64,000 nucleotides of DNA, from assembly GCA_017465405.1 (NCBI GenBank), contig JAFTWG010000017.1, positions 1 to 64,000 on the forward strand, written 5' to 3'. The DNA is from Alphaproteobacteria bacterium (lineage in GTDB: Bacteria > Pseudomonadota > Alphaproteobacteria > RF32 > CAG-239). Numbering within the stretch: position 1 is the stretch's first letter; the number at the start of each line of letters is the position of its first letter. This document shows positions 1-64,000 of this stretch, piece by piece. Under the pieces are notes generated by a model. It was not told where the DNA came from. It searched no databases and saw only the letters and a program-made list of their open reading frames with translations. The position numbers and the translations under genes are program-made.

Positions 1-137
1 GCTGTAAAGCTTGCACCGCCTTCTTCTGCCAATACTTTGGTAATAGCGGCTGTTAATGTGGTTTTACCATGGTCTACGTGACCAATTGTACCAATGTTGC
101 AGTGAGGTTTGTTTCTCTCAAATTTCTCTTTTGCCAT
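1..137 (-). CDS. tuf: Elongation factor Tu, N-terminal part (runs off the window)
   Basis: Only the first 45 or so codons are present; the gene continues beyond base 1. The translation starts [12 protein letters not shown] and contains the G1 P-loop [13 protein letters not shown], which is diagnostic for EF-Tu, the GTPase that carries aminoacyl-tRNA to the ribosome. It is the last visible gene of a minus-strand unit whose first two members are tRNA-Tyr and tRNA-Gly, with only about 60 bases between tRNA-Gly and the start codon. This matches the known tRNA-tuf operon arrangement of many proteobacteria, so the mRNA is probably released by tRNA processing. Confidence 0.97.
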
Positions 138-197
138 TGTTTTCGTTTCCTAGTTGTTAGTGTTAAAATCAAAAACCTTGAAAAATTTGAGAGGAAA

Positions 198-271
198 TGG
201 AGCGGGTGAGGGGAATCGAACCCCCGTCATAAGCTTGGAAGGCTTCTGCTCTACCATTGAGCTACACCCGC
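198..271 (-). tRNA. tRNA-Gly(TCC)
   Basis: The minus strand folds as a complete cloverleaf: acceptor GCGGGTG/CACCCGC, D-arm GCTCAATGGTAGAGC, anticodon loop CTTCCAA (anticodon TCC), T-arm with GGTTCGATTCC, discriminator T and an encoded CCA at 198-200. It sits between tRNA-Tyr and tuf on the same strand. Confidence 0.97.
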
Positions 272-312
272 AATAACCAATCTTATCTTTCAAGTTTCTG
301 CCTTAATTTAAA

Positions 313-398
313 TGGTGGAGGGGGAAAGATTCGAACTTTCGTAGACCTAAGTCGACGGATTTACAGTCCGTTGCATTTGACCGCTCTGCCACCCCTCC
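313..398 (-). tRNA. tRNA-Tyr(GTA)
   Basis: Class II tRNA with a long variable arm. The acceptor stem GGAGGGG pairs with CCCCTCC, the anticodon loop is CTGTAAA (anticodon GTA), the T-loop is GTTCGAATC and CCA is encoded at 313-315. First gene of the tRNA-Tyr, tRNA-Gly, tuf unit. Confidence 0.97.
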
Positions 399-459
399 AT
401 ATATAAATTCAGACGAGGATAAAAAAGGAAAGTATCCTTTCGCAAATTCCATAAAGCAA

Positions 460-486
460 ATAATATCATTTTAAGCAAGATGTCAA
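460..486 (-). promoter_or_regulatory. Candidate promoter of the tRNA-Tyr/tRNA-Gly/tuf unit
   Basis: Reading the minus strand, TTGACA (481-486) is followed after 15 bases by TATTAT (460-465), about 60 bases upstream of tRNA-Tyr. The spacer is shorter than the usual 17, so the exact -10 is uncertain. Confidence 0.45.
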
Positions 487-495
487 TAACTTTTT

Positions 496-2199
496 TTAAT
501 TTTTAGTATTTATTCTTAATTTTGCCTCATTTAAAGCCTCCGGAGTGCCAATATGAAAGAAATATGCTTCATTTATTACAAAACCGAGTTTTTTATTTTT
601 TTGTGCAATATCAAACAAATCTCTGAGTGAAAATTTTTCTTCTTTTACATTATCAAAAATTTTTCTGTTTACGATTGATATTCCGCTGAACATATAAGGG
701 AAGCCCGATATTTTGTTTTCGTTTCTTTCGGGGTGATTATTTATATCAATACGATAATCACCGATGCCTTTATCACCACATATATCCTCTAAATTTTGAA
801 GCAGTATCAAAATATCATATTTTTCTTCATTCCATTTATCTATCATTTTCCATAAAGCCGGTTTATATCCTTTATCTATGAAAAACACATCACTATTACT
901 CACAAAAAAAGCTTGTCCCTCTAATAAAGGAAGAGCTTTTTTTACTCCCCCTCCGGTTTCAAGTGCTTCTTTTTCTTCGGAAAAAACAATATCCAGACCA
1001 GATTGATTTTTAAGAATATGTTCTTTTATGAGTTCACCTTTATAACACAGATTTACAACAAATTTTTTTATATTAATACTTTTAAGACGCTCGAAATTAT
1101 AATCAATTAAGGCTTTGTTTCCTACTTCAACCAATGGCTTGGGTAAATTATCGGTAAGTTCCCGCATACGGGAGCCTCTACCGGCAGCTAAAACAACAGC
1201 TTCAAATATAGGTTTTCTTTTAGGTAAAGATCTGCATTGTTCAGGTATATTTTCATCTACCCATTTTTTTATTTCGACAAATTTAGGATATAGTAATATA
1301 TGTTCTAATGCTTTCCATGTTTGAGGAATAAATTGTAAATATTTTTCTTTTTGATTTACAATACTTAACGTAGTAAAACGCCCTAATACCCTCATATGTC
1401 GAAACATATACATAAAGGCGAAAGAATCTTCAAAATCTTCACGATTTATTCCTGATAATTGATTAAAAAAGACATCTTTAGTTTTTGATATTGTTCCAGG
1501 TGAAATCACCATTCTGTCTGCAGCTAAAAGGCTTGCTATATCATAAGTTAAAGGTCCCCACATTGCATCTTGAAAATCAATTATGGCATATTTGTTTTCC
1601 GGTGTAATCATGATATTATCAATATGATAATCCCATAACATCAATCTTGACGGAATTTTGTATGCCATATCGGAAAGTTTATCAACAATAGATAAAAATT
1701 CTTCCTTTTTTCTGTCGTCAAGAGGATATCCGAGAGCACAAGGAAAATACCATTCAGTAAAAAGTTTTATATCGTCAAGCAAATTTTGTTTGGAAAAATC
1801 TTTTATATATTCGGGTTTGTTCTTTATATTTGTAACTTTGGCAATAGCTAATCCGGATTTGAGATATAGATTTTCTTCAGTTTTAGGAGATAACAAAGTT
1901 CTTACTGAATTATCTCCTAAATCTTCCAGTAATAAAATTCCTTCATCAAAGTTTTTATAATATACCTTTGGTACATAAACATCATTTTTTAATAAAAAAT
2001 CTGATAGTAAAGTAAATTCTTTTGGTTTACATTTACATCCGTCATCATCCATAACTATTACACTTTGTCCTTTATATATAGCCCTATAGTATTTACGAGA
2101 TGATGCGTCTGTATTGAGAGTATTTAGTATAAAATCTCTGCTTTTCCAATATTGTTCCAATATAGTTTTTATTTTTGTTATACGCCCCAGATTTTCCAT
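496..2199 (-). CDS. AmgK-MurU fusion: MurNAc/GlcNAc sugar kinase joined to MurNAc-1-P uridylyltransferase
   Basis: This 567-residue protein joins two enzymes. Residues 1 to about 325 are an aminoglycoside-phosphotransferase fold with the catalytic loop WDYHIDN (189-195) and metal-binding IDFQD (207-211), both typical of AmgK, which phosphorylates the anomeric position of MurNAc and GlcNAc. Residues 332-567 are a sugar nucleotidyltransferase with LAAGRGSRM (337-345) and PKPL (353-356), as in MurU, which makes UDP-MurNAc from MurNAc-1-phosphate. In the family these are normally two adjacent genes; here a short basic linker joins them in one frame. A GGGAG ribosome site lies 9 bases before the ATG. 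It is divergent from the HAD gene at 2286. Function is inferred from motifs; the pathway context is the other recycling genes in this window (9822-12088, 59918). Confidence 0.85.
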   Translation of the reverse strand: MENLGRITKIKTILEQYWKSRDFILNTLNTDASSRKYYRAIYKGQSVIVMDDDGCKCKPKEFTLLSDFLLKNDVYVPKVYYKNFDEGILLLEDLGDNSVRTLLSPKTEENLYLKSGLAIAKVTNIKNKPEYIKDFSKQNLLDDIKLFTEWYFPCALGYPLDDRKKEEFLSIVDKLSDMAYKIPSRLMLWDYHIDNIMITPENKYAIIDFQDAMWGPLTYDIASLLAADRMVISPGTISKTKDVFFNQLSGINREDFEDSFAFMYMFRHMRVLGRFTTLSIVNQKEKYLQFIPQTWKALEHILLYPKFVEIKKWVDENIPEQCRSLPKRKPIFEAVVLAAGRGSRMRELTDNLPKPLVEVGNKALIDYNFERLKSINIKKFVVNLCYKGELIKEHILKNQSGLDIVFSEEKEALETGGGVKKALPLLEGQAFFVSNSDVFFIDKGYKPALWKMIDKWNEEKYDILILLQNLEDICGDKGIGDYRIDINNHPERNENKISGFPYMFSGISIVNRKIFDNVKEEKFSLRDLFDIAQKNKKLGFVINEAYFFHIGTPEALNEAKLRINTKN

Positions 2200-2285
2200 T
2201 GACCAAAGCTCCCAAAATGCTATTATTCAAACAATAGCCAGATTAAAAATCAAGCTTTAAAATATGATTAAGACAAGGAGTTTAT

Positions 2286-2918
2286 ATGGTTTATAAATAT
2301 GTTGTTTTTGATTGGGACGGAACTTTAGCTGATACTTATCCTGTTTTGTCTGCAGCATATGATTATGCTTTTACAAAATTAAACATGCCCAGTATATCTT
2401 ATGATGAAGTAAAACGCATTACAAGCACATTACAAAACCGAGATACTTTAGGTTGTATGTTTGGCGAAAAGAAAGAAGAAGCTGCAAAATATTTTTACGA
2501 ATATATAGAAAAACATCATACGGAAAAACTTTTACCATTTGATGGAGCAAAAGACGTTTTAGAATATTGTAAAAATAGCGGAAAGCTAATTTATCTGATA
2601 ACCAATAAAAGCAAGCAATATATTCATGATGAAATAAAAATTTTAGGATTTGAAAAATATTTTGAAAAAGTAGTAGCTGCTAAAGAATATGAATATGATA
2701 AGCCACATCCGGTTGCTTGTCAGGCTATTTTTGATTATAAACTTCCTCCCGCCGAAGAAATTATTGTAATCGGCGATGGTGATGCAGATGTAAAGACCGC
2801 AGAAGCTCTCGGTGGAGCCGATAGTATTATTTGTGATGCAAAAGATAAATATGTCGGCAGTAAACCTACATATAAAATTAAAAATATTGCCGAAGCTATA
2901 AAAATTTTGGAGAAATAA
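2286..2918 (+). CDS. HAD-superfamily phosphatase, phosphoglycolate phosphatase-like
   Basis: A 210-residue HAD hydrolase. Motif I is DWDGTLAD near residue 9, motif II is LITNKS, the motif III lysine is in YDKPHP, and motif IV is GDGDADVKTA. A helical cap between motifs I and II (subclass I) resembles Gph and PpaX-type phosphatases acting on phosphoglycolate, pyrophosphate or nucleotide monophosphates. Substrate cannot be read from sequence. AAGGAG lies just before the ATG. It is followed after 4 bases by the rlmB-like methyltransferase gene, so the two are probably cotranscribed. Confidence 0.82.
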   Translation: MVYKYVVFDWDGTLADTYPVLSAAYDYAFTKLNMPSISYDEVKRITSTLQNRDTLGCMFGEKKEEAAKYFYEYIEKHHTEKLLPFDGAKDVLEYCKNSGKLIYLITNKSKQYIHDEIKILGFEKYFEKVVAAKEYEYDKPHPVACQAIFDYKLPPAEEIIVIGDGDADVKTAEALGGADSIICDAKDKYVGSKPTYKIKNIAEAIKILEK

Positions 2919-2922
2919 GAAT

Positions 2923-3645
2923 ATGGTAAATAAAAATCAAGTCGTTATTTATGGTCGTCATGCCGTAAAAGCTGCAGTTGAAAATCCAAACAGAAAAATT
3001 GTGAAGGTAATGTGTTTACGAGAAAATATAGGTGAACTAAAGGGGAAAGTTGCAGAAAATAAAATTTTTGTTGCAGATAAAAAAGAACTTGAAAAAATTT
3101 TACCGCAAGATGCAGTTCACCAAGGATTTGTTGCAATAGCAGATATGTTGAATAATATATCTATTGAGGAAGTTTGTGAAAAAGCTCAAGAAAAAAGAGA
3201 CTGCTACTTATTGGTATTAGATCAAGTAACAGATCCTCAAAATATAGGTGCTATTATTCGTTCTTGTGCAGCTTTCGGAAGTATGGCTCTTGTTGTTCAA
3301 GATAAAAACTCCCCTCAAGAAAGCGGGGCTATGCTTAAAGCAGCTGCCGGAACATTTGAAAATATGCCAACCTGTAGAGTTACAAATTTATCAAGAGCAT
3401 TGGAACAACTTAAAAAAGCAGGGTTTTGGGTTGTAGGTATGGATGGTTACGCAAAAACTAACATTGATAAATTGGATAAAAAAGGCAAATTAGCTGTTGT
3501 CATGGGAAGCGAAGGAAAGGGCATGCGTCGCCTGATAGAAGAATCTTGTGATTTAACTGTTCGCTTACCGATAGCAGAAAACGTAGAAAGTCTGAATGTA
3601 TCAACTGCTGCTGCAGTGGTTTTGTATGAATTGAGTAAAAAATAA
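2923..3645 (+). CDS. rlmB: TrmH/SpoU-family 23S rRNA 2'-O-ribose methyltransferase (RlmB-like)
   Basis: The 240-residue protein has an N-terminal L30e-like substrate-binding part beginning VIYGRHAVKAAVEN, then a SPOUT methyltransferase domain with motif 1 DQVTDPQNIGAIIRS, motif 2 VMGSEGKGM and motif 3 ESLNVSTAAAVVLYE. These are the knot-forming SAM-binding motifs of RlmB, which modifies G2251 of 23S rRNA; other SpoU tRNA/rRNA methylases look similar. Length and order of domains fit RlmB. It lies in a plus-strand run with the HAD gene and the ABC genes. Confidence 0.85.
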   Translation: MVNKNQVVIYGRHAVKAAVENPNRKIVKVMCLRENIGELKGKVAENKIFVADKKELEKILPQDAVHQGFVAIADMLNNISIEEVCEKAQEKRDCYLLVLDQVTDPQNIGAIIRSCAAFGSMALVVQDKNSPQESGAMLKAAAGTFENMPTCRVTNLSRALEQLKKAGFWVVGMDGYAKTNIDKLDKKGKLAVVMGSEGKGMRRLIEESCDLTVRLPIAENVESLNVSTAAAVVLYELSKK

Positions 3646-3656
3646 GCGGAAAAACA

Positions 3657-4385
3657 ATGGCTGAAGAATATTTAAAAGTAGAAAATCTTTACAAAAACTA
3701 TGGAAAAATTAAAGCTGTAAATAACGTTACCTTTTCTGCAAAAAAAGGAGAAATTATTGCTTTATTAGGTCCTAATGGAGCTGGAAAATCAACATTGATG
3801 AATATGATATCCGGTTATCTTTCTCCATCTTCGGGAGATATTTTTGTATGTGATAAAAATATAAAAAATAATCCGTTGTGGGGAAAAGAAAATATAGGTT
3901 TTTTACCTGAAGGCTCACCGCTTTATGCCGATTTAACCGTTAATGATTTTTTGAAGTATATGGCAGAATTGAGAGGGGTTTCTTATAAAAATGTAGAAAA
4001 GGTTATAAAAACCGCAAAAATTGAAAATGTAGCTTTACAAAAAGTTGAAACATTATCAAAAGGTTATCAACGTAGAGTTGGTTTTGCTCAAAGTATTTTA
4101 TCTGACCCTCCGCTTTTGTTGTTGGATGAACCTACGGACGGTTTAGATCCAAATCAAAAAAAACATATTCGCAATTTAATTTCTCAAATGGGAAAAGATA
4201 AAACTATTCTTATTTCAACTCACTTGTTGGAAGAGGCTGAAAATGTTTGCAACAGAATAATTATGATAAATAAAGGAATGGTTGTTGCAGACGGAACTCT
4301 TAAAGATATTTTAGAAAAAAACAACAAAAATAATTTGGAAGAAATTTTTTATGATTTAGCCGGTGACGAAGGAGAAAAGGCATGA
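3657..4385 (+). CDS. ABC transporter ATP-binding protein (GldA/NatA-like)
   Basis: A 242-residue ABC ATPase. Walker A is GPNGAGKST (about residues 38-46), the signature region is LSKGYQRRVGFAQ, Walker B is LLLLDEPTDGLDP, and the switch histidine is in ISTHLLEE. The closest subfamily by eye is the ABC-2 type exporters such as GldA and NatA. Its stop overlaps the ATG of the next gene (GCATGA), which encodes the permease and accessory parts, so the two form one transporter. The cargo is unknown. Confidence 0.9.
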   Translation: MAEEYLKVENLYKNYGKIKAVNNVTFSAKKGEIIALLGPNGAGKSTLMNMISGYLSPSSGDIFVCDKNIKNNPLWGKENIGFLPEGSPLYADLTVNDFLKYMAELRGVSYKNVEKVIKTAKIENVALQKVETLSKGYQRRVGFAQSILSDPPLLLLDEPTDGLDPNQKKHIRNLISQMGKDKTILISTHLLEEAENVCNRIIMINKGMVVADGTLKDILEKNNKNNLEEIFYDLAGDEGEKA

Positions 4386-7300
4386 AAAAACTTTGGGCAG
4401 TTACCAAAAATGAGTTGTTACGATACTTCATTTCTCCGTTGGCTTATGTATATTTAATAGCTTTTTTGGTTTTAAACGGTTCTTTTGCTGTCTATTTCGG
4501 ACATTTTATAGAAAGAGGAATTGCTGATTTAACCCCGATGTTTGGTTTTCAGCCGTGGCTTTATCTGCTTTTTATTCCCGGAATTTCCATGAGATTATGG
4601 TCTGAAGAATTTAGAAATAAAACAATTGTTCAAATCGTTACCATGCCAGTCAGTATTACAACTCTTGTTTTAGGTAAATTTTTTGCGTCATGGATATTTG
4701 TTTTAATCGCCCTTCTCTTAACTTTTCCCTTTTGGATTTTGGTAAATTATTTGGGACAACCGGACAATGCCGTTATTTTCGTAAGCTATCTTGGGAGCTG
4801 GTTATTAGCCGGTTGTATGCTTGCTATATCTCAAACAATGTCATCTTTGACTAAAAATCAAGTGATAGCTTTGGTTTTATCGGTTGTTGCAAATTTCTTG
4901 TTCTTTGTCAGCGGTATTGAATATGTTTTAGGTTTCTTTAGAATGTTTACTCCGGCAAGCATTGTTGACATGATAGCTTCTTTCAGTTTTCTAACTCATT
5001 TCGGACAAGTAATGAGCGGATTGTTTGAATTCAGATATATGGTTTTCGTGATATCAATAATTTTGTTGTTTAATATTGCTACGATTTTAATTGTTAGCTT
5101 TAAGACATCGGGAACTTCAAAATGGCTAAAATCTAATCAAGCAGGATATTATGTGATAATATTTTTAATGATGTTGCTCGGTTTTGTCGGATTAAATTTA
5201 TCTTGTAATAATTTTTTCAGAACATGGCAGTATGATTTTACGGAAGAGAAAATTTATACTCTTTCTCCTTCGTCACAAAAAATATTGAATGATATTCCCG
5301 AAAAAATTACGGCAAAGTTTTATTATTCTCCTATTTTAGGGCAAAGAAATCCGGAAATACGAATAATGTATGATAGGATAAGATTATTATTGCAAAGATT
5401 TCATAATCTTGAACCCGACAAATTCAGTTTTCGTATATATAATCCTGAACCGCTTACCGAGGCAGAAGATGCCGCGATATCATCCGGTTTACAACCTATT
5501 CCTTTGATAGAGTTGAGCAGAAACGGGTATATGGGAATCGTTTTCAGTGATGCGATTGATAATAAAACAATTATACCGTTTTTTCCAATTGAAAGGCAGA
5601 CTTTTTTAGAACAAGATTTGATGGAAAAAATATATCAACTTATTCATAAGAAAAAAGTTGTAGGTATCATTTCCGGTCTTCCGATTATGGAAACACAACA
5701 AGAAGTCGGATATATTTCTCCGGAATGGAATATTATTTCTGAAATAAAAAAGTTTTACGATATAAAGATTATTAAGAAATCTGAAGATTTTCCTCAAATT
5801 GATGTTTTAATGTTAGTTCACCCGCAAAATTTGAGTGATGAGTTTGTTAATGAAATCAAAAGATATTCAAAACAAGGCGGAAAAACTTTGTTGTTGCTTG
5901 ATACTGCAGCCGAAGCTCCACGTATTTTTTCTGCAGTAAACACTGAATTTTATCCTTCAGATGTAAAAGATTTAGATAAATTTTTCGGTTTTAGGATGTA
6001 TAATGAATTGATAGTTGTGGATTTAGACAACTCAATAACGGTTGATGCAACAAAAAATTATTCGACTAATCCTATTTTTACTCAAGATGTTGTGCAATTT
6101 GTTTTGCCTAATGATAGTATGAATCCGGATTTTGATATAACCAAAAATTTGCAATCAATTTTGTTTGCTTCAACATCTCTCTTGGTTCCTGATGGTTATA
6201 ATAGTGAATTTACTCCGCTTATTGTTGGTGGAAAAAATTCAGGGATTATGCCCTCAAGCGTTGTATATGAAGGAATAAATCCGGCAGATTTGTTGAATGA
6301 TTTTGAGCCGATAAACAAACTGAAAGTTATTGCTGCCTTATTAAAAAGCAGAAACTCATATTTGCCGTTTGAAGCAATAGTTGTCGCTGATACAGATTTT
6401 ATTTATGATACTTTTTGGAGTAAAGGAAGAACAATTCTTGAAAACAACTATTTTGTTCCGGTTTATGATAATGCTAATTTCATATTGAATGCTCTGGATT
6501 ATTTGAGCGGTAATAATGATTTAATTTCTTTGCGAGGAAAAATTCATAAAATAAGAGTTTTTGAAGATTTTGAAAATATGCGTAAGCAAAATATCAGACA
6601 ATTCCGATTAAAAGAACATGATATTTTTAATAAAATAAATTACACCAAAGCGGCTCTTAATGAAATTACTGCAAAAAGAAATTTTGAAGAAAGAGAAATT
6701 TTTACAGCGGATGAGCAAGCCCTAATTGCAAGAACCCGTCAAAATTTACAAAATCTTTTAACAGAACTGGGAGATATAAGAATTAATATGCACAAAAATT
6801 TGCAGGATCTCTCAATGATGATAAAATTATCAACGATATTTTCCGTACCGTTGTTGATAATTATTGTATTGATTTTCCAAAGTATTTTGAAAAACAAACA
6901 ATGGCATAATTTTTCATTATCATTTAGTTTTAATAAAGAATTTACCAAAACTGCTTTTGGTGTATTAACTTTTGTTATGATTGGTGCTGTTTCGGTTTAT
7001 TTCTCCACTAAAGACGATTGGAGTGAATTTGAAAATAAAAAAGTTTTTTCAAATTTTGTTGAAGAACTTAATAATATTACCAACATTAATTTATCTTCTA
7101 AAAATGAAAATATTGAATTTATTTACGATAATGGTGAATGGAAAATAAAAAACAGTCCTTGTATGGTTGTACATCAAGAAAGGATCAGACGCTTTTTAAC
7201 AGAAATTGCGAATATGCAATATTATGAAAAAAAATCAGATAAATTGGAAAATTTAGGAGCTTTCGGTTTGAATTTTTCCGGAAAAGACGTTGAAGATGGA

Positions 7301-7834
7301 ATTAAAATAGTTATATCCGGAGAAAAAGAAAAGTTTGCTGAATTTTATCTTGGAAAATATGATATAGACATAGGAAGAGGCGGACGTGCCGCTTATATCC
7401 GTTTTCCGAATGAATTTCAAGTATGGATGGTTAGAGCTGATTTGATTGATATGTCAATAGCTCCTATTAATTGGGCTTACGGAAGTTTGTGGAATCTGCG
7501 TTTCGGAAGACTGAAAGGTTTCAATAAGGTCGATAATCAAAACAGAATTATGGTGCTGATAAAAGAATTACTTAACACATTTTACATAGGTGAAGAAAAA
7601 GAAATTCAAGATAGTAAAAAAGTGTTGGATATTGTTTTGCACACAGAAAATGATATTGATGTTTCTATTGACTTTGTGAAGAAAAATGAAGATATATATG
7701 TCAAATATCACTTTCCGAAAGAATTAGGACAATCTCATTTAGGCTATTTTGCTAAAACTGCGGATAAGTGTTATTACAAAATTGATAAAAATAAATTTAA
7801 GGAAATAGAAAATGTCGTTATTACGGCAAGATAA
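4382..7834 (+). CDS. Three-part ABC-2 permease / GldG-like / DUF4340-like fusion protein
   Basis: An unusually long protein of 1150 residues. Residues 1 to about 240 form a six-helix ABC-2 permease (GldF-like). Around 258 a second membrane helix starts a GldG-like, ABC-associated periplasmic region (KIYTLSPSSQKILNDI, then VVGIISGLP) that ends near 825 in another membrane helix. From about 855 a further helix leads to a C-terminal region with GEWKIKNSP, FGLNF and the LWNLRFGRL segment, matching what I know of DUF4340. In many bacteria these three parts are separate adjacent genes; here they are one frame with no internal stop. It pairs with the ATPase at 3657. In gliding bacteria GldAFG supports motility or secretion, but most homologues elsewhere have no assigned substrate. 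Confidence 0.82.
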   Translation: MKKLWAVTKNELLRYFISPLAYVYLIAFLVLNGSFAVYFGHFIERGIADLTPMFGFQPWLYLLFIPGISMRLWSEEFRNKTIVQIVTMPVSITTLVLGKFFASWIFVLIALLLTFPFWILVNYLGQPDNAVIFVSYLGSWLLAGCMLAISQTMSSLTKNQVIALVLSVVANFLFFVSGIEYVLGFFRMFTPASIVDMIASFSFLTHFGQVMSGLFEFRYMVFVISIILLFNIATILIVSFKTSGTSKWLKSNQAGYYVIIFLMMLLGFVGLNLSCNNFFRTWQYDFTEEKIYTLSPSSQKILNDIPEKITAKFYYSPILGQRNPEIRIMYDRIRLLLQRFHNLEPDKFSFRIYNPEPLTEAEDAAISSGLQPIPLIELSRNGYMGIVFSDAIDNKTIIPFFPIERQTFLEQDLMEKIYQLIHKKKVVGIISGLPIMETQQEVGYISPEWNIISEIKKFYDIKIIKKSEDFPQIDVLMLVHPQNLSDEFVNEIKRYSKQGGKTLLLLDTAAEAPRIFSAVNTEFYPSDVKDLDKFFGFRMYNELIVVDLDNSITVDATKNYSTNPIFTQDVVQFVLPNDSMNPDFDITKNLQSILFASTSLLVPDGYNSEFTPLIVGGKNSGIMPSSVVYEGINPADLLNDFEPINKLKVIAALLKSRNSYLPFEAIVVADTDFIYDTFWSKGRTILENNYFVPVYDNANFILNALDYLSGNNDLISLRGKIHKIRVFEDFENMRKQNIRQFRLKEHDIFNKINYTKAALNEITAKRNFEEREIFTADEQALIARTRQNLQNLLTELGDIRINMHKNLQDLSMMIKLSTIFSVPLLIIIVLIFQSILKNKQWHNFSLSFSFNKEFTKTAFGVLTFVMIGAVSVYFSTKDDWSEFENKKVFSNFVEELNNITNINLSSKNENIEFIYDNGEWKIKNSPCMVVHQERIRRFLTEIANMQYYEKKSDKLENLGAFGLNFSGKDVEDGIKIVISGEKEKFAEFYLGKYDIDIGRGGRAAYIRFPNEFQVWMVRADLIDMSIAPINWAYGSLWNLRFGRLKGFNKVDNQNRIMVLIKELLNTFYIGEEKEIQDSKKVLDIVLHTENDIDVSIDFVKKNEDIYVKYHFPKELGQSHLGYFAKTADKCYYKIDKNKFKEIENVVITAR

Positions 7835-8726
7835 TAACGGTTTGAAAAAAATAGCTGCAGCGGCAAGTGTTTTTTTATCAATAAGTTTAATGTTGATAAA
7901 GCTCTTTGCTTCTGTTTATACCGGTTCTTTGGCTGTACTGTCATCGCTTGTTGACAGTATATCGGACATTTTTGCTTCTCTGATAACTTTTATTGCGGTA
8001 CGATTTTCAACTCTTCCTGCCAGTAAAAATCATCGTTACGGTTATGGAAAAGCAGAAGCTTTAAGTGCACTTATTCAATCCGCTTTCGTAGCAGGTTCAG
8101 GAATATTTGTAATATATGAAGGTATTGACAGGATATTTAATCCTCGCCCGCTAAACGATACTTTTTTCGGAATATTGGTTATGGTTATAAGTTTTTTTGC
8201 TACATTGTTTTTGATATTGTTTCAAAAATACGTAGTAAAAAAAACTTCATCAATAGCTGTTCAAGCGGATAGCTTACACTATATGGTTGATATTATAACA
8301 AATGCGACGATAATACTAAGTCTTTTAGTAGTAAAGTTTTTTAATGTATGGTGGTTTGATACTCTGACAGCAATCTTTGTTTCAGGATATTTATTATATA
8401 ATGCGTACAAGATAGCAAAAAGTGCAATTTCTTTATTGCTTGACAAAGAACTGGGAGCAGATATCAGAAAATCAATAGAAAATATCGTTAAAAATTGTAG
8501 TTTTTGTTTAGGTATGCACGATTTAAGAACTCGTGATTTAGGCGGTATTTATATTTTTGAGTTTCATTTGGAATTAGACGGCAATTTATCTTTATACAAT
8601 GCTCATAAATTAACGGATATCATAGAACGAGAAGTAAAAAATCTTTATCCCGGAGCACAAGTCATCATTCACCAAGATCCGGCAGGATTGGAAGAGGAAA
8701 GACTTGATAATATTCTTGTAAAGTAA
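7812..8726 (+). CDS. Cation diffusion facilitator family efflux protein (FieF/CzcD-like)
   Basis: A 304-residue protein with about six membrane helices followed by a cytoplasmic C-terminal domain. The metal-site segments are visible: SSLVDSISDIFAS in helix 2 (two Asp) and SLHYMVDIITN in helix 5 (His/Asp). Such proteins exchange Zn2+, Fe2+ or Mn2+ for protons across the inner membrane. The C-terminal part (from about 205) contains a dimerisation-type domain with conserved His in QVIIHQDP. Its ATG lies 23 bases inside the end of the upstream ABC gene, suggesting translational coupling. Metal specificity is not deducible. Confidence 0.88.
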   Translation: MSLLRQDNNGLKKIAAAASVFLSISLMLIKLFASVYTGSLAVLSSLVDSISDIFASLITFIAVRFSTLPASKNHRYGYGKAEALSALIQSAFVAGSGIFVIYEGIDRIFNPRPLNDTFFGILVMVISFFATLFLILFQKYVVKKTSSIAVQADSLHYMVDIITNATIILSLLVVKFFNVWWFDTLTAIFVSGYLLYNAYKIAKSAISLLLDKELGADIRKSIENIVKNCSFCLGMHDLRTRDLGGIYIFEFHLELDGNLSLYNAHKLTDIIEREVKNLYPGAQVIIHQDPAGLEEERLDNILVK

Positions 8727-8727
8727 A

Positions 8728-9015
8728 TTATAAATTTATATCAGCTTCATAAGCATAGATAATTTTTGTATCTTCTTCGTTTTCTTCTCTGCTCATTTCA
8801 CAAACCAATAACGAATCGGCGTCTTGTAAGCTGTCGATAACCTGTTCCGGAATTTCGTTAAGCAAAATATCATCATCATCATTTCTGTGTAAAACAGCAG
8901 TATTATCCGTAATGTTTATTGCAATGCTTGCATCTTTAGGTTCGCCGTCACGAACGTAGAGTAACAACATAACTTCATCTTCGTCATTGATAATAAAATC
9001 AAAAGTATCTTTCAT
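8728..9015 (-). CDS. Small acidic protein of unknown function
   Basis: A 95-residue, strongly acidic protein with no membrane segment or signal peptide. It contains DDDDILLNEIPEQVIDSL and ends EADINL. An AAAGGTG ribosome site lies before the ATG, and it converges on the cation exporter with one base between stops. I do not recognise the family. The alternation of short beta-like stretches suggests a small folded domain and not a disordered tail. It is likely monocistronic. Confidence 0.6.
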   Translation of the reverse strand: MKDTFDFIINDEDEVMLLLYVRDGEPKDASIAINITDNTAVLHRNDDDDILLNEIPEQVIDSLQDADSLLVCEMSREENEEDTKIIYAYEADINL

Positions 9016-9080
9016 AATTTACACCTTTATAAATAAAACATACGAACATTTTAATTATTATATTTATATTTACAAGAGGA

Positions 9081-9839
9081 ATGTTAACATTTACATTAAT
9101 TTTGATGAAATTTGAAAAATATTATCGTATAGTTGCTTTCATGAGTGATATTTTAGATAAAATAATAAATCTTTTTAAGTGGCCGGCAGCTGTTTTGGCG
9201 TTATGGACATTACCGGCATTTTTTCAGTCATTAGACTATTTTGATTTTAAAACAATTTATTTTGCAGCTTTGGCCGGCGGGTTCATTGTTTATTTTTTCG
9301 GGCAGCTTTCTATGGATAAAGAAGCAAAAACTTCTATGCAGATAATAGCTCATGAATTAACCCATAGTTTTTTTGCGGTGATAACTTTTCACTCTGTTAA
9401 GCATATAAGAGTTGCCGATGATAATTCCGGTGGTTCTATGGGGTTTGTAGGCACAGGAAATTGGCTTATTGTAATTGCTCCATATTTCTTTCCTTTATTT
9501 TGTTTCTTTTTTATGTTAGGTGTTACAATATATTTAAAAGTTATGCCGATGAACTGGATAATAAGCGTTTTATTCGGTTACTTTGTCGGATATTTTGTAG
9601 ATACTGTTGCCTCACAAATTCATGATAAACAGACAGACTTAAAAGAAGTAGGTTATCCTTTTTGTTTTATGTTCCTTCCAGGTGCAAATCTTTGGATTTT
9701 AGGGAGTTTATTGGCGTTTAACGGTAGATTATCAAAAGGGGGAACAGGTTGGGATGGTGTTTTTGCATATCCGAAACTTTTATGGAATCTCAATCTTGAT
9801 AATTTAGATTATGTTATAGGCTTATTCCGCCATTTTTAA
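9081..9839 (+). CDS. Multi-pass membrane protein with HELTH (M50-like) motif
   Basis: A 252-residue protein with around five or six hydrophobic segments. HELTH at residues 91-95 lies at the start of a hydrophobic stretch, followed about 20 residues later by GGSMGFVGTGN and then a helix with IAPYFFPL. This arrangement is reminiscent of M50-type intramembrane metallopeptidases, in which HExxH binds zinc, but I do not see a clear second metal ligand motif (NPDG), so protease activity is unproven. The first ATG has GAGGA directly adjacent, which is poor spacing, so residue 9 or 21 could be the true start. Compare with the gene at 13652, which shows the same layout. Confidence 0.6.
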   Translation: MLTFTLILMKFEKYYRIVAFMSDILDKIINLFKWPAAVLALWTLPAFFQSLDYFDFKTIYFAALAGGFIVYFFGQLSMDKEAKTSMQIIAHELTHSFFAVITFHSVKHIRVADDNSGGSMGFVGTGNWLIVIAPYFFPLFCFFFMLGVTIYLKVMPMNWIISVLFGYFVGYFVDTVASQIHDKQTDLKEVGYPFCFMFLPGANLWILGSLLAFNGRLSKGGTGWDGVFAYPKLLWNLNLDNLDYVIGLFRHF

Positions 9840-10721
9840 TATAGGTTGTTTATCATCAAACGATAACTGTATTTTTTCGCCAATAGGTAGGCAATATCTT
9901 GCCTTTATGTGTCCATGTGCGAAATCTTTTATCATAACAATATTTCGGTGTTTTTCTGCAAATTCTTGCAAAATATCATCTATGTTTTTATCTTTAGGAT
10001 GATTTAATTCGCAATTTCTGAAATTAGCGAATATTATGCCGGATATTTCGTTAAAATCTTTTTGTTGTTCAAGTTGTGTGAGCATTCTTTCTATACGGTA
10101 GCTTTTTTCATCAACATCTTCGAGTAGTAAAATTTTACCTTTTAAGGAGGGGAAATATTTTGTTCCGCTCAAGCACATAAAAGTACAAAAATTACCTCCG
10201 ATAAGAATACCTTTCGCATTACCGCTATTTAAAATATTTCCGGATTTTATTTCTTCAAAATGTCCATTTAAAATGTTTTCAAATGAATGTTTAGTTTGAT
10301 TATTATCACCGTCGGCAAAATCAAATTTAAGCATAATACCGGCAATGGAAGAAACATTTGCACAGGTAAAAACTGCATTCTGTAAAGCTGTAATATCGCT
10401 GAAGCCTATAATAGGTTTAGGGTTTTGTTTGATGATTTCATAGTCAAGGTAAGGCAAAACAGACTGAGAACCATATCCTCCGGCAGTAGATACAATAGCC
10501 GTAATATCGGGGTTGGTATAAAAACTCATAATGTCTTTGGCTCTTTGCAGAGGTGTTCCTGAAAAATGATTTTTATCATCGAAAACAAAGTTTCCTATTT
10601 TTAATTCATATCCCAATTCTGCAAGATATCTTAATCCGTTACGAATTTGTTCCGGAGCTTCTATGGAAGATGATGGAGTTATCACTCCTATTTTAGAACC
10701 TTGCAGAATTGGTTTCAACAT
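9822..10721 (-). CDS. ldcA: Muramoyltetrapeptide (LD-) carboxypeptidase, peptidase S66
   Basis: A 299-residue cytoplasmic S66 serine peptidase. The start has the family block KIGVITPSS; the nucleophile is Ser108 in IGFSDITAL, with Glu201 in LLLEDVDE and His269 in DFAHGH completing the Ser-Glu-His triad seen in the Pseudomonas enzyme. LdcA removes the terminal D-Ala from recycled tetrapeptides to give the tripeptide that Mpl re-uses. The start codon overlaps the stop of the upstream Mur ligase gene (TAATG), so the two are translationally coupled. The C-terminus overlaps the convergent membrane gene at 9081 by 18 bases. Confidence 0.9.
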   Translation of the reverse strand: MLKPILQGSKIGVITPSSSIEAPEQIRNGLRYLAELGYELKIGNFVFDDKNHFSGTPLQRAKDIMSFYTNPDITAIVSTAGGYGSQSVLPYLDYEIIKQNPKPIIGFSDITALQNAVFTCANVSSIAGIMLKFDFADGDNNQTKHSFENILNGHFEEIKSGNILNSGNAKGILIGGNFCTFMCLSGTKYFPSLKGKILLLEDVDEKSYRIERMLTQLEQQKDFNEISGIIFANFRNCELNHPKDKNIDDILQEFAEKHRNIVMIKDFAHGHIKARYCLPIGEKIQLSFDDKQPILKMAE

Positions 10722-12088
10722 TACAAATCTTTCAATAAATTACGGCTGAATGTAGGAAGTGTATTGTCACGAGCTCCCATGATGACTATTCTGTCATTAT
10801 CACGAGCATTTTTTAAAATAAAATCACGAACGGCTTCTTGAGTTTCTAAAAATAATGCGTTTTTAAAATTATGAGTTTTTATTTCATTGATAATATTTTC
10901 TGCCGTAATGCCTTTATCTATGTTTTTATCTAACATATAAACTTCCGGCATAAGGAAAATATCATCATCACCAAGAGTTTTTGCAACAACTTCCGCAACT
11001 TCGCTTCCGGTATTTTGGGCTGAAAAAGCACTATGCGATTGATACATAACAATCAAGCGTCCCGAATATTCTTTCAATGCGCTCAAAGAAGAACCGATTT
11101 TACTGGGATTATGTGCAAAATCATCTATAAGAGTAATATTTCTGTCAGAAGTACCGACAATTTCCAAGCGACGTTTTATACCTATAAAGTTCTCTAAAGT
11201 TTTTGCTGCTTCAAACACATCTATGCCGGCTTGTGAACAAACAGCGATAGCAGCCATTGCGTTTGAAACGTTAAATGCACCAAACAATTTCAGTTTAAAA
11301 GTTTTTCCCCTGAAAGTATATTCCAACCCATCAGATAAAAAAGTGATATTTTCGGCATAAAAATCAGCATTAGGATTTTTGGTTGAAAAACTTAAAACTT
11401 TTTTATTATGTGTCATATTGCGAGTTAATTCACAATCGTAATTCACAATCAATACATCTTTTGTATTTGAAGCGAAAGTTGTAAAATATTCAATCAATTT
11501 TTCCATGGATGTATGGTCATGAGAAATATTATTGATTAGCCCGATACTGGGATGATATTTACAAATAGAGCCGTCGCTTTCATCTGCTTCAATTACACAA
11601 ATTTTGTCTTCATTATAAATAAAATTAGGCAAACCTTTTAACAGTTCATAGTTACGCAACATGCCGCCGTTAATCATACAAGGTTTTTCACCAAGCATAT
11701 CTAAAATATATCCGATCATTGCGGTAGTTGTTGTCTTGCCTGATGTTCCGCCTACAGCAATTCCAAACTCATATTCAGAGAATGTTTCAGCTAATAAATC
11801 TGAACGTTTTTTTATGTCAACACCAAGCTCAAGAGCTGCCTTCACGTCAGGATTTGCTTCATCTAAAGCGGCAGAAATATATACCGTTTTCATATCTTTG
11901 GTAATTCCGCTTCCGTCTTGAGGAATAATTTTTATTCCCATATTTTCGAGAGATTTTCTATTTGCTTCATCTCGACCGGCATCAAAACTGCGATCAGAAC
12001 CATATACTTCATAGCCTTTGAGGCTTAAAATTTGCGCTAACGGGCTCATTCCGTTGCCCGATACACCACAAAAACAAACTTTAGTCAT
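10721..12088 (-). CDS. mpl: Mur ligase, probable Mpl (UDP-MurNAc:murein tripeptide ligase)
   Basis: A 455-residue Mur ligase in MurC/Mpl style. The N-terminal Rossmann domain begins FCGVSGNGMSPLA with GSD near residue 30; the ATP P-loop is GGTSGKTTTT (113-122); the central domain has EADESDGS and NISHDHTS; the C-terminal domain has IGIKRRLEIVG and IDDFAHNP. FAHNP and RRLE favour Mpl over MurC. Mpl attaches recycled L-Ala-D-Glu-mDAP to UDP-MurNAc. Most family members have GTHGKT; here Ser replaces His. Coupling with ldcA, which makes the tripeptide, supports Mpl. A MurC role cannot be excluded since no other MurC is visible in the window. Confidence 0.75.
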   Translation of the reverse strand: MTKVCFCGVSGNGMSPLAQILSLKGYEVYGSDRSFDAGRDEANRKSLENMGIKIIPQDGSGITKDMKTVYISAALDEANPDVKAALELGVDIKKRSDLLAETFSEYEFGIAVGGTSGKTTTTAMIGYILDMLGEKPCMINGGMLRNYELLKGLPNFIYNEDKICVIEADESDGSICKYHPSIGLINNISHDHTSMEKLIEYFTTFASNTKDVLIVNYDCELTRNMTHNKKVLSFSTKNPNADFYAENITFLSDGLEYTFRGKTFKLKLFGAFNVSNAMAAIAVCSQAGIDVFEAAKTLENFIGIKRRLEIVGTSDRNITLIDDFAHNPSKIGSSLSALKEYSGRLIVMYQSHSAFSAQNTGSEVAEVVAKTLGDDDIFLMPEVYMLDKNIDKGITAENIINEIKTHNFKNALFLETQEAVRDFILKNARDNDRIVIMGARDNTLPTFSRNLLKDL

Positions 12089-12111
12089 TGTTTTTCCTTT
12101 TTCATTACTGT

Positions 12112-12951
12112 TTAGAGAGCATCAAGAGTTTGTGCTTCTCGTTCTTTGAAAATTTGTAAATTTGTAAAGTCTATAATGATATAACTTTTTCCGTTGCCGT
12201 CAACATTAACCGCCAAAGCCGCACCGACGTTTGAGTCTTCAAAAGTTGCATACAATGTAGCTTCGCCGTTTTTTAGCTCGTTTAAGAAATTACTTCCGCC
12301 CATCGGTTCTTCTCGGCGAATTCTTTCTATCTGATCTCGTCCGAATTGATCTTTCACGGTTTTTTCGATTATTGTAATTTTAGGAGTAAAAAATTCTTTA
12401 CCGTTTCCATATTTTTGATTGAGTAATTTATAATATTGGCGGTATATTTTCAATACTTTTGCTGCATCGGCATCATCATCAAGAAGTTTTCCGTAAGCTA
12501 AAACTCGCCACATTAAATTATCTTCACCAAAAGAGATAACAACTTCCCTTATATCCGGTAACGGTTTAGGCAAATGTGTTGCTATAAAGCTGTTTGCATA
12601 GTCTTTTATATTAACTCTTTCAAGTTCTACTCCCATCGCTTTTATTTGGTTATAATTACCTCCCCATGACAAACCGAAAGGGCCTTCACCATATTTTGTG
12701 GCGGTGTTTTCAACAACAACCGGTTGCTGTCTTTGTGAGCGAAAAGGAAGAGCCTGTCCTTCTATTTTAATTTCAGGAGCTTTACGATCTAAAAGACTGC
12801 TGGCTTCATTTTTTGCATTTTCTGCGTTCTCATTTAAACGAACATCACTTGAAATCAAAACATCTTCATAAAATTTACCATATTCGTCTGCTTTTGCCGG
12901 AGAAAAGCAAAATATTGAAAATAAAAAAGCGATAATCCATATCTTTGTCAT
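12112..12951 (-). CDS. Secreted protein of unknown function
   Basis: A 279-residue protein with a clear signal peptide: Lys, a hydrophobic run IIAFLFSIFCF and cleavage near PAKA-DEYG. The mature part has a disordered stretch rich in Asn, Glu and Arg to about residue 85, then a folded region starting FGLSWGGNYNQIKAMG, which looks like the lone family hallmark, and a segment with NLMWRVLAYGK. I do not recognise a domain with a known function. AAGGATAATTTAATG gives a good ribosome site. It is divergent from the TetR gene, and a 13-base palindrome lies between the two starts. Confidence 0.65.
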   Translation of the reverse strand: MTKIWIIAFLFSIFCFSPAKADEYGKFYEDVLISSDVRLNENAENAKNEASSLLDRKAPEIKIEGQALPFRSQRQQPVVVENTATKYGEGPFGLSWGGNYNQIKAMGVELERVNIKDYANSFIATHLPKPLPDIREVVISFGEDNLMWRVLAYGKLLDDDADAAKVLKIYRQYYKLLNQKYGNGKEFFTPKITIIEKTVKDQFGRDQIERIRREEPMGGSNFLNELKNGEATLYATFEDSNVGAALAVNVDGNGKSYIIIDFTNLQIFKEREAQTLDAL

Positions 12952-12982
12952 TAAATTATCCTTATATCTTGTATAAATAAAT

Positions 12983-12995
12983 TGAACACTGTTCA
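12983..12995. promoter_or_regulatory. Palindrome TGAACA-C-TGTTCA, candidate TetR operator
   Basis: A perfect 6-base inverted repeat with a 1-base centre lies 32 bases from the secreted-protein start and 56 bases from the tetR start. TetR-family repressors commonly bind such palindromes in the intergenic region beside their own gene. Nothing in the sequence proves binding. Confidence 0.5.
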
Positions 12996-13050
12996 GATTT
13001 GTTTTATTATATTATAAATTTACAAACATTTTATTAAAAATACAAATAAT

Positions 13051-13650
13051 ATGCAAAACATAAAAGACAATATTCATCAAAAACTTATAATAGCCGGACG
13101 CGAATTGGTTAAATCTAAAGGTATCGAATTTTTAACTGCTCGTAAATTATCAGAAGCATCGGGTTGTTCCATAGGAACAATATATAATCAATTTGCAAGT
13201 ATGGATGATTTTATCGCCGAACAAAATGAAATTACAATGTCAGAAATGATGAATAGCTTTGATAATGTAAAAACAACGGCGGACAGTTTTAAAAACTTAA
13301 ATCTTTATCTTGATGTTTTTTCAAGTTACATTCTTAAAAATAAAGAAATATGGAATTTACTGTATAATTTCCATTTGAACAACAAGGGATATAAATTTAG
13401 CATCGGGTATAAAAGACTTGTGCTGAAAATATCCGAATATTGCTATGATGACTTTAATAAACTATTTTCACATCTTGATAAAAAAAGACGTAAGTTAATG
13501 CGAGAGGCTCTTGTTTTGGGGCTTTTTGCCATCAGTTCATTGTTATCGACAACTATACTTGATAGCAGGAATAAATTTAACAAAAATAATATTTGCAGAA
13601 TTTTTTCAAACACATTTCTAGCCGGCATAACTCTTTTGGAAAGGGAATAA
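13051..13650 (+). CDS. TetR/AcrR-family transcriptional regulator
   Basis: A 199-residue protein. The N-terminal helix-turn-helix domain covers residues 10-60, with RKLSEASGCSIGTIYNQFASMDDFI matching the TetR pattern around the recognition helix (each half is written here only as the motif of the region 27-51). The C-terminal ligand domain is alpha-helical and unassignable. No Shine-Dalgarno is evident before the ATG, so it may be leaderless or weakly translated. It is followed after one base by the membrane gene at 13652, which is thus a likely target and cotranscribed partner. Confidence 0.85.
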   Translation: MQNIKDNIHQKLIIAGRELVKSKGIEFLTARKLSEASGCSIGTIYNQFASMDDFIAEQNEITMSEMMNSFDNVKTTADSFKNLNLYLDVFSSYILKNKEIWNLLYNFHLNNKGYKFSIGYKRLVLKISEYCYDDFNKLFSHLDKKRRKLMREALVLGLFAISSLLSTTILDSRNKFNKNNICRIFSNTFLAGITLLERE

Positions 13651-13651
13651 G

Positions 13652-14212
13652 ATGGAATACGTTCAAGCCTTGCTTTACAAATTTAATTGGTGGATAAATA
13701 CGCCGGAATTTTTGGCTTTGCTTACCAATAATCGTTTTCTTTTAATTTTATTGGTAATTATTTTGGTTCGCTTGAAATATAATACGTATAGCAGTATGTG
13801 GGCTACGGCATTAGTAAATATTCCAGGAACACTTCTTCATGAGCTTATGCATTTTTTGGTGGGTTTAGTATTAAATGCGCATCCTTGTAATTTTACGATT
13901 TTCCCTCGAAAATCTCCTGATGGCGGATATGTTATGGGGAGTGTGGGGTTTAGAAACGTCACCTTTTATAATGCAGTTCCATCGGCTTTGGCTCCTTTGT
14001 TTTTGTTGGTTATCGGTTTTTATATAAATCGCTACTATTTACCGCAAATGCCTTTGACCGCAACAAATTATATTTTATATGTTTTGCTTCAAACAATAAT
14101 TATCGAAAATGCTATGCCTTCTAAAGCTGATTTCAGGGTAGCAGGAATGTATGCAAAAGGAGTTTTATTATATAGCGCTTTATTCATTTTATGGCTTTTT
14201 TCACTGCTCTAA
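13652..14212 (+). CDS. Membrane protein with HELMH motif, partner of the TetR gene
   Basis: A 186-residue protein with about four or five membrane helices. HELMH (residues 63-67) sits in the helix beginning VNIPGTLLHELMHFLVG, followed by GGYVMGSVGFRN and a helix starting APLFLLVIGF. This is the same order of motifs (HELxH, a glycine-rich GSxGF segment, then an Ala-Pro helix) as in the longer gene at 9081. HExxH is the zinc motif of gluzincin metalloproteases, but peptidase activity is only a hypothesis. AAAGGGAATAAG precedes the ATG. The gene overlaps the convergent pntB by 12 bases. Confidence 0.65.
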   Translation: MEYVQALLYKFNWWINTPEFLALLTNNRFLLILLVIILVRLKYNTYSSMWATALVNIPGTLLHELMHFLVGLVLNAHPCNFTIFPRKSPDGGYVMGSVGFRNVTFYNAVPSALAPLFLLVIGFYINRYYLPQMPLTATNYILYVLLQTIIIENAMPSKADFRVAGMYAKGVLLYSALFILWLFSLL

Positions 14213-15526
14213 AATTTTATTGATATCTTCAGTGATTTTTTTAGCATCTCCATAAAGCATTATTGTGTTAGAAGCGAAAAACAGCGGATTATTAACACCT
14301 GAATATCCGGTATTGAGGCTTCTTTTTACAAAAAATACTACTTTTGCTTTATCAACATCTAATACCGGCATACCATATAAAGGTGAATCTGGATTTGTTT
14401 TTGCTTCAGGGTTAGTAATATCATTTGCACCGATGACATAAACAACATCGGTTTCGGAAAATTCTGAATTTATATTTTCAAGCTCAAAAACTTTTTCATA
14501 GTCGACTCCTGCATCAGCAAGTAAAACATTCATGTGTCCGGGCATTCTTCCTGCAACCGGATGGATTGCAAATCTTACACTTATTTTGTATTTTTTTTCC
14601 AAAATATCAGCCATATTTTTTATAGCATATTGTGCTGATGCTGCCGCCATTCCATAACCGGGAACAATAATAATATTTTTTGCATTTTCCATTATAAAAG
14701 CCGCATCTTCAGGATTTCCTTCGTTAGGCATTTTTTCCATTACATTGTTCGTTGTTAACGAATCCGGTTGTATAAAAAGTTTTAGCAAATTTTTATTCAT
14801 TGATTTTATCATTATATAAGCCAAAATGGTTCCGCTTGCTCCGACTATAGTTCCTACGACAATCATTAAAACATTTGAATACGAAAAACCTATGGCTACG
14901 GTTGCCCATCCCGAAAAAGAATTTAATATAGAAATTATTATCGGCATATCTGCACCACCGATCGGAAACACCATAAAAATTCCCCAAACTAAAGCTAAAA
15001 TAAAAATAACGGGAACCAGAATAGTTTGACTGTCAAAAAACAATGGCGCGGCAGATACCGCTAATAAAAAGCATAGGTTTATAATTAGCGGAGATAAAAA
15101 TATTTTTCTCTTTTTTATAATTCCTTGCAGTTTACAAAATGCTATTAAAGAACCGCTCAAGGTTATTGCTCCGATAATTCCTCCTAATACAGATATAGCG
15201 GATGAATGCTTCAAAATGTTTGTTTCTGCTATGGCTATACAGGTTGCAGCACCTCCTCCTAATCCGTTTAATATAGCAATCATTTGCGGTAATTCTGTTA
15301 TTTTGATTTTTTCTCCGAAAATAATACCGATAATTGCACCTAGAAAAATAGCCCCCAACAGCCATAAAAATTTTTCCGGTAAGGGGAAAAACGATATGCC
15401 AATAGCTATCATCATTGAAATTATAGCAGAATAATTTCCAATATTGGCGGTTTTTGGGGTTGCCATAAAGCGAATCGCTAAAATGAATAAGATTATGCAA
15501 AATAAATCGAATAAAGATATAATCAT
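14201..15526 (-). CDS. pntB: NAD(P) transhydrogenase subunit beta
   Basis: A 441-residue protein. Residues 1 to about 250 contain eight or nine membrane helices (domain II), including the conserved GGADMPIIISILNSFSGWA-type segment. The C-terminal NADP(H)-binding domain III shows VPGYGMAAASAQ and AIHPVAGRMPGHMNVLLA, then GANDITNP and VFFVKRSLNTGY, which are family hallmarks. It couples proton entry to hydride transfer from NADH to NADP+. Length is near the family norm of 460. It follows the two alpha-subunit genes with no gap. Confidence 0.95.
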   Translation of the reverse strand: MIISLFDLFCIILFILAIRFMATPKTANIGNYSAIISMMIAIGISFFPLPEKFLWLLGAIFLGAIIGIIFGEKIKITELPQMIAILNGLGGGAATCIAIAETNILKHSSAISVLGGIIGAITLSGSLIAFCKLQGIIKKRKIFLSPLIINLCFLLAVSAAPLFFDSQTILVPVIFILALVWGIFMVFPIGGADMPIIISILNSFSGWATVAIGFSYSNVLMIVVGTIVGASGTILAYIMIKSMNKNLLKLFIQPDSLTTNNVMEKMPNEGNPEDAAFIMENAKNIIIVPGYGMAAASAQYAIKNMADILEKKYKISVRFAIHPVAGRMPGHMNVLLADAGVDYEKVFELENINSEFSETDVVYVIGANDITNPEAKTNPDSPLYGMPVLDVDKAKVVFFVKRSLNTGYSGVNNPLFFASNTIMLYGDAKKITEDINKILEQ

Positions 15527-15793
15527 TTATTTTTTTCCTTTTTTTCTAAACATTGCCAACATTCGTCGAGATACTGAAAATCCGCCGAATATGTTTACAG
15601 ATGCTAAAAATGCTGCAAATATGCCCCACCAATCATTTCCGGTTGTGATCGCTCCTAATATAACAATACCGGAAATAGCATTTGAAACGCTCATTAAAGG
15701 AGAATAAAGAGCCGGAGTTACTCCCCATATAACAAAATAGCCTATAAAACACGCCATTGCAAAAAAGGTTAAGAGTATTGCGAAATTATCCAT
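15527..15793 (-). CDS. pntAB: NAD(P) transhydrogenase alpha subunit, membrane part (PntA2)
   Basis: An 88-residue membrane protein with three or four helices. It has VIWGVTPALYSPLMSVSNAISG and ends with VNIFGGFSVSRRML, which are typical of the membrane segment that in enterics is the C-terminus of PntA (the longest motif spans residues 22-43). Splitting PntA into two polypeptides is usual for alphaproteobacteria such as Rhodospirillum. It sits between the soluble alpha part and pntB, overlapping the former by 8 bases. Confidence 0.93.
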   Translation of the reverse strand: MDNFAILLTFFAMACFIGYFVIWGVTPALYSPLMSVSNAISGIVILGAITTGNDWWGIFAAFLASVNIFGGFSVSRRMLAMFRKKGKK

Positions 15794-16760
15794 TTTTTCT
15801 CTCTCCCATATATGTTTGATTAATTATTTCATCGCCAAAGTCTAAATTTATTTCTTGTTTGGAAAAATCATAAACATAACAGAAAAAATTATATAAATTA
15901 TTGGCAAATAATATACTGGCAGAATTGGATAATTCGGAACAGAAGTTGTAATTGCGTATAACATTCGGAGAAGAAATTTTATTATCAATATTGCCCGATA
16001 TATCGATGATTATTGTAGAATAAGATACATGAGAATAAACTTTTTTATCAATTAAATTAGGCGAACTGCCATAACTTCCGGCTGCAGTTATTATTATATC
16101 AAAATCGGATAATTCAGCTAAAATATTTTCAGAGCTGATAAATGTTGCCCCTACGGATGTAGCTTGTTCTTTTGTTTCTTCTCTAATATCCGACGCATAA
16201 ACTCTAGCCCCCAATCTTTTTAAAGTTGCAGCAGCCTGTAGCCCGGCAATGCCTAATCCCCATATAAGAATTTTTAAGGGAAGAAGAGTTCCTGCGGCCG
16301 TAATCATCATAGGAGATGTTCTGTTAATATTGTTTATTGCCGTAATTGCAGCTTTGTATCCGCTTAAATTGTTTTGTGATGAAAGAATATCCATATTTTG
16401 TGCACGAGAAATACGAGGTATTTTATCTAGAGCAAAAGCTCGGAAGTTCATTTTTTGTTGTTCCGTAAAACGACTAAAATCAGCTATTGTCCACGGAATA
16501 TATTTATGCCTTTTTAATTCATCTTTTTGAGGTGCCCAAATTTTGAACATCAAACTGCTGTTGCTATATATTTTTTCTGCAGAATCTATTATTTCTGCCC
16601 CGTTTTTTATAAAGTCATTATCTGTAAATCCTGCTGCTTTTCCGGCATTTTTTTCAATTAAAATATTTATACTTTTATCGGTAAGTTTTTTAGTTATATC
16701 GGGAGTTATTGCAACTCTTTTTTCATTTGGAAATATTTCTTTTACAATGCCGATAATCAT
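15786..16760 (-). CDS. pntAA: NAD(P) transhydrogenase alpha subunit, soluble NAD(H)-binding part (PntA1), shortened
   Basis: I place the start at 16760, where AGAGG lies 6 bases upstream and the protein begins MIIGIVKEIFPNEKRVAITP, giving 324 residues. The domain I hallmarks are present: PRISRAQNMDILSSQ, MMITAAGT, and the NAD-binding GLGIAGLQAAATLKRLGA. The family usually has about 370-390 residues. The missing part lies after the first Rossmann half: the usual TALIPGRPAP region is replaced by TAAGSYGSSP, and about 35 residues upstream are absent. The genes pntAA-pntAB-pntB are contiguous. Activity is probable but this subunit is divergent. Confidence 0.88.
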   Translation of the reverse strand: MIIGIVKEIFPNEKRVAITPDITKKLTDKSINILIEKNAGKAAGFTDNDFIKNGAEIIDSAEKIYSNSSLMFKIWAPQKDELKRHKYIPWTIADFSRFTEQQKMNFRAFALDKIPRISRAQNMDILSSQNNLSGYKAAITAINNINRTSPMMITAAGTLLPLKILIWGLGIAGLQAAATLKRLGARVYASDIREETKEQATSVGATFISSENILAELSDFDIIITAAGSYGSSPNLIDKKVYSHVSYSTIIIDISGNIDNKISSPNVIRNYNFCSELSNSASILFANNLYNFFCYVYDFSKQEINLDFGDEIINQTYMGERKNG

Positions 16761-16840
16761 TTTTACCTCTTTTAATCTTTCTGTAAGCTTCAATATATAT
16801 AATGTCTTTCAAAGTTTTTGGAATAGCAGGGAATATAAAA

Positions 16841-17362
16841 ATGTTGTTTGACTTGTTTTGGTCTTTTTTTAAGGTAGGACTTTTTACTTTTGGTGGCGGA
16901 TATGCAATGATACCACTACTTCAAGCCGAATTGGTAGAGAGAAAAAAATGGTTAGAAGAAAAAGAAATTATGGACTATTATTCAATAGGACAGTGCACTC
17001 CGGGGATTATTGCTGTTAATGTTTCTACATTTACCGGATATAAGCTGGCCGGCATAAAAGGAGCGATTTTTGCAACGTTAGGTATTATAACCCCGTCGAT
17101 AATAATAATCCTGTCTATCGCAAACGCAATAAATATATTTGTTGATAATGCCTATGTTGAACACGCATTTAATGGTATCAGGATTGTGGTGATTGCCTTG
17201 ATTTTTGATGTAATCATAAAAATGTGGCAAAAAAACATAAAGACAAAGATTCAAATATTGATATTTATCATATCTTTGCTTGTAGCGTTATGGTTTTCCG
17301 CTTCTCCGGTATGGGTTGTTATAGGTGCTGCTTTTGTAGGGTTGTTATTAACGAGGAAATAG
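16841..17362 (+). CDS. Chromate transporter family protein, first half-size subunit
   Basis: From the ATG at 16841 the protein has 173 residues and begins MLFDLFWSFFKVGLFTFGGG, the N-terminal hallmark of a CHR domain. An upstream ATG at 16802 would add 13 residues; the shorter form is the usual family start and has AGGGA upstream. FGGGYAMIPLL and CTPGIIAVNVSTFTGY are family motifs. Short-chain CHR proteins function as pairs. Chromate efflux has been shown for some members but many serve other anions; substrate is unknown here. It is divergent from pntAA and followed after 3 bases by the second CHR gene. Confidence 0.88.
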   Translation: MLFDLFWSFFKVGLFTFGGGYAMIPLLQAELVERKKWLEEKEIMDYYSIGQCTPGIIAVNVSTFTGYKLAGIKGAIFATLGIITPSIIIILSIANAINIFVDNAYVEHAFNGIRIVVIALIFDVIIKMWQKNIKTKIQILIFIISLLVALWFSASPVWVVIGAAFVGLLLTRK

Positions 17363-17365
17363 AAA

Positions 17366-17881
17366 ATGATGAGTGCTTTGTTTTTAGAATTCTTCAAAAT
17401 AGGACTGTTTTCTTTAGGCGGTGGTATGGTTACAGTTCCGTTTTTATTCGAACTTTCTTATAAATATTCGTGGTTTTCGTCACAAGAATTGATAGATATG
17501 ATAGCTATTGCCGAATCATCTCCGGGACCGATAGGTGTCAATATGGCAACTTATGCAGGATTTAAAACATCGGGGATTTTAGGAGGATTAGTTGCGACAT
17601 TCGGATTGGTGGTGCCATCATTAATAATCATCATTTTAATAGCAAAAGTTTTGGAAAAATATAAAGATTCTGACTTTTTTAAGCGACTGATGTATGCAAT
17701 TCATCCGGCCGTTATTGCGTTGATTTTGAATGCCGGAACAGAAATAGGGAAATTGGTGCTGATAAATACTTGGGCTATTTCAATTTGTATATTATTTTGG
17801 GGCGCAATTCATTTTATCAAACTGCACCCCATTTTATATATAATTCTCGGAGGAATTATCGGTATAGCTCTGAAATTATAA
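17366..17881 (+). CDS. Chromate transporter family protein, second half-size subunit
   Basis: A 171-residue CHR domain with FFKIGLFSLGGGMVTVPFL and SSPGPIGVNMATYAG, paralogous to the preceding gene. GAGG lies 9 bases before the ATG. The two half-size proteins probably assemble into one transporter with opposite topology, as reported for Bacillus ChrA pairs. The stop overlaps the convergent gapR gene by 6 bases. Confidence 0.88.
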   Translation: MMSALFLEFFKIGLFSLGGGMVTVPFLFELSYKYSWFSSQELIDMIAIAESSPGPIGVNMATYAGFKTSGILGGLVATFGLVVPSLIIIILIAKVLEKYKDSDFFKRLMYAIHPAVIALILNAGTEIGKLVLINTWAISICILFWGAIHFIKLHPILYIILGGIIGIALKL

Positions 17882-18118
17882 ATCAAGAGCTTTACGATAT
17901 GTATCAAGAAGATATTGTTGTTCTTCTCTGTCGCTAGCATTCATTTTGCGCAATTTTATGATTGTGCGCATAATTTTTACATCAAAACCGGCTGATTTAG
18001 CTTCAGCATATATATCTCTTATGTCTTCGCTTAAAGCCTTTTTTTCTTCTTCCAAACGTTCGATTCTTTCAATTAAAGAACGCAAACGATCACTGGCAAT
18101 ACCACCAACTTCTGTCAT
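17876..18118 (-). CDS. gapR: GapR-family (DUF2312) nucleoid-associated DNA-binding protein
   Basis: An 80-residue, charged, helical protein starting MTEVGGIASDRLRSLIERIE. I choose the second ATG because GGAG lies 6 bases before it, while the first (18130) has none. The sequence RLEEEKKALSEDIRDIYAEA followed by GFDVKIMRTIIKLRKM is the DUF2312 pattern. In Caulobacter GapR binds overtwisted AT-rich DNA and supports topoisomerase action during replication. The family is largely alphaproteobacterial, which supports the taxonomic call. Confidence 0.9.
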   Translation of the reverse strand: MTEVGGIASDRLRSLIERIERLEEEKKALSEDIRDIYAEAKSAGFDVKIMRTIIKLRKMNASDREEQQYLLDTYRKALDL

Positions 18119-18260
18119 TTCTTTCTCCATAAATTACATTAAATTTTGTTGTTAGGGAGATTATCAAAAGCGATATCTTTTGACAAGAATTAATTTTATC
18201 TTTACCAAACTTAAAAAGGTTGCTAATACTGTTCTATCAAAAATATTATAGGAATAGATT

Positions 18261-19685
18261 ATGCCAAAGAATACATATACACACATAATTGCAACAATCG
18301 GTCCGTCTTGTTCTACCGAAGAAAAAATATCAGCATTGATGGATGCAGGGGTTGATGCTTTTCGTTTTAATTTCAGTCATGGTACTCATAAGGAACATAA
18401 AGAGAGATACAATTTAGTCAGAAAATTATCCAAACAAAAAGGACTTCATGTTGCGGTGGTTGCTGATTTACAAGGTCCAAAATTAAGAGTTGGCGATTTT
18501 AAGGATAACAAAATAGAATTAAAAGAAGGACAACATTTTGTTCTTGATATGAAAAATGAGTTAGGGAACGAAAAAAGAGTTACTCTACCGCATAAGGAGA
18601 TTTTTGCAGCAATAAATCCCGGTGACGAATTGTTGGTTAACGATGGTAATATTGTTCTTCGCATAGAATCAAAAACAGATACATCGGCAGATACTGTTGT
18701 GAAAATTGGCGGTATTTTATCAAGTCGTAAAGGTGTAAATTTACCCAATACAAAATTACCTATTTCCGCTATCACCGAAAAAGACAGGAAAGACCTTGAA
18801 TTTGCACTAAAAATAGGTGTTGATTGGGTTTGTTTATCGTTTGTTCAATCGGTAAACGATGTAAAAGAAGCTCGAGAATTAATCGGTAAAAAAGCGATGA
18901 TTATTTCAAAATTTGAAAAACCGAGCGCTATTGATGAATTGGAAGAAATAATCAAACTTTCTGACGGGATTATGGTTGCACGAGGAGATTTAGGCGTTGA
19001 ATGTCCTTTGCATACGGTTCCTGTTTTACAAAAGAAAATAGTTAATGCTTGTCGTCGTTATGCAAGACCGGTTATTGTTGCAACACAGATGTTAGAATCG
19101 ATGATAGAAAAACCAACACCTACCAGAGCAGAAGTATCTGATGTGGCAACAGCAGTATATGACGGATGTGATGCGGTAATGTTGTCTGCCGAGACAGCAG
19201 CCGGAAAATATCCGGTTGAGGCTGTAAAAATGATGACAAACATCATTACTCAAGTTGAAGCTGATCCTGTTTTCTTCAAATATGTAACAGGGTCTCGTCA
19301 ACGTTCTTGTTGTATAGGAGAAGCAGATTCTATTACTTTTGCCGCAAATGAAATTTCAAAAGTTTTAGATAATGTATCAGGGGTTGTTACTTATACATCA
19401 TCTGGCCGTACAACATTTTTGATTGCAAGAGAAAGACCTGATATTCCTATTATTGCCATCACTCCTGATGAGAAAGTGGCTCAACAATTATCTTTGGTTT
19501 GGGGAGCAAAACCATTTGTTAAAAAATCTAATTTTTCAAGTTTTGCCAAATTTGAAGATAATGCGGTTCAGGTTGCTCTTGAAAGCGGATATGTTCATCA
19601 CGGCGACCACATTATTATAACAGGAGGATTCCCTATCGGTTTTAAGGGACGTACCAATATGTTACACACGGTTTATATTGATTAA
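18261..19685 (+). CDS. pyk: Pyruvate kinase
   Basis: A 474-residue enzyme converting phosphoenolpyruvate and ADP to pyruvate and ATP, the last step of glycolysis. It begins THIIATIGPSCS with FRFNFSHGTH, and has DLQGPKLRVG, the catalytic lysine region MIISKFEKPSAI, MVARGDLGVECPL and the signature VATQMLESMIEKPTPTRAE (residues about 272-290). The length matches type II enzymes. AGGA lies 8 bases before the ATG. It is followed after 12 bases by an outer-membrane barrel gene, possibly cotranscribed. Confidence 0.97.
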   Translation: MPKNTYTHIIATIGPSCSTEEKISALMDAGVDAFRFNFSHGTHKEHKERYNLVRKLSKQKGLHVAVVADLQGPKLRVGDFKDNKIELKEGQHFVLDMKNELGNEKRVTLPHKEIFAAINPGDELLVNDGNIVLRIESKTDTSADTVVKIGGILSSRKGVNLPNTKLPISAITEKDRKDLEFALKIGVDWVCLSFVQSVNDVKEARELIGKKAMIISKFEKPSAIDELEEIIKLSDGIMVARGDLGVECPLHTVPVLQKKIVNACRRYARPVIVATQMLESMIEKPTPTRAEVSDVATAVYDGCDAVMLSAETAAGKYPVEAVKMMTNIITQVEADPVFFKYVTGSRQRSCCIGEADSITFAANEISKVLDNVSGVVTYTSSGRTTFLIARERPDIPIIAITPDEKVAQQLSLVWGAKPFVKKSNFSSFAKFEDNAVQVALESGYVHHGDHIIITGGFPIGFKGRTNMLHTVYID

Positions 19686-19697
19686 AAGGAGGGTTTA

Positions 19698-20285
19698 ATG
19701 AAGAAAATATTTACTTTTGCAACATTATTGAGTCTTATGACTTTTAATGCAAATGCCTTAATTTTGGATCCTTATGTAGGGCTTGACTATAATTATAATA
19801 AAATGAATTTTGGCCATCAAACAGAAGATTTGTATGCGGATAACTATAATTCAGCAGGAGTTGTTGCCGGTGTAAAATTGTTAAGTATGCTCTCTGTTGA
19901 AGGATTTTATCAACGTTCTGCTGAAAAAGATAATTCTGTAAAAAGCTTTTTTGTTGACGGTGATGATGTTACTACCAAAATGCAACTTGAAGCATATGGT
20001 GTTGATTTGGTGAGTGATATGTTGAATCTCGGTCTTGTTGAAGTTTTATCTTCTATCGGATATGGATATTATGATGCTGAAGTTTCAAGATTTGTTACCG
20101 TTAATGGCGAAACAGGACATAAAAACTATAATGAAGAAGGAAACGGATTGCGTTTTGGCTTAGGGGCACAAATAAATCCAACACCGTCTATCGGTATTAG
20201 AGCTATGTTTCGTTATACTATTACCGACATGGATACAGTTAAAAACATGAAAGAATTTACAGTCGGTTTGCGTTATTATTTCTAA
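19698..20285 (+). CDS. Small outer-membrane beta-barrel protein
   Basis: A 195-residue protein with a signal peptide ending near NANA-LILDPYVG. The mature part has amphipathic beta strands separated by Gly/Asn/Asp turns and ends in VGLRYYF, with the C-terminal aromatic residue expected for BAM-dependent barrels. Eight strands would fit the length, as in OmpA/OmpX/Opacity-type porins. AAGGAGGG is a strong ribosome site. No specific function is indicated. Confidence 0.8.
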   Translation: MKKIFTFATLLSLMTFNANALILDPYVGLDYNYNKMNFGHQTEDLYADNYNSAGVVAGVKLLSMLSVEGFYQRSAEKDNSVKSFFVDGDDVTTKMQLEAYGVDLVSDMLNLGLVEVLSSIGYGYYDAEVSRFVTVNGETGHKNYNEEGNGLRFGLGAQINPTPSIGIRAMFRYTITDMDTVKNMKEFTVGLRYYF

Positions 20286-20296
20286 TGATGACAAAC

Positions 20297-20327
20297 AAAA
20301 AAACCCGAGAAATTCTCGGGTTTTTTA
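20297..20327. terminator. Bidirectional intrinsic terminator
   Basis: A 10-base stem AAACCCGAGA / TCTCGGGTTT with a 3-base loop and T runs on both sides lies between the converging barrel gene and rplI. Confidence 0.9.
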
Positions 20328-20339
20328 TTATAAGAAAAC

Positions 20340-20825
20340 TTATTCCTTGCTGAAATTGTTTTCTTGCTTTTTAGCTTCGTCATCTGTACGAGCAACGTTA
20401 ACCAAAATTTCTTGGCTAACTTCAGGGTGAAGATTGATGCTAACTTTATAAACACCTAAATCTTTAATCGGACGTTCCAAATAAATAAAACGACGTTCAA
20501 TAGATTTTCCGGCTTCTTTCATAGCAGCAGCAATATCACGAATGCTAACAGAACCATAGAGTTGGCCTGTTTCTGCAGCTTGACGAATCAATACAACTTT
20601 GAAACCTTGTAAATCAGCAGCTTGAGCAGTTGCTTTTTCAAACAAAGCCTTATTGTGAGCTTCTAATTCAGCTTTTTGTTTTTCATAAACAGCTAAATTT
20701 GCTTCAGTTGCACGAAGAGCCTTTTTAGTAGGCAAAAGGTAGTTACGGGCATAACCGTTTTTAACATTTACTTTATCGCCCATTTTACCCAATTTGTTTA
20801 CATGTTCTAAAAGAATAACTTCCAT
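20340..20825 (-). CDS. rplI: 50S ribosomal protein L9
   Basis: A 161-residue L9 beginning MEVILLEHVNKLGKMGDKV, with the N-terminal rRNA-binding domain GYARNYLLPTKKALRAT, a long connecting helix, and the C-terminal domain containing GQLYGSVSIRDIAAA. It is the last gene of the rpsF-rpsR-rplI operon, which is conserved in proteobacteria, and is followed by a terminator. Confidence 0.97.
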   Translation of the reverse strand: MEVILLEHVNKLGKMGDKVNVKNGYARNYLLPTKKALRATEANLAVYEKQKAELEAHNKALFEKATAQAADLQGFKVVLIRQAAETGQLYGSVSIRDIAAAMKEAGKSIERRFIYLERPIKDLGVYKVSINLHPEVSQEILVNVARTDDEAKKQENNFSKE

Positions 20826-20836
20826 CTCTAATCTCC

Positions 20837-21070
20837 TTAATCAGCAACAAACGGAAGAAGAGCAATATAGCGAGCACGTTTGATAGCGCGAGCCAATTCT
20901 CTTTGCTTCTTTGCAGAAACGTTAGTAATACGACTTGGGATGATTTTGCCTTTTTCTGAAATGTAACGGCTCAAGAGTTTAACGTCTTTATAATCAATTG
21001 CCATTGCATCTTCGCCTGAAAACGGGCAACCTTTTTTCTTTTTAAAGAAAGATTGTTTATTATTCATCAT
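20837..21070 (-). CDS. rpsR: 30S ribosomal protein S18
   Basis: A 77-residue S18 with [27 protein letters not shown] as its conserved core (residues about 37-63 quoted only in part elsewhere) and IALLPFV at the end. S18 pairs with S6 on the 30S platform. The gene lies between rpsF and rplI with 6 and 11 bases separation. Two adjacent ATG codons at the start leave the first residue ambiguous. Confidence 0.96.
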
Positions 21071-21076
21071 GGTCTA

Positions 21077-21418
21077 TTACTCCGCATCTTCAACTGTTTC
21101 TTTGTCTTCAGAAGATGAAAATCCTTCACAGAACTCATCAACTCTTAAAGTCATATAACGAATGATATCTTCGTTGAAACGCATAACACGTTCATATTCA
21201 GCAATAGCGTTAGCCGGAGCTGAAATGTTCATCAATACATAATGACCTTTGCGGTTTTTCTTGATACGATAAGCTAAAGTCTTGAGACCCCAGTTATCAA
21301 CTCTAACAACCTCGCCACCTTCTTTTTTAATAACTTCTGATAAATCAGAAACAATGTTATTAACTTGAGATGCACCGAGATCTTGACGTGCAATCAGCAC
21401 GCTTTCATATTTTTGCAT
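21077..21418 (-). CDS. rpsF: 30S ribosomal protein S6
   Basis: A 113-residue S6 beginning MQKYESVLIARQDLGASQV, with the beta-alpha-beta core VVRVDNWGLKTLAYRIKKNR and a Glu/Asp-rich tail. AAGGAG precedes the ATG. First gene of the S6-S18-L9 operon; its leader carries two hairpins (21451-21497) and a good promoter. Confidence 0.97.
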   Translation of the reverse strand: MQKYESVLIARQDLGASQVNNIVSDLSEVIKKEGGEVVRVDNWGLKTLAYRIKKNRKGHYVLMNISAPANAIAEYERVMRFNEDIIRYMTLRVDEFCEGFSSSEDKETVEDAE

Positions 21419-21445
21419 AAATAAATCTCCTTATGGATTCTCAAC

Positions 21446-21497
21446 AAAAACCCTTGTTTTGCAAGGGCGGTTAAATGTATAGCCGGCATTTTCCGGC
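21446..21497 (-). promoter_or_regulatory. rpsF leader with two hairpins, possible attenuator or S6:S18 autoregulation site
   Basis: On the minus strand the rpsF leader holds a GCCGG/CCGGC hairpin (21482-21497) and, nearer the gene, CCCTTG/CAAGGG (21451-21467) followed directly by TTTTT (21446-21450), which resembles a short terminator. The S6:S18 complex is known to bind rpsF leaders in many bacteria. Whether this leader has the required CCG-bulge structure is not certain. Confidence 0.45.
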
Positions 21498-21510
21498 AAG
21501 GGACGAGCCT

Positions 21511-21538
21511 AATATACTCTAAAACTTTATTTTGGCAA
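21511..21538 (-). promoter_or_regulatory. Promoter of the rpsF-rpsR-rplI operon
   Basis: On the minus strand TTGCCA (21533-21538) and TATATT (21511-21516) are separated by 16 bases, about 95 bases upstream of rpsF and directly before the leader hairpins. Confidence 0.6.
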
Positions 21539-21625
21539 GCTTTTTTTAATAAATTTATATTAGATTATTGCAAAATGGTATCAAAACTTTAAAGATTCGA
21601 AACAATGTTTCAGAGGATTAAAAAG

Positions 21626-21973
21626 ATGAAAATGAAAAATATTGTTCCCCTATTTGCAGTATGTACTCTATTAATCGGTTGTGCAACACAACCTGAACCG
21701 ACTTGTGAAGAAGAGGCAGAGGTTGTTATTTTGGCAACAACTCCGCAAAATGTTCAATCACAAATTTTCTTGGTAAATCAGAACACAGGAGAGCTTGCTT
21801 GTTGTACCGATACCGAATTCGGTTCTGCTGAAGATTGTGCATTAGCATTAGAAAAAGAATGTTTCAAACGTGTCGAAGATATTCCTTATAATATGTCGAA
21901 AGATGATATTCTAAAGGCAAATACTTATCCGACTCGACGTTGGCGAGATAATGAGCATTCTCCAAGGTGGTAA
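21626..21973 (+). CDS. Small lipoprotein of unknown function
   Basis: From the ATG at 21626 (GAGGA 8 bases upstream) the protein has 115 residues. The N-terminus MKMKNIVPLFAVCTLLIGC ends in a lipobox, giving a mature lipid-modified Cys followed by ATQPEP. The mature part is acidic and has four further cysteines (PTCEEE, LACCTDTE, DCALALEKECF), unusual for such a small lipoprotein and possibly disulfide-forming. An earlier ATG at 21605 is possible but has no ribosome site. It is followed by comM with almost no gap. The family is not recognised. Confidence 0.68.
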   Translation: MKMKNIVPLFAVCTLLIGCATQPEPTCEEEAEVVILATTPQNVQSQIFLVNQNTGELACCTDTEFGSAEDCALALEKECFKRVEDIPYNMSKDDILKANTYPTRRWRDNEHSPRW

Positions 21974-21975
21974 AA

Positions 21976-23499
21976 ATGTTATCTCGGGTAAAAACGGTTG
22001 CTTTTAACGGCTTAGAGATTCTGGATGTTGAACTTCAAGTTCAAATATCATCAGGAATGCCTGCTTTTACAATAGTAGGTTTGCCGGATAAGACCGTTGC
22101 CGAGAGCAGAGAAAGAATCAGAGCTGCATTTTGTTCTTTAGGTATAAAATTACCTCCCAAAAGAATTACGGTAAATTTAGCTCCTGCAGATATATTAAAA
22201 GAAGGTTCTCATTATGACTTGCCTTTGGCTTTGGGAATATTAGCCGGAATGGGGATTGTCCCGCAAACAAAATTAACGGAATATATTGTAGTCGGCGAGA
22301 TAGGTTTGGACGGAGTTATTGTAAACGTAAACGGAGTTTTGCCGACAGCAGTCAGTGCCGCAAAGAAAAATATCGGGTTAATATGTCCCAAAAAGCAAGG
22401 AAAAGAGGCTGCATGGTCAGATTGTAAAAATATAATTCCGGTCGAATCTCTTGAAGAACTGATAAATTTCTTTAAAGGAAGCATTTCTATTGAACAACCT
22501 CAAGCTTTTGTAGCAGATGAGGAAATAACAAGTCTTGATATGCAAGATGTAAAGGGTCAGGAAAGTGCAAAGAGAGCTATGGAAATAGCCGCGGCCGGTG
22601 GACATAATATAATTATGGTGGGGCCGCCCGGATCAGGAAAATCTATGCTTGCATCTCGTTTACCGAGTATTTTGCCACCGATGAACAAAGAAGAAGCGAT
22701 AGAAACAAACATGATAGCTTCAATCGCCGGAGAATTATCCTTAGATAGCCTAAAATTTGAACGACCGTTTAGAGCTCCGCACCACAGTGCATCAACTCCT
22801 GCTTTGGTTGGAGGAGGAAGACCTGCTCGTCCGGGAGAAATTTCTTTAGCAAATAACGGAGTTTTATTTTTAGATGAACTTCCTGAATTTGCTCGTTCCA
22901 CTTTAGAAGCTTTACGTCAACCTTTGGAAAATAGACGTATTTCAATATCAAGAGTAAATTCGCACATAGATTTTCCTGCAAAAATACAACTTGTCGCTGC
23001 GATGAATCCTTGCCGTTGCGGATATTTGGGTAATTCTCAAAGAGAATGTACCAGAGCTCCGAAATGTGCACAAGAATATATGTCAAAAATATCCGGTCCG
23101 TTATTGGATAGAATAGATATTCAAATTGAAGTTCCAATGGTCAGTCCTTGGGATTTGGCATCTGCTCCGACAGGGGAAAGTAGTGCAGAAATAAGAAAAA
23201 GAGTTGTAGCAGCTCGTAAAATTCAACAAGAACGATTTATGGAATATGGCAGAAAAGATTTATTTACAAATTCGGAACTAAATGGTGATATGCTTGAAAA
23301 AGCAGCCATTATGGACGAAGACGCAAAACAATTATTGATAAATTATGCAAATAGTGTAAAACTTTCAGCAAGAGGATACAATCGAACTTTAAAACTGGCC
23401 AGAACAATTGCAGACTTGCAAAATGAAATAAAATTGCATAGAATACACATTGCAGAGGCCTTGTCCTTACGTTGGAAGGTATCTGACTATAAAATTTAG
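21976..23499 (+). CDS. comM: YifB/ComM-family Mg-chelatase-like AAA+ ATPase
   Basis: I start at 21976 (AAGGTGG upstream), giving 507 residues. The N-terminal part MLSRVKTVAFNGLEILDVE and MPAFTIVGLPDKTVAESRER are ComM hallmarks; the AAA+ core has Walker A GPPGSGKSMLA, the RAPHHSASTPALVGGG block, Walker B VLFLDELPEF and the zinc-like CxCG segment MNPCRCGYLG; the C-terminus has the KLARTIADL motif. In Vibrio, ComM is a hexameric helicase that helps branch migration during natural transformation. Other competence genes are not in this window, so the role here is inferred. Confidence 0.93.
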   Translation: MLSRVKTVAFNGLEILDVELQVQISSGMPAFTIVGLPDKTVAESRERIRAAFCSLGIKLPPKRITVNLAPADILKEGSHYDLPLALGILAGMGIVPQTKLTEYIVVGEIGLDGVIVNVNGVLPTAVSAAKKNIGLICPKKQGKEAAWSDCKNIIPVESLEELINFFKGSISIEQPQAFVADEEITSLDMQDVKGQESAKRAMEIAAAGGHNIIMVGPPGSGKSMLASRLPSILPPMNKEEAIETNMIASIAGELSLDSLKFERPFRAPHHSASTPALVGGGRPARPGEISLANNGVLFLDELPEFARSTLEALRQPLENRRISISRVNSHIDFPAKIQLVAAMNPCRCGYLGNSQRECTRAPKCAQEYMSKISGPLLDRIDIQIEVPMVSPWDLASAPTGESSAEIRKRVVAARKIQQERFMEYGRKDLFTNSELNGDMLEKAAIMDEDAKQLLINYANSVKLSARGYNRTLKLARTIADLQNEIKLHRIHIAEALSLRWKVSDYKI

Positions 23500-23512
23500 G
23501 AGATGACAAATA

Positions 23513-26044
23513 ATGTTTAATAGAGTTTCAAAATTTTTATTCTGGATTGTAGCGGTAAGCGGAATATTATCTTTCGCAAGTCAGGCCGGTGCATCATGCG
23601 GATGTCCTGCAGATGTTAAAGATTGTGCTTGTTCTTCATCGCGTCCGGAAGTTGTATATCCTTCAGTAAAAAACTATGATTGTTCGGCTCCGACTTCGGT
23701 TGCAGCTCCGGTGGCAGAAGCAAATGTTGCTCCTGTTCCTCCTTGTCAACAAAAAGTTTATGCCCGTCCGGCCCCGAAAAAAGTTGACTATTTAGAATGT
23801 GCTGATGTGGAAAAAGAAAATCGCCTTGCACCATTAAGCAGAGAAGAAATTGCAGAAAGAGGTGAGGTTGTTACCGTAGGCGAGGGATATAAGGTTGCTT
23901 ATGCCGAAAAGCCGAAGGAAGATTCTGAATTTGTAATGTCATCTCGTTCAGAACGTCAAAAGCTTTTCGATGAAGATGGTGGCGAATCGTGCAAAGACGG
24001 AAGTATTTTTGGCGGTCGCCCTTGTAAATCAAAAGATAAAGACGGAAGTATCTTTGGCGGCGGTCCATGCAAATCTTGTACTAAAAATGGTTCAATTTTT
24101 GGTGGAGGTCCGTGCAAAACATGTACAAAGAACGGCTCTATTTTCGGTGGAGAACCTTGCAAGAGTTGCAAAACTGCTAAAAAATGTGCTCCATGCAAAA
24201 AGCCTTGTGTAAAACCATCACCTTGTCCGGTTGCTGCGCCAAAACCTGCTTGTATAAAACAATACGCTATGCAAGAGGTTGTCCGCAACTGTTCTGATTT
24301 AGCACCATTCAGTATGGAGTGGGTAGATTTTCGTATTAACAGAGGCGGAGATTCTAAAACATATTCACGCAATTTAGGAAATTATCGTTTCAGAATTTTT
24401 GGTTGTCGTCGTAATACTAAAAATGCTATTTTGAACGAAGGAAGAATTATTGAAAAAGATATGAACTTCCGCGAAATATTTACGGATATGGTTTCTGATT
24501 GCTATCAAGTTGTTACTACACAACAATGTATCAATAAAGATACCGTATTACCTGAATATGTTTTGACAGCTGAAATAACCGATTATTTTATGAATGTATG
24601 TGACGAATATAATTGGGATGAGGCTAAAATGGAAGGCGCTCGTAACGGTTCTTCTGAAATGAGTGTAACTTGGCGTTTAATGGATGCCAGCAAAACAAAC
24701 GTTTTGTGGAAAGGTGAGACAAAAGGTTATGCTGAATTGACCGAAGGTGACTATAACGGCGAAATGGTATTAATACAGCGTGCTTTTGCTGATGCGGCAG
24801 ATAATCTCCGTTATCTCCCCGGTTTTGAAGATCAGTTAGCTGTCAGAGTGTCTCCGGAGGAAATGGAACAACAACGTCAAACTTTGATAGAAATCCAAAA
24901 AGCAAGCGGGCTTTGCCAAGATGTAATAGTCGAAGATTCCGGTTCTGTTTCTACAGGGTTCGGAATGGAAGAAGGTTGGGTTGAAGTTAAAGAATCTCCT
25001 ACACCTATTGTAGAACTCAAAACACCTGCAGTTACAGAAGCATCGGGAATTGAGGATACGACGGTTATTACAGCAGAACCCATTGTAGAATTAAAAACTC
25101 CTGTTGTCACAGAAGCTTCCGGATTTGAAGATACAACAGTTGTTTCTGCAGAACCTATTGTAGAACTCAAAACACCTGCAGTCACTGAGGCATCGGGAAT
25201 TGAGGATACAACAGTAGTATCTGTTGCTGAAAACAAGTTGGAAGTTATTGAAACACCGCAACCGGCTCCTGAAAAACCGGTTATAGAAGTTCCAGCACCG
25301 GAACCGAAGCCAGCTGTTGCCGGAGCCGTATATGAAGCGGATAAACTTTGTATTGTGGAATTGGCAGACGATGAAAACTTGACAGTAGCGAATTTGGAAA
25401 AAGTTAAAAATGGTGTCGTTTCCGTTACTAATACAAAAGATGTTACTGTTGCCGGTCTGTTGATATCTGAACAGTTTATTATGACAACGGCAGATGTTGT
25501 AAACAGAGAAGACAACAAATATACTGTTGAAACTCGTGACGGTAAAAAACTTCAAGCTAAGGCGTTCCGTGTAAATCCTCGTCGTAATACTGCGTTATTA
25601 GTCTTGAGCGAACAAACCGAATATACACCATTAGCGTTGGCTCTTGAACTCCCTGCAGTTGGTAAAGGCGATTATAATGTTATAGGTTTGCCAGCCGATG
25701 CAGAAGAGAATAAGGGTAATGTAACAAGTTACCGTTATGCTGAAGACGGAACAGCACAAATTGTTTCTAATAATTTTGACAAACCGTCTGTGGTCGGTGG
25801 AGTATTGGTTGATGAAAGAGGTAAAGTAACAGCTATAGTGAACAGAAAACAGTCTGAATCTCCATATTTGTTCTTACCGATAGAAACAACAATGCGTAGT
25901 TTAGGTGTTGAAATTTGCGGAAAAGCATTTCCGAAGATTGAACCTAAACCTGTAGAAAAGGTATGGCGTAAGCCGGTATCAACTTATATTGATAAACCGG
26001 AAGCAAAAGCACCGGAAGCTATGCCTACTCCGGCAAGAAAATAG
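23513..26044 (+). CDS. Secreted repeat protein with degenerate trypsin-like C-terminal domain
   Basis: An 843-residue protein with a signal peptide ending near GAS-CGCP. The Cys-rich N-terminal part has four copies of a GSIFGGxPCK motif (about residues 160-215), then a Lys/Cys/Pro patch. A folded central domain (about 255-465) with LTAEITDYFMN and LWKGETKGYAEL resembles accessory lipoprotein-like proteins of transport systems. Three 25-residue repeats starting PIVELKTP follow (bases 25004-25228). The C-terminal region from about 625 looks like an HtrA/trypsin barrel (NGVVSVTN, AGLLISEQFIMTTADVV, VVGGVLVDERGKVTAI), but His, Asp and Ser of the triad appear replaced (TTADVV, RRNTALLVL, KPSVVGG). 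It probably binds and does not cleave. It stands next to the autotransporter. Confidence 0.7.
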   Translation: MFNRVSKFLFWIVAVSGILSFASQAGASCGCPADVKDCACSSSRPEVVYPSVKNYDCSAPTSVAAPVAEANVAPVPPCQQKVYARPAPKKVDYLECADVEKENRLAPLSREEIAERGEVVTVGEGYKVAYAEKPKEDSEFVMSSRSERQKLFDEDGGESCKDGSIFGGRPCKSKDKDGSIFGGGPCKSCTKNGSIFGGGPCKTCTKNGSIFGGEPCKSCKTAKKCAPCKKPCVKPSPCPVAAPKPACIKQYAMQEVVRNCSDLAPFSMEWVDFRINRGGDSKTYSRNLGNYRFRIFGCRRNTKNAILNEGRIIEKDMNFREIFTDMVSDCYQVVTTQQCINKDTVLPEYVLTAEITDYFMNVCDEYNWDEAKMEGARNGSSEMSVTWRLMDASKTNVLWKGETKGYAELTEGDYNGEMVLIQRAFADAADNLRYLPGFEDQLAVRVSPEEMEQQRQTLIEIQKASGLCQDVIVEDSGSVSTGFGMEEGWVEVKESPTPIVELKTPAVTEASGIEDTTVITAEPIVELKTPVVTEASGFEDTTVVSAEPIVELKTPAVTEASGIEDTTVVSVAENKLEVIETPQPAPEKPVIEVPAPEPKPAVAGAVYEADKLCIVELADDENLTVANLEKVKNGVVSVTNTKDVTVAGLLISEQFIMTTADVVNREDNKYTVETRDGKKLQAKAFRVNPRRNTALLVLSEQTEYTPLALALELPAVGKGDYNVIGLPADAEENKGNVTSYRYAEDGTAQIVSNNFDKPSVVGGVLVDERGKVTAIVNRKQSESPYLFLPIETTMRSLGVEICGKAFPKIEPKPVEKVWRKPVSTYIDKPEAKAPEAMPTPARK

Positions 26045-26053
26045 CTTTAACAC

Positions 26054-26089
26054 AACGAAAACCGCTCTGTTTTAAGGGCGGTTTTCGTT
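26054..26089 (+). terminator. Terminator hairpin after the repeat protein
   Basis: A 12-base stem AACGAAAACCGC / GCGGTTTTCGTT directly follows the stop of the gene at 23513. The T run after the stem is weak, so termination may be partly dependent on the AT-rich stem base. Confidence 0.65.
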
Positions 26090-26194
26090 AATATAATGAT
26101 GATTGTAAGAAGTATAAAAAGGTAATGGAGTTATTTTAATTAGAATGTTGATTTTTGTTGAAATTTTAAACTATTAGTGGTATGAGTATATTCA

Positions 26195-26207
26195 TTAGTT
26201 TAACTAA
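26195..26207. promoter_or_regulatory. Palindrome TTAGTT-T-AACTAA upstream of the autotransporter
   Basis: A perfect 6-base inverted repeat with a 1-base centre lies 29 bases before the autotransporter ATG, within the likely promoter/leader. It could be an operator, but AT-rich palindromes arise by chance. Confidence 0.25.
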
Positions 26208-26235
26208 GTACTTTTGGGAAAACAAGGAGAAATAT

Positions 26236-29200
26236 ATGAGTAAAAAATTTTCATTTATGGCAGCTCTTTTGTTAGGTACCATCTTATCAACTACGGCTAG
26301 CGCTGAAACAGAACGTACAGGTTTAGTGCTTAATGACGGAAGTGTGATAGATAGCTTATCAAAAGATATGAATGATAATGAAGTTTTAGAAACGGTAGCT
26401 AACGAAACAATTTTGGGTGGTGCTGTTTTTATTACTGAACCTTCATTTGGTACCATAAACAGCATTACTGCAAATTTTAGTAATAACTATGTTCATAGTA
26501 ATGCTCAGGCAGCGGGGGGGTGCTATTGCTAACAGTGGTGGAACAATAGGTGTTATTGATTCTGTATTTAATGGAAATATTGCAAAAGTTAGTTATGATG
26601 CAACAAACGGTGCCCCTTCAAATGCTTCTTCTGGTGGTGGCGCTATATATAATAGCGGTATTATTGAAGAAATCAAAGGTAGTTTTGAAAATAACCAAGC
26701 CAATATTAAAGTTGCAGAAATACAAACTGTAATGGGTATGGGTGGTGCTATATGGAATAATGGTACACTCGGTGACGTATCAGCCGATTTTAAAAACAAC
26801 TCAACTAATGCCGGATCTGTAAATCTTAATAATGAAAATGTATCTATAGCATTAGGTCTTGGTGGTGCTTTGGTAAATACTGCTACTATGGGGAATGTGA
26901 CAGGTAACTATGACAATAATAAAGTTACCGGAACAATAGGAGCTGCTATAGGTGGTGCACTTACTAATACCGGAGTTATGGATACTTCTAATATAGGTGT
27001 GTTGGGAATTGCCGGAACTATTGATGGAAAATATACCAACAACAGAGCTACTGTAACTGCAGGTGCTGCTGCCGGTGGTGCTATCGGAAACTTGTTGGGT
27101 ACAAATGATGCAATCTCAGGCATATATGAAAAGAACAGAACTGTTGCAAATGCCGGTTTAGCTATAGGTGGTGCTGTTGGTATTGTTGCCGGAAAAACCG
27201 GAGATATTACAGGTGAATATAAATCAAACTATACAAATGCGACTCTAGGGTTAGCAGCAGGTGGTGCTATTGCAAATGCTTTGGGTAATGTCGGAAATAT
27301 AGATGGTACTTTCGAAGATAATAGTGTTACCGCAGAAGTAGGTGTTGCTTTTGGTGGTGCATTCGCAAGCATTGGTACTCAAGGCGATATAAATGCAACC
27401 TTTACAAAAAATAAGGTAAAGGCAAGTCTTGGTTTAGGTGGTGCTGTTGCTTTTGTCGGGCTTGATATTGACTTGCCGGAAGATGCAGAGGTTCCCGCTC
27501 AAATAGGATTGCCAAAAGCTACAAAAATTACTGCTGATTTCAATGGTAATACCGTAGAAGCTTATGCAGAAGGATTGTCAAACTTGATTTCCGGAATGCC
27601 TGAAAATGGTATTGCTGTCGGTGGTGCTGCCGCATTCATCGGATTAGCTGAATATGGAAAAGAAATAACCCCTGTAGAATTTGTTAACTCTAATTTCTAC
27701 GATAATAAGGCTTTTTCTGATGGTGGAAACGCATGGGGTGGTGCTCTTTTCGGAAATGCCATAAAGGTAACAGCTGACGGAAAAGACAGTATATTTAAAA
27801 ACAATACTGCAAATGGACGTAAGAGCGCAATTTATTTGCAAGGTATCGATTTTCTTAACAGTTTAATCGGAGAACAAACATTCTCTGAAGATGCTTTTGT
27901 TACTTTCACTGCTCAAAATGGCGGCAATGTAATTCTTTATGATGGTATCAGTGGTAATAACTATGCCGTTAATATTGAAGGTGATGGTAGCGGTGAAGTT
28001 GTATTTTATGATGAAATAGATAATGCGGAATATGTAAACATAAAATCTAACGCTAAAGCTCGTTTGGGTAAAAATGCAGTTGTTAAAACATCCAATTATA
28101 GTTCTGAAAACGGTACTTTGACTTTGGATATAGAAATTGATGGTAAAGGAAAAGCTATTCAAAACGCTATTATCACTTCTGATGGCGATATCGTCGGTAA
28201 TACAAATGTTATCGTTAATTCTGAAAACAGAGAAGTCTATGATAATGCGTCAACTATCTTTGTTAAAGCCGAATCGGATGATATGGCAACAGAATCCAGT
28301 TTTGAAGTATCTCGTGTAATCGGTAGTCCTTATATGTGGAAGGCTGAATTAAACTATGGTGGTGAAACAGAAGGTTCTACTTGGTATTTGGTTATGGACG
28401 ATAAACAAAATGAAGAATTTGGTTTTACGCCTGAAGCTATAGCAAGTATCGGATTGCCTTCAGCAGCAATCGCTCAAACCAGTGGTATGGTTTACAATAT
28501 TATGCGTAAAGTAAATATGAATAGACTATATTGTCCGGGTTGCGGTTTATATGATTATAACTGGGATGGCAAACCATTGCACAATGTTTGGGTTGATACC
28601 ACATACAATGGTTTAAAAATTGATGCTCCGGTAGAAATAGATGTTGATGTATGGGGTGTTGAAGCCGGTGGTGATATTCAATATGATTTGAATAATAAAC
28701 TTGGTGTATTTGTATCATACCGTCAAGGTAATTACGAAATGGATGGTAGTGGCGATAAAATTTTCTCAAGAATCGGTTCTGAACTTGATATCGACAGCTA
28801 TTTAGCCGGTTTGTATTATCGTTATGACAAAAACAACTGGTATGTTTTTGCAACCTTGTATGGTGGTATGCAAAATGCTGAAGCTACTACTGGTGACGGA
28901 CTTGGAAACTATGATACCGATGGTATTGAGTTAGGTGGAAGTGCTGAATTTGGTTATGGTTATGCCGTTAGCAAGACTTTGTCATTAACTCCAAGTTTAG
29001 GTTTATTCTACTCTCAAGTTAATTATGATGATGCAACAGATAATTTGGGCAAAACAGTAGAATATGACGACCTGAAGCAAGTTGAGTTGGAAGCCGGAGT
29101 AAAAGTTGCTCATACTCAATATACCGATGATGGATTTTACTCTCTGTATGTAAAACCGAGTGTTGTCCAAACACTTACAGATGGAGATGAAATAAATATT

Positions 29201-29371
29201 ACCGGTGTGGGTGAAGTTGATACTCTCGAAGATAAAACTTTGGCTCGTGTTGAAATCGGAGGTAACTATGGTTTCAATGACAACTGGTCTGTATATGGTT
29301 GGGCTAATTACACATTTGGTTCTGACTATAAGGCTACCTCTCTCGGTGCCGGTGTAAACTACAGTTGGTAA
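26236..29371 (+). CDS. Autotransporter adhesin, frameshifted at a G7 tract in this sequence
   Basis: The ATG at 26236 follows AAGGAGA and encodes a signal peptide (MSKKFSFMAALLLGT, cleaving near ASA-ETE) and about 94 residues before stopping at 26532. The rest of the protein continues in the +1 frame from the G7 tract at 26514-26520; with six Gs the two frames would join (AAGGAIANSGG) into about 1044 residues. The passenger is made of repeats of about 33 residues, each with GGA, then a Gly/Asn turn, typical of beta-helix adhesins. The C-terminal 260 residues form an autotransporter barrel ending in VNYSW. As sequenced the full-length protein is off. Either this is a phase-variable locus or the assembly has one extra G. 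Confidence 0.85.
26514..26520 (+). repeat. G7 homopolymer at the autotransporter frame junction
   Basis: Seven consecutive Gs in a roughly 34% GC genome. Removing one G restores a continuous frame from signal peptide to barrel. Poly-G slipped-strand mispairing is an established on/off switch for surface proteins in several Gram-negative bacteria. Confidence 0.85.
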
Positions 29372-29397
29372 ATCCGTATAACGGGTAACTAATACAT

Positions 29398-29456
29398 AAA
29401 AAGAAGATTTTTTGCTCATGTATGTTATCGTACACTCTGCAAAAATCTTCTTTTTT
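29398..29456 (+). terminator. Long hairpin after the autotransporter
   Basis: Arms AAAAAGAAGATTTTTTGC and GCAAAAATCTTCTTTTTT (one bulged T) enclose a loop containing TCATGTA and GTACACTCT. It is 27 bases after the stop codon and has T runs, so it likely terminates the autotransporter mRNA. The loop core reappears inverted in the next hairpin. Confidence 0.7.
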
Positions 29457-29514
29457 ATTATTTACTTCGTTCTCCGAATTTGTGATAAGAGCTGATTCTA
29501 TAGGCATTTAACAT

Positions 29515-29581
29515 AAAAAACTCTCTAAAAGCGACAAGAGTGTACAGAGTGGTACATGACCTAGCTTGAAGAGAGTTTTTT
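29515..29581. repeat. Second nested hairpin, inverted relative to the previous one
   Basis: Perfect 12-base arms AAAAAACTCTCT and AGAGAGTTTTTT enclose a loop whose reverse complement shares TCATGTA and GTACACTCT, 7 bases apart, with the hairpin at 29398-29456. The rest of the 334-base gap between the autotransporter and fabG (29372-29705) holds these hairpins and the fabG terminator; no gene is visible. Confidence 0.6.
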
Positions 29582-29662
29582 GTTATCTATCATATATATC
29601 TTACTTAACGGTAACAGGATATTTCTAATCAATTTTGTCGTAAAACAGTTTCAAAAACACAA

Positions 29663-29688
29663 AAAAGGAGGCGTGAAGCCTCCTTTTG
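29663..29688 (-). terminator. Terminator of the fabD-fabG unit
   Basis: Stem AAAAGGAGGC / GCCTCCTTTT with a 5-base loop lies 18 bases beyond the fabG stop; on the minus strand it is followed by TTTTTTG. Confidence 0.85.
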
Positions 29689-29705
29689 TTTTTTAGGTAA
29701 AAACC

Positions 29706-30443
29706 TTAAATCATAGCCATACCGCCATTGATGTTGATGGTTTGACCTGTAATGTATTGTGCTTCATCACTGGCCAAGAAAGCTACAACATTAGCGATGT
29801 CTTGAGCTTCACCGAGTTTTCCTTCAGGAATTTTTGCTAATAAAGCGGCTTTTACGTCTTCAGGTAATACATCGGTCATTGGAGTACGAATAAATCCCGG
29901 AGCAATAGAGTTTACGGTAATACCGCGAGAACCGACTTCTTGAGCTAAACATTTATTCATGGCAATCATACCGGCTTTGGAAGCAGAGTAGTTTGCTTGA
30001 CCTGCATTTCCGGTAACGCCTACAACAGAAGCAATACCGATGATACGACCGAAACGACGTTTCATCATGCCACGAACAGCTGCTTTGGCTAATTTGAAGC
30101 CGGCAGAAAGATTAACGTCTAAAACTAATTGCCAATCTTCGTCACTCATACGGATAAAGAGGTTGTCTCTTGTCAAACCGGCATTGTTTACCAAAATATC
30201 AATACGACCGAGTTTTTCTTCTACTTTTTCTACCAAAGATTTAACGTCGTCGGCATTTGTAAGGTTAGCGGTGAAAACCTCAACTCTTTCACCCAATTCT
30301 TCTTTGAGTTTGAGCATTGGTTCTTCACGCATATCTGTAAGAGCCAAAATAGCTCCTTGTGCATGCAATGTACGAGCGATTTTGTCGCCGATACCGCCGG
30401 CAGCACCGGTAATTAATGCAACTTTATTATCAAGTCTAAACAT
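29706..30443 (-). CDS. fabG: 3-oxoacyl-[ACP] reductase
   Basis: A 245-residue short-chain dehydrogenase. The cofactor site is ALITGAAGGIGDKIA, the NNAG motif is LVNNAGLTRDN, the catalytic set is Ser in GIASVVGVTGN with YSASK, and the C-terminus ends GQTININGGMAMI, as in FabG. It reduces 3-oxoacyl-ACP in fatty-acid elongation with NADPH. It follows fabD by 21 bases. In many proteobacteria acpP and fabF come next; here a terminator follows instead, so acpP must lie elsewhere. Confidence 0.95.
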   Translation of the reverse strand: MFRLDNKVALITGAAGGIGDKIARTLHAQGAILALTDMREEPMLKLKEELGERVEVFTANLTNADDVKSLVEKVEEKLGRIDILVNNAGLTRDNLFIRMSDEDWQLVLDVNLSAGFKLAKAAVRGMMKRRFGRIIGIASVVGVTGNAGQANYSASKAGMIAMNKCLAQEVGSRGITVNSIAPGFIRTPMTDVLPEDVKAALLAKIPEGKLGEAQDIANVVAFLASDEAQYITGQTININGGMAMI

Positions 30444-30464
30444 GTTTTTTTCCTTTACTAGTTG

Positions 30465-31409
30465 TTATAAATTTTTAGCTAATTCTTCTATTTCTGAAGG
30501 AGTGCAAACAGAAGAACTATTAATATCTTTATATCCTCTTTTTACCATTCCGGATAAAACTTTTCCGGCACCTAATTCATAGATATCGGTAATTCCTTCG
30601 CTATGCATAAAATTCATTGTTTCACGCCAGCGAACAGAACCGGTAACCTGTTCCACAAGATGTTTGATAATTTCTTTTTCGTTAGAAATCGGAGATGCTA
30701 ATACATTTGCAATCAAAGGTATTTGAGCAGGATTTGCTTCTACTTCCATAAAAACACGAGCCATAACTTCTGCAGCAGGCTGCATTAAAGGGCTATGAAA
30801 TGGAGCACTTACCGGTAATTTTATGCAACGTTTGGCACCAAATTCTCCGGCAATTTCCACGGCTTTTTCTATTGCGGCCATGTGACCGGATAAAACAACT
30901 TGTCCGTCAGAATTGTCGTTAGCAGCAACGCAAAGATTGTTTTCATCTTCACAGGCTTCTACCAGAGCATTAACATCTTTATAAGATAATCCGATAACGG
31001 CTGCCATACCGCCAATACCAAATGGAACAGCTTTTTGCATAGCGTCCCCTCTTGCCCTTAATAAGCGAGCGGTGTCTGCTAATGAAAAAACACCTGCGGC
31101 ACAAGCAGCAGAATACTCTCCCAAAGAGTGTCCGGCAACAAAGGTTGCTTTATCTTTTAATGAAATTCCGAACTCTTTTTCTAAAACCCTGACAACAGCC
31201 ATAGAAACAGACATCAATGCCGGTTGAGTATTTATCGTCATGGTTAGTTCTTGTTCCGGCCCGTTTATCATTAATTGAAACAGATTTTGATTGAGTGTAC
31301 TGTCAACTTCTTCAAAAACTTCTCTTGCTGAAGCAAAGTTGTCAGCCAAATCTTTTCCCATGCCTACAAATTGAGATCCTTGGCCGGGAAAAACAAAAGC
31401 GTTTTTCAT
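30465..31409 (-). CDS. fabD: Malonyl-CoA:ACP transacylase
   Basis: A 314-residue enzyme with FVFPGQGSQFVGMG at the start, the nucleophile serine in VAGHSLGEYSA, and the active-site His region PVSAPFHSPLM. It loads malonyl groups onto acyl carrier protein for fatty-acid synthesis. First gene of the fabD-fabG unit, preceded by a good candidate promoter. Confidence 0.96.
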   Translation of the reverse strand: MKNAFVFPGQGSQFVGMGKDLADNFASAREVFEEVDSTLNQNLFQLMINGPEQELTMTINTQPALMSVSMAVVRVLEKEFGISLKDKATFVAGHSLGEYSAACAAGVFSLADTARLLRARGDAMQKAVPFGIGGMAAVIGLSYKDVNALVEACEDENNLCVAANDNSDGQVVLSGHMAAIEKAVEIAGEFGAKRCIKLPVSAPFHSPLMQPAAEVMARVFMEVEANPAQIPLIANVLASPISNEKEIIKHLVEQVTGSVRWRETMNFMHSEGITDIYELGAGKVLSGMVKRGYKDINSSSVCTPSEIEELAKNL

Positions 31410-31444
31410 AAAAAAACCTCTTAAAATTGTTAATCGTAAGCATT

Positions 31445-31473
31445 GTTTAAACTGAAAAAAACGAAAAAGTCAA
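31445..31473 (-). promoter_or_regulatory. Candidate promoter of fabD-fabG
   Basis: On the minus strand TTGACT (31468-31473) and TTAAAC (31445-31450) are 17 bases apart, 36 bases upstream of the fabD start. Confidence 0.45.
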
Positions 31474-31549
31474 GTTAAAAAACTTTTGTTAACTTTAGTG
31501 AAAGAATCTTAATGCTATGATACTTCGAGTTTAAATTTTCCAACAATAA

Positions 31550-33829
31550 ATGAAAAAAAAGACAATGGCAAAGAAACATCAAAAAAAACAAGATACATTT
31601 TACTATATATTCGGACGTCCGATTTTGGGATTAGCAATTGTAATTGCTAATATTTTGGTGATAGGAAGTGTTTGTTGTTATTGTCCTACGGATAATTCCT
31701 TTAATAAAACCGGAGATGGAATTAAAAATATTTTCGGAATCTTCGGGGCTAACACCGCAGATTTTATTTTATCTGTTTTCGGGGTGGCTTTACCGATGTT
31801 TTTGTTGGCTTTTTTCGGCTGGGCGAAGAAACTTTGCTCAAAACAAGAAATTACATATAAATGGTTTAGATTTTTTGTTTGGTTTTTAGGATTGCTTTTA
31901 ACTGCGTTATGTTTTGATTATGCAAATAATTTGGGAGGAAATGCCGGTAAAATTTTATCAATAAACTTACAAAAAGTTTTGCCATCATTCTCTTATTCAA
32001 AGGAAATTATAACTGTTTTGGCAGGAGTCTTCGGGTTTTGGGCTTTAAATTTTTCTGCTTGCGTACCTATGGTTTTTTGGTGGAATAAGTTAAAATCTTT
32101 AAGTGTCTTCTTATATAAGACTGTTTGTCAAATCTTGAGATATTCGTGGATTTTTGTAAGAAGTCTGAAAAAAATACCACAATTATTCGGTAAAAAGAGA
32201 CAAGAAACAACATTGAGAAAAGAACCGAAATTTAAGTCAGATAAAGATGAGCCTATAGAAATGAAAGCGCCAAAAATTAAGGTTCAAACCGAAACTAAAA
32301 ACAAGCCGGTTAAAAAACAAGAAAATAAGAACGGATATGTGTATCCTTCAATAGATTTATTGTCAAAAGCAAAAACAAAAAATGCTAACGTTATGAGCGA
32401 AAAAGAGCTCGATGAAACAGCTCGTAAACTTGAGGAAGTTTTACAAGAATTTGGTGTGAACGGAAAGATTGTAAAAATTCGTCCCGGACCGGTAATTACT
32501 CTTTATGAATTGTCACCTGCACCGGGAACTAAAACCGCAAGAGTAATCGGTTTAGCTGATGATATTGCTCGTTCCATGTCAGCTGTTTCCGTTCGAATTG
32601 CCGTGGTTACGGGTAAAAACACCATAGGTATAGAATTACCTAATCCGGTTAGAGAAATAGTGTTATTACACGATTTAATTGCCGGCGATGGTTTTTCAAA
32701 CACTAAAAATGCTCTAAATGTTGTTTTGGGTAAAGATATGGGAGGCGAAAATGTTTATGCCGATTTGGCAAAAATGCCTCACCTTTTAGTTGCCGGTACA
32801 ACAGGTTCCGGTAAGTCTGTCGGTATGAACTCGATGATTTTGTCCTTGTTGTATAAAATGAGTCCGGCAGAATGTCGCCTGATTATGATTGATCCTAAAA
32901 TGTTGGAATTTTCTGTTTATAACGGAATTCCTCATCTTTTAACTCCGGTTATTACCGATCCGGCTAAAGCGGTTCTGGGACTAAAATGGGCAGTTAAGGA
33001 AATGGAGGACAGATACAGAGCTATGGCGCAACTCAATGTCCGAAATATTTCCGGATATAATACTCGTTTGGAAGAACTACGAAATAGCGGAGAAAAACCA
33101 GTCAGGACAATTCAAACCGGCTTTGATCCGGAAACTGGTGCTCCTATTTATGAAAAACAAGAAATAGATTTAACACCACTACCATATATTGTGGTTATTG
33201 TCGATGAAGTTGCAGACCTAATGTTAGTAGCAAGCAAAGAGGTTGAGGCAGCGATTCAGCGTTTATCACAAATGGCTCGTGCTGCAGGTATTCACCTTAT
33301 TTTGGCAACACAAAGACCTTCAGTTAATGTTATTACCGGCGTTATTAAAGCAAACTTCCCGACAAGAATCAGCTTCCAAGTTACTTCAAAAGTTGACAGT
33401 AAGGTTATTTTAGGGGTTCAGGGTGCCGAACAGTTGTTAGGTATGGGGGATATGCTATATATGCCGACCGGACAAACACCTGTTCGTGTACACGGAAGTT
33501 TTGTTAAAGACAGCGAAGTTGAGGCTATTGTAGAATTTTTGAAAAGCCAAAGCACTCCGGAATACGTTGATGGTATAACTGAAGGAGAATTAGATACAAA
33601 AGATTCCGGCTCAGTTTTTGATAGGACATCAATGGGTGCGGGAATGGGCGGCGATGAAGGTCTATATGCACAAGCCGTAGAGATTGTGCGTAATGATAAT
33701 AAAACATCTATAAGTTATGTTCAACGTCGCTTGCGTATAGGATATAACCGAGCTGCTTCACTTGTTGAACGAATGGAAGCTGAAGGGGTTATTTATACTG
33801 ATGCTACCGGCAAAAAATGTGTGGCATAG
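31550..33829 (+). CDS. ftsK: DNA translocase FtsK
   Basis: A 759-residue translocase. Four N-terminal membrane helices (about residues 20-175) anchor it at the septum. A shortish charged linker leads to the motor, with GTTGSGKS at residues 416-423, Walker B VVIVDEVADLM, and the ATPase segment LATQRPSVNVITGVIKAN. The C-terminal gamma domain (RRLRIGYNRAASLVERME) reads chromosome polarity signals. It moves DNA during division and activates XerCD at dif. It converges on the gene at 33832. Confidence 0.96.
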   Translation: MKKKTMAKKHQKKQDTFYYIFGRPILGLAIVIANILVIGSVCCYCPTDNSFNKTGDGIKNIFGIFGANTADFILSVFGVALPMFLLAFFGWAKKLCSKQEITYKWFRFFVWFLGLLLTALCFDYANNLGGNAGKILSINLQKVLPSFSYSKEIITVLAGVFGFWALNFSACVPMVFWWNKLKSLSVFLYKTVCQILRYSWIFVRSLKKIPQLFGKKRQETTLRKEPKFKSDKDEPIEMKAPKIKVQTETKNKPVKKQENKNGYVYPSIDLLSKAKTKNANVMSEKELDETARKLEEVLQEFGVNGKIVKIRPGPVITLYELSPAPGTKTARVIGLADDIARSMSAVSVRIAVVTGKNTIGIELPNPVREIVLLHDLIAGDGFSNTKNALNVVLGKDMGGENVYADLAKMPHLLVAGTTGSGKSVGMNSMILSLLYKMSPAECRLIMIDPKMLEFSVYNGIPHLLTPVITDPAKAVLGLKWAVKEMEDRYRAMAQLNVRNISGYNTRLEELRNSGEKPVRTIQTGFDPETGAPIYEKQEIDLTPLPYIVVIVDEVADLMLVASKEVEAAIQRLSQMARAAGIHLILATQRPSVNVITGVIKANFPTRISFQVTSKVDSKVILGVQGAEQLLGMGDMLYMPTGQTPVRVHGSFVKDSEVEAIVEFLKSQSTPEYVDGITEGELDTKDSGSVFDRTSMGAGMGGDEGLYAQAVEIVRNDNKTSISYVQRRLRIGYNRAASLVERMEAEGVIYTDATGKKCVA

Positions 33830-33831
33830 TT

Positions 33832-34734
33832 CTAGTCAATTACTCCATAGTCTCCGGTTACCAACAACAATAATGCTAAGAGAAATCCTATCATGGCAAA
33901 TCCGGCTTTTACGGATATATTATCCGGTATTTTGGTATATTTGTTCAAAAAGAATACAAAAATAGGTGCGGTTAATAGTAGAGACGTGACATATCCGGGG
34001 TTTGGTGCAATTCGTAAAGCAAGAGTTTTTGCGGTAATGAGAGCAGTGCTAAAGCCTATGATATAAATTCCGGCTTTGGTAACTCGCGGTGCAAAAACCT
34101 GTTGGAAAAATTCTTTTATATTCGGACGCTGTTGTTTTATATACCAGTATGAATTTACTATTCCACTGACAAAAGTTGCAACGGTTAAATAATAAACAAC
34201 AGCTGCTCCGACGGATGATCCTCTCATTGCTATTTCTTTGGTAGCAATACTCATTCCCGAAAGAGATAAAATTGCCGGAAGCATATATGTTGCCAGCTCA
34301 TATGAAACAGGGCTTTTTATCATATACCAATAACTGACGGTAAAACCGAATAAAAGTAAGATAATCGTGATGACGGTAGTTCCGTCATTAATTACATATT
34401 TAAAGTTTTCCGGTGTAAGAATCCACCAAAAAATTGTAGTTGCCATAGCGGTTAATGCCATAACTCGAGAAGTAGGTCCGGCACCATATTTTGCGGAAGC
34501 AAAAAATAAATGCGAATCATAAACAGCAATCATTATTCCCTGAATTATTAATAACAACCAGTAAAATGCGGAAGTTTGCGGAGTAAAAAGGAAACAAAAC
34601 GGTAAAAATAAAAAAGATATACCAAATCCCCGCCATATTCCCAAAAGATATGCGTTCAGTTTGTAATGTTGGTTAAAAATTGTATATATAGCAGTGAAAA
34701 AACCGTATATAAGCCCATTTATAATCCAAAGCAT
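33832..34734 (-). CDS. Ten-helix membrane protein, DMT/EamA-like
   Basis: A 300-residue, very hydrophobic protein with about ten transmembrane helices in two similar halves, each about 145 residues, as in drug/metabolite transporter proteins. The half boundary lies near residue 150. I see no signature that names a substrate. The helix start SVGAAVVYYLTV and the C-terminal SLLLTAPIFVFFLNKY fit an EamA pattern, but the match is by eye only. It converges with ftsK, its stop 3 bases away. Confidence 0.55.
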   Translation of the reverse strand: MLWIINGLIYGFFTAIYTIFNQHYKLNAYLLGIWRGFGISFLFLPFCFLFTPQTSAFYWLLLIIQGIMIAVYDSHLFFASAKYGAGPTSRVMALTAMATTIFWWILTPENFKYVINDGTTVITIILLLFGFTVSYWYMIKSPVSYELATYMLPAILSLSGMSIATKEIAMRGSSVGAAVVYYLTVATFVSGIVNSYWYIKQQRPNIKEFFQQVFAPRVTKAGIYIIGFSTALITAKTLALRIAPNPGYVTSLLLTAPIFVFFLNKYTKIPDNISVKAGFAMIGFLLALLLLVTGDYGVID

Positions 34735-34783
34735 ATTTCTCTCCTCTTAATTAGAAATATGCTCTCACAAACCAAATAAAAGG

Positions 34784-35791
34784 TTATAGCTCTTTTATTT
34801 TTTCTAAAATGGCATTTTTTTGATTATGGTTTGCCTTAAATATTTTTGTTGCATTATAATCTATAGCTTTACAGGCATCTTTAATAGTTAAAATACTTTT
34901 TAATTCTTCCGGTATCTCTTCGGTTGTAATAGGATTACCTAAAGCTTCGGTTGATGCTTTTATCATAGTTTTTTGCATTTCTTTCAATTCGCTGCTAATC
35001 AGGTCGTTGATAAAATTAACTACATTGACCGGAAGTTTTTCCCATTCTTTGGTTATATCGCTGTTTTGTTCCTGAAGTTTTTTATCGAAAATTGTGTATT
35101 CTTCCATAAAAGCGTCGGCAAAAGCCTTACGATAAAATTTCATATCATACCCGTGTTTTTGGCATATGGCAGGATATGCCACCATATGTTTAAAATTGAT
35201 GGCGGTTAAGAATTTTTGCGGATCGGTAAGTGATGTAATATCATTGAATCTGTTCAATGCGTTGATGTAATTATATGCAAAAGATATAACAAAAAATATC
35301 GGTAAAAATATAATCGTAAAAAATTCACCGACGGATACTTTCTTTTTAAGTTCCGTTTGTTTAGGATTGTATTTATTTATGCTTTTTTGAATAATTGATA
35401 AAACAAATGCAGTAACAATTAAAATTATAAACTCAAACAAAAACCAGTAAAAAACATGCCTTAATGTAAATTCATCAAAAGATAATGTCAGAGATAAAAA
35501 CAAATCAAATATGAATAAAATAGGAGCAGCCCATAAGCAAAAAACAGTAACTCCGGAAGGCGATATTCGTTTTTTTATGATGAAAAATAATTGAAAAACA
35601 TAAAACACCGACAATATCCAACCACGCAATATCGGATTTATCTTAATTCTTCCCACAAAACGGATTGCCTGCCAGTTTTTGTAAAACCAGAACAATTGAT
35701 AAAACCCCAATGATAAAACGATGCACCAAAACATTTTTTGGGCAGAAATCGGATAAAATATGATATTTCTGTTTTTTTCAGTCATTTTCAT
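34784..35791 (-). CDS. Membrane protein with DUF4234-like N-terminus, unknown function
   Basis: A 335-residue protein. The first 100 residues resemble DUF4234 (SLGFYQLFWFYKNWQAI), followed by four or five membrane helices to about residue 190. The C-terminal 140 residues are soluble and helical (KLPVNVVNFINDLISSELKEM, shown partly) without a known domain. It lies beside the trxA terminator and the gene at 33832 on the same strand. Its role is unknown. Confidence 0.55.
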   Translation of the reverse strand: MKMTEKNRNIIFYPISAQKMFWCIVLSLGFYQLFWFYKNWQAIRFVGRIKINPILRGWILSVFYVFQLFFIIKKRISPSGVTVFCLWAAPILFIFDLFLSLTLSFDEFTLRHVFYWFLFEFIILIVTAFVLSIIQKSINKYNPKQTELKKKVSVGEFFTIIFLPIFFVISFAYNYINALNRFNDITSLTDPQKFLTAINFKHMVAYPAICQKHGYDMKFYRKAFADAFMEEYTIFDKKLQEQNSDITKEWEKLPVNVVNFINDLISSELKEMQKTMIKASTEALGNPITTEEIPEELKSILTIKDACKAIDYNATKIFKANHNQKNAILEKIKEL

Positions 35792-35798
35792 TCCTATT

Positions 35799-35824
35799 GA
35801 AAAAGCCCTGTCAGGCAGGGCTTT
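35799..35824 (-). terminator. Terminator after trxA
   Basis: Stem AGCCCTG / CAGGGCT with loop TCAGG and, on the minus strand, a TTTT run after it, directly beyond the trxA stop codon. Confidence 0.8.
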
Positions 35825-35830
35825 AAGCGT

Positions 35831-36148
35831 TTATTTATTAAAAGATTCAATCCAAGAAACTATAGCTGATTGAGGATTTAGTCCAACTTTTGTATCAACT
35901 TGTTGTCCGTCTTTAAATAAGAACATTGTAGGAATACTTCTGATTCCGTATCCGGCGGCTGTATTTGGAGCTTCATCAACATTCATTTTGCAAATTTTAA
36001 CTTTGTCGCCCATTACTTTTGAAACTTCTTCTAATATCGGACCGAGTTGACGACAAGGACCACACCATTCTGCCCAAAAATCAACCAATACTAAACCTTT
36101 GCTTTTTAATACTTCTGTTTCAAATTGTTCGTCGTTTATAGATAACAT
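35831..36148 (-). CDS. trxA: Thioredoxin
   Basis: A 105-residue thioredoxin with the active site WAEWCGPCRQLGP and the cis-proline region IRSIPTMFLFKDG. It reduces protein disulfides in the cytoplasm. In many alphaproteobacteria it follows addB-addA, as here, though the 90-base gap and own ribosome site allow separate expression. Confidence 0.97.
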   Translation of the reverse strand: MLSINDEQFETEVLKSKGLVLVDFWAEWCGPCRQLGPILEEVSKVMGDKVKICKMNVDEAPNTAAGYGIRSIPTMFLFKDGQQVDTKVGLNPQSAIVSWIESFNK

Positions 36149-36239
36149 CTGTTTCCCTTTCTATTGTGAAATTGTCTTTGTTGATATAATCATTTATACA
36201 TCATATTAAAGATTAATTTTATAAAGACAATATATTTTA

Positions 36240-39200
36240 TCAAATTTCCATCATATTTGCGGTGTTGGTCCATAAAATATAGGTCTTAATTTCTTTTTGC
36301 GGATATATTTTTTTCATTAGTTTTTTATATGCGTTTAACTGCGAAACATATACGGCAGGAATTTTATCCGGCACATTTTTGTTTGTCTTATAGTCAACGA
36401 TAATAACCTGATTGTCGTCAATAATTAAACGGTCTATTTGTCCGGATATTATTTTCCCGTCTACTTCTCCCATAATAGGAACTTCTGCTTTAGAGTTAGC
36501 CCCAAAGACTTTTCCGAACTCTTTATTGTTGAGCAAAAATGTTATTTCTTTGCATATTTTTTCAACATCTGTTTCTATAAAATCGGGAGCTTTCTGCTGC
36601 AAAAAATCTGTAATGGTTTGAATTTGTTTATCTTTGCTTATAGTTGGCAAAAATTGTAATAATTTATGGATTATTTCTCCTCTTTTATACAAAGTTCTGT
36701 CTTTGTTTATAATTAAAGGAGAAATATTTGCAGGTTCGCTATCCGGTTTTGATGGTCTTAGCGGTTTTGATAAAGGACTTTCTTTTTCTGCGTGTCGATT
36801 CATAAAATCAGGCATTTCTGTTTGTACTTCTTCCCTTTTGTTTTTAGGTTTGGAGTCTTTTTCAAAACATTGTTCGCTTGTTATGGATAATATATCATTT
36901 TCATCGGGAGTTGCAATTTGCGAAAAAGTTTCTTTGAATAAAGAATACCAAGAATCATCGGCTATCTGCTGTTTTTTACTAAATCCGCAAAATATCATTC
37001 TGTCTTCTGCTCTGGTCACGGCAACATACATTAAACGACGGTACTCCTCCATCATTTTTTGTTTTTGTTTTTCTTTAAGTTTTTTGCAAAAATTGTCATA
37101 GTCGTTTTTTGAAGACGGATAAACAAAAATATCGTTATTCCAAATAAAACCGGCTTCTTCTTTACAGAAAGGAACGCCCGTTGTATCGGGAAGAATAACA
37201 ATAGGAGCTTGCAATCCTTTTGAGCCATGAACGGTCATCATTCTTACGATGTTGTTTTCCCCTTGTTCTTGTTCTCTTTTTATCTCAACATCATCAGATG
37301 CTATCCAGTGAATAAAATTTTGCAAAGTAGGAACGTTATCCGTTTCAAAATTAAGACTTAAGTTCATAAATTCGTTTAATCCGTCTTCGGCTTCAAGCCC
37401 CATTCTTGCATAATATTTTTTACGTCCTCCCATTTCACTTAATACATAATTGTATAAATCGAAAGGTCGCATATAATCGACTTTATTTAACAGATTTTCG
37501 ATGCTTTGTGCTACTTCGCTAAATTTTTCGTTTGATTGCAAAGATTTCCATAAAGAACCTTTTCTATTCCAACAAAGCTTGAATAAATCGTTATCATCAA
37601 GGTTAAATAATGGTGATTTTAATACTTCTGCAAGGCTTAAATCGTCATCAGGAAGCAGTAAAAATTTGCCTAAACTTATTAAATCCTGAACGGCAATTTG
37701 TTCTAAAACATGAATTCGGTCAATACCGCCGGTGTTTATATTAAGTTTTTTGCACTCTCTGATAAAGTTTTCGCAAAAATCATTTCTTCCTCTGATTAGA
37801 ATTAAAAAATCGCTGTATTGAACAGGTCTTTTTTGTGATTCTAAAAATTCTTTGTTATCCACCATTTGTTTTATTTTAAAGGCGATTGTTTTTGCCATTC
37901 GTGAGGAGGTAGATTCTTGAGAAAATCTTTTTACGGGAAGCTCCCATTTATCGTCATCTTTTGCCTTTTGTGGCTCTATTGCTTCCCAAAACTCAACCTT
38001 TCCGCCTTCCCCTTCTCTAAAAGCAATATGTTCAATATTTTCATTTAAAGAGGCTACGCCTTGTTTTATGCTTTCTTTTCCAAAAAGTTGATTTACTGCG
38101 CTTAAAATTGCAGGAGTTGAGCGAAAAGAAACTTCTAGATTTATTTTTTCAAAATCCGGTGTTATTTGTGAAAAGTGATTGCACATTTCATCAAATTTAT
38201 CGGGGTCAGCTCCTTGGAAGCTATATATAGATTGTTTTCTGTCACCTACAGCAAAGATTGTTCTGGTGTTCTCTGAACTTCCCTGTCCTGCGAAAAATTC
38301 ATCACTGATAGCCTTTACTATAGCCCATTGATCGGGAGATGTATCTTGTGCTTCATCTATCAAAATATTATCAATTCCGCCGTCTAATTTATATAATACC
38401 CATTTTGTCGCTTCTTTATTTTCTAAAAGTAAGCGGGTACGATATATAACATCATCAAAATCAAGTTTTGCATGAATTTTCTTAAACTCATTATATTTTT
38501 CAATTAGTTCTGATGCTAAGTTTAAAACACTTTTGGTAAAGTTATATAAGCGAAAAGATTTTAGCTTGTCAGTTAAATCCATACAACGCATGGCTTCATC
38601 ATTAAATATAAGAATTAAATCTTCACGCTTGCTTAATCCTTTTATGGTTTTAGGGCTTCGTATGGTATTGCTGCCGGTTAGGAAAATTTGAATATATTTA
38701 TTATATTCTTCAAGGTAGTTTTTATTTTCTATACAATTTATGGGAAAATCAATTTCTATTTCCATAAGAGAATGCAGGGAATCGGTATCTGCTTTGGCAA
38801 AAAAGTCGTTTATGATATCTTCTAGAGTTAAATCATCGGGAATATTAATTTGTTTTGATATTTCTGATAATAAATTTTCTTTAGAGCCATATTTAGTTAG
38901 GGAACGATCAATTTTTATTCGGTTCTTCAATACGTCATCAATTACACTACCAAAGGAAAACTCCGAAACATTTTCTGTAATATTTTTAACAGATTTTCCA
39001 ATTTCACTTTGTGGATTTTGAGCAGCGAAAGAAAGTATTTCTTTTTTTATGTTATCCAGTGCTTGTGAAGCGTTTCTTTCATCCATAATTTCAAAGTATG
39101 GTGAAATGTTTGCTTCTAAAGGAAATCTTTTTAAGATTTCTTCACAAAAACTGTGAATGGTTTTTATTTTCATTCCTCCGGGGGTATCTAACAAAATTGC

Positions 39201-39575
39201 AAAAAGCTGTCGTGCTTTGGTTTTTAATTTTTTTGCTTTATCTGCATTTGCCGGTAGCTTTCCATATAGTTTTATTAGTTCTTCCTCTAAATCTTTTTCC
39301 TTCATCACCGCCCATTTGCTCAATCTTTCGGCTATACGCGAACTCATTTCTACGGCGGCGGCTTTTGTATATGTAAGGCACAAAATTTTAGTGCTATCAA
39401 CACCTTCTAAAAGTAATCGCAATACTCTGTCGGAGAGAACTTTGGTTTTTCCCGTACCTGCTGAGGCTCCGACCCAAACTGATTTTTTTGGATTGGCTGC
39501 CAAACGTTGTTGACAAGTAGCTCTTTGTCCTAACACATTTCTTTTTTGTTCTATTTCATTATTAGTCGTCATCAC
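36240..39575 (-). CDS. addA: Double-strand break repair helicase-nuclease subunit AddA
   Basis: A 1111-residue UvrD-type helicase. Walker A is GASAGTGKTKVL (residues 36-47); motif II is ILIDEAQDTSPDQWA, motif III AVGDRKQSIYSFQGA, motif V VRMMTVHGSKGLQ and motif VI YVAVTRAEDRM. The C-terminal RecB-like nuclease has GQIDRLIIDDNQVIIVDYKT. With AddB it processes double-strand ends and loads RecA. Its ATG overlaps the end of addB by 14 bases. The order addB-addA-trxA is an alphaproteobacterial hallmark. Confidence 0.96.
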   Translation of the reverse strand: MMTTNNEIEQKRNVLGQRATCQQRLAANPKKSVWVGASAGTGKTKVLSDRVLRLLLEGVDSTKILCLTYTKAAAVEMSSRIAERLSKWAVMKEKDLEEELIKLYGKLPANADKAKKLKTKARQLFAILLDTPGGMKIKTIHSFCEEILKRFPLEANISPYFEIMDERNASQALDNIKKEILSFAAQNPQSEIGKSVKNITENVSEFSFGSVIDDVLKNRIKIDRSLTKYGSKENLLSEISKQINIPDDLTLEDIINDFFAKADTDSLHSLMEIEIDFPINCIENKNYLEEYNKYIQIFLTGSNTIRSPKTIKGLSKREDLILIFNDEAMRCMDLTDKLKSFRLYNFTKSVLNLASELIEKYNEFKKIHAKLDFDDVIYRTRLLLENKEATKWVLYKLDGGIDNILIDEAQDTSPDQWAIVKAISDEFFAGQGSSENTRTIFAVGDRKQSIYSFQGADPDKFDEMCNHFSQITPDFEKINLEVSFRSTPAILSAVNQLFGKESIKQGVASLNENIEHIAFREGEGGKVEFWEAIEPQKAKDDDKWELPVKRFSQESTSSRMAKTIAFKIKQMVDNKEFLESQKRPVQYSDFLILIRGRNDFCENFIRECKKLNINTGGIDRIHVLEQIAVQDLISLGKFLLLPDDDLSLAEVLKSPLFNLDDNDLFKLCWNRKGSLWKSLQSNEKFSEVAQSIENLLNKVDYMRPFDLYNYVLSEMGGRKKYYARMGLEAEDGLNEFMNLSLNFETDNVPTLQNFIHWIASDDVEIKREQEQGENNIVRMMTVHGSKGLQAPIVILPDTTGVPFCKEEAGFIWNNDIFVYPSSKNDYDNFCKKLKEKQKQKMMEEYRRLMYVAVTRAEDRMIFCGFSKKQQIADDSWYSLFKETFSQIATPDENDILSITSEQCFEKDSKPKNKREEVQTEMPDFMNRHAEKESPLSKPLRPSKPDSEPANISPLIINKDRTLYKRGEIIHKLLQFLPTISKDKQIQTITDFLQQKAPDFIETDVEKICKEITFLLNNKEFGKVFGANSKAEVPIMGEVDGKIISGQIDRLIIDDNQVIIVDYKTNKNVPDKIPAVYVSQLNAYKKLMKKIYPQKEIKTYILWTNTANMMEI

Positions 39576-42426
39576 TACTGTTTACTCCCCATTCTTTTAT
39601 ACGTGAAAGATGTATGTAATCGCAATATTCGTCTTTATATTTTGGCTGAACGATGTACTCACTGTCTTTTTTATCGAAATGTTCGATTATGGCGGTTAGT
39701 TTATCTGTATAATTTTCTAATAAGTCATCTACATTTTTACTGAAAGAACTCTCATTGTTTTGGAGTTTCCAATAATGTAAGCTTTCTACCGGTTTTGCGC
39801 TAATTTCTTCAAAATCACCTTTTTGAGCAATAATTCCTTCTATCGGCAATTGGGGGGCATAGCCTTTTTCTACTTTTGTATTTTGAGGAGCATAACCGGT
39901 TTTATAATCAATAATACGAACGGTTCCATTTGTTGTTTCATCTATTCTATCCGCTTTTGCTCCAACAATAAATTCTCCGCCGGAACTTTGAAAAGAAGTT
40001 CTTCCTTTTACTTCGCAATGTGTATGTTTTATATCAATCCGCAAATTTTCTTCTTTTTGTAAAATCCAATCTATCATTCTTTCGATTCTGATTTTCCAAA
40101 ACAGTTTTATGCTGTCTTCTATTTCATTTTCGTTTAGTAAGTTTTCAGCTAGTTCTTCCATAATTTTTTTTGCGTTTTGGGGAAGATGTTCCGGATATTG
40201 TTTATAAAATTGTTCCAAAACATTGTGAACAATATTTCCCATATCAACGGCATCGGGAGTTTGGTCAAAGTCGTTTATTTTTTTTAATTTTAAAATTTTA
40301 GATGCGTAAACACTATATGGGTTGCATATCAATCTTTCCATATCTGAAGCCCATAATTCTCTCGGGCGAGATTCCAGAGGTGGAGCAGGGTGAGGTGCTT
40401 CAATAGGTATAATATCTTTGCTTCTATCAATTTGTCGGCACCAATAAGTGTATGGAGATTTATACAAATTGTTTATGTCAAATTCTATAGCTTTTAATAC
40501 TGTTTCCATTCTCATCCACCAACGGGATTTTACCGTGGGAGTATTTTGTACTCTATCTGAGCGAGTGAGAAAAACTTCTTTTGCGGCACACATTTCACAA
40601 AAATCGTGAGCCAATACACCAATCGCTTTTTCCGGTAAAGGATAACCGAATTTTTCTTTCATTGGTCGAGAAAGCCAAGCTCCCGATGAGGAATTTGTAG
40701 GCATAATTCCTTCACTTAAACCGCTTATAATGACACAATCAAAAGAACATAAACGAGCCTCTATCGGACCTAAAATACGTAACCTCGGATGTGCTCCATA
40801 TTTTGAACGAACAATAGTTCCGCTTAATAGTGCTTCAAACAAATCGGCATATTGTCCTTGTCTTATTTCTCCTAATGTGTCAGCATGCTCTAAAAGGTTG
40901 CTCATCAGCGATGCGGCAACTTCTCCGGATTCTTCACACCATAATGTGTCAGCTCCGTTTTTATCTTTGCTAGATGCTAAAAGTTCAGCAAGTTGCAGGT
41001 GTTTGTTTAGCAATTCTTTGAAAGGAGCTTTGGGTTGTTTCATTAGATTGTGCAATTCGTTAAAAAGACTTTTTTGTTTTGTTATAAATTCGTTGTCTTT
41101 AATTTTTTTGCAGTCTCTATTACGCAGAATAGTTTTTTCATATTCTCTTATTTGACGACGTATCTCAAAATTTGTTTTACCGACACAAGTAAAAGGGTGT
41201 TTATATAAACTCAATAAAGACAGCGGAGAGAAGTCTTCATCACACACATTAGCAATAAGTCGTAAAAAGATTCCCTGTGGAGTTTGTGATAAAGGTATTC
41301 CTGCCGAATCGTCGGCTTTTATGTCCCAGCGTAAGAGTTCATTAGAAACACAGCGAGCTAAATTTCTGTCTTGAGTTACTAAAGCGGTGGTTTTTTCGGG
41401 AGTTTCCAAGTTATGTCGCATAATTGCAGCAATAACGAGAGCCTCTTCTTTTGAATCTCTACACTCAATTAAATTTAATCCATCAAAAGCTATTGCCGAA
41501 AAAGAATTTTTATTGAGCGATAGCCATTTGTCAGATGAATCGGCGGGACGCATAATTTCAGAAAGCAGTTTTTCTCTTTCCTTGTTATTATTGGAGGCAA
41601 TATCGGGAATATCATGACGAGAAATATTTAAAAAACTCAACAACTGTTTTAATTCAAACTGCGGATGAGTTTCTTCTATCTTTTCCCAAGATGAATCATC
41701 TAAAAATTTGTCAAGTCCGGAAAGATATACGCTTCCGTTTTTTAGTTCCGAAACGGTTTTTACCAGTTCTTTCATTGCCGGAAAGGTTGCGGTTGTTCCG
41801 GCCACGATAATTTCTTTTTCCGAAGAGTTTTTTTGTAAACTGTTGTTTTGTTCTGAAAGAAGTTTGTTATTATAATCACCTATATCGCTTAAGTTCCTTT
41901 CTTCTAAAATTTGCGGATAAAATTCCGTTATTATTTTTAGAAATTGCAAAGTATTTTGCCAGTGAGAAGCATATTCTTCAGGAACAATGTCGTTCAGTTT
42001 TTCAAATTTCAGCCGTTCATTATTCACCATATCAATCAAAGTCGAAAGCTCGTTGGCCAGATAGCAGGCTTGAGCTATGGTAAGGCTTTCTACTTTGAAA
42101 TTATCAGGACGAGCACAGATTAATCGTATAAATATCATAAGTCTTTCTACAGAACTTATAACCGGAGGGAGTTTTATTTCATTTCCGGAAAAGAAAAAAC
42201 CGTCTTCATCAACGCAGCCTAAAGGTAATATATGAGGAAGCAGGGTGGCATTCATACCATGTAATCTTACAAAAGCATTACGCAGTTCTCTAACCGCTCT
42301 TCGGTTAGGAAGAAAAACAGTAACATCTGTCAATTCAAGCAGATTGTTTTTGTATTTGTTTAACAGATGTTCTGCGAGTACATCGACTAACGAACAACCG
42401 GTGGGAACATTGTATATATTTGGCAA
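39562..42426 (-). CDS. addB: Double-strand break repair protein AddB
   Basis: A 954-residue, alphaproteobacterial-type AddB. It has a degenerate helicase-like N-terminus (VFLPNRRAVRELRN) and a C-terminal nuclease domain with GAKADRIDETTNGTVRIIDYKTG near residue 850 (longest quoted run is shown in two parts: GAKADRID and IIDYKTG). It partners AddA. It begins ten bases beyond the rdgB stop on the same strand, so rph-rdgB-addB-addA may form one transcript. Confidence 0.93.
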   Translation of the reverse strand: MPNIYNVPTGCSLVDVLAEHLLNKYKNNLLELTDVTVFLPNRRAVRELRNAFVRLHGMNATLLPHILPLGCVDEDGFFFSGNEIKLPPVISSVERLMIFIRLICARPDNFKVESLTIAQACYLANELSTLIDMVNNERLKFEKLNDIVPEEYASHWQNTLQFLKIITEFYPQILEERNLSDIGDYNNKLLSEQNNSLQKNSSEKEIIVAGTTATFPAMKELVKTVSELKNGSVYLSGLDKFLDDSSWEKIEETHPQFELKQLLSFLNISRHDIPDIASNNNKEREKLLSEIMRPADSSDKWLSLNKNSFSAIAFDGLNLIECRDSKEEALVIAAIMRHNLETPEKTTALVTQDRNLARCVSNELLRWDIKADDSAGIPLSQTPQGIFLRLIANVCDEDFSPLSLLSLYKHPFTCVGKTNFEIRRQIREYEKTILRNRDCKKIKDNEFITKQKSLFNELHNLMKQPKAPFKELLNKHLQLAELLASSKDKNGADTLWCEESGEVAASLMSNLLEHADTLGEIRQGQYADLFEALLSGTIVRSKYGAHPRLRILGPIEARLCSFDCVIISGLSEGIMPTNSSSGAWLSRPMKEKFGYPLPEKAIGVLAHDFCEMCAAKEVFLTRSDRVQNTPTVKSRWWMRMETVLKAIEFDINNLYKSPYTYWCRQIDRSKDIIPIEAPHPAPPLESRPRELWASDMERLICNPYSVYASKILKLKKINDFDQTPDAVDMGNIVHNVLEQFYKQYPEHLPQNAKKIMEELAENLLNENEIEDSIKLFWKIRIERMIDWILQKEENLRIDIKHTHCEVKGRTSFQSSGGEFIVGAKADRIDETTNGTVRIIDYKTGYAPQNTKVEKGYAPQLPIEGIIAQKGDFEEISAKPVESLHYWKLQNNESSFSKNVDDLLENYTDKLTAIIEHFDKKDSEYIVQPKYKDEYCDYIHLSRIKEWGVNSSDDD

Positions 42427-42436
42427 TGAAATATCC

Positions 42437-43021
42437 TCATTTTATTTTATTGATAAGTTTTTCCAGTGCTCTGCTTCGGTGAGACATTTTGTTTTTGATA
42501 TCTTCGCCGAGTTCAGCAAAAGTTTTATCGAATCCTTCCGGAATAAAAATAGGATCATATCCGAATCCGCCATTTCCTGACGGAGTTTGGGAAATGTTTC
42601 CATCAACTCTTCCTTCAAAAATTATGGTTTTTTCGTTTGGATAAGCTAAGGCCATGCAACATGAAAAATGAGCTTTTCTGGTGCTTTTTCCTGATTCTTC
42701 CATTTCTTTTAATAACATTTTCATACCTTCGTTAAAGTCACGATTAGGAGCATAACGAGCAGAATAAACTCCAGGACGTCCATCGAGAGCATCAACACAC
42801 AATCCCGAATCGTCTGCCAAACAAGGAAGTCCGCACATCATACATAGGGCTTCAGCCTTTAATTTTGCGTTTTCTTCAAAAGTTGTTCCTGTTTCTTCAA
42901 CATCTCCTAGTCTTAAATCTGCGGCAGACTGTACTTCTATTTTCAATGGGGCAAGTAAGGTTTTGATTTCGGCAATTTTGCCGGCGTTATGACTTGCAAC
43001 GACTAATTTTGTTATTTTCAT
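42437..43021 (-). CDS. rdgB: dITP/XTP pyrophosphatase (Ham1/RdgB)
   Basis: A 194-residue house-cleaning nucleotidase. It begins LVVASHNAGKIAEIKTLL, and has ADDSGLCVDALDGRPGVYSARY, GFGYDPIFIP and MSHRSRALEKL, all RdgB motifs. It hydrolyses non-canonical dITP and XTP to limit mutagenic incorporation. It begins one base after the rph stop, and rph-rdgB pairing is common in bacteria. Confidence 0.95.
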   Translation of the reverse strand: MKITKLVVASHNAGKIAEIKTLLAPLKIEVQSAADLRLGDVEETGTTFEENAKLKAEALCMMCGLPCLADDSGLCVDALDGRPGVYSARYAPNRDFNEGMKMLLKEMEESGKSTRKAHFSCCMALAYPNEKTIIFEGRVDGNISQTPSGNGGFGYDPIFIPEGFDKTFAELGEDIKNKMSHRSRALEKLINKIK

Positions 43022-43735
43022 TTATTTAATTCCTAAAGCTTCTTTTTGTTTTTCTATGAGTTGTTTAATTCCGTCTTTTGCCAAAGACATCAGTTCAAAA
43101 AATTCTTTCTCGTCAAAAGGTTCTTCTTCTGCTGTTCCTTGAATTTCTACGATTTTTCCGCTTTCCGTTAAAATGAAGTTCATATCAACTTGTGCGTGGG
43201 AATCTTCTTCATAGTTAACATCTATAATTTTTTCGCCGTTATGTATATCGCAAGAAATTGCAGCTACAAATTCTTTAATCGGATTTTCTTTGATTTTCTT
43301 TTGTTCAATCATATATTGAATAGCTTGATAGAGAGCAACAAAGCCACCGGTTATTGCGGCGGTTCTTGTTCCTCCGTCTGCTTGAATAACGTCGCAATCA
43401 ATACAAATTGAAAAATCTTTTAACAATGTTAAATCAACAACGGCTCGTAGAGAACGGCCGATAAGGCGTTGAATTTCTTGAGTGCGTCCGGATGGCTGTT
43501 TTAGTTCTCTGGCTGTTCTTTGTCGATTTGAACGAGGCAACATGGCATATTCAGCCGTAATCCAACCTCTGTTTTGACCTTTCAACCAATTAGGTACTTT
43601 TTCTTCGACACTTGCCGTACAAATTACATGGGTGTTTCCGAATTTTACCAAACATGAACCTTCGGCATAAGGACTAAATCCTGGGATTAATTCTATATTT
43701 CTGATTTGATTGTTTTCTCTGTTGTCATTACGCAT
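43022..43735 (-). CDS. rph: Ribonuclease PH
   Basis: A 237-residue phosphorolytic 3'-exoribonuclease that trims tRNA precursors. It has GSCLVKFGNTHVICTASVEE, PRSNRQRTARELKQPSGRTQEIQRLIGRSLRA (residues 66-97, family core) and IDCDVIQADGGTRTAAITG. Length is typical. First of a likely four-gene unit with rdgB, addB and addA. Confidence 0.96.
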   Translation of the reverse strand: MRNDNRENNQIRNIELIPGFSPYAEGSCLVKFGNTHVICTASVEEKVPNWLKGQNRGWITAEYAMLPRSNRQRTARELKQPSGRTQEIQRLIGRSLRAVVDLTLLKDFSICIDCDVIQADGGTRTAAITGGFVALYQAIQYMIEQKKIKENPIKEFVAAISCDIHNGEKIIDVNYEEDSHAQVDMNFILTESGKIVEIQGTAEEEPFDEKEFFELMSLAKDGIKQLIEKQKEALGIK

Positions 43736-43801
43736 TTTTAAATCTCTTTTGGTTTTCTTTTTCGAATTGTAAAATACGATATTTTACATGGATAAGCAAT
43801 A

Positions 43802-43829
43802 AAAAACCGGAGATGATTCTCCGGTTTTT
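43802..43829 (-). terminator. Terminator after typA
   Basis: Stem AAAAACCGGAGA / TCTCCGGTTTTT with loop TGAT lies immediately downstream of the typA stop; works on both strands. Confidence 0.88.
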
Positions 43830-43832
43830 GCA

Positions 43833-45650
43833 CTATGCTATCTTATTTGCGGAACGTTTACGTTGAATAGGATCAAGAATACGTTTACGCAAGCGAATCG
43901 TTTTTGGTGTAACTTCCAATAACTCATCGTCTTGAATATAGGACAAGCCTTCTTCCAAGCTTATGCGACGAGGCGGAGTTAAGCTGATAGCTTCATCTTT
44001 TCCGGCAGCACGAATATTGGTTAATTGTTTTGAACGACACGGATTAATTTCCAAATCGTTAGGCTTGGTATGTTCTCCGATAATCATACCTACATAAACA
44101 GGAACGTTAGGATCAATAAACATCGGTCCTCTGTCTTCCAGTTTCCATAAAGAATAAGCGATAGCAGTTCCGTCTTCACTGGATATTAATACTCCGTTTC
44201 TGCGTCCTTCTATTTCTCCTTTGTGAGGTTCATAGGCATAAAAACTGCGATTCATAACACCGGTTCCGTGGGTGTCAGTTAAAAATTCGGAATGATAACC
44301 GATTAAACCACGGGTAGGAGCGTGAAATATTAAACGAACTTTATTGCCTGCTTGTGCCGGAATCATTTCTATCAATTCAGCACGACGCATTCCCATTTTT
44401 TCTACAACGGTGCCTGAAAACTCTTCATCAACATCCACAACAACTTCGTCAATAGGTTCTAAAACGTTACCGTTTTCATCTTTTTGGAATACAACACGAG
44501 GACGTGAAATAGAAAGTTCGAATCCTTCACGGCGCATTGTTTCTATCAAAACACCTAATTGCAATTCTCCTCTACCGGCTACTTCAAAAGCATCAGAATT
44601 TGGTGTTGTGGTTATTTTAAGAGCGATATTTCCTTCGGCTTCTTTTTGCAATCGTTCTGCAATAACACGGGATGTTACTTTATCTCCTTCTCTTCCGGCT
44701 AAAGGCGAATCGTTTACAGCAAAAGTCATCACTAATGTAGGAGGGTCTATCGGTTGTGCTTCGATTGCTTCAGTAACATCAAAATGGCATAATGTGTCGG
44801 CAACAGTTCCTTTTGCGACACCTGCAATAGCAACGATATCTCCGGCATGGGCTTCGTCTAAACTTTGACGAGTGAGACCGCGATATGCCATAATTTTATT
44901 AATGCGAAATCTTTCGATTTCTTTGTTTCCGGTGCCGAGAACCTTGATAGTTTCTCCTGCTTTTACACTTCCGGAATAGATTTTTCCGGTAAGCATACGT
45001 CCGACAAATTTATCGGCTTCCAATGTTGTTGCAAGCATAGAAAATGGTTTGTCCGGATAGCATACCGGAGCTGATACTTTGGAAAGAATTAAATCGAACA
45101 ACAGGCTTAAATCTTTCTTTTCGTCATTTAAATCTTCTACTGCCCAACCGTTGCGTCCCGAAGCGTACAAAACAGGAAAATCAAGTTGCTCATCTGTTGC
45201 GTTAAGGCTTACAAATAAATCGAATACTTCGTTTAATACTTCATCAACACGGGCATCCGGTTTGTCTGCTTTGTTAATAACAACAATAGGTTTCAATCCG
45301 ACTTTCAGGGCTTTTCCTAAAACGAATTTTGTTTGAGGCATAGGACCTTCTGAGCTGTCTACTAACAAAATAACACCGTCAACCATAGACATAATGCGTT
45401 CAACTTCCCCGCCGAAGTCTGCGTGTCCGGGGGTATCTACGATATTAATTCTAACCCCTTTCCACTCTACGGAAGTACATTTTGATAAAATAGTGATACC
45501 TCTTTCTCTTTCGAGTTCGTTTGAGTCCATAACACAGGTTTCAACTTTTTGGTTATCACGAAAAGTTCCGCTTTGTTTTAATAGTCCGTCAACCAAGGTT
45601 GTTTTTCCGTGGTCAACGTGAGCTATAATAGCGATATTTCTTAATTCCAT
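43833..45650 (-). CDS. typA: Ribosome-associated GTPase TypA/BipA
   Basis: I start at 45650 ([19 protein letters not shown]), the family N-terminus, giving 605 residues; the longer upstream frame has no family match. G1 is [10 protein letters not shown]3 [14 protein letters not shown]4 [12 protein letters not shown]-like domains follow, then the BipA C-terminal domain with [17 protein letters not shown]. TypA assists ribosome assembly and stress responses. A candidate promoter lies at 45688-45715. Confidence 0.97.
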
Positions 45651-45687
45651 TGTTTTTCTTTCAATTTGTTGTTTTAATTTTAGGCGC

Positions 45688-45715
45688 ACAATAGCACAAG
45701 TTTGTCTGTTTTCAA
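45688..45715 (-). promoter_or_regulatory. Candidate promoter of typA
   Basis: On the minus strand TTGAAA (45710-45715) and TATTGT (45688-45693) are 16 bases apart, about 40 bases before the typA ATG. Confidence 0.45.
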
Positions 45716-45731
45716 GAAAAAAATAAAACAA

Positions 45732-45789
45732 AAATCAGTCCGTTAAGGACTGATTTGGCATAAATAACAAACCCCTGCTTTTGCAGGGG
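45732..45789 (-). terminator. Two tandem terminator hairpins after the ferredoxin gene
   Basis: On the minus strand the ferredoxin stop is followed by CCCCTGC/GCAGGGG (45772-45789) and then AAATCAGTCC/GGACTGATTT with a T run (45732-45756). Confidence 0.75.
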
Positions 45790-45804
45790 CTTTAAACGAA
45801 AAAA

Positions 45805-46044
45805 TTATTCGTTGGCATTTGGCCAATTTTTTGCATTTTCAGCATTAAAAGCAACCCATTGAGGATCAGCTTCGTCTTCAGTTGTGATTGCTTCTTGTGG
45901 GCATTCTGCAATGCAAACACCGCAGCTGATACATGTATCAGGATCAATTACCAATTGAGTATCACCTTCGTGAAAAGCATCAACAGGGCATACATCAACA
46001 CAAGATTTGCATTTAATACAATTGTCATTAACGACAGAAACCAT
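45805..46044 (-). CDS. fdxA: Ferredoxin of FdxA lineage carrying two [4Fe-4S]-type motifs
   Basis: A 79-residue ferredoxin. The C-terminal extension ending [14 protein letters not shown] and the block VDAFHEG match the FdxA seven-iron ferredoxins. The first cluster motif is C9-x2-C12-x2-C15-x3-C19 and the second C38-x2-C41-x2-C44-x3-C48, a plain 2x[4Fe-4S] pattern. Classical FdxA has an extra two residues between the first cysteines and an additional Cys after CPVD, giving one [3Fe-4S]; here the insertion is missing and the Cys is Ala. It carries electrons in the cytoplasm; partners unknown. Confidence 0.9.
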
Positions 46045-46129
46045 GGTTTATCTCCTTAAAGATTATTTTAATTTCAGCCCTCAATCTAATCATATTTATA
46101 ATAAAATCAAGTAAAAAATAACAGATGCA

Positions 46130-46158
46130 CTTGCGAATGAGCTTTTTTCTACCCATAT
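46130..46158 (+). promoter_or_regulatory. Candidate heat-shock (sigma-32 type) promoter of htpG
   Basis: CTTGCGA (46130-46136) is followed after 15 bases by CCCATAT (46152-46158), close to the RpoH consensus CTTGAAA-N11-16-CCCCATNT. It lies about 40 bases before the htpG start. A vegetative TATAAT at 46156 overlaps with a spacer of 19. Confidence 0.5.
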
Positions 46159-46189
46159 AATAAGCAATAACAAAATTTGGAGAGTAAAT

Positions 46190-48028
46190 ATGAGCGAAAA
46201 AATGAACTTTCAAGCAGAAGTAAATAAGATGTTGAATATTGTGGTTAATTCACTTTATTCGGAAAAATATATTTTTTTACGAGAACTTGTTTCTAATGCC
46301 TCCGATGCTTGTGACAAGCTTAAATATTTATCGTTGACCAATCCGGATATTGCAAAAGGTAACGGCGAGTTAAAAATTGTTTTAACTCCAGATGATAAAA
46401 ATAATACACTTACAATTTCGGATAACGGTATCGGAATGAACAAAGATGATTTGATAAATCATCTGGGCACAATAGCAAAATCGGGAACTTCGGATTTTGT
46501 GGCAAATATGAAAGAAAATGGTTCGGCTGCCGATTTGATAGGTCAGTTCGGTGTCGGTTTTTATTCTGCATTTATGGTTGCCGAAAAGGTTGAGATAATC
46601 ACCAAAAAAGCCGGAGAGGAACAGGCTTATAAATGGGTATCAAACGGAGTTGACGGTTTTGAAATCGAATCGGCGGAAAAGAGTGAAAACGGAACAGAAA
46701 TAAAATTGTTCTTAAAAGAGGAAGACAAGAATTTTACCGATACAATCTATCTTCGTCATTTAATCAGAACATATTCTGACCATATCAGTTATCCGATAGT
46801 ATTAAATTTGACGGAGGCCGGCGAAGAAACGATTAATAGCGGTTCTGCTTTATGGACCAGAAACAAAGGTGAAATCACTCAAGAGCAATATAAAGAATTT
46901 TATCAACACATTTCACATAATTTTGATGAACCATGGTTAACTCTGCATTTTAAGGCAGAAGGAAGCATTGAATATACATCTTTGTTATTTATTCCATCGA
47001 GTCAGCCTTATGATTTGTTTCAGCCTGATAAAAAACAAGGACTAAAACTTTATGTGAACAGGGTGTTTATTTCCGACAAGGTAGAAGAATTGATGCCGAA
47101 TTATTTGCGTTTTGTTAAGGGAATCGTTGATTCTTCTGATTTGCCATTAAATATTTCTCGTGAAATGTTGCAACAAAATGCGTTGATTGCAAAAATCAAA
47201 AACGGAATTGTCGGCAGATTGTTAAAAGATTTGAAAAAGCGTTTTGAAAATTATGACGATTATAGCAAATTTTGGGATAATTTCGGGATTGCTTTTAAAG
47301 AAGGTATTTATGAAGACTTTTCGAATCGGGAAGAAATTGCCTCATTATCTCTATTTAGTTCTACAAAAAGCGGCGAAAAGTTGACGAGTTTAGATGCTTA
47401 TATTGAGCGTATGCAATCTGAACAAAATGCTATTTATTATATTACCGGTGATGATGTTAAAGTTTTAGCAAACAATCCGCAGTTGGAAGCATTTAAACAA
47501 AAAGGTTTAGAAGTATTGCTTTTAACCGATCCGATAGATGAATTTTGGACTCAAACTTTGCCTAATTATAAAGGAAAAGTTATCAAGCATATTTCACAGG
47601 CTGATGTTGATTTTTCTTTTGAAAGAAAAGAAGCTAAAGCTGAGGAAGGAAGTTTGGAAAAACTTATAAATTATATGCAAGATTTGTTTAAGGACGAAGT
47701 TGGAAAAGTCGAATCGACGGAAAAACTTACATCAAGTCCGGTCAGTTTAACTGTTGAAAACGGACAGATGAGTATCCATCTGGAACGATTGATGAGAAAT
47801 CATCAACAACAAACAGCTTTTAATTCGACTCGTATTTTAGAAATAAACCCATATCATCCGTTGATTATTAAATTGAGCGAATCGATAGAAGATGAAAATA
47901 AAAAACAAGAAATTGAAAAAATTTCAAAAATATTGCTTGATCAGGCAAAAATAGCAGAAGGAGAACCTATAAAAGACAGTTCTTTTTACGTTTCTGCAAT
48001 AAGTGAATATATTTTGAAAGGCTTTTAA
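46190..48028 (+). CDS. htpG: Chaperone HtpG (Hsp90)
   Basis: A 612-residue Hsp90. The ATPase lid and Bergerat fold are visible: ELVSNASDACDKLKYL, LTISDNGIGMNKDDL and LIGQFGVGFYSAFMVA. The middle domain has LPLNISREMLQQN. The C-terminal dimer domain ends with FYVSAISEYILKGF. It folds client proteins under stress. GGAGAG precedes the ATG, a heat-shock-like promoter lies upstream, and a strong terminator follows. Confidence 0.97.
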   Translation: MSEKMNFQAEVNKMLNIVVNSLYSEKYIFLRELVSNASDACDKLKYLSLTNPDIAKGNGELKIVLTPDDKNNTLTISDNGIGMNKDDLINHLGTIAKSGTSDFVANMKENGSAADLIGQFGVGFYSAFMVAEKVEIITKKAGEEQAYKWVSNGVDGFEIESAEKSENGTEIKLFLKEEDKNFTDTIYLRHLIRTYSDHISYPIVLNLTEAGEETINSGSALWTRNKGEITQEQYKEFYQHISHNFDEPWLTLHFKAEGSIEYTSLLFIPSSQPYDLFQPDKKQGLKLYVNRVFISDKVEELMPNYLRFVKGIVDSSDLPLNISREMLQQNALIAKIKNGIVGRLLKDLKKRFENYDDYSKFWDNFGIAFKEGIYEDFSNREEIASLSLFSSTKSGEKLTSLDAYIERMQSEQNAIYYITGDDVKVLANNPQLEAFKQKGLEVLLLTDPIDEFWTQTLPNYKGKVIKHISQADVDFSFERKEAKAEEGSLEKLINYMQDLFKDEVGKVESTEKLTSSPVSLTVENGQMSIHLERLMRNHQQQTAFNSTRILEINPYHPLIIKLSESIEDENKKQEIEKISKILLDQAKIAEGEPIKDSSFYVSAISEYILKGF

Positions 48029-48034
48029 TTTACA

Positions 48035-48069
48035 AATGTCGTCGATTTTTTACATCGGCGACATTTTTT
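48035..48069 (+). terminator. Terminator after htpG
   Basis: Stem AATGTCGTCGAT / ATCGGCGACATT (one G-U wobble) with an 8-base loop and a T6 run, 7 bases after the htpG stop. Confidence 0.9.
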
Positions 48070-48072
48070 GTC

Positions 48073-48101
48073 TTGATTTTTGTCAAGAAGAGATATATAC
48101 T
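48073..48101 (+). promoter_or_regulatory. Candidate promoter upstream of the structured region
   Basis: TTGATT (48073-48078) and TATACT (48096-48101) are 17 bases apart. Transcription from here would start near 48108 and cover the structured region and the SPFH gene. Confidence 0.45.
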
Positions 48102-48159
48102 GACTATACTTAACAAATTATAAAGATAAGTATTAATGACAACATATTCGGATAGCTAT

Positions 48160-48320
48160 GGATTTTGACAAAGATTTTTCTTTGTAACTCAAGCTCTCAA
48201 CTATTTTAATGAAGTATTTATATACAAGATAAAGAGTCTTTCGCGAGGCCGCCCGCTGTTTTTACAGTTTGAAATTGCGTATTTCAGGGATCAGAGTAGA
48301 ATCGTTTTAAAATAGTTTTT
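48160..48320 (+). ncRNA. Structured intergenic region, possible ncRNA or 5' leader of the SPFH gene
   Basis: The 343-base gap between htpG and the SPFH gene contains no ORF but clear pairing potential: hairpin ACAAAG-ATTTTT-CTTTGT (48168-48185); an 11-base helix AACTATTTTAA (48199-48209) with TTAAAATAGTT (48307-48317) enclosing about 97 bases; and within it hairpins CTGT-TTTT-ACAG and GAAAT-TGCGT-ATTTC. A GC-rich patch CGCGAGGCCGCCCGC interrupts the otherwise AT-rich DNA. The outline (long closing stem, interior bulge) recalls 6S-like or regulatory RNAs, but I cannot match any family, and there is no T-run terminator before the gene. Confidence 0.4.
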
Positions 48321-48371
48321 AGTAAGGAAAGAAGGAAGTAGATTTTGAAGGTTTGTTGTATTTAATTTTAT

Positions 48372-49196
48372 ATGCGTATGTCATACAATAGTTACGACAG
48401 CGAAGTAAGCGTAAAGAGCATCATTAAGTGGGTTGCAATCGGTCTTGGTGCCGTGTTGCTTATCTGTGTCTTGATCGGCGGTATCTACAGTGTAGATCCT
48501 GGTCACCGTGGTGTCTTAACGACCCTTGGTAAGGTAGAGCAGAAGAGCTACCCGAATGGTGTGGGCTTTAAGTGGCCTTTTATCAGCTCGATGACTGAGA
48601 TTGATGTCCGTACCAAGACGATGACAGCACAGACTTCATCGTACACCAGTGATGTGCAGACAGCCGCTATGGAGTATACGTTCACGTACGAGCTTGTTCC
48701 TAACAATGTCCATGTTCTCTACGAGAGTGTGGGTATGGATTATGAGACCAAGAAGATTGTTCCTGTTCTCAATGACGTTCTCAAGGACGTAGTTGGTAAG
48801 TGGCAGGCACAGGACTTGGTAAGTAATCGTGATAAGGCTCGTGAGGAAGTGTTGATGGGTCTGCAGAGCAGATTGGACAACAACTTCTTCCAGAACGTGA
48901 CCTTCCAGTTCATTAACATCGATTACTCGGATAAGTTCGAGGATGCGATTGAGAACAAGGTTATTGCCGAGCAGCGTGCACAGCAGGCCGTTAATGATAC
49001 CAAGCGTATTCAGGAAGAGGCTGAGCAGAAAGTAATTACTGCAAAGGCTGAAGCTGAAGCGATGGAGATCAAGGCTAAGGCTCTTGAGCGCAACAAGTCG
49101 CTCGTGGATTATGAGGCCGTTCTTAAGTGGGATGGTAAGTTGCCTCAGTATATGCTGGGCAACTCGGTTCCTATGATTAATATGGGTACCAAGTAA
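48372..49196 (+). CDS. SPFH/prohibitin-family membrane protein with foreign codon use
   Basis: A 274-residue protein: a cytoplasmic N-terminus, one membrane helix (about residues 17-38), then an SPFH/band-7 domain beginning YSVDPGHRGVLTTLGKVEQ and a C-terminal Glu/Ala/Lys coiled coil (EQRAQQAVNDTKRIQEEAEQ). Such proteins form membrane-bound oligomers, as prohibitin and HflK/HflC do. The gene has about 45-48% GC against about a third around it, nearly all Lys codons AAG, all Gln CAG and almost all Glu GAG; flanking genes prefer AAA, CAA and GAA. No Shine-Dalgarno is visible before either ATG (48372, 48378). This suggests recent acquisition, perhaps from a Bacteroidetes-like donor or phage. Confidence 0.8.
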   Translation: MRMSYNSYDSEVSVKSIIKWVAIGLGAVLLICVLIGGIYSVDPGHRGVLTTLGKVEQKSYPNGVGFKWPFISSMTEIDVRTKTMTAQTSSYTSDVQTAAMEYTFTYELVPNNVHVLYESVGMDYETKKIVPVLNDVLKDVVGKWQAQDLVSNRDKAREEVLMGLQSRLDNNFFQNVTFQFINIDYSDKFEDAIENKVIAEQRAQQAVNDTKRIQEEAEQKVITAKAEAEAMEIKAKALERNKSLVDYEAVLKWDGKLPQYMLGNSVPMINMGTK

Positions 49197-49222
49197 TCCG
49201 GTGCGTTACGCATTGCGAGAAT

Positions 49223-49251
49223 AGGTCCTGCGAAAGCAGGACCTTTCTTTT
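49223..49251 (+). terminator. Terminator after the SPFH gene
   Basis: Stem AGGTCCTGC / GCAGGACCT with a GAAA tetraloop, followed by TTCTTTT. Confidence 0.9.
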
Positions 49252-49336
49252 GTTTAAATTCTAAATTTTATTTGCTTTGAATGTTTTTATGTGCTAGTTA
49301 CTTACTTAATTTTGTGTAACTTTTCGGGAAAAAATT

Positions 49337-50206
49337 GTGGCTAAAAAACGTCGAGTTATGTTTTTGCAATTAAGTCATTTGCGTCGAACCATAAAAAAGT
49401 CGGCAATAGCTTTGCTTTTTATTATGGTTTTTGCATTTATGTTGCTTAATAAAGCTAATAATGCACTCATTGAAAAGACATCAACAACCGCCGGAGAAAT
49501 CATAACTCCGATTACCGAAATTTTGATTATGCCTGCAAGTATTATGCTAAATGGTTATGATTATCTCCGCAGTCTTCGAAAAATAGATGAAGAAAATCAG
49601 CTTTTGAGAGACGAAAACAGAAAACTTATTATTGCTAATGCAAAAAGCAAAGCACTGGAAATAGAAAATAAGATTTTATCTAATTTATTGAATTATCAAG
49701 TGCCCGAGGATGCAAGCTTTATTACCGCAAAAGTGGTAGCAGAAGAGGGAACGGCTTTTTCTCACTCATTGACGGTTTATATTGATGGCAATAAAAATGT
49801 TGCTAAAGGACAAGTTGTTATAAGCGATAAAGGTGTTATCGGAAGAATTGAATCGGTCGGTTATAATTATGCTAAAATTGCAATGATAAATAATATTAAC
49901 TCACGAATTTCGGTAATGGTTGAAAGCTCACGAATCAGAGGAATGTTAGTTGGGCAAAATGATGAATGGCCGGAATTGAAATTTTTACCGCTTGATGCAA
50001 AAATTGAAAAAGGTGATAAAATAATTACTTCGGGAATCGGTGGGGTTTTTCCCGTCGGGCTTCCGGTAGGCGAAGTAGCTTCGGTTGAAAAAAATGTTGT
50101 AAAAATAAAACCGGCAAACAATTTATCTCGGATGGAATATGTGATGATAGTTGATTATAAACTCCCCGACCCTGCTGATGAATTGTATGAGGATTTCGTC
50201 AAATGA
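49337..50206 (+). CDS. mreC: Rod-shape protein MreC
   Basis: A 289-residue protein starting at GTG (CGGGA upstream). A membrane helix lies at about 18-36, a coiled coil follows (NQLLRDENRKLIIANAKSKAL, part), then beta domains with GVIGRIESVGYNYAKIAMI. It organises the elongasome with MreD, PBP2 and RodA. The gene is first in an overlapping mreC-mreD-mrdA-mrdB unit. MreB, normally just upstream, is not in this window. Confidence 0.93.
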   Translation: MAKKRRVMFLQLSHLRRTIKKSAIALLFIMVFAFMLLNKANNALIEKTSTTAGEIITPITEILIMPASIMLNGYDYLRSLRKIDEENQLLRDENRKLIIANAKSKALEIENKILSNLLNYQVPEDASFITAKVVAEEGTAFSHSLTVYIDGNKNVAKGQVVISDKGVIGRIESVGYNYAKIAMINNINSRISVMVESSRIRGMLVGQNDEWPELKFLPLDAKIEKGDKIITSGIGGVFPVGLPVGEVASVEKNVVKIKPANNLSRMEYVMIVDYKLPDPADELYEDFVK

Positions 50207-50721
50207 GAGAAAACTGGCGAGATACGTTGAGTAATTGGATGGTGAAATCATTACCGTTGTTTATATCTGTTTTATGGCTGTTTATCTCTTTTATTCCTTT
50301 ACATTCGTCAATCAGTAGTAATGCACGTCCGATGTTTGGTCTTTTATGTGTGTTTTTTTGGGCAGTGTATCGTCCGTATTTATTCGGTTTAGGGGCAGTT
50401 TTTCTACTGGGTGTTTTTGCTGATTTGCAATCAATAGGTCCATTGGGAATAAATTTATTTATGTTTTTGGTTATGTATTTATTGGTAACAAATTTATCCA
50501 AATATATACCTGAAAAAACGTTTGAATTGATGTGGTTAGGATTGTCGTTACTTCTTTTTGTCGTGTTGTTTTCAGGATGGTTTTTAATGTCGGTTTATTA
50601 TGCACAATTTTTACCGATAAAAGGATTGATTTTTTCATATTTTTTAAGCTTGGCTGTGTATCCTGTCGTCGGCGGGATAAATGCTCTAATTGTCAATAAT
50701 TGTTTACAGGAAGACAACTGA
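50203..50721 (+). CDS. mreD: Rod-shape protein MreD
   Basis: A 172-residue protein with five or six membrane helices; the hydrophobic stretches and short loops fit MreD. RPYLFGLGAVFLLGVFADLQ with a conserved Gly-Val-Phe-x-Asp patch is typical. It overlaps mreC by 4 bases (ATGA) and mrdA by one base (TGATG). Confidence 0.88.
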   Translation: MRENWRDTLSNWMVKSLPLFISVLWLFISFIPLHSSISSNARPMFGLLCVFFWAVYRPYLFGLGAVFLLGVFADLQSIGPLGINLFMFLVMYLLVTNLSKYIPEKTFELMWLGLSLLLFVVLFSGWFLMSVYYAQFLPIKGLIFSYFLSLAVYPVVGGINALIVNNCLQEDN

Positions 50722-52541
50722 TGAATAGAGATAACAGCAAAGGTAAAGTATTAATAGAAAGAACTTTGATATGGGGAGGAATACAATTTTTCCTACTGTT
50801 GATTATTATCGGCAGATTATATTTTTTACAAGTATACGAAGCCGATAAATATGCGACAATGGCTGATGAAAATCGAATTTCATCAAGAATTATTGTTCCT
50901 CCGAGAGGTGTTATTTATGACAGAAACGGTGTTCCTATCGCCAATAATAAACAGAATTTTCAGGCAATGATTGTGGCTGAACAAGCTAACGATGTAAACG
51001 AGACTTTAGAAAAGTTTAAAAAACTGATGCCTTTGAGCGAAAAAGAAGAGGCTCGTATCCGCCGAGATTTGAAAAGGTATCGGAGATTTGTTCCTATAAA
51101 AATAAAAGAAGGTTTGAGCTGGGAAGAAGTTTCAAAAATTTTACTGGTTTCCGCAGAAATGCCGGGAATTATTGTTGATGACGGTTTGAGCAGAGATTAT
51201 CCTTTTGACAAGCAAATGGCTCACGTTTTGGGCTATGTTGCTGCCGTATCGGAAAAAGATTTGAAAAAAGATAACGACCCTTTGTTAGAGACTCCGGGAT
51301 TTAAAGTCGGAAAAATAGGTTTGGAGCGACGATACGAAAAAGAACTGCGAGGTGAAGGCGGAAACCAAAAATTAGAGGTTAATGCCGTCGGACGAGTTAT
51401 GAAAGAAATTGAGCGTGAAGACGGAATTGCCGGAGAAAACTTGAAACTAACCATCGATAGCAGATTGCAAAAAAAAGCTTATGATTTATTTGGCGAAGAA
51501 AGTGGTTCTGCAGTTGTGATAGATGTAAACAGCGGTGAAATTTTGACCTTTTTATCTATGCCGTCATATAATCCGAACGACTTTGTTCAAGGGGTTAGTC
51601 AAGAACTTTACGGAAGTCTGTTAAATGATGAAAAACAACCGTTAATAAACAAAACAATTAGCGGACGATATTCTCCCGGTTCTACTTTTAAAATGATAGT
51701 TGCTTTGGCAGCTTTAGAAGCCGGAATTATTAAAAGAGATACCAAAATAGGTTGTTATGGTAAGATAGATGTTGGTAATCACTTATTTCACTGTTGGAAA
51801 AAGGAAGGTCATGGTCCGGTTAATTTAGAGGAAGCTCTGCAACATTCTTGTGATGTTTATTTTTATGAGGTAGCACAAAAAGTAGGTATCGATAAGATAG
51901 CAGCTATGGCACGTAGATTTGGTTTAGGCTCAAAGACTACACTTAATTTTGATGATGAAAAAGCAGGAATTATTCCGGATAAAGCGTGGAAATTGGCAAA
52001 CTTAAAAGCTCCTTGGCAAGGAGGGGAAACGCTTATTGCCGGTATAGGACAAGGCTATATTTTGACAACTCCGTTACAGTTGGCAGTTATGACGGCACGA
52101 ATCGCTAATGGCGGAAAAATGATAGAGCCCAGTTTGATTCCGGTGAGTGAAGAAGCAATTTCAAAGTATAAAAATATAAAAGTAAATCCTGCGTATATGA
52201 CTCTAGTAAAAGAAGGTATGTGTAGTGTAGTTAATAAAAGCGGTGGAACAGCTTTTATGTCACAATTTGATTATAAAGGCAAAAAAATGTGCGGAAAAAC
52301 CGGTACAACGCAGGTTAGGCGTATTACTTTGCAAGAAAGACAAAGCGGAATTGTAAAGCAAGAAGATTTGCCTTGGAGGTATAGAAATCATGCTTTGTTT
52401 GTGGGGTATGCTCCGCATATAAATCCTAAATATGCCGTTGCTGTTTTGGTTGAGCATGGCGGTGGCGGTTCGGCAGTGGCTGCTCCAATAGCTTCAAAAC
52501 TCTTGAAAGAGGCCCTAATGTTGGATGAGGAGAAAAAATAG
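50721..52541 (+). CDS. mrdA: Penicillin-binding protein 2 (elongasome transpeptidase)
   Basis: From the overlapping ATG at 50721 the protein has 606 residues. An N-terminal membrane anchor is followed by the PBP dimerisation domain (PRGVIYDRNGVPIANN) and the transpeptidase with the SxxK serine in SPGSTFKM, the SxN-type triad SCD in LQHSCDVYFYE, and KTG in CGKTGTTQV. It crosslinks peptidoglycan during cell elongation and works with RodA, encoded next. Confidence 0.95.
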   Translation: MNRDNSKGKVLIERTLIWGGIQFFLLLIIIGRLYFLQVYEADKYATMADENRISSRIIVPPRGVIYDRNGVPIANNKQNFQAMIVAEQANDVNETLEKFKKLMPLSEKEEARIRRDLKRYRRFVPIKIKEGLSWEEVSKILLVSAEMPGIIVDDGLSRDYPFDKQMAHVLGYVAAVSEKDLKKDNDPLLETPGFKVGKIGLERRYEKELRGEGGNQKLEVNAVGRVMKEIEREDGIAGENLKLTIDSRLQKKAYDLFGEESGSAVVIDVNSGEILTFLSMPSYNPNDFVQGVSQELYGSLLNDEKQPLINKTISGRYSPGSTFKMIVALAALEAGIIKRDTKIGCYGKIDVGNHLFHCWKKEGHGPVNLEEALQHSCDVYFYEVAQKVGIDKIAAMARRFGLGSKTTLNFDDEKAGIIPDKAWKLANLKAPWQGGETLIAGIGQGYILTTPLQLAVMTARIANGGKMIEPSLIPVSEEAISKYKNIKVNPAYMTLVKEGMCSVVNKSGGTAFMSQFDYKGKKMCGKTGTTQVRRITLQERQSGIVKQEDLPWRYRNHALFVGYAPHINPKYAVAVLVEHGGGGSAVAAPIASKLLKEALMLDEEKK

Positions 52542-53681
52542 ATGTATAAGTTTTATAAATCAGGATTTAGAAATCCGAATCTGACGTTAAAAGAAAAATT
52601 GTATAATTTAAATCTTACTTATTTTTTCTTCATTTTTTTGCTTGGCGGAATTGGAGTGATGATGCTTTATTCTGCCGCGAACGGAGATTGGGATGTTTGG
52701 GCTCTAAAACACTTTATTCGGTTTGCGTTAGGTGTCGGAGTGATGGTTGTTTTGACGTTTTGTGATATAAAAATTTTTCTGCGATATGCGTACTATTTTT
52801 ATTTTGCAACATTGTTTTTGCTGATTGTGGTTGAGATAGCCGGACATACCGGGATGGGAGCAACCAGATGGATAAATCTTGGTTTTATGAAACTTCAACC
52901 ATCAGAGCTAATGAAAATAGCATTGGTTTTAGCTTTAGCAAAATATTTTCATTCTACAACCTTGCAAAATATAGAAACTATAAGGGGAATTATACAGCCA
53001 CTGTTGATGGCCTTTGTTCCTGCAGTATTGATAATGATGCAACCGGATTTAGGAACAGGACTTATGTTGTTATTTACGACCGGAGTTATACTTTTTGTTG
53101 TTGGTGTGCAACTATGGAAATTTGTTGCAGTAGGAACGGGTGTTTTGGTTTTGTTACCGATAGCGTGGCAGTTTTTACATGACTATCAGCAAAAAAGAGT
53201 GCTTACTTTCTTAAATCCGGAAAGAGATCCGCTTGGTGCGGGGTATCATATAATGCAGTCAAAAATAGCTTTGGGATCAGGTGGCGTTTTCGGAAAAGGT
53301 TTTTTGAACGGAACTCAAAGCCATTTAAATTTCTTACCGGAAAAGCATACGGACTTTATTTTTACAATGTTGTCTGAAGAATTTGGTATTATCGGAGCTA
53401 TTTTGGTTCTGTTTATAAATTTTTTGGTTTTGTTGTATAGTTATTATTTTGCACTACGTACAACCAGTTATTTCGGTAAATTGGTTATTATAGGATTAAC
53501 TACTAACTATTTTCTTTATATATTTATTAATATTGCAATGGTTTTGGGACTTCTCCCCGTTGTAGGAGTGCCGTTGCCTCTTATTTCTTATGGAGGTACG
53601 GTAATGCTTTCTGTTTTAGCCAGCTTTGGAATTATAATGGCAATATATGTAAACAGAAATACGAATTTAGGAAAAGATTAA
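52542..53681 (+). CDS. mrdB: Peptidoglycan glycosyltransferase RodA
   Basis: A 379-residue SEDS protein with about ten membrane helices. Family motifs are visible: RFALGVGVMVVL, LGFMKLQPSELMKIALVL, ALGSGGVFGKGFLNGTQ and LPLISYGGTVMLSVLASFG. It starts immediately after the mrdA stop. The pair mrdA-mrdB is standard. A terminator follows. Confidence 0.95.
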   Translation: MYKFYKSGFRNPNLTLKEKLYNLNLTYFFFIFLLGGIGVMMLYSAANGDWDVWALKHFIRFALGVGVMVVLTFCDIKIFLRYAYYFYFATLFLLIVVEIAGHTGMGATRWINLGFMKLQPSELMKIALVLALAKYFHSTTLQNIETIRGIIQPLLMAFVPAVLIMMQPDLGTGLMLLFTTGVILFVVGVQLWKFVAVGTGVLVLLPIAWQFLHDYQQKRVLTFLNPERDPLGAGYHIMQSKIALGSGGVFGKGFLNGTQSHLNFLPEKHTDFIFTMLSEEFGIIGAILVLFINFLVLLYSYYFALRTTSYFGKLVIIGLTTNYFLYIFINIAMVLGLLPVVGVPLPLISYGGTVMLSVLASFGIIMAIYVNRNTNLGKD

Positions 53682-53685
53682 AAAA

Positions 53686-53723
53686 ATCCCCACAGTTTGT
53701 ATGGCTGTGGGGATAAATTTTTT
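53686..53723. terminator. Terminator between mrdB and the convergent lipoprotein gene
   Basis: Stem ATCCCCACAG / CTGTGGGGAT with a 9-base loop and T/A runs on each side. Confidence 0.88.
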
Positions 53724-53729
53724 ATAGTG

Positions 53730-54803
53730 TTATTTTACAAAAATTTGAACTTCCGAAACAGTTGATTTTTCGTTTACTTTTGCATTCAAATTTATGCTTC
53801 CTGCATTTGCTCCCATGCTGACAACTTCGTTAAAAATGCGTGCTGCATGTTCTTGTGCTTCGGATTTTGTTTTTGAATTTGATACGGCAACAATTTCAAA
53901 AACAGCATTTGGTTTACGATTTAATGCAGATTTTACAGCGGTAGAAAGTCCTTCTTTATAATCTACATTCTTATCAGCAAAACGAACAGAGAATAAAGGC
54001 AAATTGTTTACAGAAGCCTGTTTGTTAGATGTAAGAGGTCTGCTGATACGTTTTACTTGTGAATTGACAACAGGTCTTGTTGCACGATGCATTATGACCG
54101 GACGAGATACGACAGCTCCGGTATTACTTCCGCTTTTGACACTTTCACGTAATCCGTCAATTTCTTGGCTTGATTGTATAGCACTTTGTTGTTGGAAATT
54201 TGCAGCGCCGGTAACATTTTCATTCAGAGCGGCGGCTTTTTGAGCAATACTCATAGCTTCGTTTTGAAGTTCGCGTAATTGTTTGTGGTCTTCATCAACG
54301 GCACCCGAAATGCTGAAAGCGGCAGAAATTGCATTTTCTAAATAGGTAACGGATGTCAATGTGTCAGATGTTTTTGCTGAAAGATTTTCTAAAGCATTAG
54401 CATTGGCGAACATTGTTTGAACGTTTCCTTGTGCTTGTTGAAGCATAGCATACATATTGGGGTTACCCGGAGTTGTGCCAGCTTGAAGTTTTGTTTCTAC
54501 ATTAGAAACTGTTTTTTGATAAAGATTTGCGTTGTTAGAAATATTGGCATTGATTTTTTCTAATTCTCTTTCATTAGATTTTTGAGCTTGAGAAATCAAG
54601 TTTAATTCTTGTCTGAAAGCAGTAACTCTTTGTCCTACGAAAGTTCCTGTATATGAACCGTTAACAACGTTTGAACTTTTAGCATAGATGCCTTCTTGCG
54701 AATCAGAGCCAAGCAGCGAAGGAAAAGAGTTTCCGTCAGAAGCACAGCCACTAAGACCTAATAAACAAATTGCCGCAAGCGTATTTAAAGCAATATTTTT
54801 CAT
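53730..54803 (-). CDS. Lipoprotein with coiled coil and OmpA-like C-terminus, unknown function
   Basis: A 357-residue protein whose signal peptide ends in the lipobox LSGC. Residues 60-180 look like a long helical coiled region (RELEKINANISNNANLY), with further helix-forming stretches to about 215. The C-terminal 100 residues have FSVRFADKNVDYKEGL and ARIFNEVVSMGANAGSI, reminiscent of OmpA-like peptidoglycan-binding domains, though the classical NxxLSxxRA motif is not clear. A tether between outer membrane and wall is plausible. Its role is otherwise unassigned. Confidence 0.6.
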   Translation of the reverse strand: MKNIALNTLAAICLLGLSGCASDGNSFPSLLGSDSQEGIYAKSSNVVNGSYTGTFVGQRVTAFRQELNLISQAQKSNERELEKINANISNNANLYQKTVSNVETKLQAGTTPGNPNMYAMLQQAQGNVQTMFANANALENLSAKTSDTLTSVTYLENAISAAFSISGAVDEDHKQLRELQNEAMSIAQKAAALNENVTGAANFQQQSAIQSSQEIDGLRESVKSGSNTGAVVSRPVIMHRATRPVVNSQVKRISRPLTSNKQASVNNLPLFSVRFADKNVDYKEGLSTAVKSALNRKPNAVFEIVAVSNSKTKSEAQEHAARIFNEVVSMGANAGSINLNAKVNEKSTVSEVQIFVK

Positions 54804-54957
54804 TTAACAACTACCTTTATATAAAAATTTAAATTTTTAACCTAATGTTTTTTTACACTTTTATCTGATTTTGTAAAGATATTTCTGATATTTATAATAA
54901 CAAAATGCACGTATTTGATAAAATAATAAAAAAATTTTAAATTTTGTTAAATTTTGC

Positions 54958-54986
54958 TTGCAAAAAAAAATAAAAGAATGTATTAA
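54958..54986 (+). promoter_or_regulatory. Promoter of tRNA-Arg
   Basis: TTGCAA (54958-54963) and TATTAA (54981-54986) are 17 bases apart, 23 bases before the tRNA. The rest of the gap 54804-55201 is AT-rich with no gene apart from the tRNA and its terminator. Confidence 0.55.
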
Positions 54987-55008
54987 GGGTGACGTAACGA
55001 GAAATTAT

Positions 55009-55085
55009 GCGCTCGTAGCTCAATTGGATAGAGCATCTGACTACGGATCAGAAGGTTGTGAGTTCGAATCCCGCCGAGCGCGCCA
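55009..55085 (+). tRNA. tRNA-Arg(ACG)
   Basis: Complete cloverleaf: acceptor GCGCTCG/CGAGCGC, anticodon loop CTACGGA (anticodon ACG, normally edited to inosine by TadA), T-arm with GTTCGAATC, discriminator G and an encoded CCA. Confidence 0.97.
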
Positions 55086-55091
55086 TAAATT

Positions 55092-55114
55092 ACCGCCCGA
55101 AAGGGCGGTTTTTT
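55092..55114 (+). terminator. Terminator after tRNA-Arg
   Basis: Stem ACCGCCC / GGGCGGT with GAAA loop and T6, seven bases after the tRNA 3' end. Confidence 0.93.
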
Positions 55115-55201
55115 GTTGATATTATCATATTTTCATATGGACTTTTGCAATTATTGATATTAATTTTATAAGCAGATAATTTATGAAAGAAAGGATAAAT
55201 A

Positions 55202-55657
55202 ATGAATAAAAAAGTTGTTGTTTTGACTGGTGTGCTTGCACTGGTACTCGGTGTGGCTGTCGGTTGTATGATCGGATGTAACAAGTCTAAGGTTGCTGTG
55301 GTTAATATTCAGAGAGTTGTAAACAGTTCGGAACAAGTTCAGTTATTGAAAAACGAACAAATTGCAAAATCACAAGAATTGGCAAAATGGTTAGAAGAAT
55401 CCCAAAAAGAAGTTGATGGTGAAAAAAATAAAGAGAAAAAAGAAGCTCTTTTGAAAAAATATGGTGAAGAATTTGCTCAAAAAAGAGAAGAACTTGCTAA
55501 AGAATATGCTCAAAAACTTCAAAATATTGATGAAAATATCACACAAACCATTATTGATGAAGCTAAAGATAAAGGATATAGCTTAGTACTGACAAAAACA
55601 GTAGCAATTTACGGCGGTGATGATATTACCGAAGAAGTAATGAAGGTTATAGAATAG
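55202..55657 (+). CDS. OmpH/Skp-family periplasmic chaperone-like protein
   Basis: A 151-residue protein. A hydrophobic N-terminal segment (VVVLTGVLALVLGVAVGC) could be a signal anchor or, less likely, a lipoprotein signal. The mature region starts KVAVVNIQRVVNSSEQVQLL, as in OmpH/Skp, then forms a long Lys/Glu coiled coil and ends GYSLVLTKTVAIYGG. Skp-like proteins hold unfolded outer-membrane proteins. It is monocistronic, followed by a terminator. An unusually short coiled coil distinguishes it from E. coli Skp only slightly. Confidence 0.78.
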   Translation: MNKKVVVLTGVLALVLGVAVGCMIGCNKSKVAVVNIQRVVNSSEQVQLLKNEQIAKSQELAKWLEESQKEVDGEKNKEKKEALLKKYGEEFAQKREELAKEYAQKLQNIDENITQTIIDEAKDKGYSLVLTKTVAIYGGDDITEEVMKVIE

Positions 55658-55668
55658 AAAAATAAACG

Positions 55669-55693
55669 GCGGGGTTGAAAAACCCCGCTTTTT
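55669..55693. terminator. Terminator after the OmpH-like gene
   Basis: Stem GCGGGGTT / AACCCCGC with GAAA loop followed by T5. Confidence 0.9.
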
Positions 55694-56561
55694 ATTTGCT
55701 TTTATCCGATTTGTATTTATGAATAATTAAATCTTCTTCTGAGTTGTTTTGTTTTTCAAGAATACTTCTGAATAAAGTTTTTACATCAACTTTCTGCCCG
55801 TATGCGATTTGGCATCGTTTTAAAGTTTTTGACATTTTGGTTCCCAAAATATCCGATAAACTACATTTAAATAATGATTTTTCCAGAAAACTGTCAAGTT
55901 TACTGATGTGTACTGCGGTCATTCCTAATTGTTGAGCAACTTTAATGTTGTTTTTGCTGTCATCTAAAAGGACGGATTCTTCAATGCAGGCGTTATGTTT
56001 GTCAAAAAACGGATGCCAACTTTTTATATCTGTTTTCAGCTGCATGTTGTTATCTTCTATACCGCTTACCGGAATTTTTTTATTTCCTAAAAATACGGTC
56101 ATTTGAGAAGGCAACTTTTCTCCGTAAAGTAAATTTTCTTTGATTTTATCCGATGGTATATCGTGTATTACTCTTTGCCACGCAGCTCCGGCAATTGCTG
56201 AAAGTCCGTCGCTTCGTATAACTATATCTCCGTGCTTTCCCAATCTTCGCATAAATTCTTTTAGCGAAGGATCCGGAGCTATTAAATTAAAATTAAGACT
56301 TTTAACTAAATTTTTGCAGTATTCATCAAATTTTTTATCGTCTCCACAATATTCTCTGGCAAATTTAAATAACCCGTTCGGTCCACCTGATTTCTTTATT
56401 TTCGGGAGTTCTTTTAGTAGTTTTTTTCGTCCATGAACTTTTGCTAAATTTTTGATGCTTTTATAAACGAACGACAAATAAAAACGACGATTAGAGTAAC
56501 TGTTAATTACGCCGTCAATATCAATTACAACAATGCCTTTTTTATTATCGTTTTTACTCAT
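55692..56561 (-). CDS. HAD-like protein of unknown function
   Basis: A 289-residue protein with HAD motif I IVVIDIDGVINSYSNRRF at the N-terminus and a late motif IV VLLDDSKNNIKVAQQLG near residue 195. Between them, residues 35-190 hold a large helical insertion. IRSDGLSAIAG may carry the motif II Ser/Thr. The second Asp of motif I (DIDGVI) fits a phosphatase or phosphotransferase, but the substrate is unknown. It lies alone on the minus strand between the OmpH-like gene and engB. Confidence 0.6.
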   Translation of the reverse strand: MSKNDNKKGIVVIDIDGVINSYSNRRFYLSFVYKSIKNLAKVHGRKKLLKELPKIKKSGGPNGLFKFAREYCGDDKKFDEYCKNLVKSLNFNLIAPDPSLKEFMRRLGKHGDIVIRSDGLSAIAGAAWQRVIHDIPSDKIKENLLYGEKLPSQMTVFLGNKKIPVSGIEDNNMQLKTDIKSWHPFFDKHNACIEESVLLDDSKNNIKVAQQLGMTAVHISKLDSFLEKSLFKCSLSDILGTKMSKTLKRCQIAYGQKVDVKTLFRSILEKQNNSEEDLIIHKYKSDKSK

Positions 56562-56620
56562 TTGTCAAAACCTTTACTATATTTTATATTAATACGAAAA
56601 ACTGGTTTTGACAAACATTT

Positions 56621-57271
56621 TTATATTTGAGCTAATATTGCTATTTCGGCTCTAAGCTCATCAATTCCTTTGTTTTTTTCAGAGCTGGTAGGTATTATAT
56701 CAATATGAGCGGCGGGGTGTTCTTTTAGCGTTTTTTGAGTCTCGTTTATTACTTTTGTTAGAGCAACTGCAGAAATTTTATCTGTTTTAGTTAAAATAAT
56801 CTGGTAGTTAACAGCTGCTTTATCCAGCATTTCCATGATTTCTTTATCTACTTTTTTTATGCCGTGACGAGAATCGATAAGCAAGAACACTCTTTTTAAA
56901 TTTACTCGTCCCTGTAAATAAGCAAAAATCATTTTTTGCCATTTTTTTACTAAAGATTCCGGTGCTTGAGCGAATCCGTAGCCCGGCATATCTACCATAT
57001 ATAATTTGTCGGCTAAATTAAAGTAATTCAGTTGTTGTGTTCTTCCCGGTGTGCCTGAAGTTTTCGCTAAAGTTTTCTTGCCGGTAAGTGCATTTATGAG
57101 GCTTGATTTTCCGACATTAGAACGTCCGGCAAAAGCTATTTCATCAAGAATATTATCTGGAGGCAACTGTTCTAAGTTTGCGACACCTAACATAAATTGG
57201 CAAGAAGAGGCAAACAGGCTTTTACCTGTTGCCAGATTCTCGTCAGTATACTTTTTGTCTTCTTTTATCAT
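56621..57271 (-). CDS. engB: Ribosome biogenesis GTPase YsxC/EngB
   Basis: A 216-residue GTPase. G1 is GRSNVGKSSLINALTG, G2 GTPGRTQQLNYF, G3 DMPGYGFAQAP, G4 TKTDKIS, G5 PTSSEKNKG. EngB helps assemble the 50S subunit. It starts one base after the yidC stop and closes the rpmH-rnpA-yidD-yidC-engB series. Confidence 0.95.
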   Translation of the reverse strand: MIKEDKKYTDENLATGKSLFASSCQFMLGVANLEQLPPDNILDEIAFAGRSNVGKSSLINALTGKKTLAKTSGTPGRTQQLNYFNLADKLYMVDMPGYGFAQAPESLVKKWQKMIFAYLQGRVNLKRVFLLIDSRHGIKKVDKEIMEMLDKAAVNYQIILTKTDKISAVALTKVINETQKTLKEHPAAHIDIIPTSSEKNKGIDELRAEIAILAQI

Positions 57272-57272
57272 C

Positions 57273-58940
57273 TCAAGCCTTATTTTTGATTAATATAGCT
57301 CGTTGTTGAATTATTGCCAACAAATTGCTGAATGACCAATAAATTACCAATCCGGCGGCAAAATGTCCCATCATAAATGTAAATATTAAGGGCATAAGGG
57401 CAAAAGCTCTGGCTTGATCTTTGTTGGTGGGCGCCGGATTCATTTTTTGTTGAATAAACATTGTCAAGCCCATCACAATCGGCCATACGCCAATATCTAA
57501 AAATCCGGGAATCGGCAAATGTGACCAAGCAGAGATAACCATCGGGTCGGGAGCTGACAAGTCTTTTATCCACCCGATAAATGGTGCGTGACGAATTTCT
57601 ATAGCGATATTTAGCACTTTATACAGAGAGAAAAATACCGGAATTTGAATAAACATCGGTAAACAGCCCGAAGCCGGATTAACTTTTTCTTTTTGATATA
57701 ATAAAACGGTTTCCTGCTGCAATTTTAACTTATCTTCGGCAAATTTTTCTTGCAATTCTTTTAGTTTAGGTTGCAACTTTTTCATTTTTGCCATATTTTC
57801 AAACGATTTATTTGCGATAGGGAACATTGCAAGACGAAGTAGTGTTGCGAATAAAAGAATAGCCCATCCCATATTTCCGATTATATTATACAGAAAATCT
57901 AAAATATAGAAAAACGGTTTAGTTAAAAAATAGTACCAACCGAAATCAACAGCTAAATCAAATTTATTGATATGCAAGTCATCGGTATATTTATCGAGTA
58001 ATTTTATTTCTTTGGCTCCGGCGTATAGCATTTCTTGTGAAGAGCCCACGCTGCCGGCAGAAACAGTTACCGGTGCGCCTACATAATCGGTTTGATAGAA
58101 TGTGTCATTTCGACTGAATTTTGCTTTAATTTTTTGTTTTGAATTTATGATGATAGAAGAAAACCAATAACGATCGGAAAAACCAAACCATCCGCCATTA
58201 GATTCAAATTCCTTATTTTCTTTTTTCAAATCAGAATATTTAACTTCTTCGAGTTCATCATCAAAAACACCGATAAGTCCTTCGTGAACAACACTTGCTC
58301 CGATAGCTTTTTCCTGATTGCGTGCAATTAATCCGTACGGGTATAAAGTGACAGATTTATCTGTGTTGTTTTCAACATATTGATCAATATTAAACATATA
58401 ATCATTATCAATGGAAATTTTAGTTATAAAACGCAATCCTTCACCATTATCCCATTCCAAAACCACCGGAGTTTGAGGAGTTAATTTGTCTCCTTTTACA
58501 GTCCATAGTGTTTCGGTATTAGGTAATTTTAAGTTTTTGTCTGAAGACAACCATCCGAATTCGGCATAATAAGGATTTGCAGATTTTGTCGGAGCAAAAA
58601 GTTCTACGTCAGCACTATCGGCATCAAGAGTTTGTTTATATTTTTTCAACCACAAATTATCTATACGTCCGCCATTAGCACGAATAGATCCTTTTATAGC
58701 ATCATTATCAATATCAACACGTTGAGATGAAATTAAAACTTCCTCTGTAGATAAATTTTCTTGAGACAGAACATCTTTATCTTCCGTCAGTTCTTTTTGA
58801 GTATCAATAACGGCGGTTTCGACAACCGGTTGTGTTTCTTCAATGTTTTCTTTTTTATCAGAAAACAAAAAGTTACTTAAAAAAACAACGCCTAATGACA
58901 ACAAAACAGCGGCGTAAAAACTCTTTAATTCGTCTTTCAT
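57273..58940 (-). CDS. yidC: Membrane protein insertase YidC
   Basis: A 555-residue YidC. An N-terminal helix precedes a large periplasmic P1 domain (about 60-330) and the conserved core of five helices (about 340-545). KMKKLQPKLKELQEKFAED and GCLPMFIQIPVFFSLYKVL are family motifs, and the tail ends LAIIQQRAILIKNK. It inserts inner-membrane proteins and assists SecYEG. yidD is upstream, the expected order. Confidence 0.96.
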   Translation of the reverse strand: MKDELKSFYAAVLLSLGVVFLSNFLFSDKKENIEETQPVVETAVIDTQKELTEDKDVLSQENLSTEEVLISSQRVDIDNDAIKGSIRANGGRIDNLWLKKYKQTLDADSADVELFAPTKSANPYYAEFGWLSSDKNLKLPNTETLWTVKGDKLTPQTPVVLEWDNGEGLRFITKISIDNDYMFNIDQYVENNTDKSVTLYPYGLIARNQEKAIGASVVHEGLIGVFDDELEEVKYSDLKKENKEFESNGGWFGFSDRYWFSSIIINSKQKIKAKFSRNDTFYQTDYVGAPVTVSAGSVGSSQEMLYAGAKEIKLLDKYTDDLHINKFDLAVDFGWYYFLTKPFFYILDFLYNIIGNMGWAILLFATLLRLAMFPIANKSFENMAKMKKLQPKLKELQEKFAEDKLKLQQETVLLYQKEKVNPASGCLPMFIQIPVFFSLYKVLNIAIEIRHAPFIGWIKDLSAPDPMVISAWSHLPIPGFLDIGVWPIVMGLTMFIQQKMNPAPTNKDQARAFALMPLIFTFMMGHFAAGLVIYWSFSNLLAIIQQRAILIKNKA

Positions 58941-59008
58941 TTTTAGATTTTTTCCTGTTAGTATATTGAATTGATTTAGAATATAGCAGTATTTATTCCG
59001 ATTGCAAG

Positions 59009-59263
59009 CTATAAAGATGTCTTGTGCTTATCTTCTTTAGGCGGAACGGGGTCAAAACCTTTTCCTCCCCAAGGGTGACAGCGTAAAATTCGCTTGGTTC
59101 CTAAATATATTCCCTTTATAACTCCATGAGTTTCGATTGCCTCTATCATATATTGTGAACAACTGGGCTGGTATCTGCACACATTGGGCATAAGCGGAGA
59201 TATTGCTTTTTGATAAAACTTAACCAGCATGATAAACGGCAGGCGAATCATTTTCCGTATCAT
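59009..59263 (-). CDS. yidD: Membrane protein insertion efficiency factor YidD
   Basis: An 84-residue protein with [24 protein letters not shown], containing the three-cysteine YidD motif (shown across residues 27-50; the key part is [10 protein letters not shown]), and [12 protein letters not shown]. It overlaps rnpA by 44 bases and lies upstream of yidC. It is thought to aid insertion by YidC. Confidence 0.95.
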
Positions 59264-59630
59264 TTTTTTGTTCCTCGGGAAAAAATTTCCGATTAATTTT
59301 TTTTAAGGCATAGCAAAGGTCTTGGCATATCTTTTGAAAATCGGCATTGGCTGTCGAATATCTGGCGATAATTACATAATCAAAATCCGGTAAAGCATTT
59401 TGTGCAAAATACAAAGCCGCCGCAGCACGAAGTCTGCGACGACAGAGATTTCTTACGTGAGCTTTGCCTAACTTTTTGGTTGTTGTGTAACCTATTCTTG
59501 CTTCTCCCGTACGAAAAGCCAACTCGCTGGGAGCCGCTTGAAGAACGAGAGTATGGGTTGGTACAGACTCGCCTGATTTTGTGAGTCTTACAAAATCACG
59601 ACGTTTTTTTAATACCGAAAAAGAGGGCAT
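59220..59630 (-). CDS. rnpA: Ribonuclease P protein component
   Basis: A 136-residue RnpA, with the RNA-binding RNR-like motif [16 protein letters not shown] and the N-terminal [14 protein letters not shown]. It is the protein cofactor of RNase P. It overlaps yidD and follows rpmH by 11 bases, a very conserved order. Confidence 0.95.
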
Positions 59631-59641
59631 TTGCCACAGCC

Positions 59642-59776
59642 TTAAGCAGAAAGTTTTGCGCGACCTCTTGCTCTGCGAGCAGCCAAAACTTTACGTCCGC
59701 CTTGAGTAGCCATACGAGCACGGAAGCCGTGACGACGAGCTCTAACGATTTTAGAAGGTTGATATGTGCGTTTCAT
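59642..59776 (-). CDS. rpmH: 50S ribosomal protein L34
   Basis: A 44-residue gene. The protein begins [18 protein letters not shown] and ends GRAKLSA, a canonical L34 ([20 protein letters not shown] in the middle). It heads the minus-strand unit and is preceded by a strong promoter. Confidence 0.97.
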
Positions 59777-59841
59777 TTTATTTCTCCGGTTTATTATAGT
59801 TATTTAAAGCTCTGATAAACAGAGTCCTCGGTTTCGAGGAA

Positions 59842-59870
59842 TTTATACGGGTAAAATATTGTATTGTCAA
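59842..59870 (-). promoter_or_regulatory. Promoter of rpmH
   Basis: On the minus strand TTGACA (59865-59870) and TATAAA (59842-59847) are separated by exactly 17 bases, about 66 bases before the rpmH ATG. A CTCTG/CAGAG hairpin (59810-59824) lies in the leader. Confidence 0.75.
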
Positions 59871-59917
59871 TATAAAAAAAACAAATTAAACTTTGGGAAA
59901 AAGAAAAGGATATACCG

Positions 59918-61198
59918 ATGAAAAGCAGCTATTTATGTATGGGAATTATGACCGGAAATTCGCTAGATGCGGCTGATGTGGTTTTAACGAAATTTGAAAA
60001 TAATTTAATCGAAGATATTTGCGGATATACAAAAGACATACCTCAAAATATTGCGGACGGTTTCCGATTATTGAAAAATAAGTTAGCAGATAATGGCGGG
60101 GATATTAAAAAAATCTATATTGAAGAAAAGGATTTTTTTACAGACATTCATAATCAATATATAAGCTTGATTGCGGAAGCAATAAACGAAATGTTGGAGA
60201 AATATCATATAAATAAAAAAGATATTGATGCAATCGGTTTTCACGGGCAAACTTGTTATCATTTGCCTCCGTCAGTGGCAAAAAATGTGTATGATGTTAA
60301 TACATTGCAGATTGGTAGCGGACAAATGTTGAGTGATTTAACCGGAATTCCTGTTGTTTTTGATTTTCGTTCTGATGATATTATGAATGGTGGCGAGGGC
60401 GCTCCTTTAGCGCCGGTTCATAATCAGCATTTAGCAATGGATTTGCAACAAAAAGGTGTTTTTCCAGTGGTTTTTTGTAATGGCGGAAACACAGGAAACA
60501 TTGCGATAATTTATGATGATAAAGTTGTTGGGTGGGATGTCGGTCCTTTTAATCATTTTATTGATGAGTTAGTCAGAAATGAAAAAAATGAAAGTTGCGA
60601 TTATGACGGAAAATACGGTTCAAAAGGACAAATCAATTATAATTTGTTAGAAAAACTTTTTGAACAATCGGTTTTGACGCAAGATGGCGATAATTTCTTG
60701 TTGAGAATGCCTCCTAAATCATCAGATCCGGCATGGTATAAATTTGCGGAAACAGAGCTTGTGTTTGAGGATAAAGTTCGAACTGCGGAATTTTTCAGTG
60801 CATATATAATGGTTTACGGATTAAAATTTTCTCCGATAAAAACACCTGATTATTTTTTAGTTTTCGGCGGTGGTTGGAATAATCCAATAATAAGAAAAGA
60901 TTTTGAAAATTTATTAAAAGGACAGGCTAATGTTTTGCCGCAACACAAAGATATTTTTGCCGAAGTACAAAATAAAAAGGCAATAATAAAATGGTCCGAT
61001 GAATTCGGATATAACGGAAAATATATGGAGGCTCGCATTTTTGCTGATATGGCAAAATGTAAACTAACAAATGAGCCGTTTTCTCTTCCCTCCACAAGCG
61101 GATGCAAAAATCCGACGATAGGTGGAATTGTCGTTTATCCTGACGGGGATAATACTCAATTGTGGTCACGAGCGGCAAAAGGTTGGATTAATAAATAA
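59918..61198 (+). CDS. anmK: Anhydro-N-acetylmuramic acid kinase
   Basis: A 426-residue member of the AnmK family, somewhat longer than the usual 365-390. Recognisable parts are MGIMTGNSLDAADVVL at the N-terminus, IGFHGQTCYHLPP, IPVVFDFRSDDIMNGGEGAPLAP (only the core named), NGGNTGNIAII with WDVGPFNHFID, and FGGGWNNPIIRKDFE. The usual SGTS of the phosphate-binding loop is TGNS. It hydrolyses and phosphorylates anhydro-MurNAc to MurNAc-6-P. AAAGGATATACCG precedes the ATG. It complements the AmgK-MurU, LdcA and Mpl genes in this window. Confidence 0.88.
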   Translation: MKSSYLCMGIMTGNSLDAADVVLTKFENNLIEDICGYTKDIPQNIADGFRLLKNKLADNGGDIKKIYIEEKDFFTDIHNQYISLIAEAINEMLEKYHINKKDIDAIGFHGQTCYHLPPSVAKNVYDVNTLQIGSGQMLSDLTGIPVVFDFRSDDIMNGGEGAPLAPVHNQHLAMDLQQKGVFPVVFCNGGNTGNIAIIYDDKVVGWDVGPFNHFIDELVRNEKNESCDYDGKYGSKGQINYNLLEKLFEQSVLTQDGDNFLLRMPPKSSDPAWYKFAETELVFEDKVRTAEFFSAYIMVYGLKFSPIKTPDYFLVFGGGWNNPIIRKDFENLLKGQANVLPQHKDIFAEVQNKKAIIKWSDEFGYNGKYMEARIFADMAKCKLTNEPFSLPSTSGCKNPTIGGIVVYPDGDNTQLWSRAAKGWINK

Positions 61199-61207
61199 GC
61201 AAAAAGA

Positions 61208-61231
61208 AAAGCTCCGAATTTTCGGAGCTTT
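61208..61231. terminator. Bidirectional terminator between anmK and the gene at 61252
   Basis: Stem AAAGCTCCGA / TCGGAGCTTT with loop ATTT; T runs are better on the minus strand. Confidence 0.75.
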
Positions 61232-61251
61232 AATCTTTATAAGGAGAACAA

Positions 61252-61653
61252 TTAAAGTGTGCGTACGGTTTGTGGAAGTGCAAAACCGGAAATTTCTTTT
61301 GATTTATCTTGTTGCATTTCTTTCTCTGCTTTTAAGACTTTGCTTAAGGCATCTCTGGGATTTACTTCTGTTGTGGTATTGCTAGAAATTGATGGACTTT
61401 GATTTATTTGATGTTTTGTTTCTATTGAAGGAACATTATCGTTAACCCAATTATTACCTAATCCATCTTTAGATATGGATACAGAATGTCCCTTACTGAA
61501 AAAAGCAGACAAAGCTGTTACTGTCGTTTCCCAATCTCCACGAATATGAAATGCGAGAGGGGTTTTTTTGATAACTTCTTTTGCATCTGTCAGCACTTTG
61601 TTGCTGTTTATTTTCTTTTCTGTTAGTTGTGTTCTTATTCCTAAGGTTGTCAT
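61252..61653 (-). CDS. Small hydrophilic protein of unknown function
   Basis: A 133-residue protein with a strong ribosome site (AAGGAG 8 bases before the ATG) and its own terminator. It is polar and Ser/Thr/Lys-rich with no signal peptide or membrane helix. Residues 30-70 (FHIRGDWETTVTALSAFF) may form a small alpha-beta domain; the rest looks disordered. No family is recognised. The ribosome site and terminator argue that it is real. Confidence 0.55.
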   Translation of the reverse strand: MTTLGIRTQLTEKKINSNKVLTDAKEVIKKTPLAFHIRGDWETTVTALSAFFSKGHSVSISKDGLGNNWVNDNVPSIETKHQINQSPSISSNTTTEVNPRDALSKVLKAEKEMQQDKSKEISGFALPQTVRTL

Positions 61654-61816
61654 TTTGGGTTCTCCTTAATAATTTCCCATTCTTCTTTTTTGTCTATTAT
61701 CTCAATATTTAAAAGTTTTGTCAATAAAAAAATTACATAAATATAAAAATCGGTTGGATTTATTTATTTTTCTAATCTATAATGCATTTGTTTTTATAAT
61801 TTGTCCAGAGAGTAAT

Positions 61817-63400
61817 ATGTCTTTATTGAAATCTATAGCAACTTTTGGCGGTTGGACGCTAATAAGCAGAATTACAGGCTTTTTGCGAGATGTGGTGTTG
61901 GCAAATTATTTGGGGGCAGGTATAGTTTCTGATGCCTTCTTTGTGGCTTTGAAACTTCCGAATCTTTTTAGGAGTTTGTTTGCCGAAGGTGCTTTTACAT
62001 CGGCATTTGTTCCTATTTTTTCACAAAAATTGGTTGGAGAAGGAAAAAAACAGGCAATTAAATTCGCTGCCCAAGCAATTTCCGTTTTAGCGCTGTTTGT
62101 AGGAATCTTTGTGTTGCTTATGGAAGTTTTTATGCCTGCCGTGGTTATGGTTTTGGCTCCGGGCTTTGTTGATGATGCCGGAAAAATTGAGTTAGCTGTT
62201 TTTTTGTCAAGAATCACTTTCCCGTTCTTGTTATTAGTTTCTATTGTTTCATTTCAGTCAGGAGTTCTAAATTCTTTAGGAAAGTTTGCAGCACCGGCTT
62301 CAGCTCCAGTGATTCTTAATTTGACGATGATTGCCTCTGTTTTTGTACTAATGCCGTTTATCTCAACTCCGGCATATCGCATTGCAATAGCTGTTCCTAC
62401 AGCAGGAGTTTTAGAAATTTTGTGGTTGCATTTCTTCTTAAAAAGACAAGATGTGTTTATAAAACCTCAATCCGATGTGTTTGCATTGGTTAAAACCGAA
62501 GAAATAAAAACACTGTTTAAGCGAATTGCCCCCGGAGTTTTCGGTGCCGGAATTTATCAGATAAATATGATGGTTGATACAATTTTAGTTTCGTTGGTCG
62601 GAACAGGTGCAATTTCTTGGTTATACTATGCAAATCGTTTACAGCAATTGCCGTTAGGGGTTGTCGGTGCTGCCATCGGTGTAGCTCTATTGCCTATATT
62701 ATCAAAACAATTAAAAGCGGAAGAAATTGGTGAAGCAAAACAAACTCAAGACAAAGCAATAGAATATGGAGCAATTCTCTCAATGCCGGCTGCCGTTGCC
62801 TTGATTGTTTTGGCTGAGCCGATTGTTAATGTGTTGTTTCAACATGGAAAATTTGGAGTTTTTGAAACAGAAATGACGGCAAAAGCGGTTGTTGTTTATG
62901 CAATAAGTTTGCCGGTTTATGTTATGGTAAAAGCTTTAACTCCTAATTTTTTTGCCCGTTGTGATACTAAAACTCCGGTTAAATATAGTGCGGTGGTTTT
63001 GGTTGCAAATTTAGTTTTTGCATTATTGCTCATGAAACCTTTCGGGCACGTCGGAATTGCCTCTGCCGCAACCCTATCGGCATTTGTTTCTCTATATCAA
63101 TATGTACGAGGTTTGAAAAAAAGAGGTTTTTGGTGTTTTTCGAAAGAACTTAAAAAACGAATCGCTAAAATATGTTTATCTTCTTTGATAATGGGAATAT
63201 TTTTATATATTGAAAAATATTGCCTAACTTTGTTTTTTGGTGATTGGTTAGGATTTTCATTAATTGTCAAATTTATTTTATTAGCAATAATAGGAACACT
63301 TGCTTTATTACTTTTCTTGATTATGATAAAAATATCAGGTGTTATGGATGCTTTTATGTGGCTAAAGAGCATCTATTGTAAGAGGAGAAAAAAATGCTGA
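61817..63400 (+). CDS. murJ: Lipid II flippase MurJ
   Basis: I start at 61817 (MSLLKSIATFGGWTLISRI), the family N-terminus, giving 527 residues. The 14-helix MurJ pattern shows RITGFLRDVVLANYLGAG, ALKLPNLFRSLFAEGAFTSAFVP (named core LFRSLFAEGA) and INMMVDTILVSLVGTGAISWL. It flips undecaprenyl-linked disaccharide-pentapeptide to the periplasm. Its stop overlaps the next gene by 7 bases. Confidence 0.94.
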   Translation: MSLLKSIATFGGWTLISRITGFLRDVVLANYLGAGIVSDAFFVALKLPNLFRSLFAEGAFTSAFVPIFSQKLVGEGKKQAIKFAAQAISVLALFVGIFVLLMEVFMPAVVMVLAPGFVDDAGKIELAVFLSRITFPFLLLVSIVSFQSGVLNSLGKFAAPASAPVILNLTMIASVFVLMPFISTPAYRIAIAVPTAGVLEILWLHFFLKRQDVFIKPQSDVFALVKTEEIKTLFKRIAPGVFGAGIYQINMMVDTILVSLVGTGAISWLYYANRLQQLPLGVVGAAIGVALLPILSKQLKAEEIGEAKQTQDKAIEYGAILSMPAAVALIVLAEPIVNVLFQHGKFGVFETEMTAKAVVVYAISLPVYVMVKALTPNFFARCDTKTPVKYSAVVLVANLVFALLLMKPFGHVGIASAATLSAFVSLYQYVRGLKKRGFWCFSKELKKRIAKICLSSLIMGIFLYIEKYCLTLFFGDWLGFSLIVKFILLAIIGTLALLLFLIMIKISGVMDAFMWLKSIYCKRRKKC

Positions 63401-64000
63401 AAGAAAAATTGTTGCAGTTGATAAAAAAAGTAAAACAAATCTTTCTTTCCGGTACGGAAATGATAAAAAAGGCTTTTAATTCATGGCCTAAAGCATTTAT
63501 CGGTGTGTTTATATTTTTGATTTTAGCATATTATCCGTTAGGTGGAAAAATAAGTGAAAATATAGATAAAACAATAGATTATGATTTTTCGTCGGTATCC
63601 GCTGAACAGTCTCAAACAGTAGAATTGGCAGCGTATTTGATAAATAGAGAAGTAAACGAAAATATATGGACGGCAAACTTACCGTTTTTCTTTCCCGCAT
63701 ATAGTTTAGACAATATGCCTAATTTTCAAACAGGGATAGTTCAATCATTAGCGAGAGTGACCAAAGCTATATCTTCCCAAATTCAGTGTTTGGAAAATGA
63801 AAAAGAGATTAAAGAAATTAAAGCTGCAGCGAAATTATTGAGCTATCCTTCAAATGTTTGGTTATTTCATCCTGATAATAAGTTGAAAATGGCTCCTTCT
63901 TCATCTGCCCAATATAAAAAGGCCAGAAAAAAACTCAAAGATTTTAATGTTGCACTAAAAGAAGAAAAATGTTTTTGGATTCGTGACAAAGAGAGCTTAT
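63394..64000 (+). CDS. Membrane-anchored protein, DUF2333-like (partial, runs off the window)
   Basis: The ATG at 63394 follows AGAGGAG and overlaps the murJ stop. The visible 202 residues have one membrane helix (AFIGVFIFLILAYYPLGG) and then a periplasmic region containing NREVNENIWTANLPFFFPAY and LDNMPNFQTGIVQSLARV. These resemble the DUF2333 family known from alphaproteobacteria. Coupling to murJ suggests an envelope role, but the function is not established. Confidence 0.65.
   Translation, partial: MLKEKLLQLIKKVKQIFLSGTEMIKKAFNSWPKAFIGVFIFLILAYYPLGGKISENIDKTIDYDFSSVSAEQSQTVELAAYLINREVNENIWTANLPFFFPAYSLDNMPNFQTGIVQSLARVTKAISSQIQCLENEKEIKEIKAAAKLLSYPSNVWLFHPDNKLKMAPSSSAQYKKARKKLKDFNVALKEEKCFWIRDKESL

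Follow-up and report, generated by a model that had tools for sequence, protein, structure and literature searches.

A frame-setting G7 tract as a possible switch in an alphaproteobacterial autotransporter gene, and apparent invertible promoters upstream of its paralogs

In the alphaproteobacterial DNA analyzed here, a stretch of 64,000 nucleotides referred to as the window, the locus at 26236-29371 is best read as one real type V (classical) autotransporter gene composed of a signal peptide, a Gly-Gly-Ala/Asn-rich repeat passenger and a C-terminal beta-barrel. In the consensus sequence, a run of seven Gs separates the signal-peptide frame from the barrel frame, which is shifted by one base, and this allele therefore cannot make an exported protein. 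We give a probability of about 45% to the reading that the locus works as a poly-G ON/OFF switch with a low rate, for which we infer an origin by slippage, reversibility and any selection. Apparent invertible promoters upstream of several paralogs are a better lead, and stronger evidence of phase variation, than the G7 of the window gene. The layout of the locus is as follows.

26158..26186, + strand: promoter-like pair TTGAAA-17 bp-TATGAG, found by eye, weak and absent from a stricter consensus scan
26224..26229, + strand: ribosome-binding site AAGGAG, read from the sequence, 6 bp ahead of the ATG at 26236
26236..26532, + strand: signal peptide with the first repeat (98 aa), forming the 5' end of the autotransporter gene and closed by a stop that results from the offset at the G7
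26489..29371, + strand: uninterrupted passenger and barrel frame of 960 aa, one base out of register with the signal-peptide frame and meaningful from about 26516
26514..26520, + strand: G7 tract at the frame break, the only G run of at least six in the gene
28631..29299, + strand: autotransporter beta-barrel (PF03797, 98.9 bits against a cut-off of 26)

The protein read from the ATG at 26236 begins with MSKKFSFMAALLLGTILSTTASA, has a Sec-type signal peptide as judged by eye and continues into the first part of the Gly-Gly-Ala/Asn-rich repeat before its frame closes at the stop codon 26530-26532. Downstream, the passenger and barrel frame runs for 960 codons without a stop or a second frameshift, and no further damage was seen over 2.9 kb. 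The third reading frame is open neither before nor after the G7. The C-terminal beta-barrel of a classical (type Va) autotransporter is also matched by TIGR01414, which covers more sequence than PF03797 (98.2 bits, cut-off 16), while the signal peptide does not share one frame with passenger and barrel in the consensus owing to the one-base offset. An earlier note, prepared from the sequence alone, had described two offset frames around the G7 and an intact downstream frame of about 960 codons. Both were confirmed here: the first frame, starting at ATG 26236, has 98 codons before its stop, and the second stays open to 29371, ending in the Pfam Autotransporter barrel. The continuation of the repeat pattern across the tract was likewise recovered, with the GGA-x-x-N style present on both sides of the G7 and the motif GGAxx...I..I.A.F.NN visible in both pieces, though BLASTP of the piece before the G7 against the piece after it gave a weak match (E 0.02).

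As the break lies exactly at the sole G run of at least six in the gene and is followed by 2.9 kb of undamaged sequence, slippage is the likeliest origin of the change, which is young. The other family members examined are open through the region equivalent to the break. In the proposed mechanism, the majority allele in the sequenced population would have arisen by one-base slippage in this run, translation in the slipped frame would end after 98 aa without a barrel (OFF), and the same slippage may restore the frame, given a homopolymer as the site of the change and an undamaged gene elsewhere. In common with poly-G contingency genes, the locus has a tract of at least seven Gs within the gene whose length sets the frame (G7, 26514-26520); the tract is neither kept in the covered parts of the family genes of relatives nor clearly above a codon-based estimate. 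Seven Gs is the cut-off of a published Campylobacter poly-G screen, so that the window tract sits exactly at the minimum, and tracts of eight or more Gs are those shown to switch in Campylobacter (PMC6321876), which counts against a dedicated switch.

The G7 stands out in the real genome, although by base composition alone such a tract is unremarkable. The genome (1.64 Mb in 33 contigs) contains 47 tracts of at least six Gs, comprising 42 G6, three G7, one G10 and one G13. On the other side, a G7 was present in 72 of 100 dinucleotide shuffles of the 64-kb window. The earlier description of the G7 as striking in this genome was thus upheld by the scarcity of longer runs (five of at least G7 in 1.64 Mb) and undercut by the shuffles and by the expectation within the family. 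This expectation follows from codon choice: the autotransporter family contains 150 Gly-Gly-Ala motifs and uses GGG for 4.5% of its Gly codons, so that about one G6 or G7 is expected. Two of the three G7 tracts lie inside autotransporter genes, for which the probability is ~0.3-0.7% if the family makes up 3-5% of the genome (0.67% was computed for the upper estimate of this share), and one of the five tracts of at least G7 lies in a cytoplasmic-looking coding gene. The third G7 is at C27:13063. Since the family is rich in Gly-Gly-Ala motifs, the enrichment of G7 in autotransporter genes is weak evidence. The second autotransporter with a G7 (L037:4387-4393, G000:C26) has the tract in frame at a Gly-Gly-Ala motif and is open over 784 aa; its G7 is equally explicable by chance.

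The genome encodes roughly 18 members of the autotransporter family, which was matched at E<=1e-60 in all but one of 12 same-genus genomes. No ortholog of the window gene was found in 13 same-genus genomes, and its neighbors are conserved, with the protease-like flanking gene found in 13/13 and fabG in 12/13. Among the relatives, G001 alone has an autotransporter next to fabG, with a different N-terminus and no tract. The comparison of the tract with related genomes, suggested in the earlier note, gave a negative result, as no run of at least seven Gs was present in the covered parts of ~27 same-genus autotransporter loci, a partial test given that many of these loci are cut at the 5' end. A genus-wide poly-G contingency system was also considered and rejected, since most tracts of at least eight Gs in relatives fall between genes or inside housekeeping genes. 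A second copy of the window locus was not found in viral contigs by either pattern or protein scans; the scan of the genome contigs likewise revealed none and gave one relative. Short 3'-only pieces of family sequence were considered as silent cassettes and rejected, as they are cut by contig ends. Most contig breaks of G000 fall in near-identical autotransporter blocks with shared passenger starts and barrels (e.g., L042/L054 and L043/L044). From its sequences, the family appears to be a mosaic whose members may recombine with one another.

The main competitor of the switch reading is a recent unselected frameshift, in which the run slipped once and the allele spread through drift or through the cost of the antigen, leaving a young pseudogene that could still revert without this having a function. 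We regard this as quite plausible, at odds clearly below even. The tract is short, the origin of such a G run is at chance level, relatives have no tract and the family is redundant at about 18 members; moreover, inactivation of the Campylobacter autotransporter gene capC has been attributed to lineage-specific decay and not to tract length (PMC7168839). Against a mere loss stand the 2.9 kb without added damage, the position of the break precisely at the only G run of the gene, and other surface genes of the genome that seem to be under switching control; with apparent invertible promoters at sister autotransporters, the family looks as if it is switched by other means too. The intact downstream frame had been taken in the earlier note to speak against decay, an argument that did not hold, as it shows only that the frameshift is young. 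The offset frames, the G7, the intact remainder of the gene and the probable short-read type of the assembly support the interpretation of the earlier note in part; switching itself is no more than a candidate, given one tract in one consensus and a G run at about chance frequency.

An artefact of sequencing or assembly, with a true tract one base shorter and a gene that is always ON, is improbable by comparison. The sequence is a single MAG consensus, which leaves room for such an error. However, contig tips in repeated family sequence share exact 141-bp overlaps in three pairs (C22/C32, C2/C4 and C8/C11), from which we infer that a de Bruijn assembler was probably used at k=141 on short reads, and data of this type seldom miscount a G7. 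Two far longer runs (G10 and G13) were also assembled, and no indel was seen in any other family member examined. The alternative of one extra base in the assembly, already raised in the earlier note, was therefore deemed unlikely and kept at low weight. Least probable by far is that the G7 serves as a site of recoding or transcriptional slippage through which the broken gene still yields some full-length protein. That polymerases slip on homopolymers is well established; here, however, the downstream frame needs a +1 shift or a transcript one base short, the -1 frame, into which ribosomes usually slip on runs of this kind, is closed, and no tract was conserved in the covered parts of family genes in relatives.

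Two longer G runs of the genome lie ahead of genes and, like the two G7 tracts in autotransporter genes, count in favor of the switch reading. A G13 (L036:1348-1360, G000:C6) separates TTGACT from TAGAAA immediately ahead of the gene for a secreted repeat protein, which is truncated by the contig end. Judged from this arrangement, the length of the G13 spacer could tune the promoter, making it a possible promoter-spacer switch. A paralog of this secreted repeat protein with 64% identity (L164) lacks the G13 tract. The G10 (L035:3238-3247, G000:C1:6237) lies ahead of a family-2 glycosyltransferase gene. It shares a common flank, TTGAAAATCTA, with a G10 at an unrelated gene of another genome (L099, G010:C15:2463), and this 13-mer together with GG occurs only in these two places in 13 genomes. 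No known RNA element was matched in Rfam near the G10 or G13.

Upstream of five other autotransporter genes of the family, a common unit of exactly 79 bp was found between inverted repeats, bounded by TGTACATTTATTT and AAATAAATGTACG. The positions of the five units are given below, together with those of three serine recombinases for which the Mpi master DNA invertase family was the top match in NCBIfam.

G000:C3:2262-2340, - strand: 79-bp unit between inverted repeats upstream of autotransporter gene L045
C3:39390-39468, + strand: 79-bp unit between inverted repeats upstream of autotransporter gene L046
C27:45195-45273, + strand: 79-bp unit between inverted repeats upstream of autotransporter gene L048
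C19:2405-2483, - strand: 79-bp unit between inverted repeats upstream of autotransporter gene L050
C26:207595-207673, + strand: 79-bp unit between inverted repeats upstream of autotransporter gene L052
L177:1465-2097, + strand: serine recombinase, best match Mpi family
L178:1330-1956, - strand: serine recombinase, best match Mpi family
L179:1465-2094, + strand: serine recombinase, best match Mpi family

The inner 53 bp of the units match directly among L045, L050 and L052 and between L046 and L048, but between these two groups they match as the reverse complement only, above all shuffle maxima. Both orientations are therefore represented between paralogs (three one way and two the other) and not within one locus, with no single locus seen in both. 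Among 13 genomes, the 79-bp pattern was detected in this genome only, and the reversed control gave zero matches. Crossover-like sites are provided by dyads of ~28 bp, TTCC-AAAWAAACG-TA/AT-CGTTTATTT-GGAA, centered at -111 and -38. From this organization, the 79-bp units are apparent invertible promoters. Similar dyad pairs precede the surface genes L049 (-140/-34) and L164 (-158/-51), and one pair precedes an autotransporter of another species of the genus (L081 in G009; -113/-40), again 73 bp apart. The Mpi-type recombinases, each of ~200 aa, are putative candidates for acting on the dyad sites; they scored 284.7, 266.6 and 257.5 bits, and one of them passes the cut-off of 272. Control of the window gene itself by an invertible promoter was rejected, with no matching inverted repeat or dyad site found at the gene.

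In Neisseria, poly-G/C contingency genes vary surface proteins by poly-G frame switching and by variation of promoter spacers. The genome studied here is similar in having poly-G at surface genes both in a coding frame and in a promoter-like spacer, but Neisseria has longer tracts and many of them in each genome, compared with five of at least G7 here, including the one in a cytoplasmic-looking coding gene. In Campylobacter, the autotransporter genes capC and capD carry poly-G in the promoter region and in the coding sequence, respectively (PMC7168839). The window gene resembles capD in that a G run within its coding sequence sets the frame; the promoter-type G13 ahead of another surface gene (L036) resembles capC. 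Unlike Campylobacter, where tracts are mostly G9-G10 and conserved in position across the genus (PMC6321876, PMC7168839), the present case is a G7 in one gene of an alphaproteobacterium with no conservation found. The Campylobacter analogy drawn in the earlier note is thus apt with regard to capC and capD as poly-G autotransporters, and is weakened by the lineage decay to which capC inactivation was traced.

For the paralogs, and not for the window gene, the closer likeness is to Bacteroides fragilis, in which seven polysaccharide promoters are among the 13 regions inverted by Mpi (PMC4747536). The genome shares with this system short promoter segments that are flanked by inverted repeats at several surface loci, as well as serine recombinases with the Mpi family as their best NCBIfam match. 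It differs in being that of an alphaproteobacterium, in having autotransporters in place of capsule operons and in that the link between recombinase and site is putative. A read-based survey from 2018 reported inversions in 0/4 alphaproteobacteria examined (PMC5903667).

On its own, the G7 gene is a modest candidate for a known mechanism, one that has received little study in this group. Its larger import is that it led to the apparent invertible promoters ahead of several autotransporters and to the Mpi-type recombinases. If real, these promoters would let uncultured gut bacteria of this group vary their surface much as Bacteroides does. A layered surface-switching program in this gut-type alphaproteobacterium is possible, though at less than even odds: it would combine ~18 mosaic autotransporters, several of them with promoters invertible by serine recombinases at a common ~28-bp dyad, with poly-G slippage at the window gene, at the gene with the G13 promoter spacer and in the leader of the G10 glycosyltransferase.

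Follow-up and report, generated by a model that had tools for sequence, protein, structure and literature searches.

Organisation of the locus

The stretch of DNA analysed here, 64,000 nucleotides long and referred to as the window, belongs to contig C30 (136,793 bases), one of the 33 contigs of a 1.64-Mb genome (G000), whose relatives include Azospirillum sp. CAG:239 together with rumen, rectum and other Alphaproteobacteria metagenome-assembled genomes (MAGs). The features of the locus are collected in Table 1; the gene names htpG, mreC, mreD, mrdA, typA, gyrA and nifJ, where Pfam does not support them, are those we presume from the sequences. A gene for a prohibitin-type SPFH protein stands between the presumed htpG and mreC, and the insert that carries it lies past the htpG terminator and ahead of the mreC upstream sequence (about 49255-49336), which is conserved with congeners whose site is empty. 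The predicted promoter agrees with the consensus at 9 of 12 positions, no better than chance over the whole region, and a TTGTC/TATACT-like sequence was judged by eye to precede SPFH orthologues as well. Between promoter and leader RNA, inspection by eye revealed no conserved domain.

EF-Tu fragments open four G000 contigs (C30:9-137, C21:9-137, C24:1-126 and C17:1-126), so the assembly was probably broken at two tuf copies, with the contig of the window beginning in one of them.

Table 1. Features of the SPFH locus, in positions of the window
Feature	Position	Strand	Basis
htpG, upstream neighbour, native composition	46190..48028	+	ORF and composition; name presumed; syntenic in congeners
htpG intrinsic terminator; left edge of the cassette just past it	48034..48066	+	Terminator scan; comparison with empty-site congeners
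Predicted sigma-70-like promoter of the cassette (TTGATT, 17 nt, TATACT)	48073..48101	+	Consensus scan
Structured leader RNA, ~90 nt, conserved, without Rfam match	48220..48309	+	Covariance models R1 and R2
Helix P1, closing, weak in the window copy (GAU 48228-48230 with AUC 48301-48303)	48228..48303	+	3 of 6 model pairs covary across the family
Helix P2 (48236-48239 with 48246-48249)	48236..48249	+	2 of 4 pairs covary at E<0.05 across the family
Helix P3a (CCC 48252-48254 with GGG 48287-48289), around P3b and P4	48252..48289	+	100% of cells paired; almost invariant, one compensated U-A
Helix P3b (48256-48258 with 48265-48267)	48256..48267	+	2 of 3 pairs covary
Helix P4 (48270-48275 with 48281-48286)	48270..48286	+	4 of 6 pairs covary
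A/U-rich spacer, 62 nt, without Shine-Dalgarno, ending at the SPFH start codon	48310..48371	+	Sequence
Prohibitin-type SPFH (Band_7) gene, 274 aa	48372..49196	+	ORF; Pfam, phrog and structure-profile matches
Cassette intrinsic terminator	49223..49244	+	Terminator scan
mreC, downstream neighbour	49337..50206	+	ORF; name presumed

Identity and relatives of the SPFH protein

The product had initially been annotated as an SPFH/prohibitin protein, an assignment that profile searches bore out. It belongs to SPFH by its match to Pfam PF01145 Band_7 (98.7 bits, cut-off 23.6, residues 40-218), falls below the cut-off of the HflC equivalog TIGR01932 (46.5 against 134.4 bits), and matches phrog_200 at E 7e-52. 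When a profile of 21 family members was compared with solved structures, the nearest were the prohibitins (prohibitin-2, E 8.2e-35; prohibitin, 6e-33), followed by HflC (4e-11) and HflK (4e-9). By these profile matches, the protein is a prohibitin-type SPFH. It would be anchored in the inner membrane through an N-terminal hydrophobic segment, form ring- or dome-shaped oligomers as prohibitin and HflK/C do, and work as a membrane scaffold.

Within the family the gene is patchy, with matches at E<=1e-40 in 33 of 152 genomes. Genes at least 55% identical occur in 18 family genomes, that of the window included, the closest being those of G093 (77%) and G085 (76%), both of genus g12. In G085, a flotillin-like Band_7 gene (L096:7806-9224) lies directly 5' of the RNA-SPFH unit, so that the two SPFH types adjoin. 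SPFH matches were also found in 48 phage and 68 plasmid records, all below 60% identity, and at seven loci on viral contigs, at 30-48% identity.

Codon usage and composition

The SPFH gene had been singled out for its codon usage, and it proved to be the strongest outlier in the background used, a set of 316 G000 ORFs, each 150 aa or longer, drawn from 425,665 bases (about a quarter of the genome). Lysine is encoded by AAG in 21 of 22 codons, glutamine by CAG in 14 of 14 and glutamate by GAG in 15 of 20; the share of G-ending codons for these three amino acids is 0.89, against a mean of 0.171 (sd 0.109), and ranks first. The same holds for GC3 (0.575 against a mean of 0.28; the GC content of the ORF is 0.472). 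The other window ORFs listed have a GC3 of 0.18-0.33 and mostly use AAG for less than 30% of lysines.

Ordinary high-expression bias in G000 is inadequate to account for this, because the ribosomal-protein ORFs around rplB reach only 0.28 (64 of 226 codons), and as the sole cause for the window copy it was ruled out. It is retained as a partial cause, since Lys, Gln and Glu codons are G-ending more often in the gene than in its flanks at 26 of 30 family SPFH loci (Wilcoxon p 1.6e-7; the exceptions are G085, G005, G136 and G163). The codon bias of the SPFH gene is partly vertical, a property of the gene itself. The signature also recurs in distant SPFH genes, as shown by the one on viral contig locus L134 (3998-4801), which has the same extreme style (AAG 23/27, CAG 14/14, GAG 19/20, GC3 0.84) among neighbours with a GC3 mostly of 0.44-0.70 and one at 0.82.

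Other G000 ORFs favour G-ending Lys, Gln and Glu codons as well (L158:365-1123, 4755-5528 and 5677-7911; L165:7042-7713 and 17375-17929; L156:7796-9088). Several of them resemble Bacteroidetes-type secreted lipoproteins by eye, with no match in Pfam, which likewise gave none for a 376-aa gene of similar codon style on L100.

The start without a Shine-Dalgarno (SD) sequence and the AT-rich leader, which the initial annotation had linked to Bacteroidetes, are both real, but they are shared with alphaproteobacterial relatives. Descent of the gene from Bacteroidetes, to which the codon style, the SD-less leader and the lipoprotein-like ORFs of G000 might point, is very improbable: within the reach of the searches, the homologues at 55-77% identity all come from one alphaproteobacterial family, none of the plasmid or phage records exceeds 60%, and the alphaproteobacterial relatives share both the SD-less leader and the RNA described below. 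A scan of 84,980 species genomes, which reaches close relatives only, returned eight loci, all eight of them in alphaproteobacterial or proteobacterial MAGs.

Synteny, phylogeny and probable acquisition of the gene

The order htpG-SPFH-mreC recurs in G004, which is a different genome from the same genus, and in G011 small ORFs and an efflux system come after htpG-SPFH. These independently assembled arrangements contradict a chimeric contig or binning artefact, an explanation that had been proposed from the start and that the sharp compositional island would invite; the cassette, moreover, fits exactly into the gap between a native-looking terminator and a native-looking promoter region, and such an artefact is hardly credible. 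In four congeners (G009, G002, G012 and G006) the site is empty, htpG being followed directly by mreC across a spacer of about 110-154 bases. The idea that the SPFH gene occupies the usual place of mreB before mreC found no sign in the relatives: the 5' neighbour of mreC is htpG in those four congeners, and in three other relatives it is, by Pfam, RecR, a PEGA-domain protein and an NMO-like protein (the last below its cut-off). Across the mreC regions of genus g1 (loci L085-L095), GC content ranges from 0.34 to 0.51 within the one genus.

In a concatenated MreC, MreD and MrdA tree restricted to g1 genomes, G000 falls with G005, G008 and the G009/G002/G012 group, far from G004 and G011. The SPFH tree, in which 7 of 27 inner branches are drawn open, instead places G000 with G085 and G093 of genus g12 (UFboot 98, SH-aLRT 92) on a long end branch. 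This conflict between gene and species trees points to horizontal acquisition from an unsampled donor. Given the composition, the tree conflict, the patchiness and the four empty sites, recent transfer within the family is likely, from an unsampled higher-GC member, with the gene still unameliorated. Of the transfer that had been suspected at the outset, the recent event therefore stands as likely within the family, and the Bacteroidetes source does not. The gene could have arrived by independent insertion at a favoured site or by replacement of an older copy.

A same-place orthologue carrying the same codon bias had been named beforehand as a sign against transfer, and this was found in half measure: the orthologue in G004 exists, and most relatives are biased in the same direction against their flanks. 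An ancestral presence with subsequent losses is conceivable because G000, G004 and G011, the latter two from another branch of the genus, all have SPFH beside htpG. On this account the gene did not arrive by recent transfer; it disappeared from several relatives, and translational selection maintained its G-ending Lys, Gln and Glu codons, a view favoured by the widespread bias above flanks, which extends to several non-orthologous genes behind the RNA. We nevertheless regard it as unlikely, if far from fanciful. The ribosomal-protein genes fall well short of the SPFH value, GC3 over all codons is raised too, unlike in most relatives compared with their flanks, and the window gene is nearer to its g12 relatives than to the copies of its congeners. 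Recent transfer within the family thus remains the preferred reading.

Structure of the leader RNA

Comparison of the regions upstream of the orthologues revealed a conserved stretch, the leader RNA. From 5' to 3' it consists of the P1 stem, AAAGAG, hairpin P2, CG, P3a enclosing P3b and P4, AUCAG, an A/U-rich sequence and the return of P1. P3a is a CCC/GGG helix, the loop of P4 is near UACGU, and G-U pairs are tolerated in the helices. A possible outer extension of P1 (48201-48209 with 48307-48315) was noted by eye only, and a loop-loop contact between P2 and P4, also considered by eye, was dropped as inconsistent.

The structure, proposed by eye, was evaluated on 10 leaders aligned with MAFFT, no structure being used in the alignment; its covariation was 0.466, whereas 500 shuffles gave 0.243 (sd 0.028) and slid partners never more than 0.142. 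In a 24-row alignment fitted to the covariance model, 92.1% of cells were paired, 19 of 22 pairs had changed on both sides in a compensated manner, and the covariation score was 0.627, against 0.225 (slid partners at most 0.155). A phylogeny-preserving null modelled on R-scape was implemented in our own script, which re-places substitutions randomly on the tree of the sequences. With this null, 11 of 22 pairs covaried at E<0.05 among the 24 copies, in P1, P2, P3b and P4, and no pair outside the structure was significant; in the unfitted 10-row alignment, 4 of 22 were. Compensatory base-pair changes in the leader are therefore in excess of phylogeny, and the comparison supports a five-helix fold with strong covariation.

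Two covariance models were built, R1 from 10 orthologue leaders and R2 from 24 copies; the window copy, itself in the training set, scored 83.6 bits (E 2e-17) with R1 and 83.2 bits (E 5.6e-18) with R2. No Rfam 15 match overlapped the element, either in the window leader at E<=10 or at 11 loci at E<=5. Folding energies, by contrast, lent no support: those of single sequences were unremarkable (z -3.0 to +1.1 over 19 copies, +0.85 for the window copy), P1 was not formed in the minimum-energy fold of the window copy, and RNAalifold recovered only P3a and P4 (7 pairs) from a 15-row MAFFT alignment.

Distribution, cargo and spacing of the leader RNA

R1 gave 26 matches in 23 of 152 family genomes, and R2 gave 27, spread over 24 of the 153 genomes searched in the order, with all 24 belonging to one family. 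Outside the family, with few candidates scored per genome, 1 of 385 class genomes and 1 of 398 phylum genomes matched, in each case only that of the window, which itself carries a single RNA copy. We considered 26 copies credible, namely the R2 matches less that of G166 (E 0.038, no ORF of 90 aa); a weak match in G109 (E 0.045 with R1, absent with R2) was dropped.

Behind these copies lie 16 prohibitin-type SPFH genes, two flotillin-like SPFH genes, seven genes for other small, mostly membrane proteins, and one contig end (G174). Fourteen of the prohibitin-type proteins form one BLAST cluster, the other two being those of G021 and G154, whose longest ORFs begin within the RNA; the flotillin-like Band_7 proteins (G082 and G089) were labelled from length and sequence. 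The non-SPFH cargo, which had no Pfam matches where tested, comprises a 47-aa single-span protein (G084), proteins of 160/161 aa (G002 and G012) with a 163-aa relative (G137), a 125-aa hydrophobic protein (G002 and G012) and a 127-aa protein with an N-terminal hydrophobic segment (G168). The RNA and the 125-aa gene adjoin a gyrA-like 5' end in G002 (L128:2-2551) and G012 (L127), and in the former a second, partial gyrA-like copy lies on the other side, as if the element had been inserted with a duplicated gene fragment. Conversely, 9 of the 18 SPFH orthologues at 55% identity or more are without the element, so the RNA is not essential to the gene.

In the 24 copies measured, the RNA always lies upstream of its gene and in the same direction, ending 54-91 nt from the start codon (median 64; 61-65 in 16 of 24). 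This set omits G174 (contig end), G012:C12 (a near-duplicate) and the weak matches of G109 and G166, and its start codons were the mechanical ORF start in 12 cases, a chosen internal ATG in 11 and that of a short ORF in one. An SD-like word precedes the start in 1 of 24 RNA-led genes, against 172 of 250 G000 genes. Taken together, the genome comparison indicates a conserved RNA fold at a fixed upstream position, restricted to one family among the genomes searched and associated mainly with SPFH genes.

In eight genomes of two genera, the RNA stands divergent beside nifJ with four kinds of cargo: SPFH subfamily B (G086, G091, G095 and G105), flotillin-like (G082 and G089), the 47-aa protein (G084) and SPFH subfamily A (G127). 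This variety at one site, together with the patchy distribution, might suggest that the conserved element acts as DNA, for instance as a recombination or attachment site moving the cassette, rather than as a leader RNA. Such a role is improbable in view of the G-U pairs accepted in the helices and of the constant placement 5' of a co-directed gene at a near-fixed distance from the start codon; furthermore, no integrase or transposase was recognised adjoining the element, in flanks annotated unsystematically.

That the cassette is phage cargo (a moron) and its RNA a phage element carries comparably little probability. The phrog_200 match and the SPFH genes on phage records and viral contigs speak for it, as does the 160-aa protein behind the RNA in G012 (L119:969-1451), whose only matches in the phage collection are to Fusobacterium phage, at about 32% identity. 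Against it, 12 phage or viral loci held no convincing RNA (best E 0.16), two exact-pattern scans of viral contigs gave 0 matches, and phage SPFH copies lie in dense gene arrays; a phage origin of the RNA was accordingly set aside.

Proposed function and significance

The element looks like a new cis-regulatory leader RNA. Transcription would start at about 48110 and place the RNA within the leader, where it may act in cis on translation initiation of an SD-less mRNA, whether by sensing in the manner of a riboswitch or by recruiting ribosomes as a structured standby element; the membrane scaffold would then be made under a particular condition. Control at the level of translation is suggested because the scan of the window leader found no terminator-like site between RNA and start codon and because the distance to the start codon is nearly constant. 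We consider it probable that the interval from 48067 to about 49250 is a self-contained one-gene cassette of promoter, leader RNA, prohibitin-type SPFH gene and terminator, which occupies part of the htpG-mreC spacer, past the terminator of htpG and ahead of the promoter of mreC, most likely came to this AT-rich genome recently from a higher-GC relative within its gut alphaproteobacterial family, and carries an RNA acting in cis on translation.

A bolder proposal, possible but short of probable, is that the RNA represents a new riboswitch-like class: it would sense a signal related to the envelope or membrane and turn the SD-independent translation of genes for membrane scaffolds on or off, as a portable module with varied cargo at the nifJ locus that travels with its gene between gut alphaproteobacteria. 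Prohibitins and flotillins are membrane organisers across life, and we know of no ligand-sensing RNA that controls them. If the proposal holds, the association of one leader RNA class with three SPFH subfamilies and with small membrane proteins would offer a direct handle on the purpose of bacterial scaffolds, by way of whatever ligand or condition the RNA responds to. The element would also exemplify a structured RNA acting 5' of SD-less start codons in a genome whose genes mostly have SD sequences.

A full-text search for literature joining SPFH and riboswitch returned nothing relevant, and other literature searches returned nothing on the element. The main text of a human-microbiome RNA survey (PMC8040213) has no mention of SPFH, prohibitin, Band 7, flotillin, HflC or Azospirillum; unnamed candidates in its supplements could include this element.

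Comparison with known systems

The element differs from catalogued riboswitches and structured 5' leaders in being without an Rfam match, in having no intrinsic terminator or SD to control in the window leader, and in its confinement to one family in the genomes searched. It resembles them in its closing stem, in a junction with the conserved unpaired segments AAAGAG, GCCC and GGGAUCAG, and in a coherent set of downstream genes. The phage prohibitin-like proteins of phrog_200 belong by profile to the same protein family as the window SPFH, although the phage copies are at most 48% identical among those searched and are without the leader RNA. Compared with prohibitin/HflC-type SPFH proteins, the window gene is below the HflC cut-off and solitary, with no hflK or ftsH adjoining, yet its product shares with them the Band_7 domain and the hydrophobic N-terminal segment ahead of the SPFH domain.
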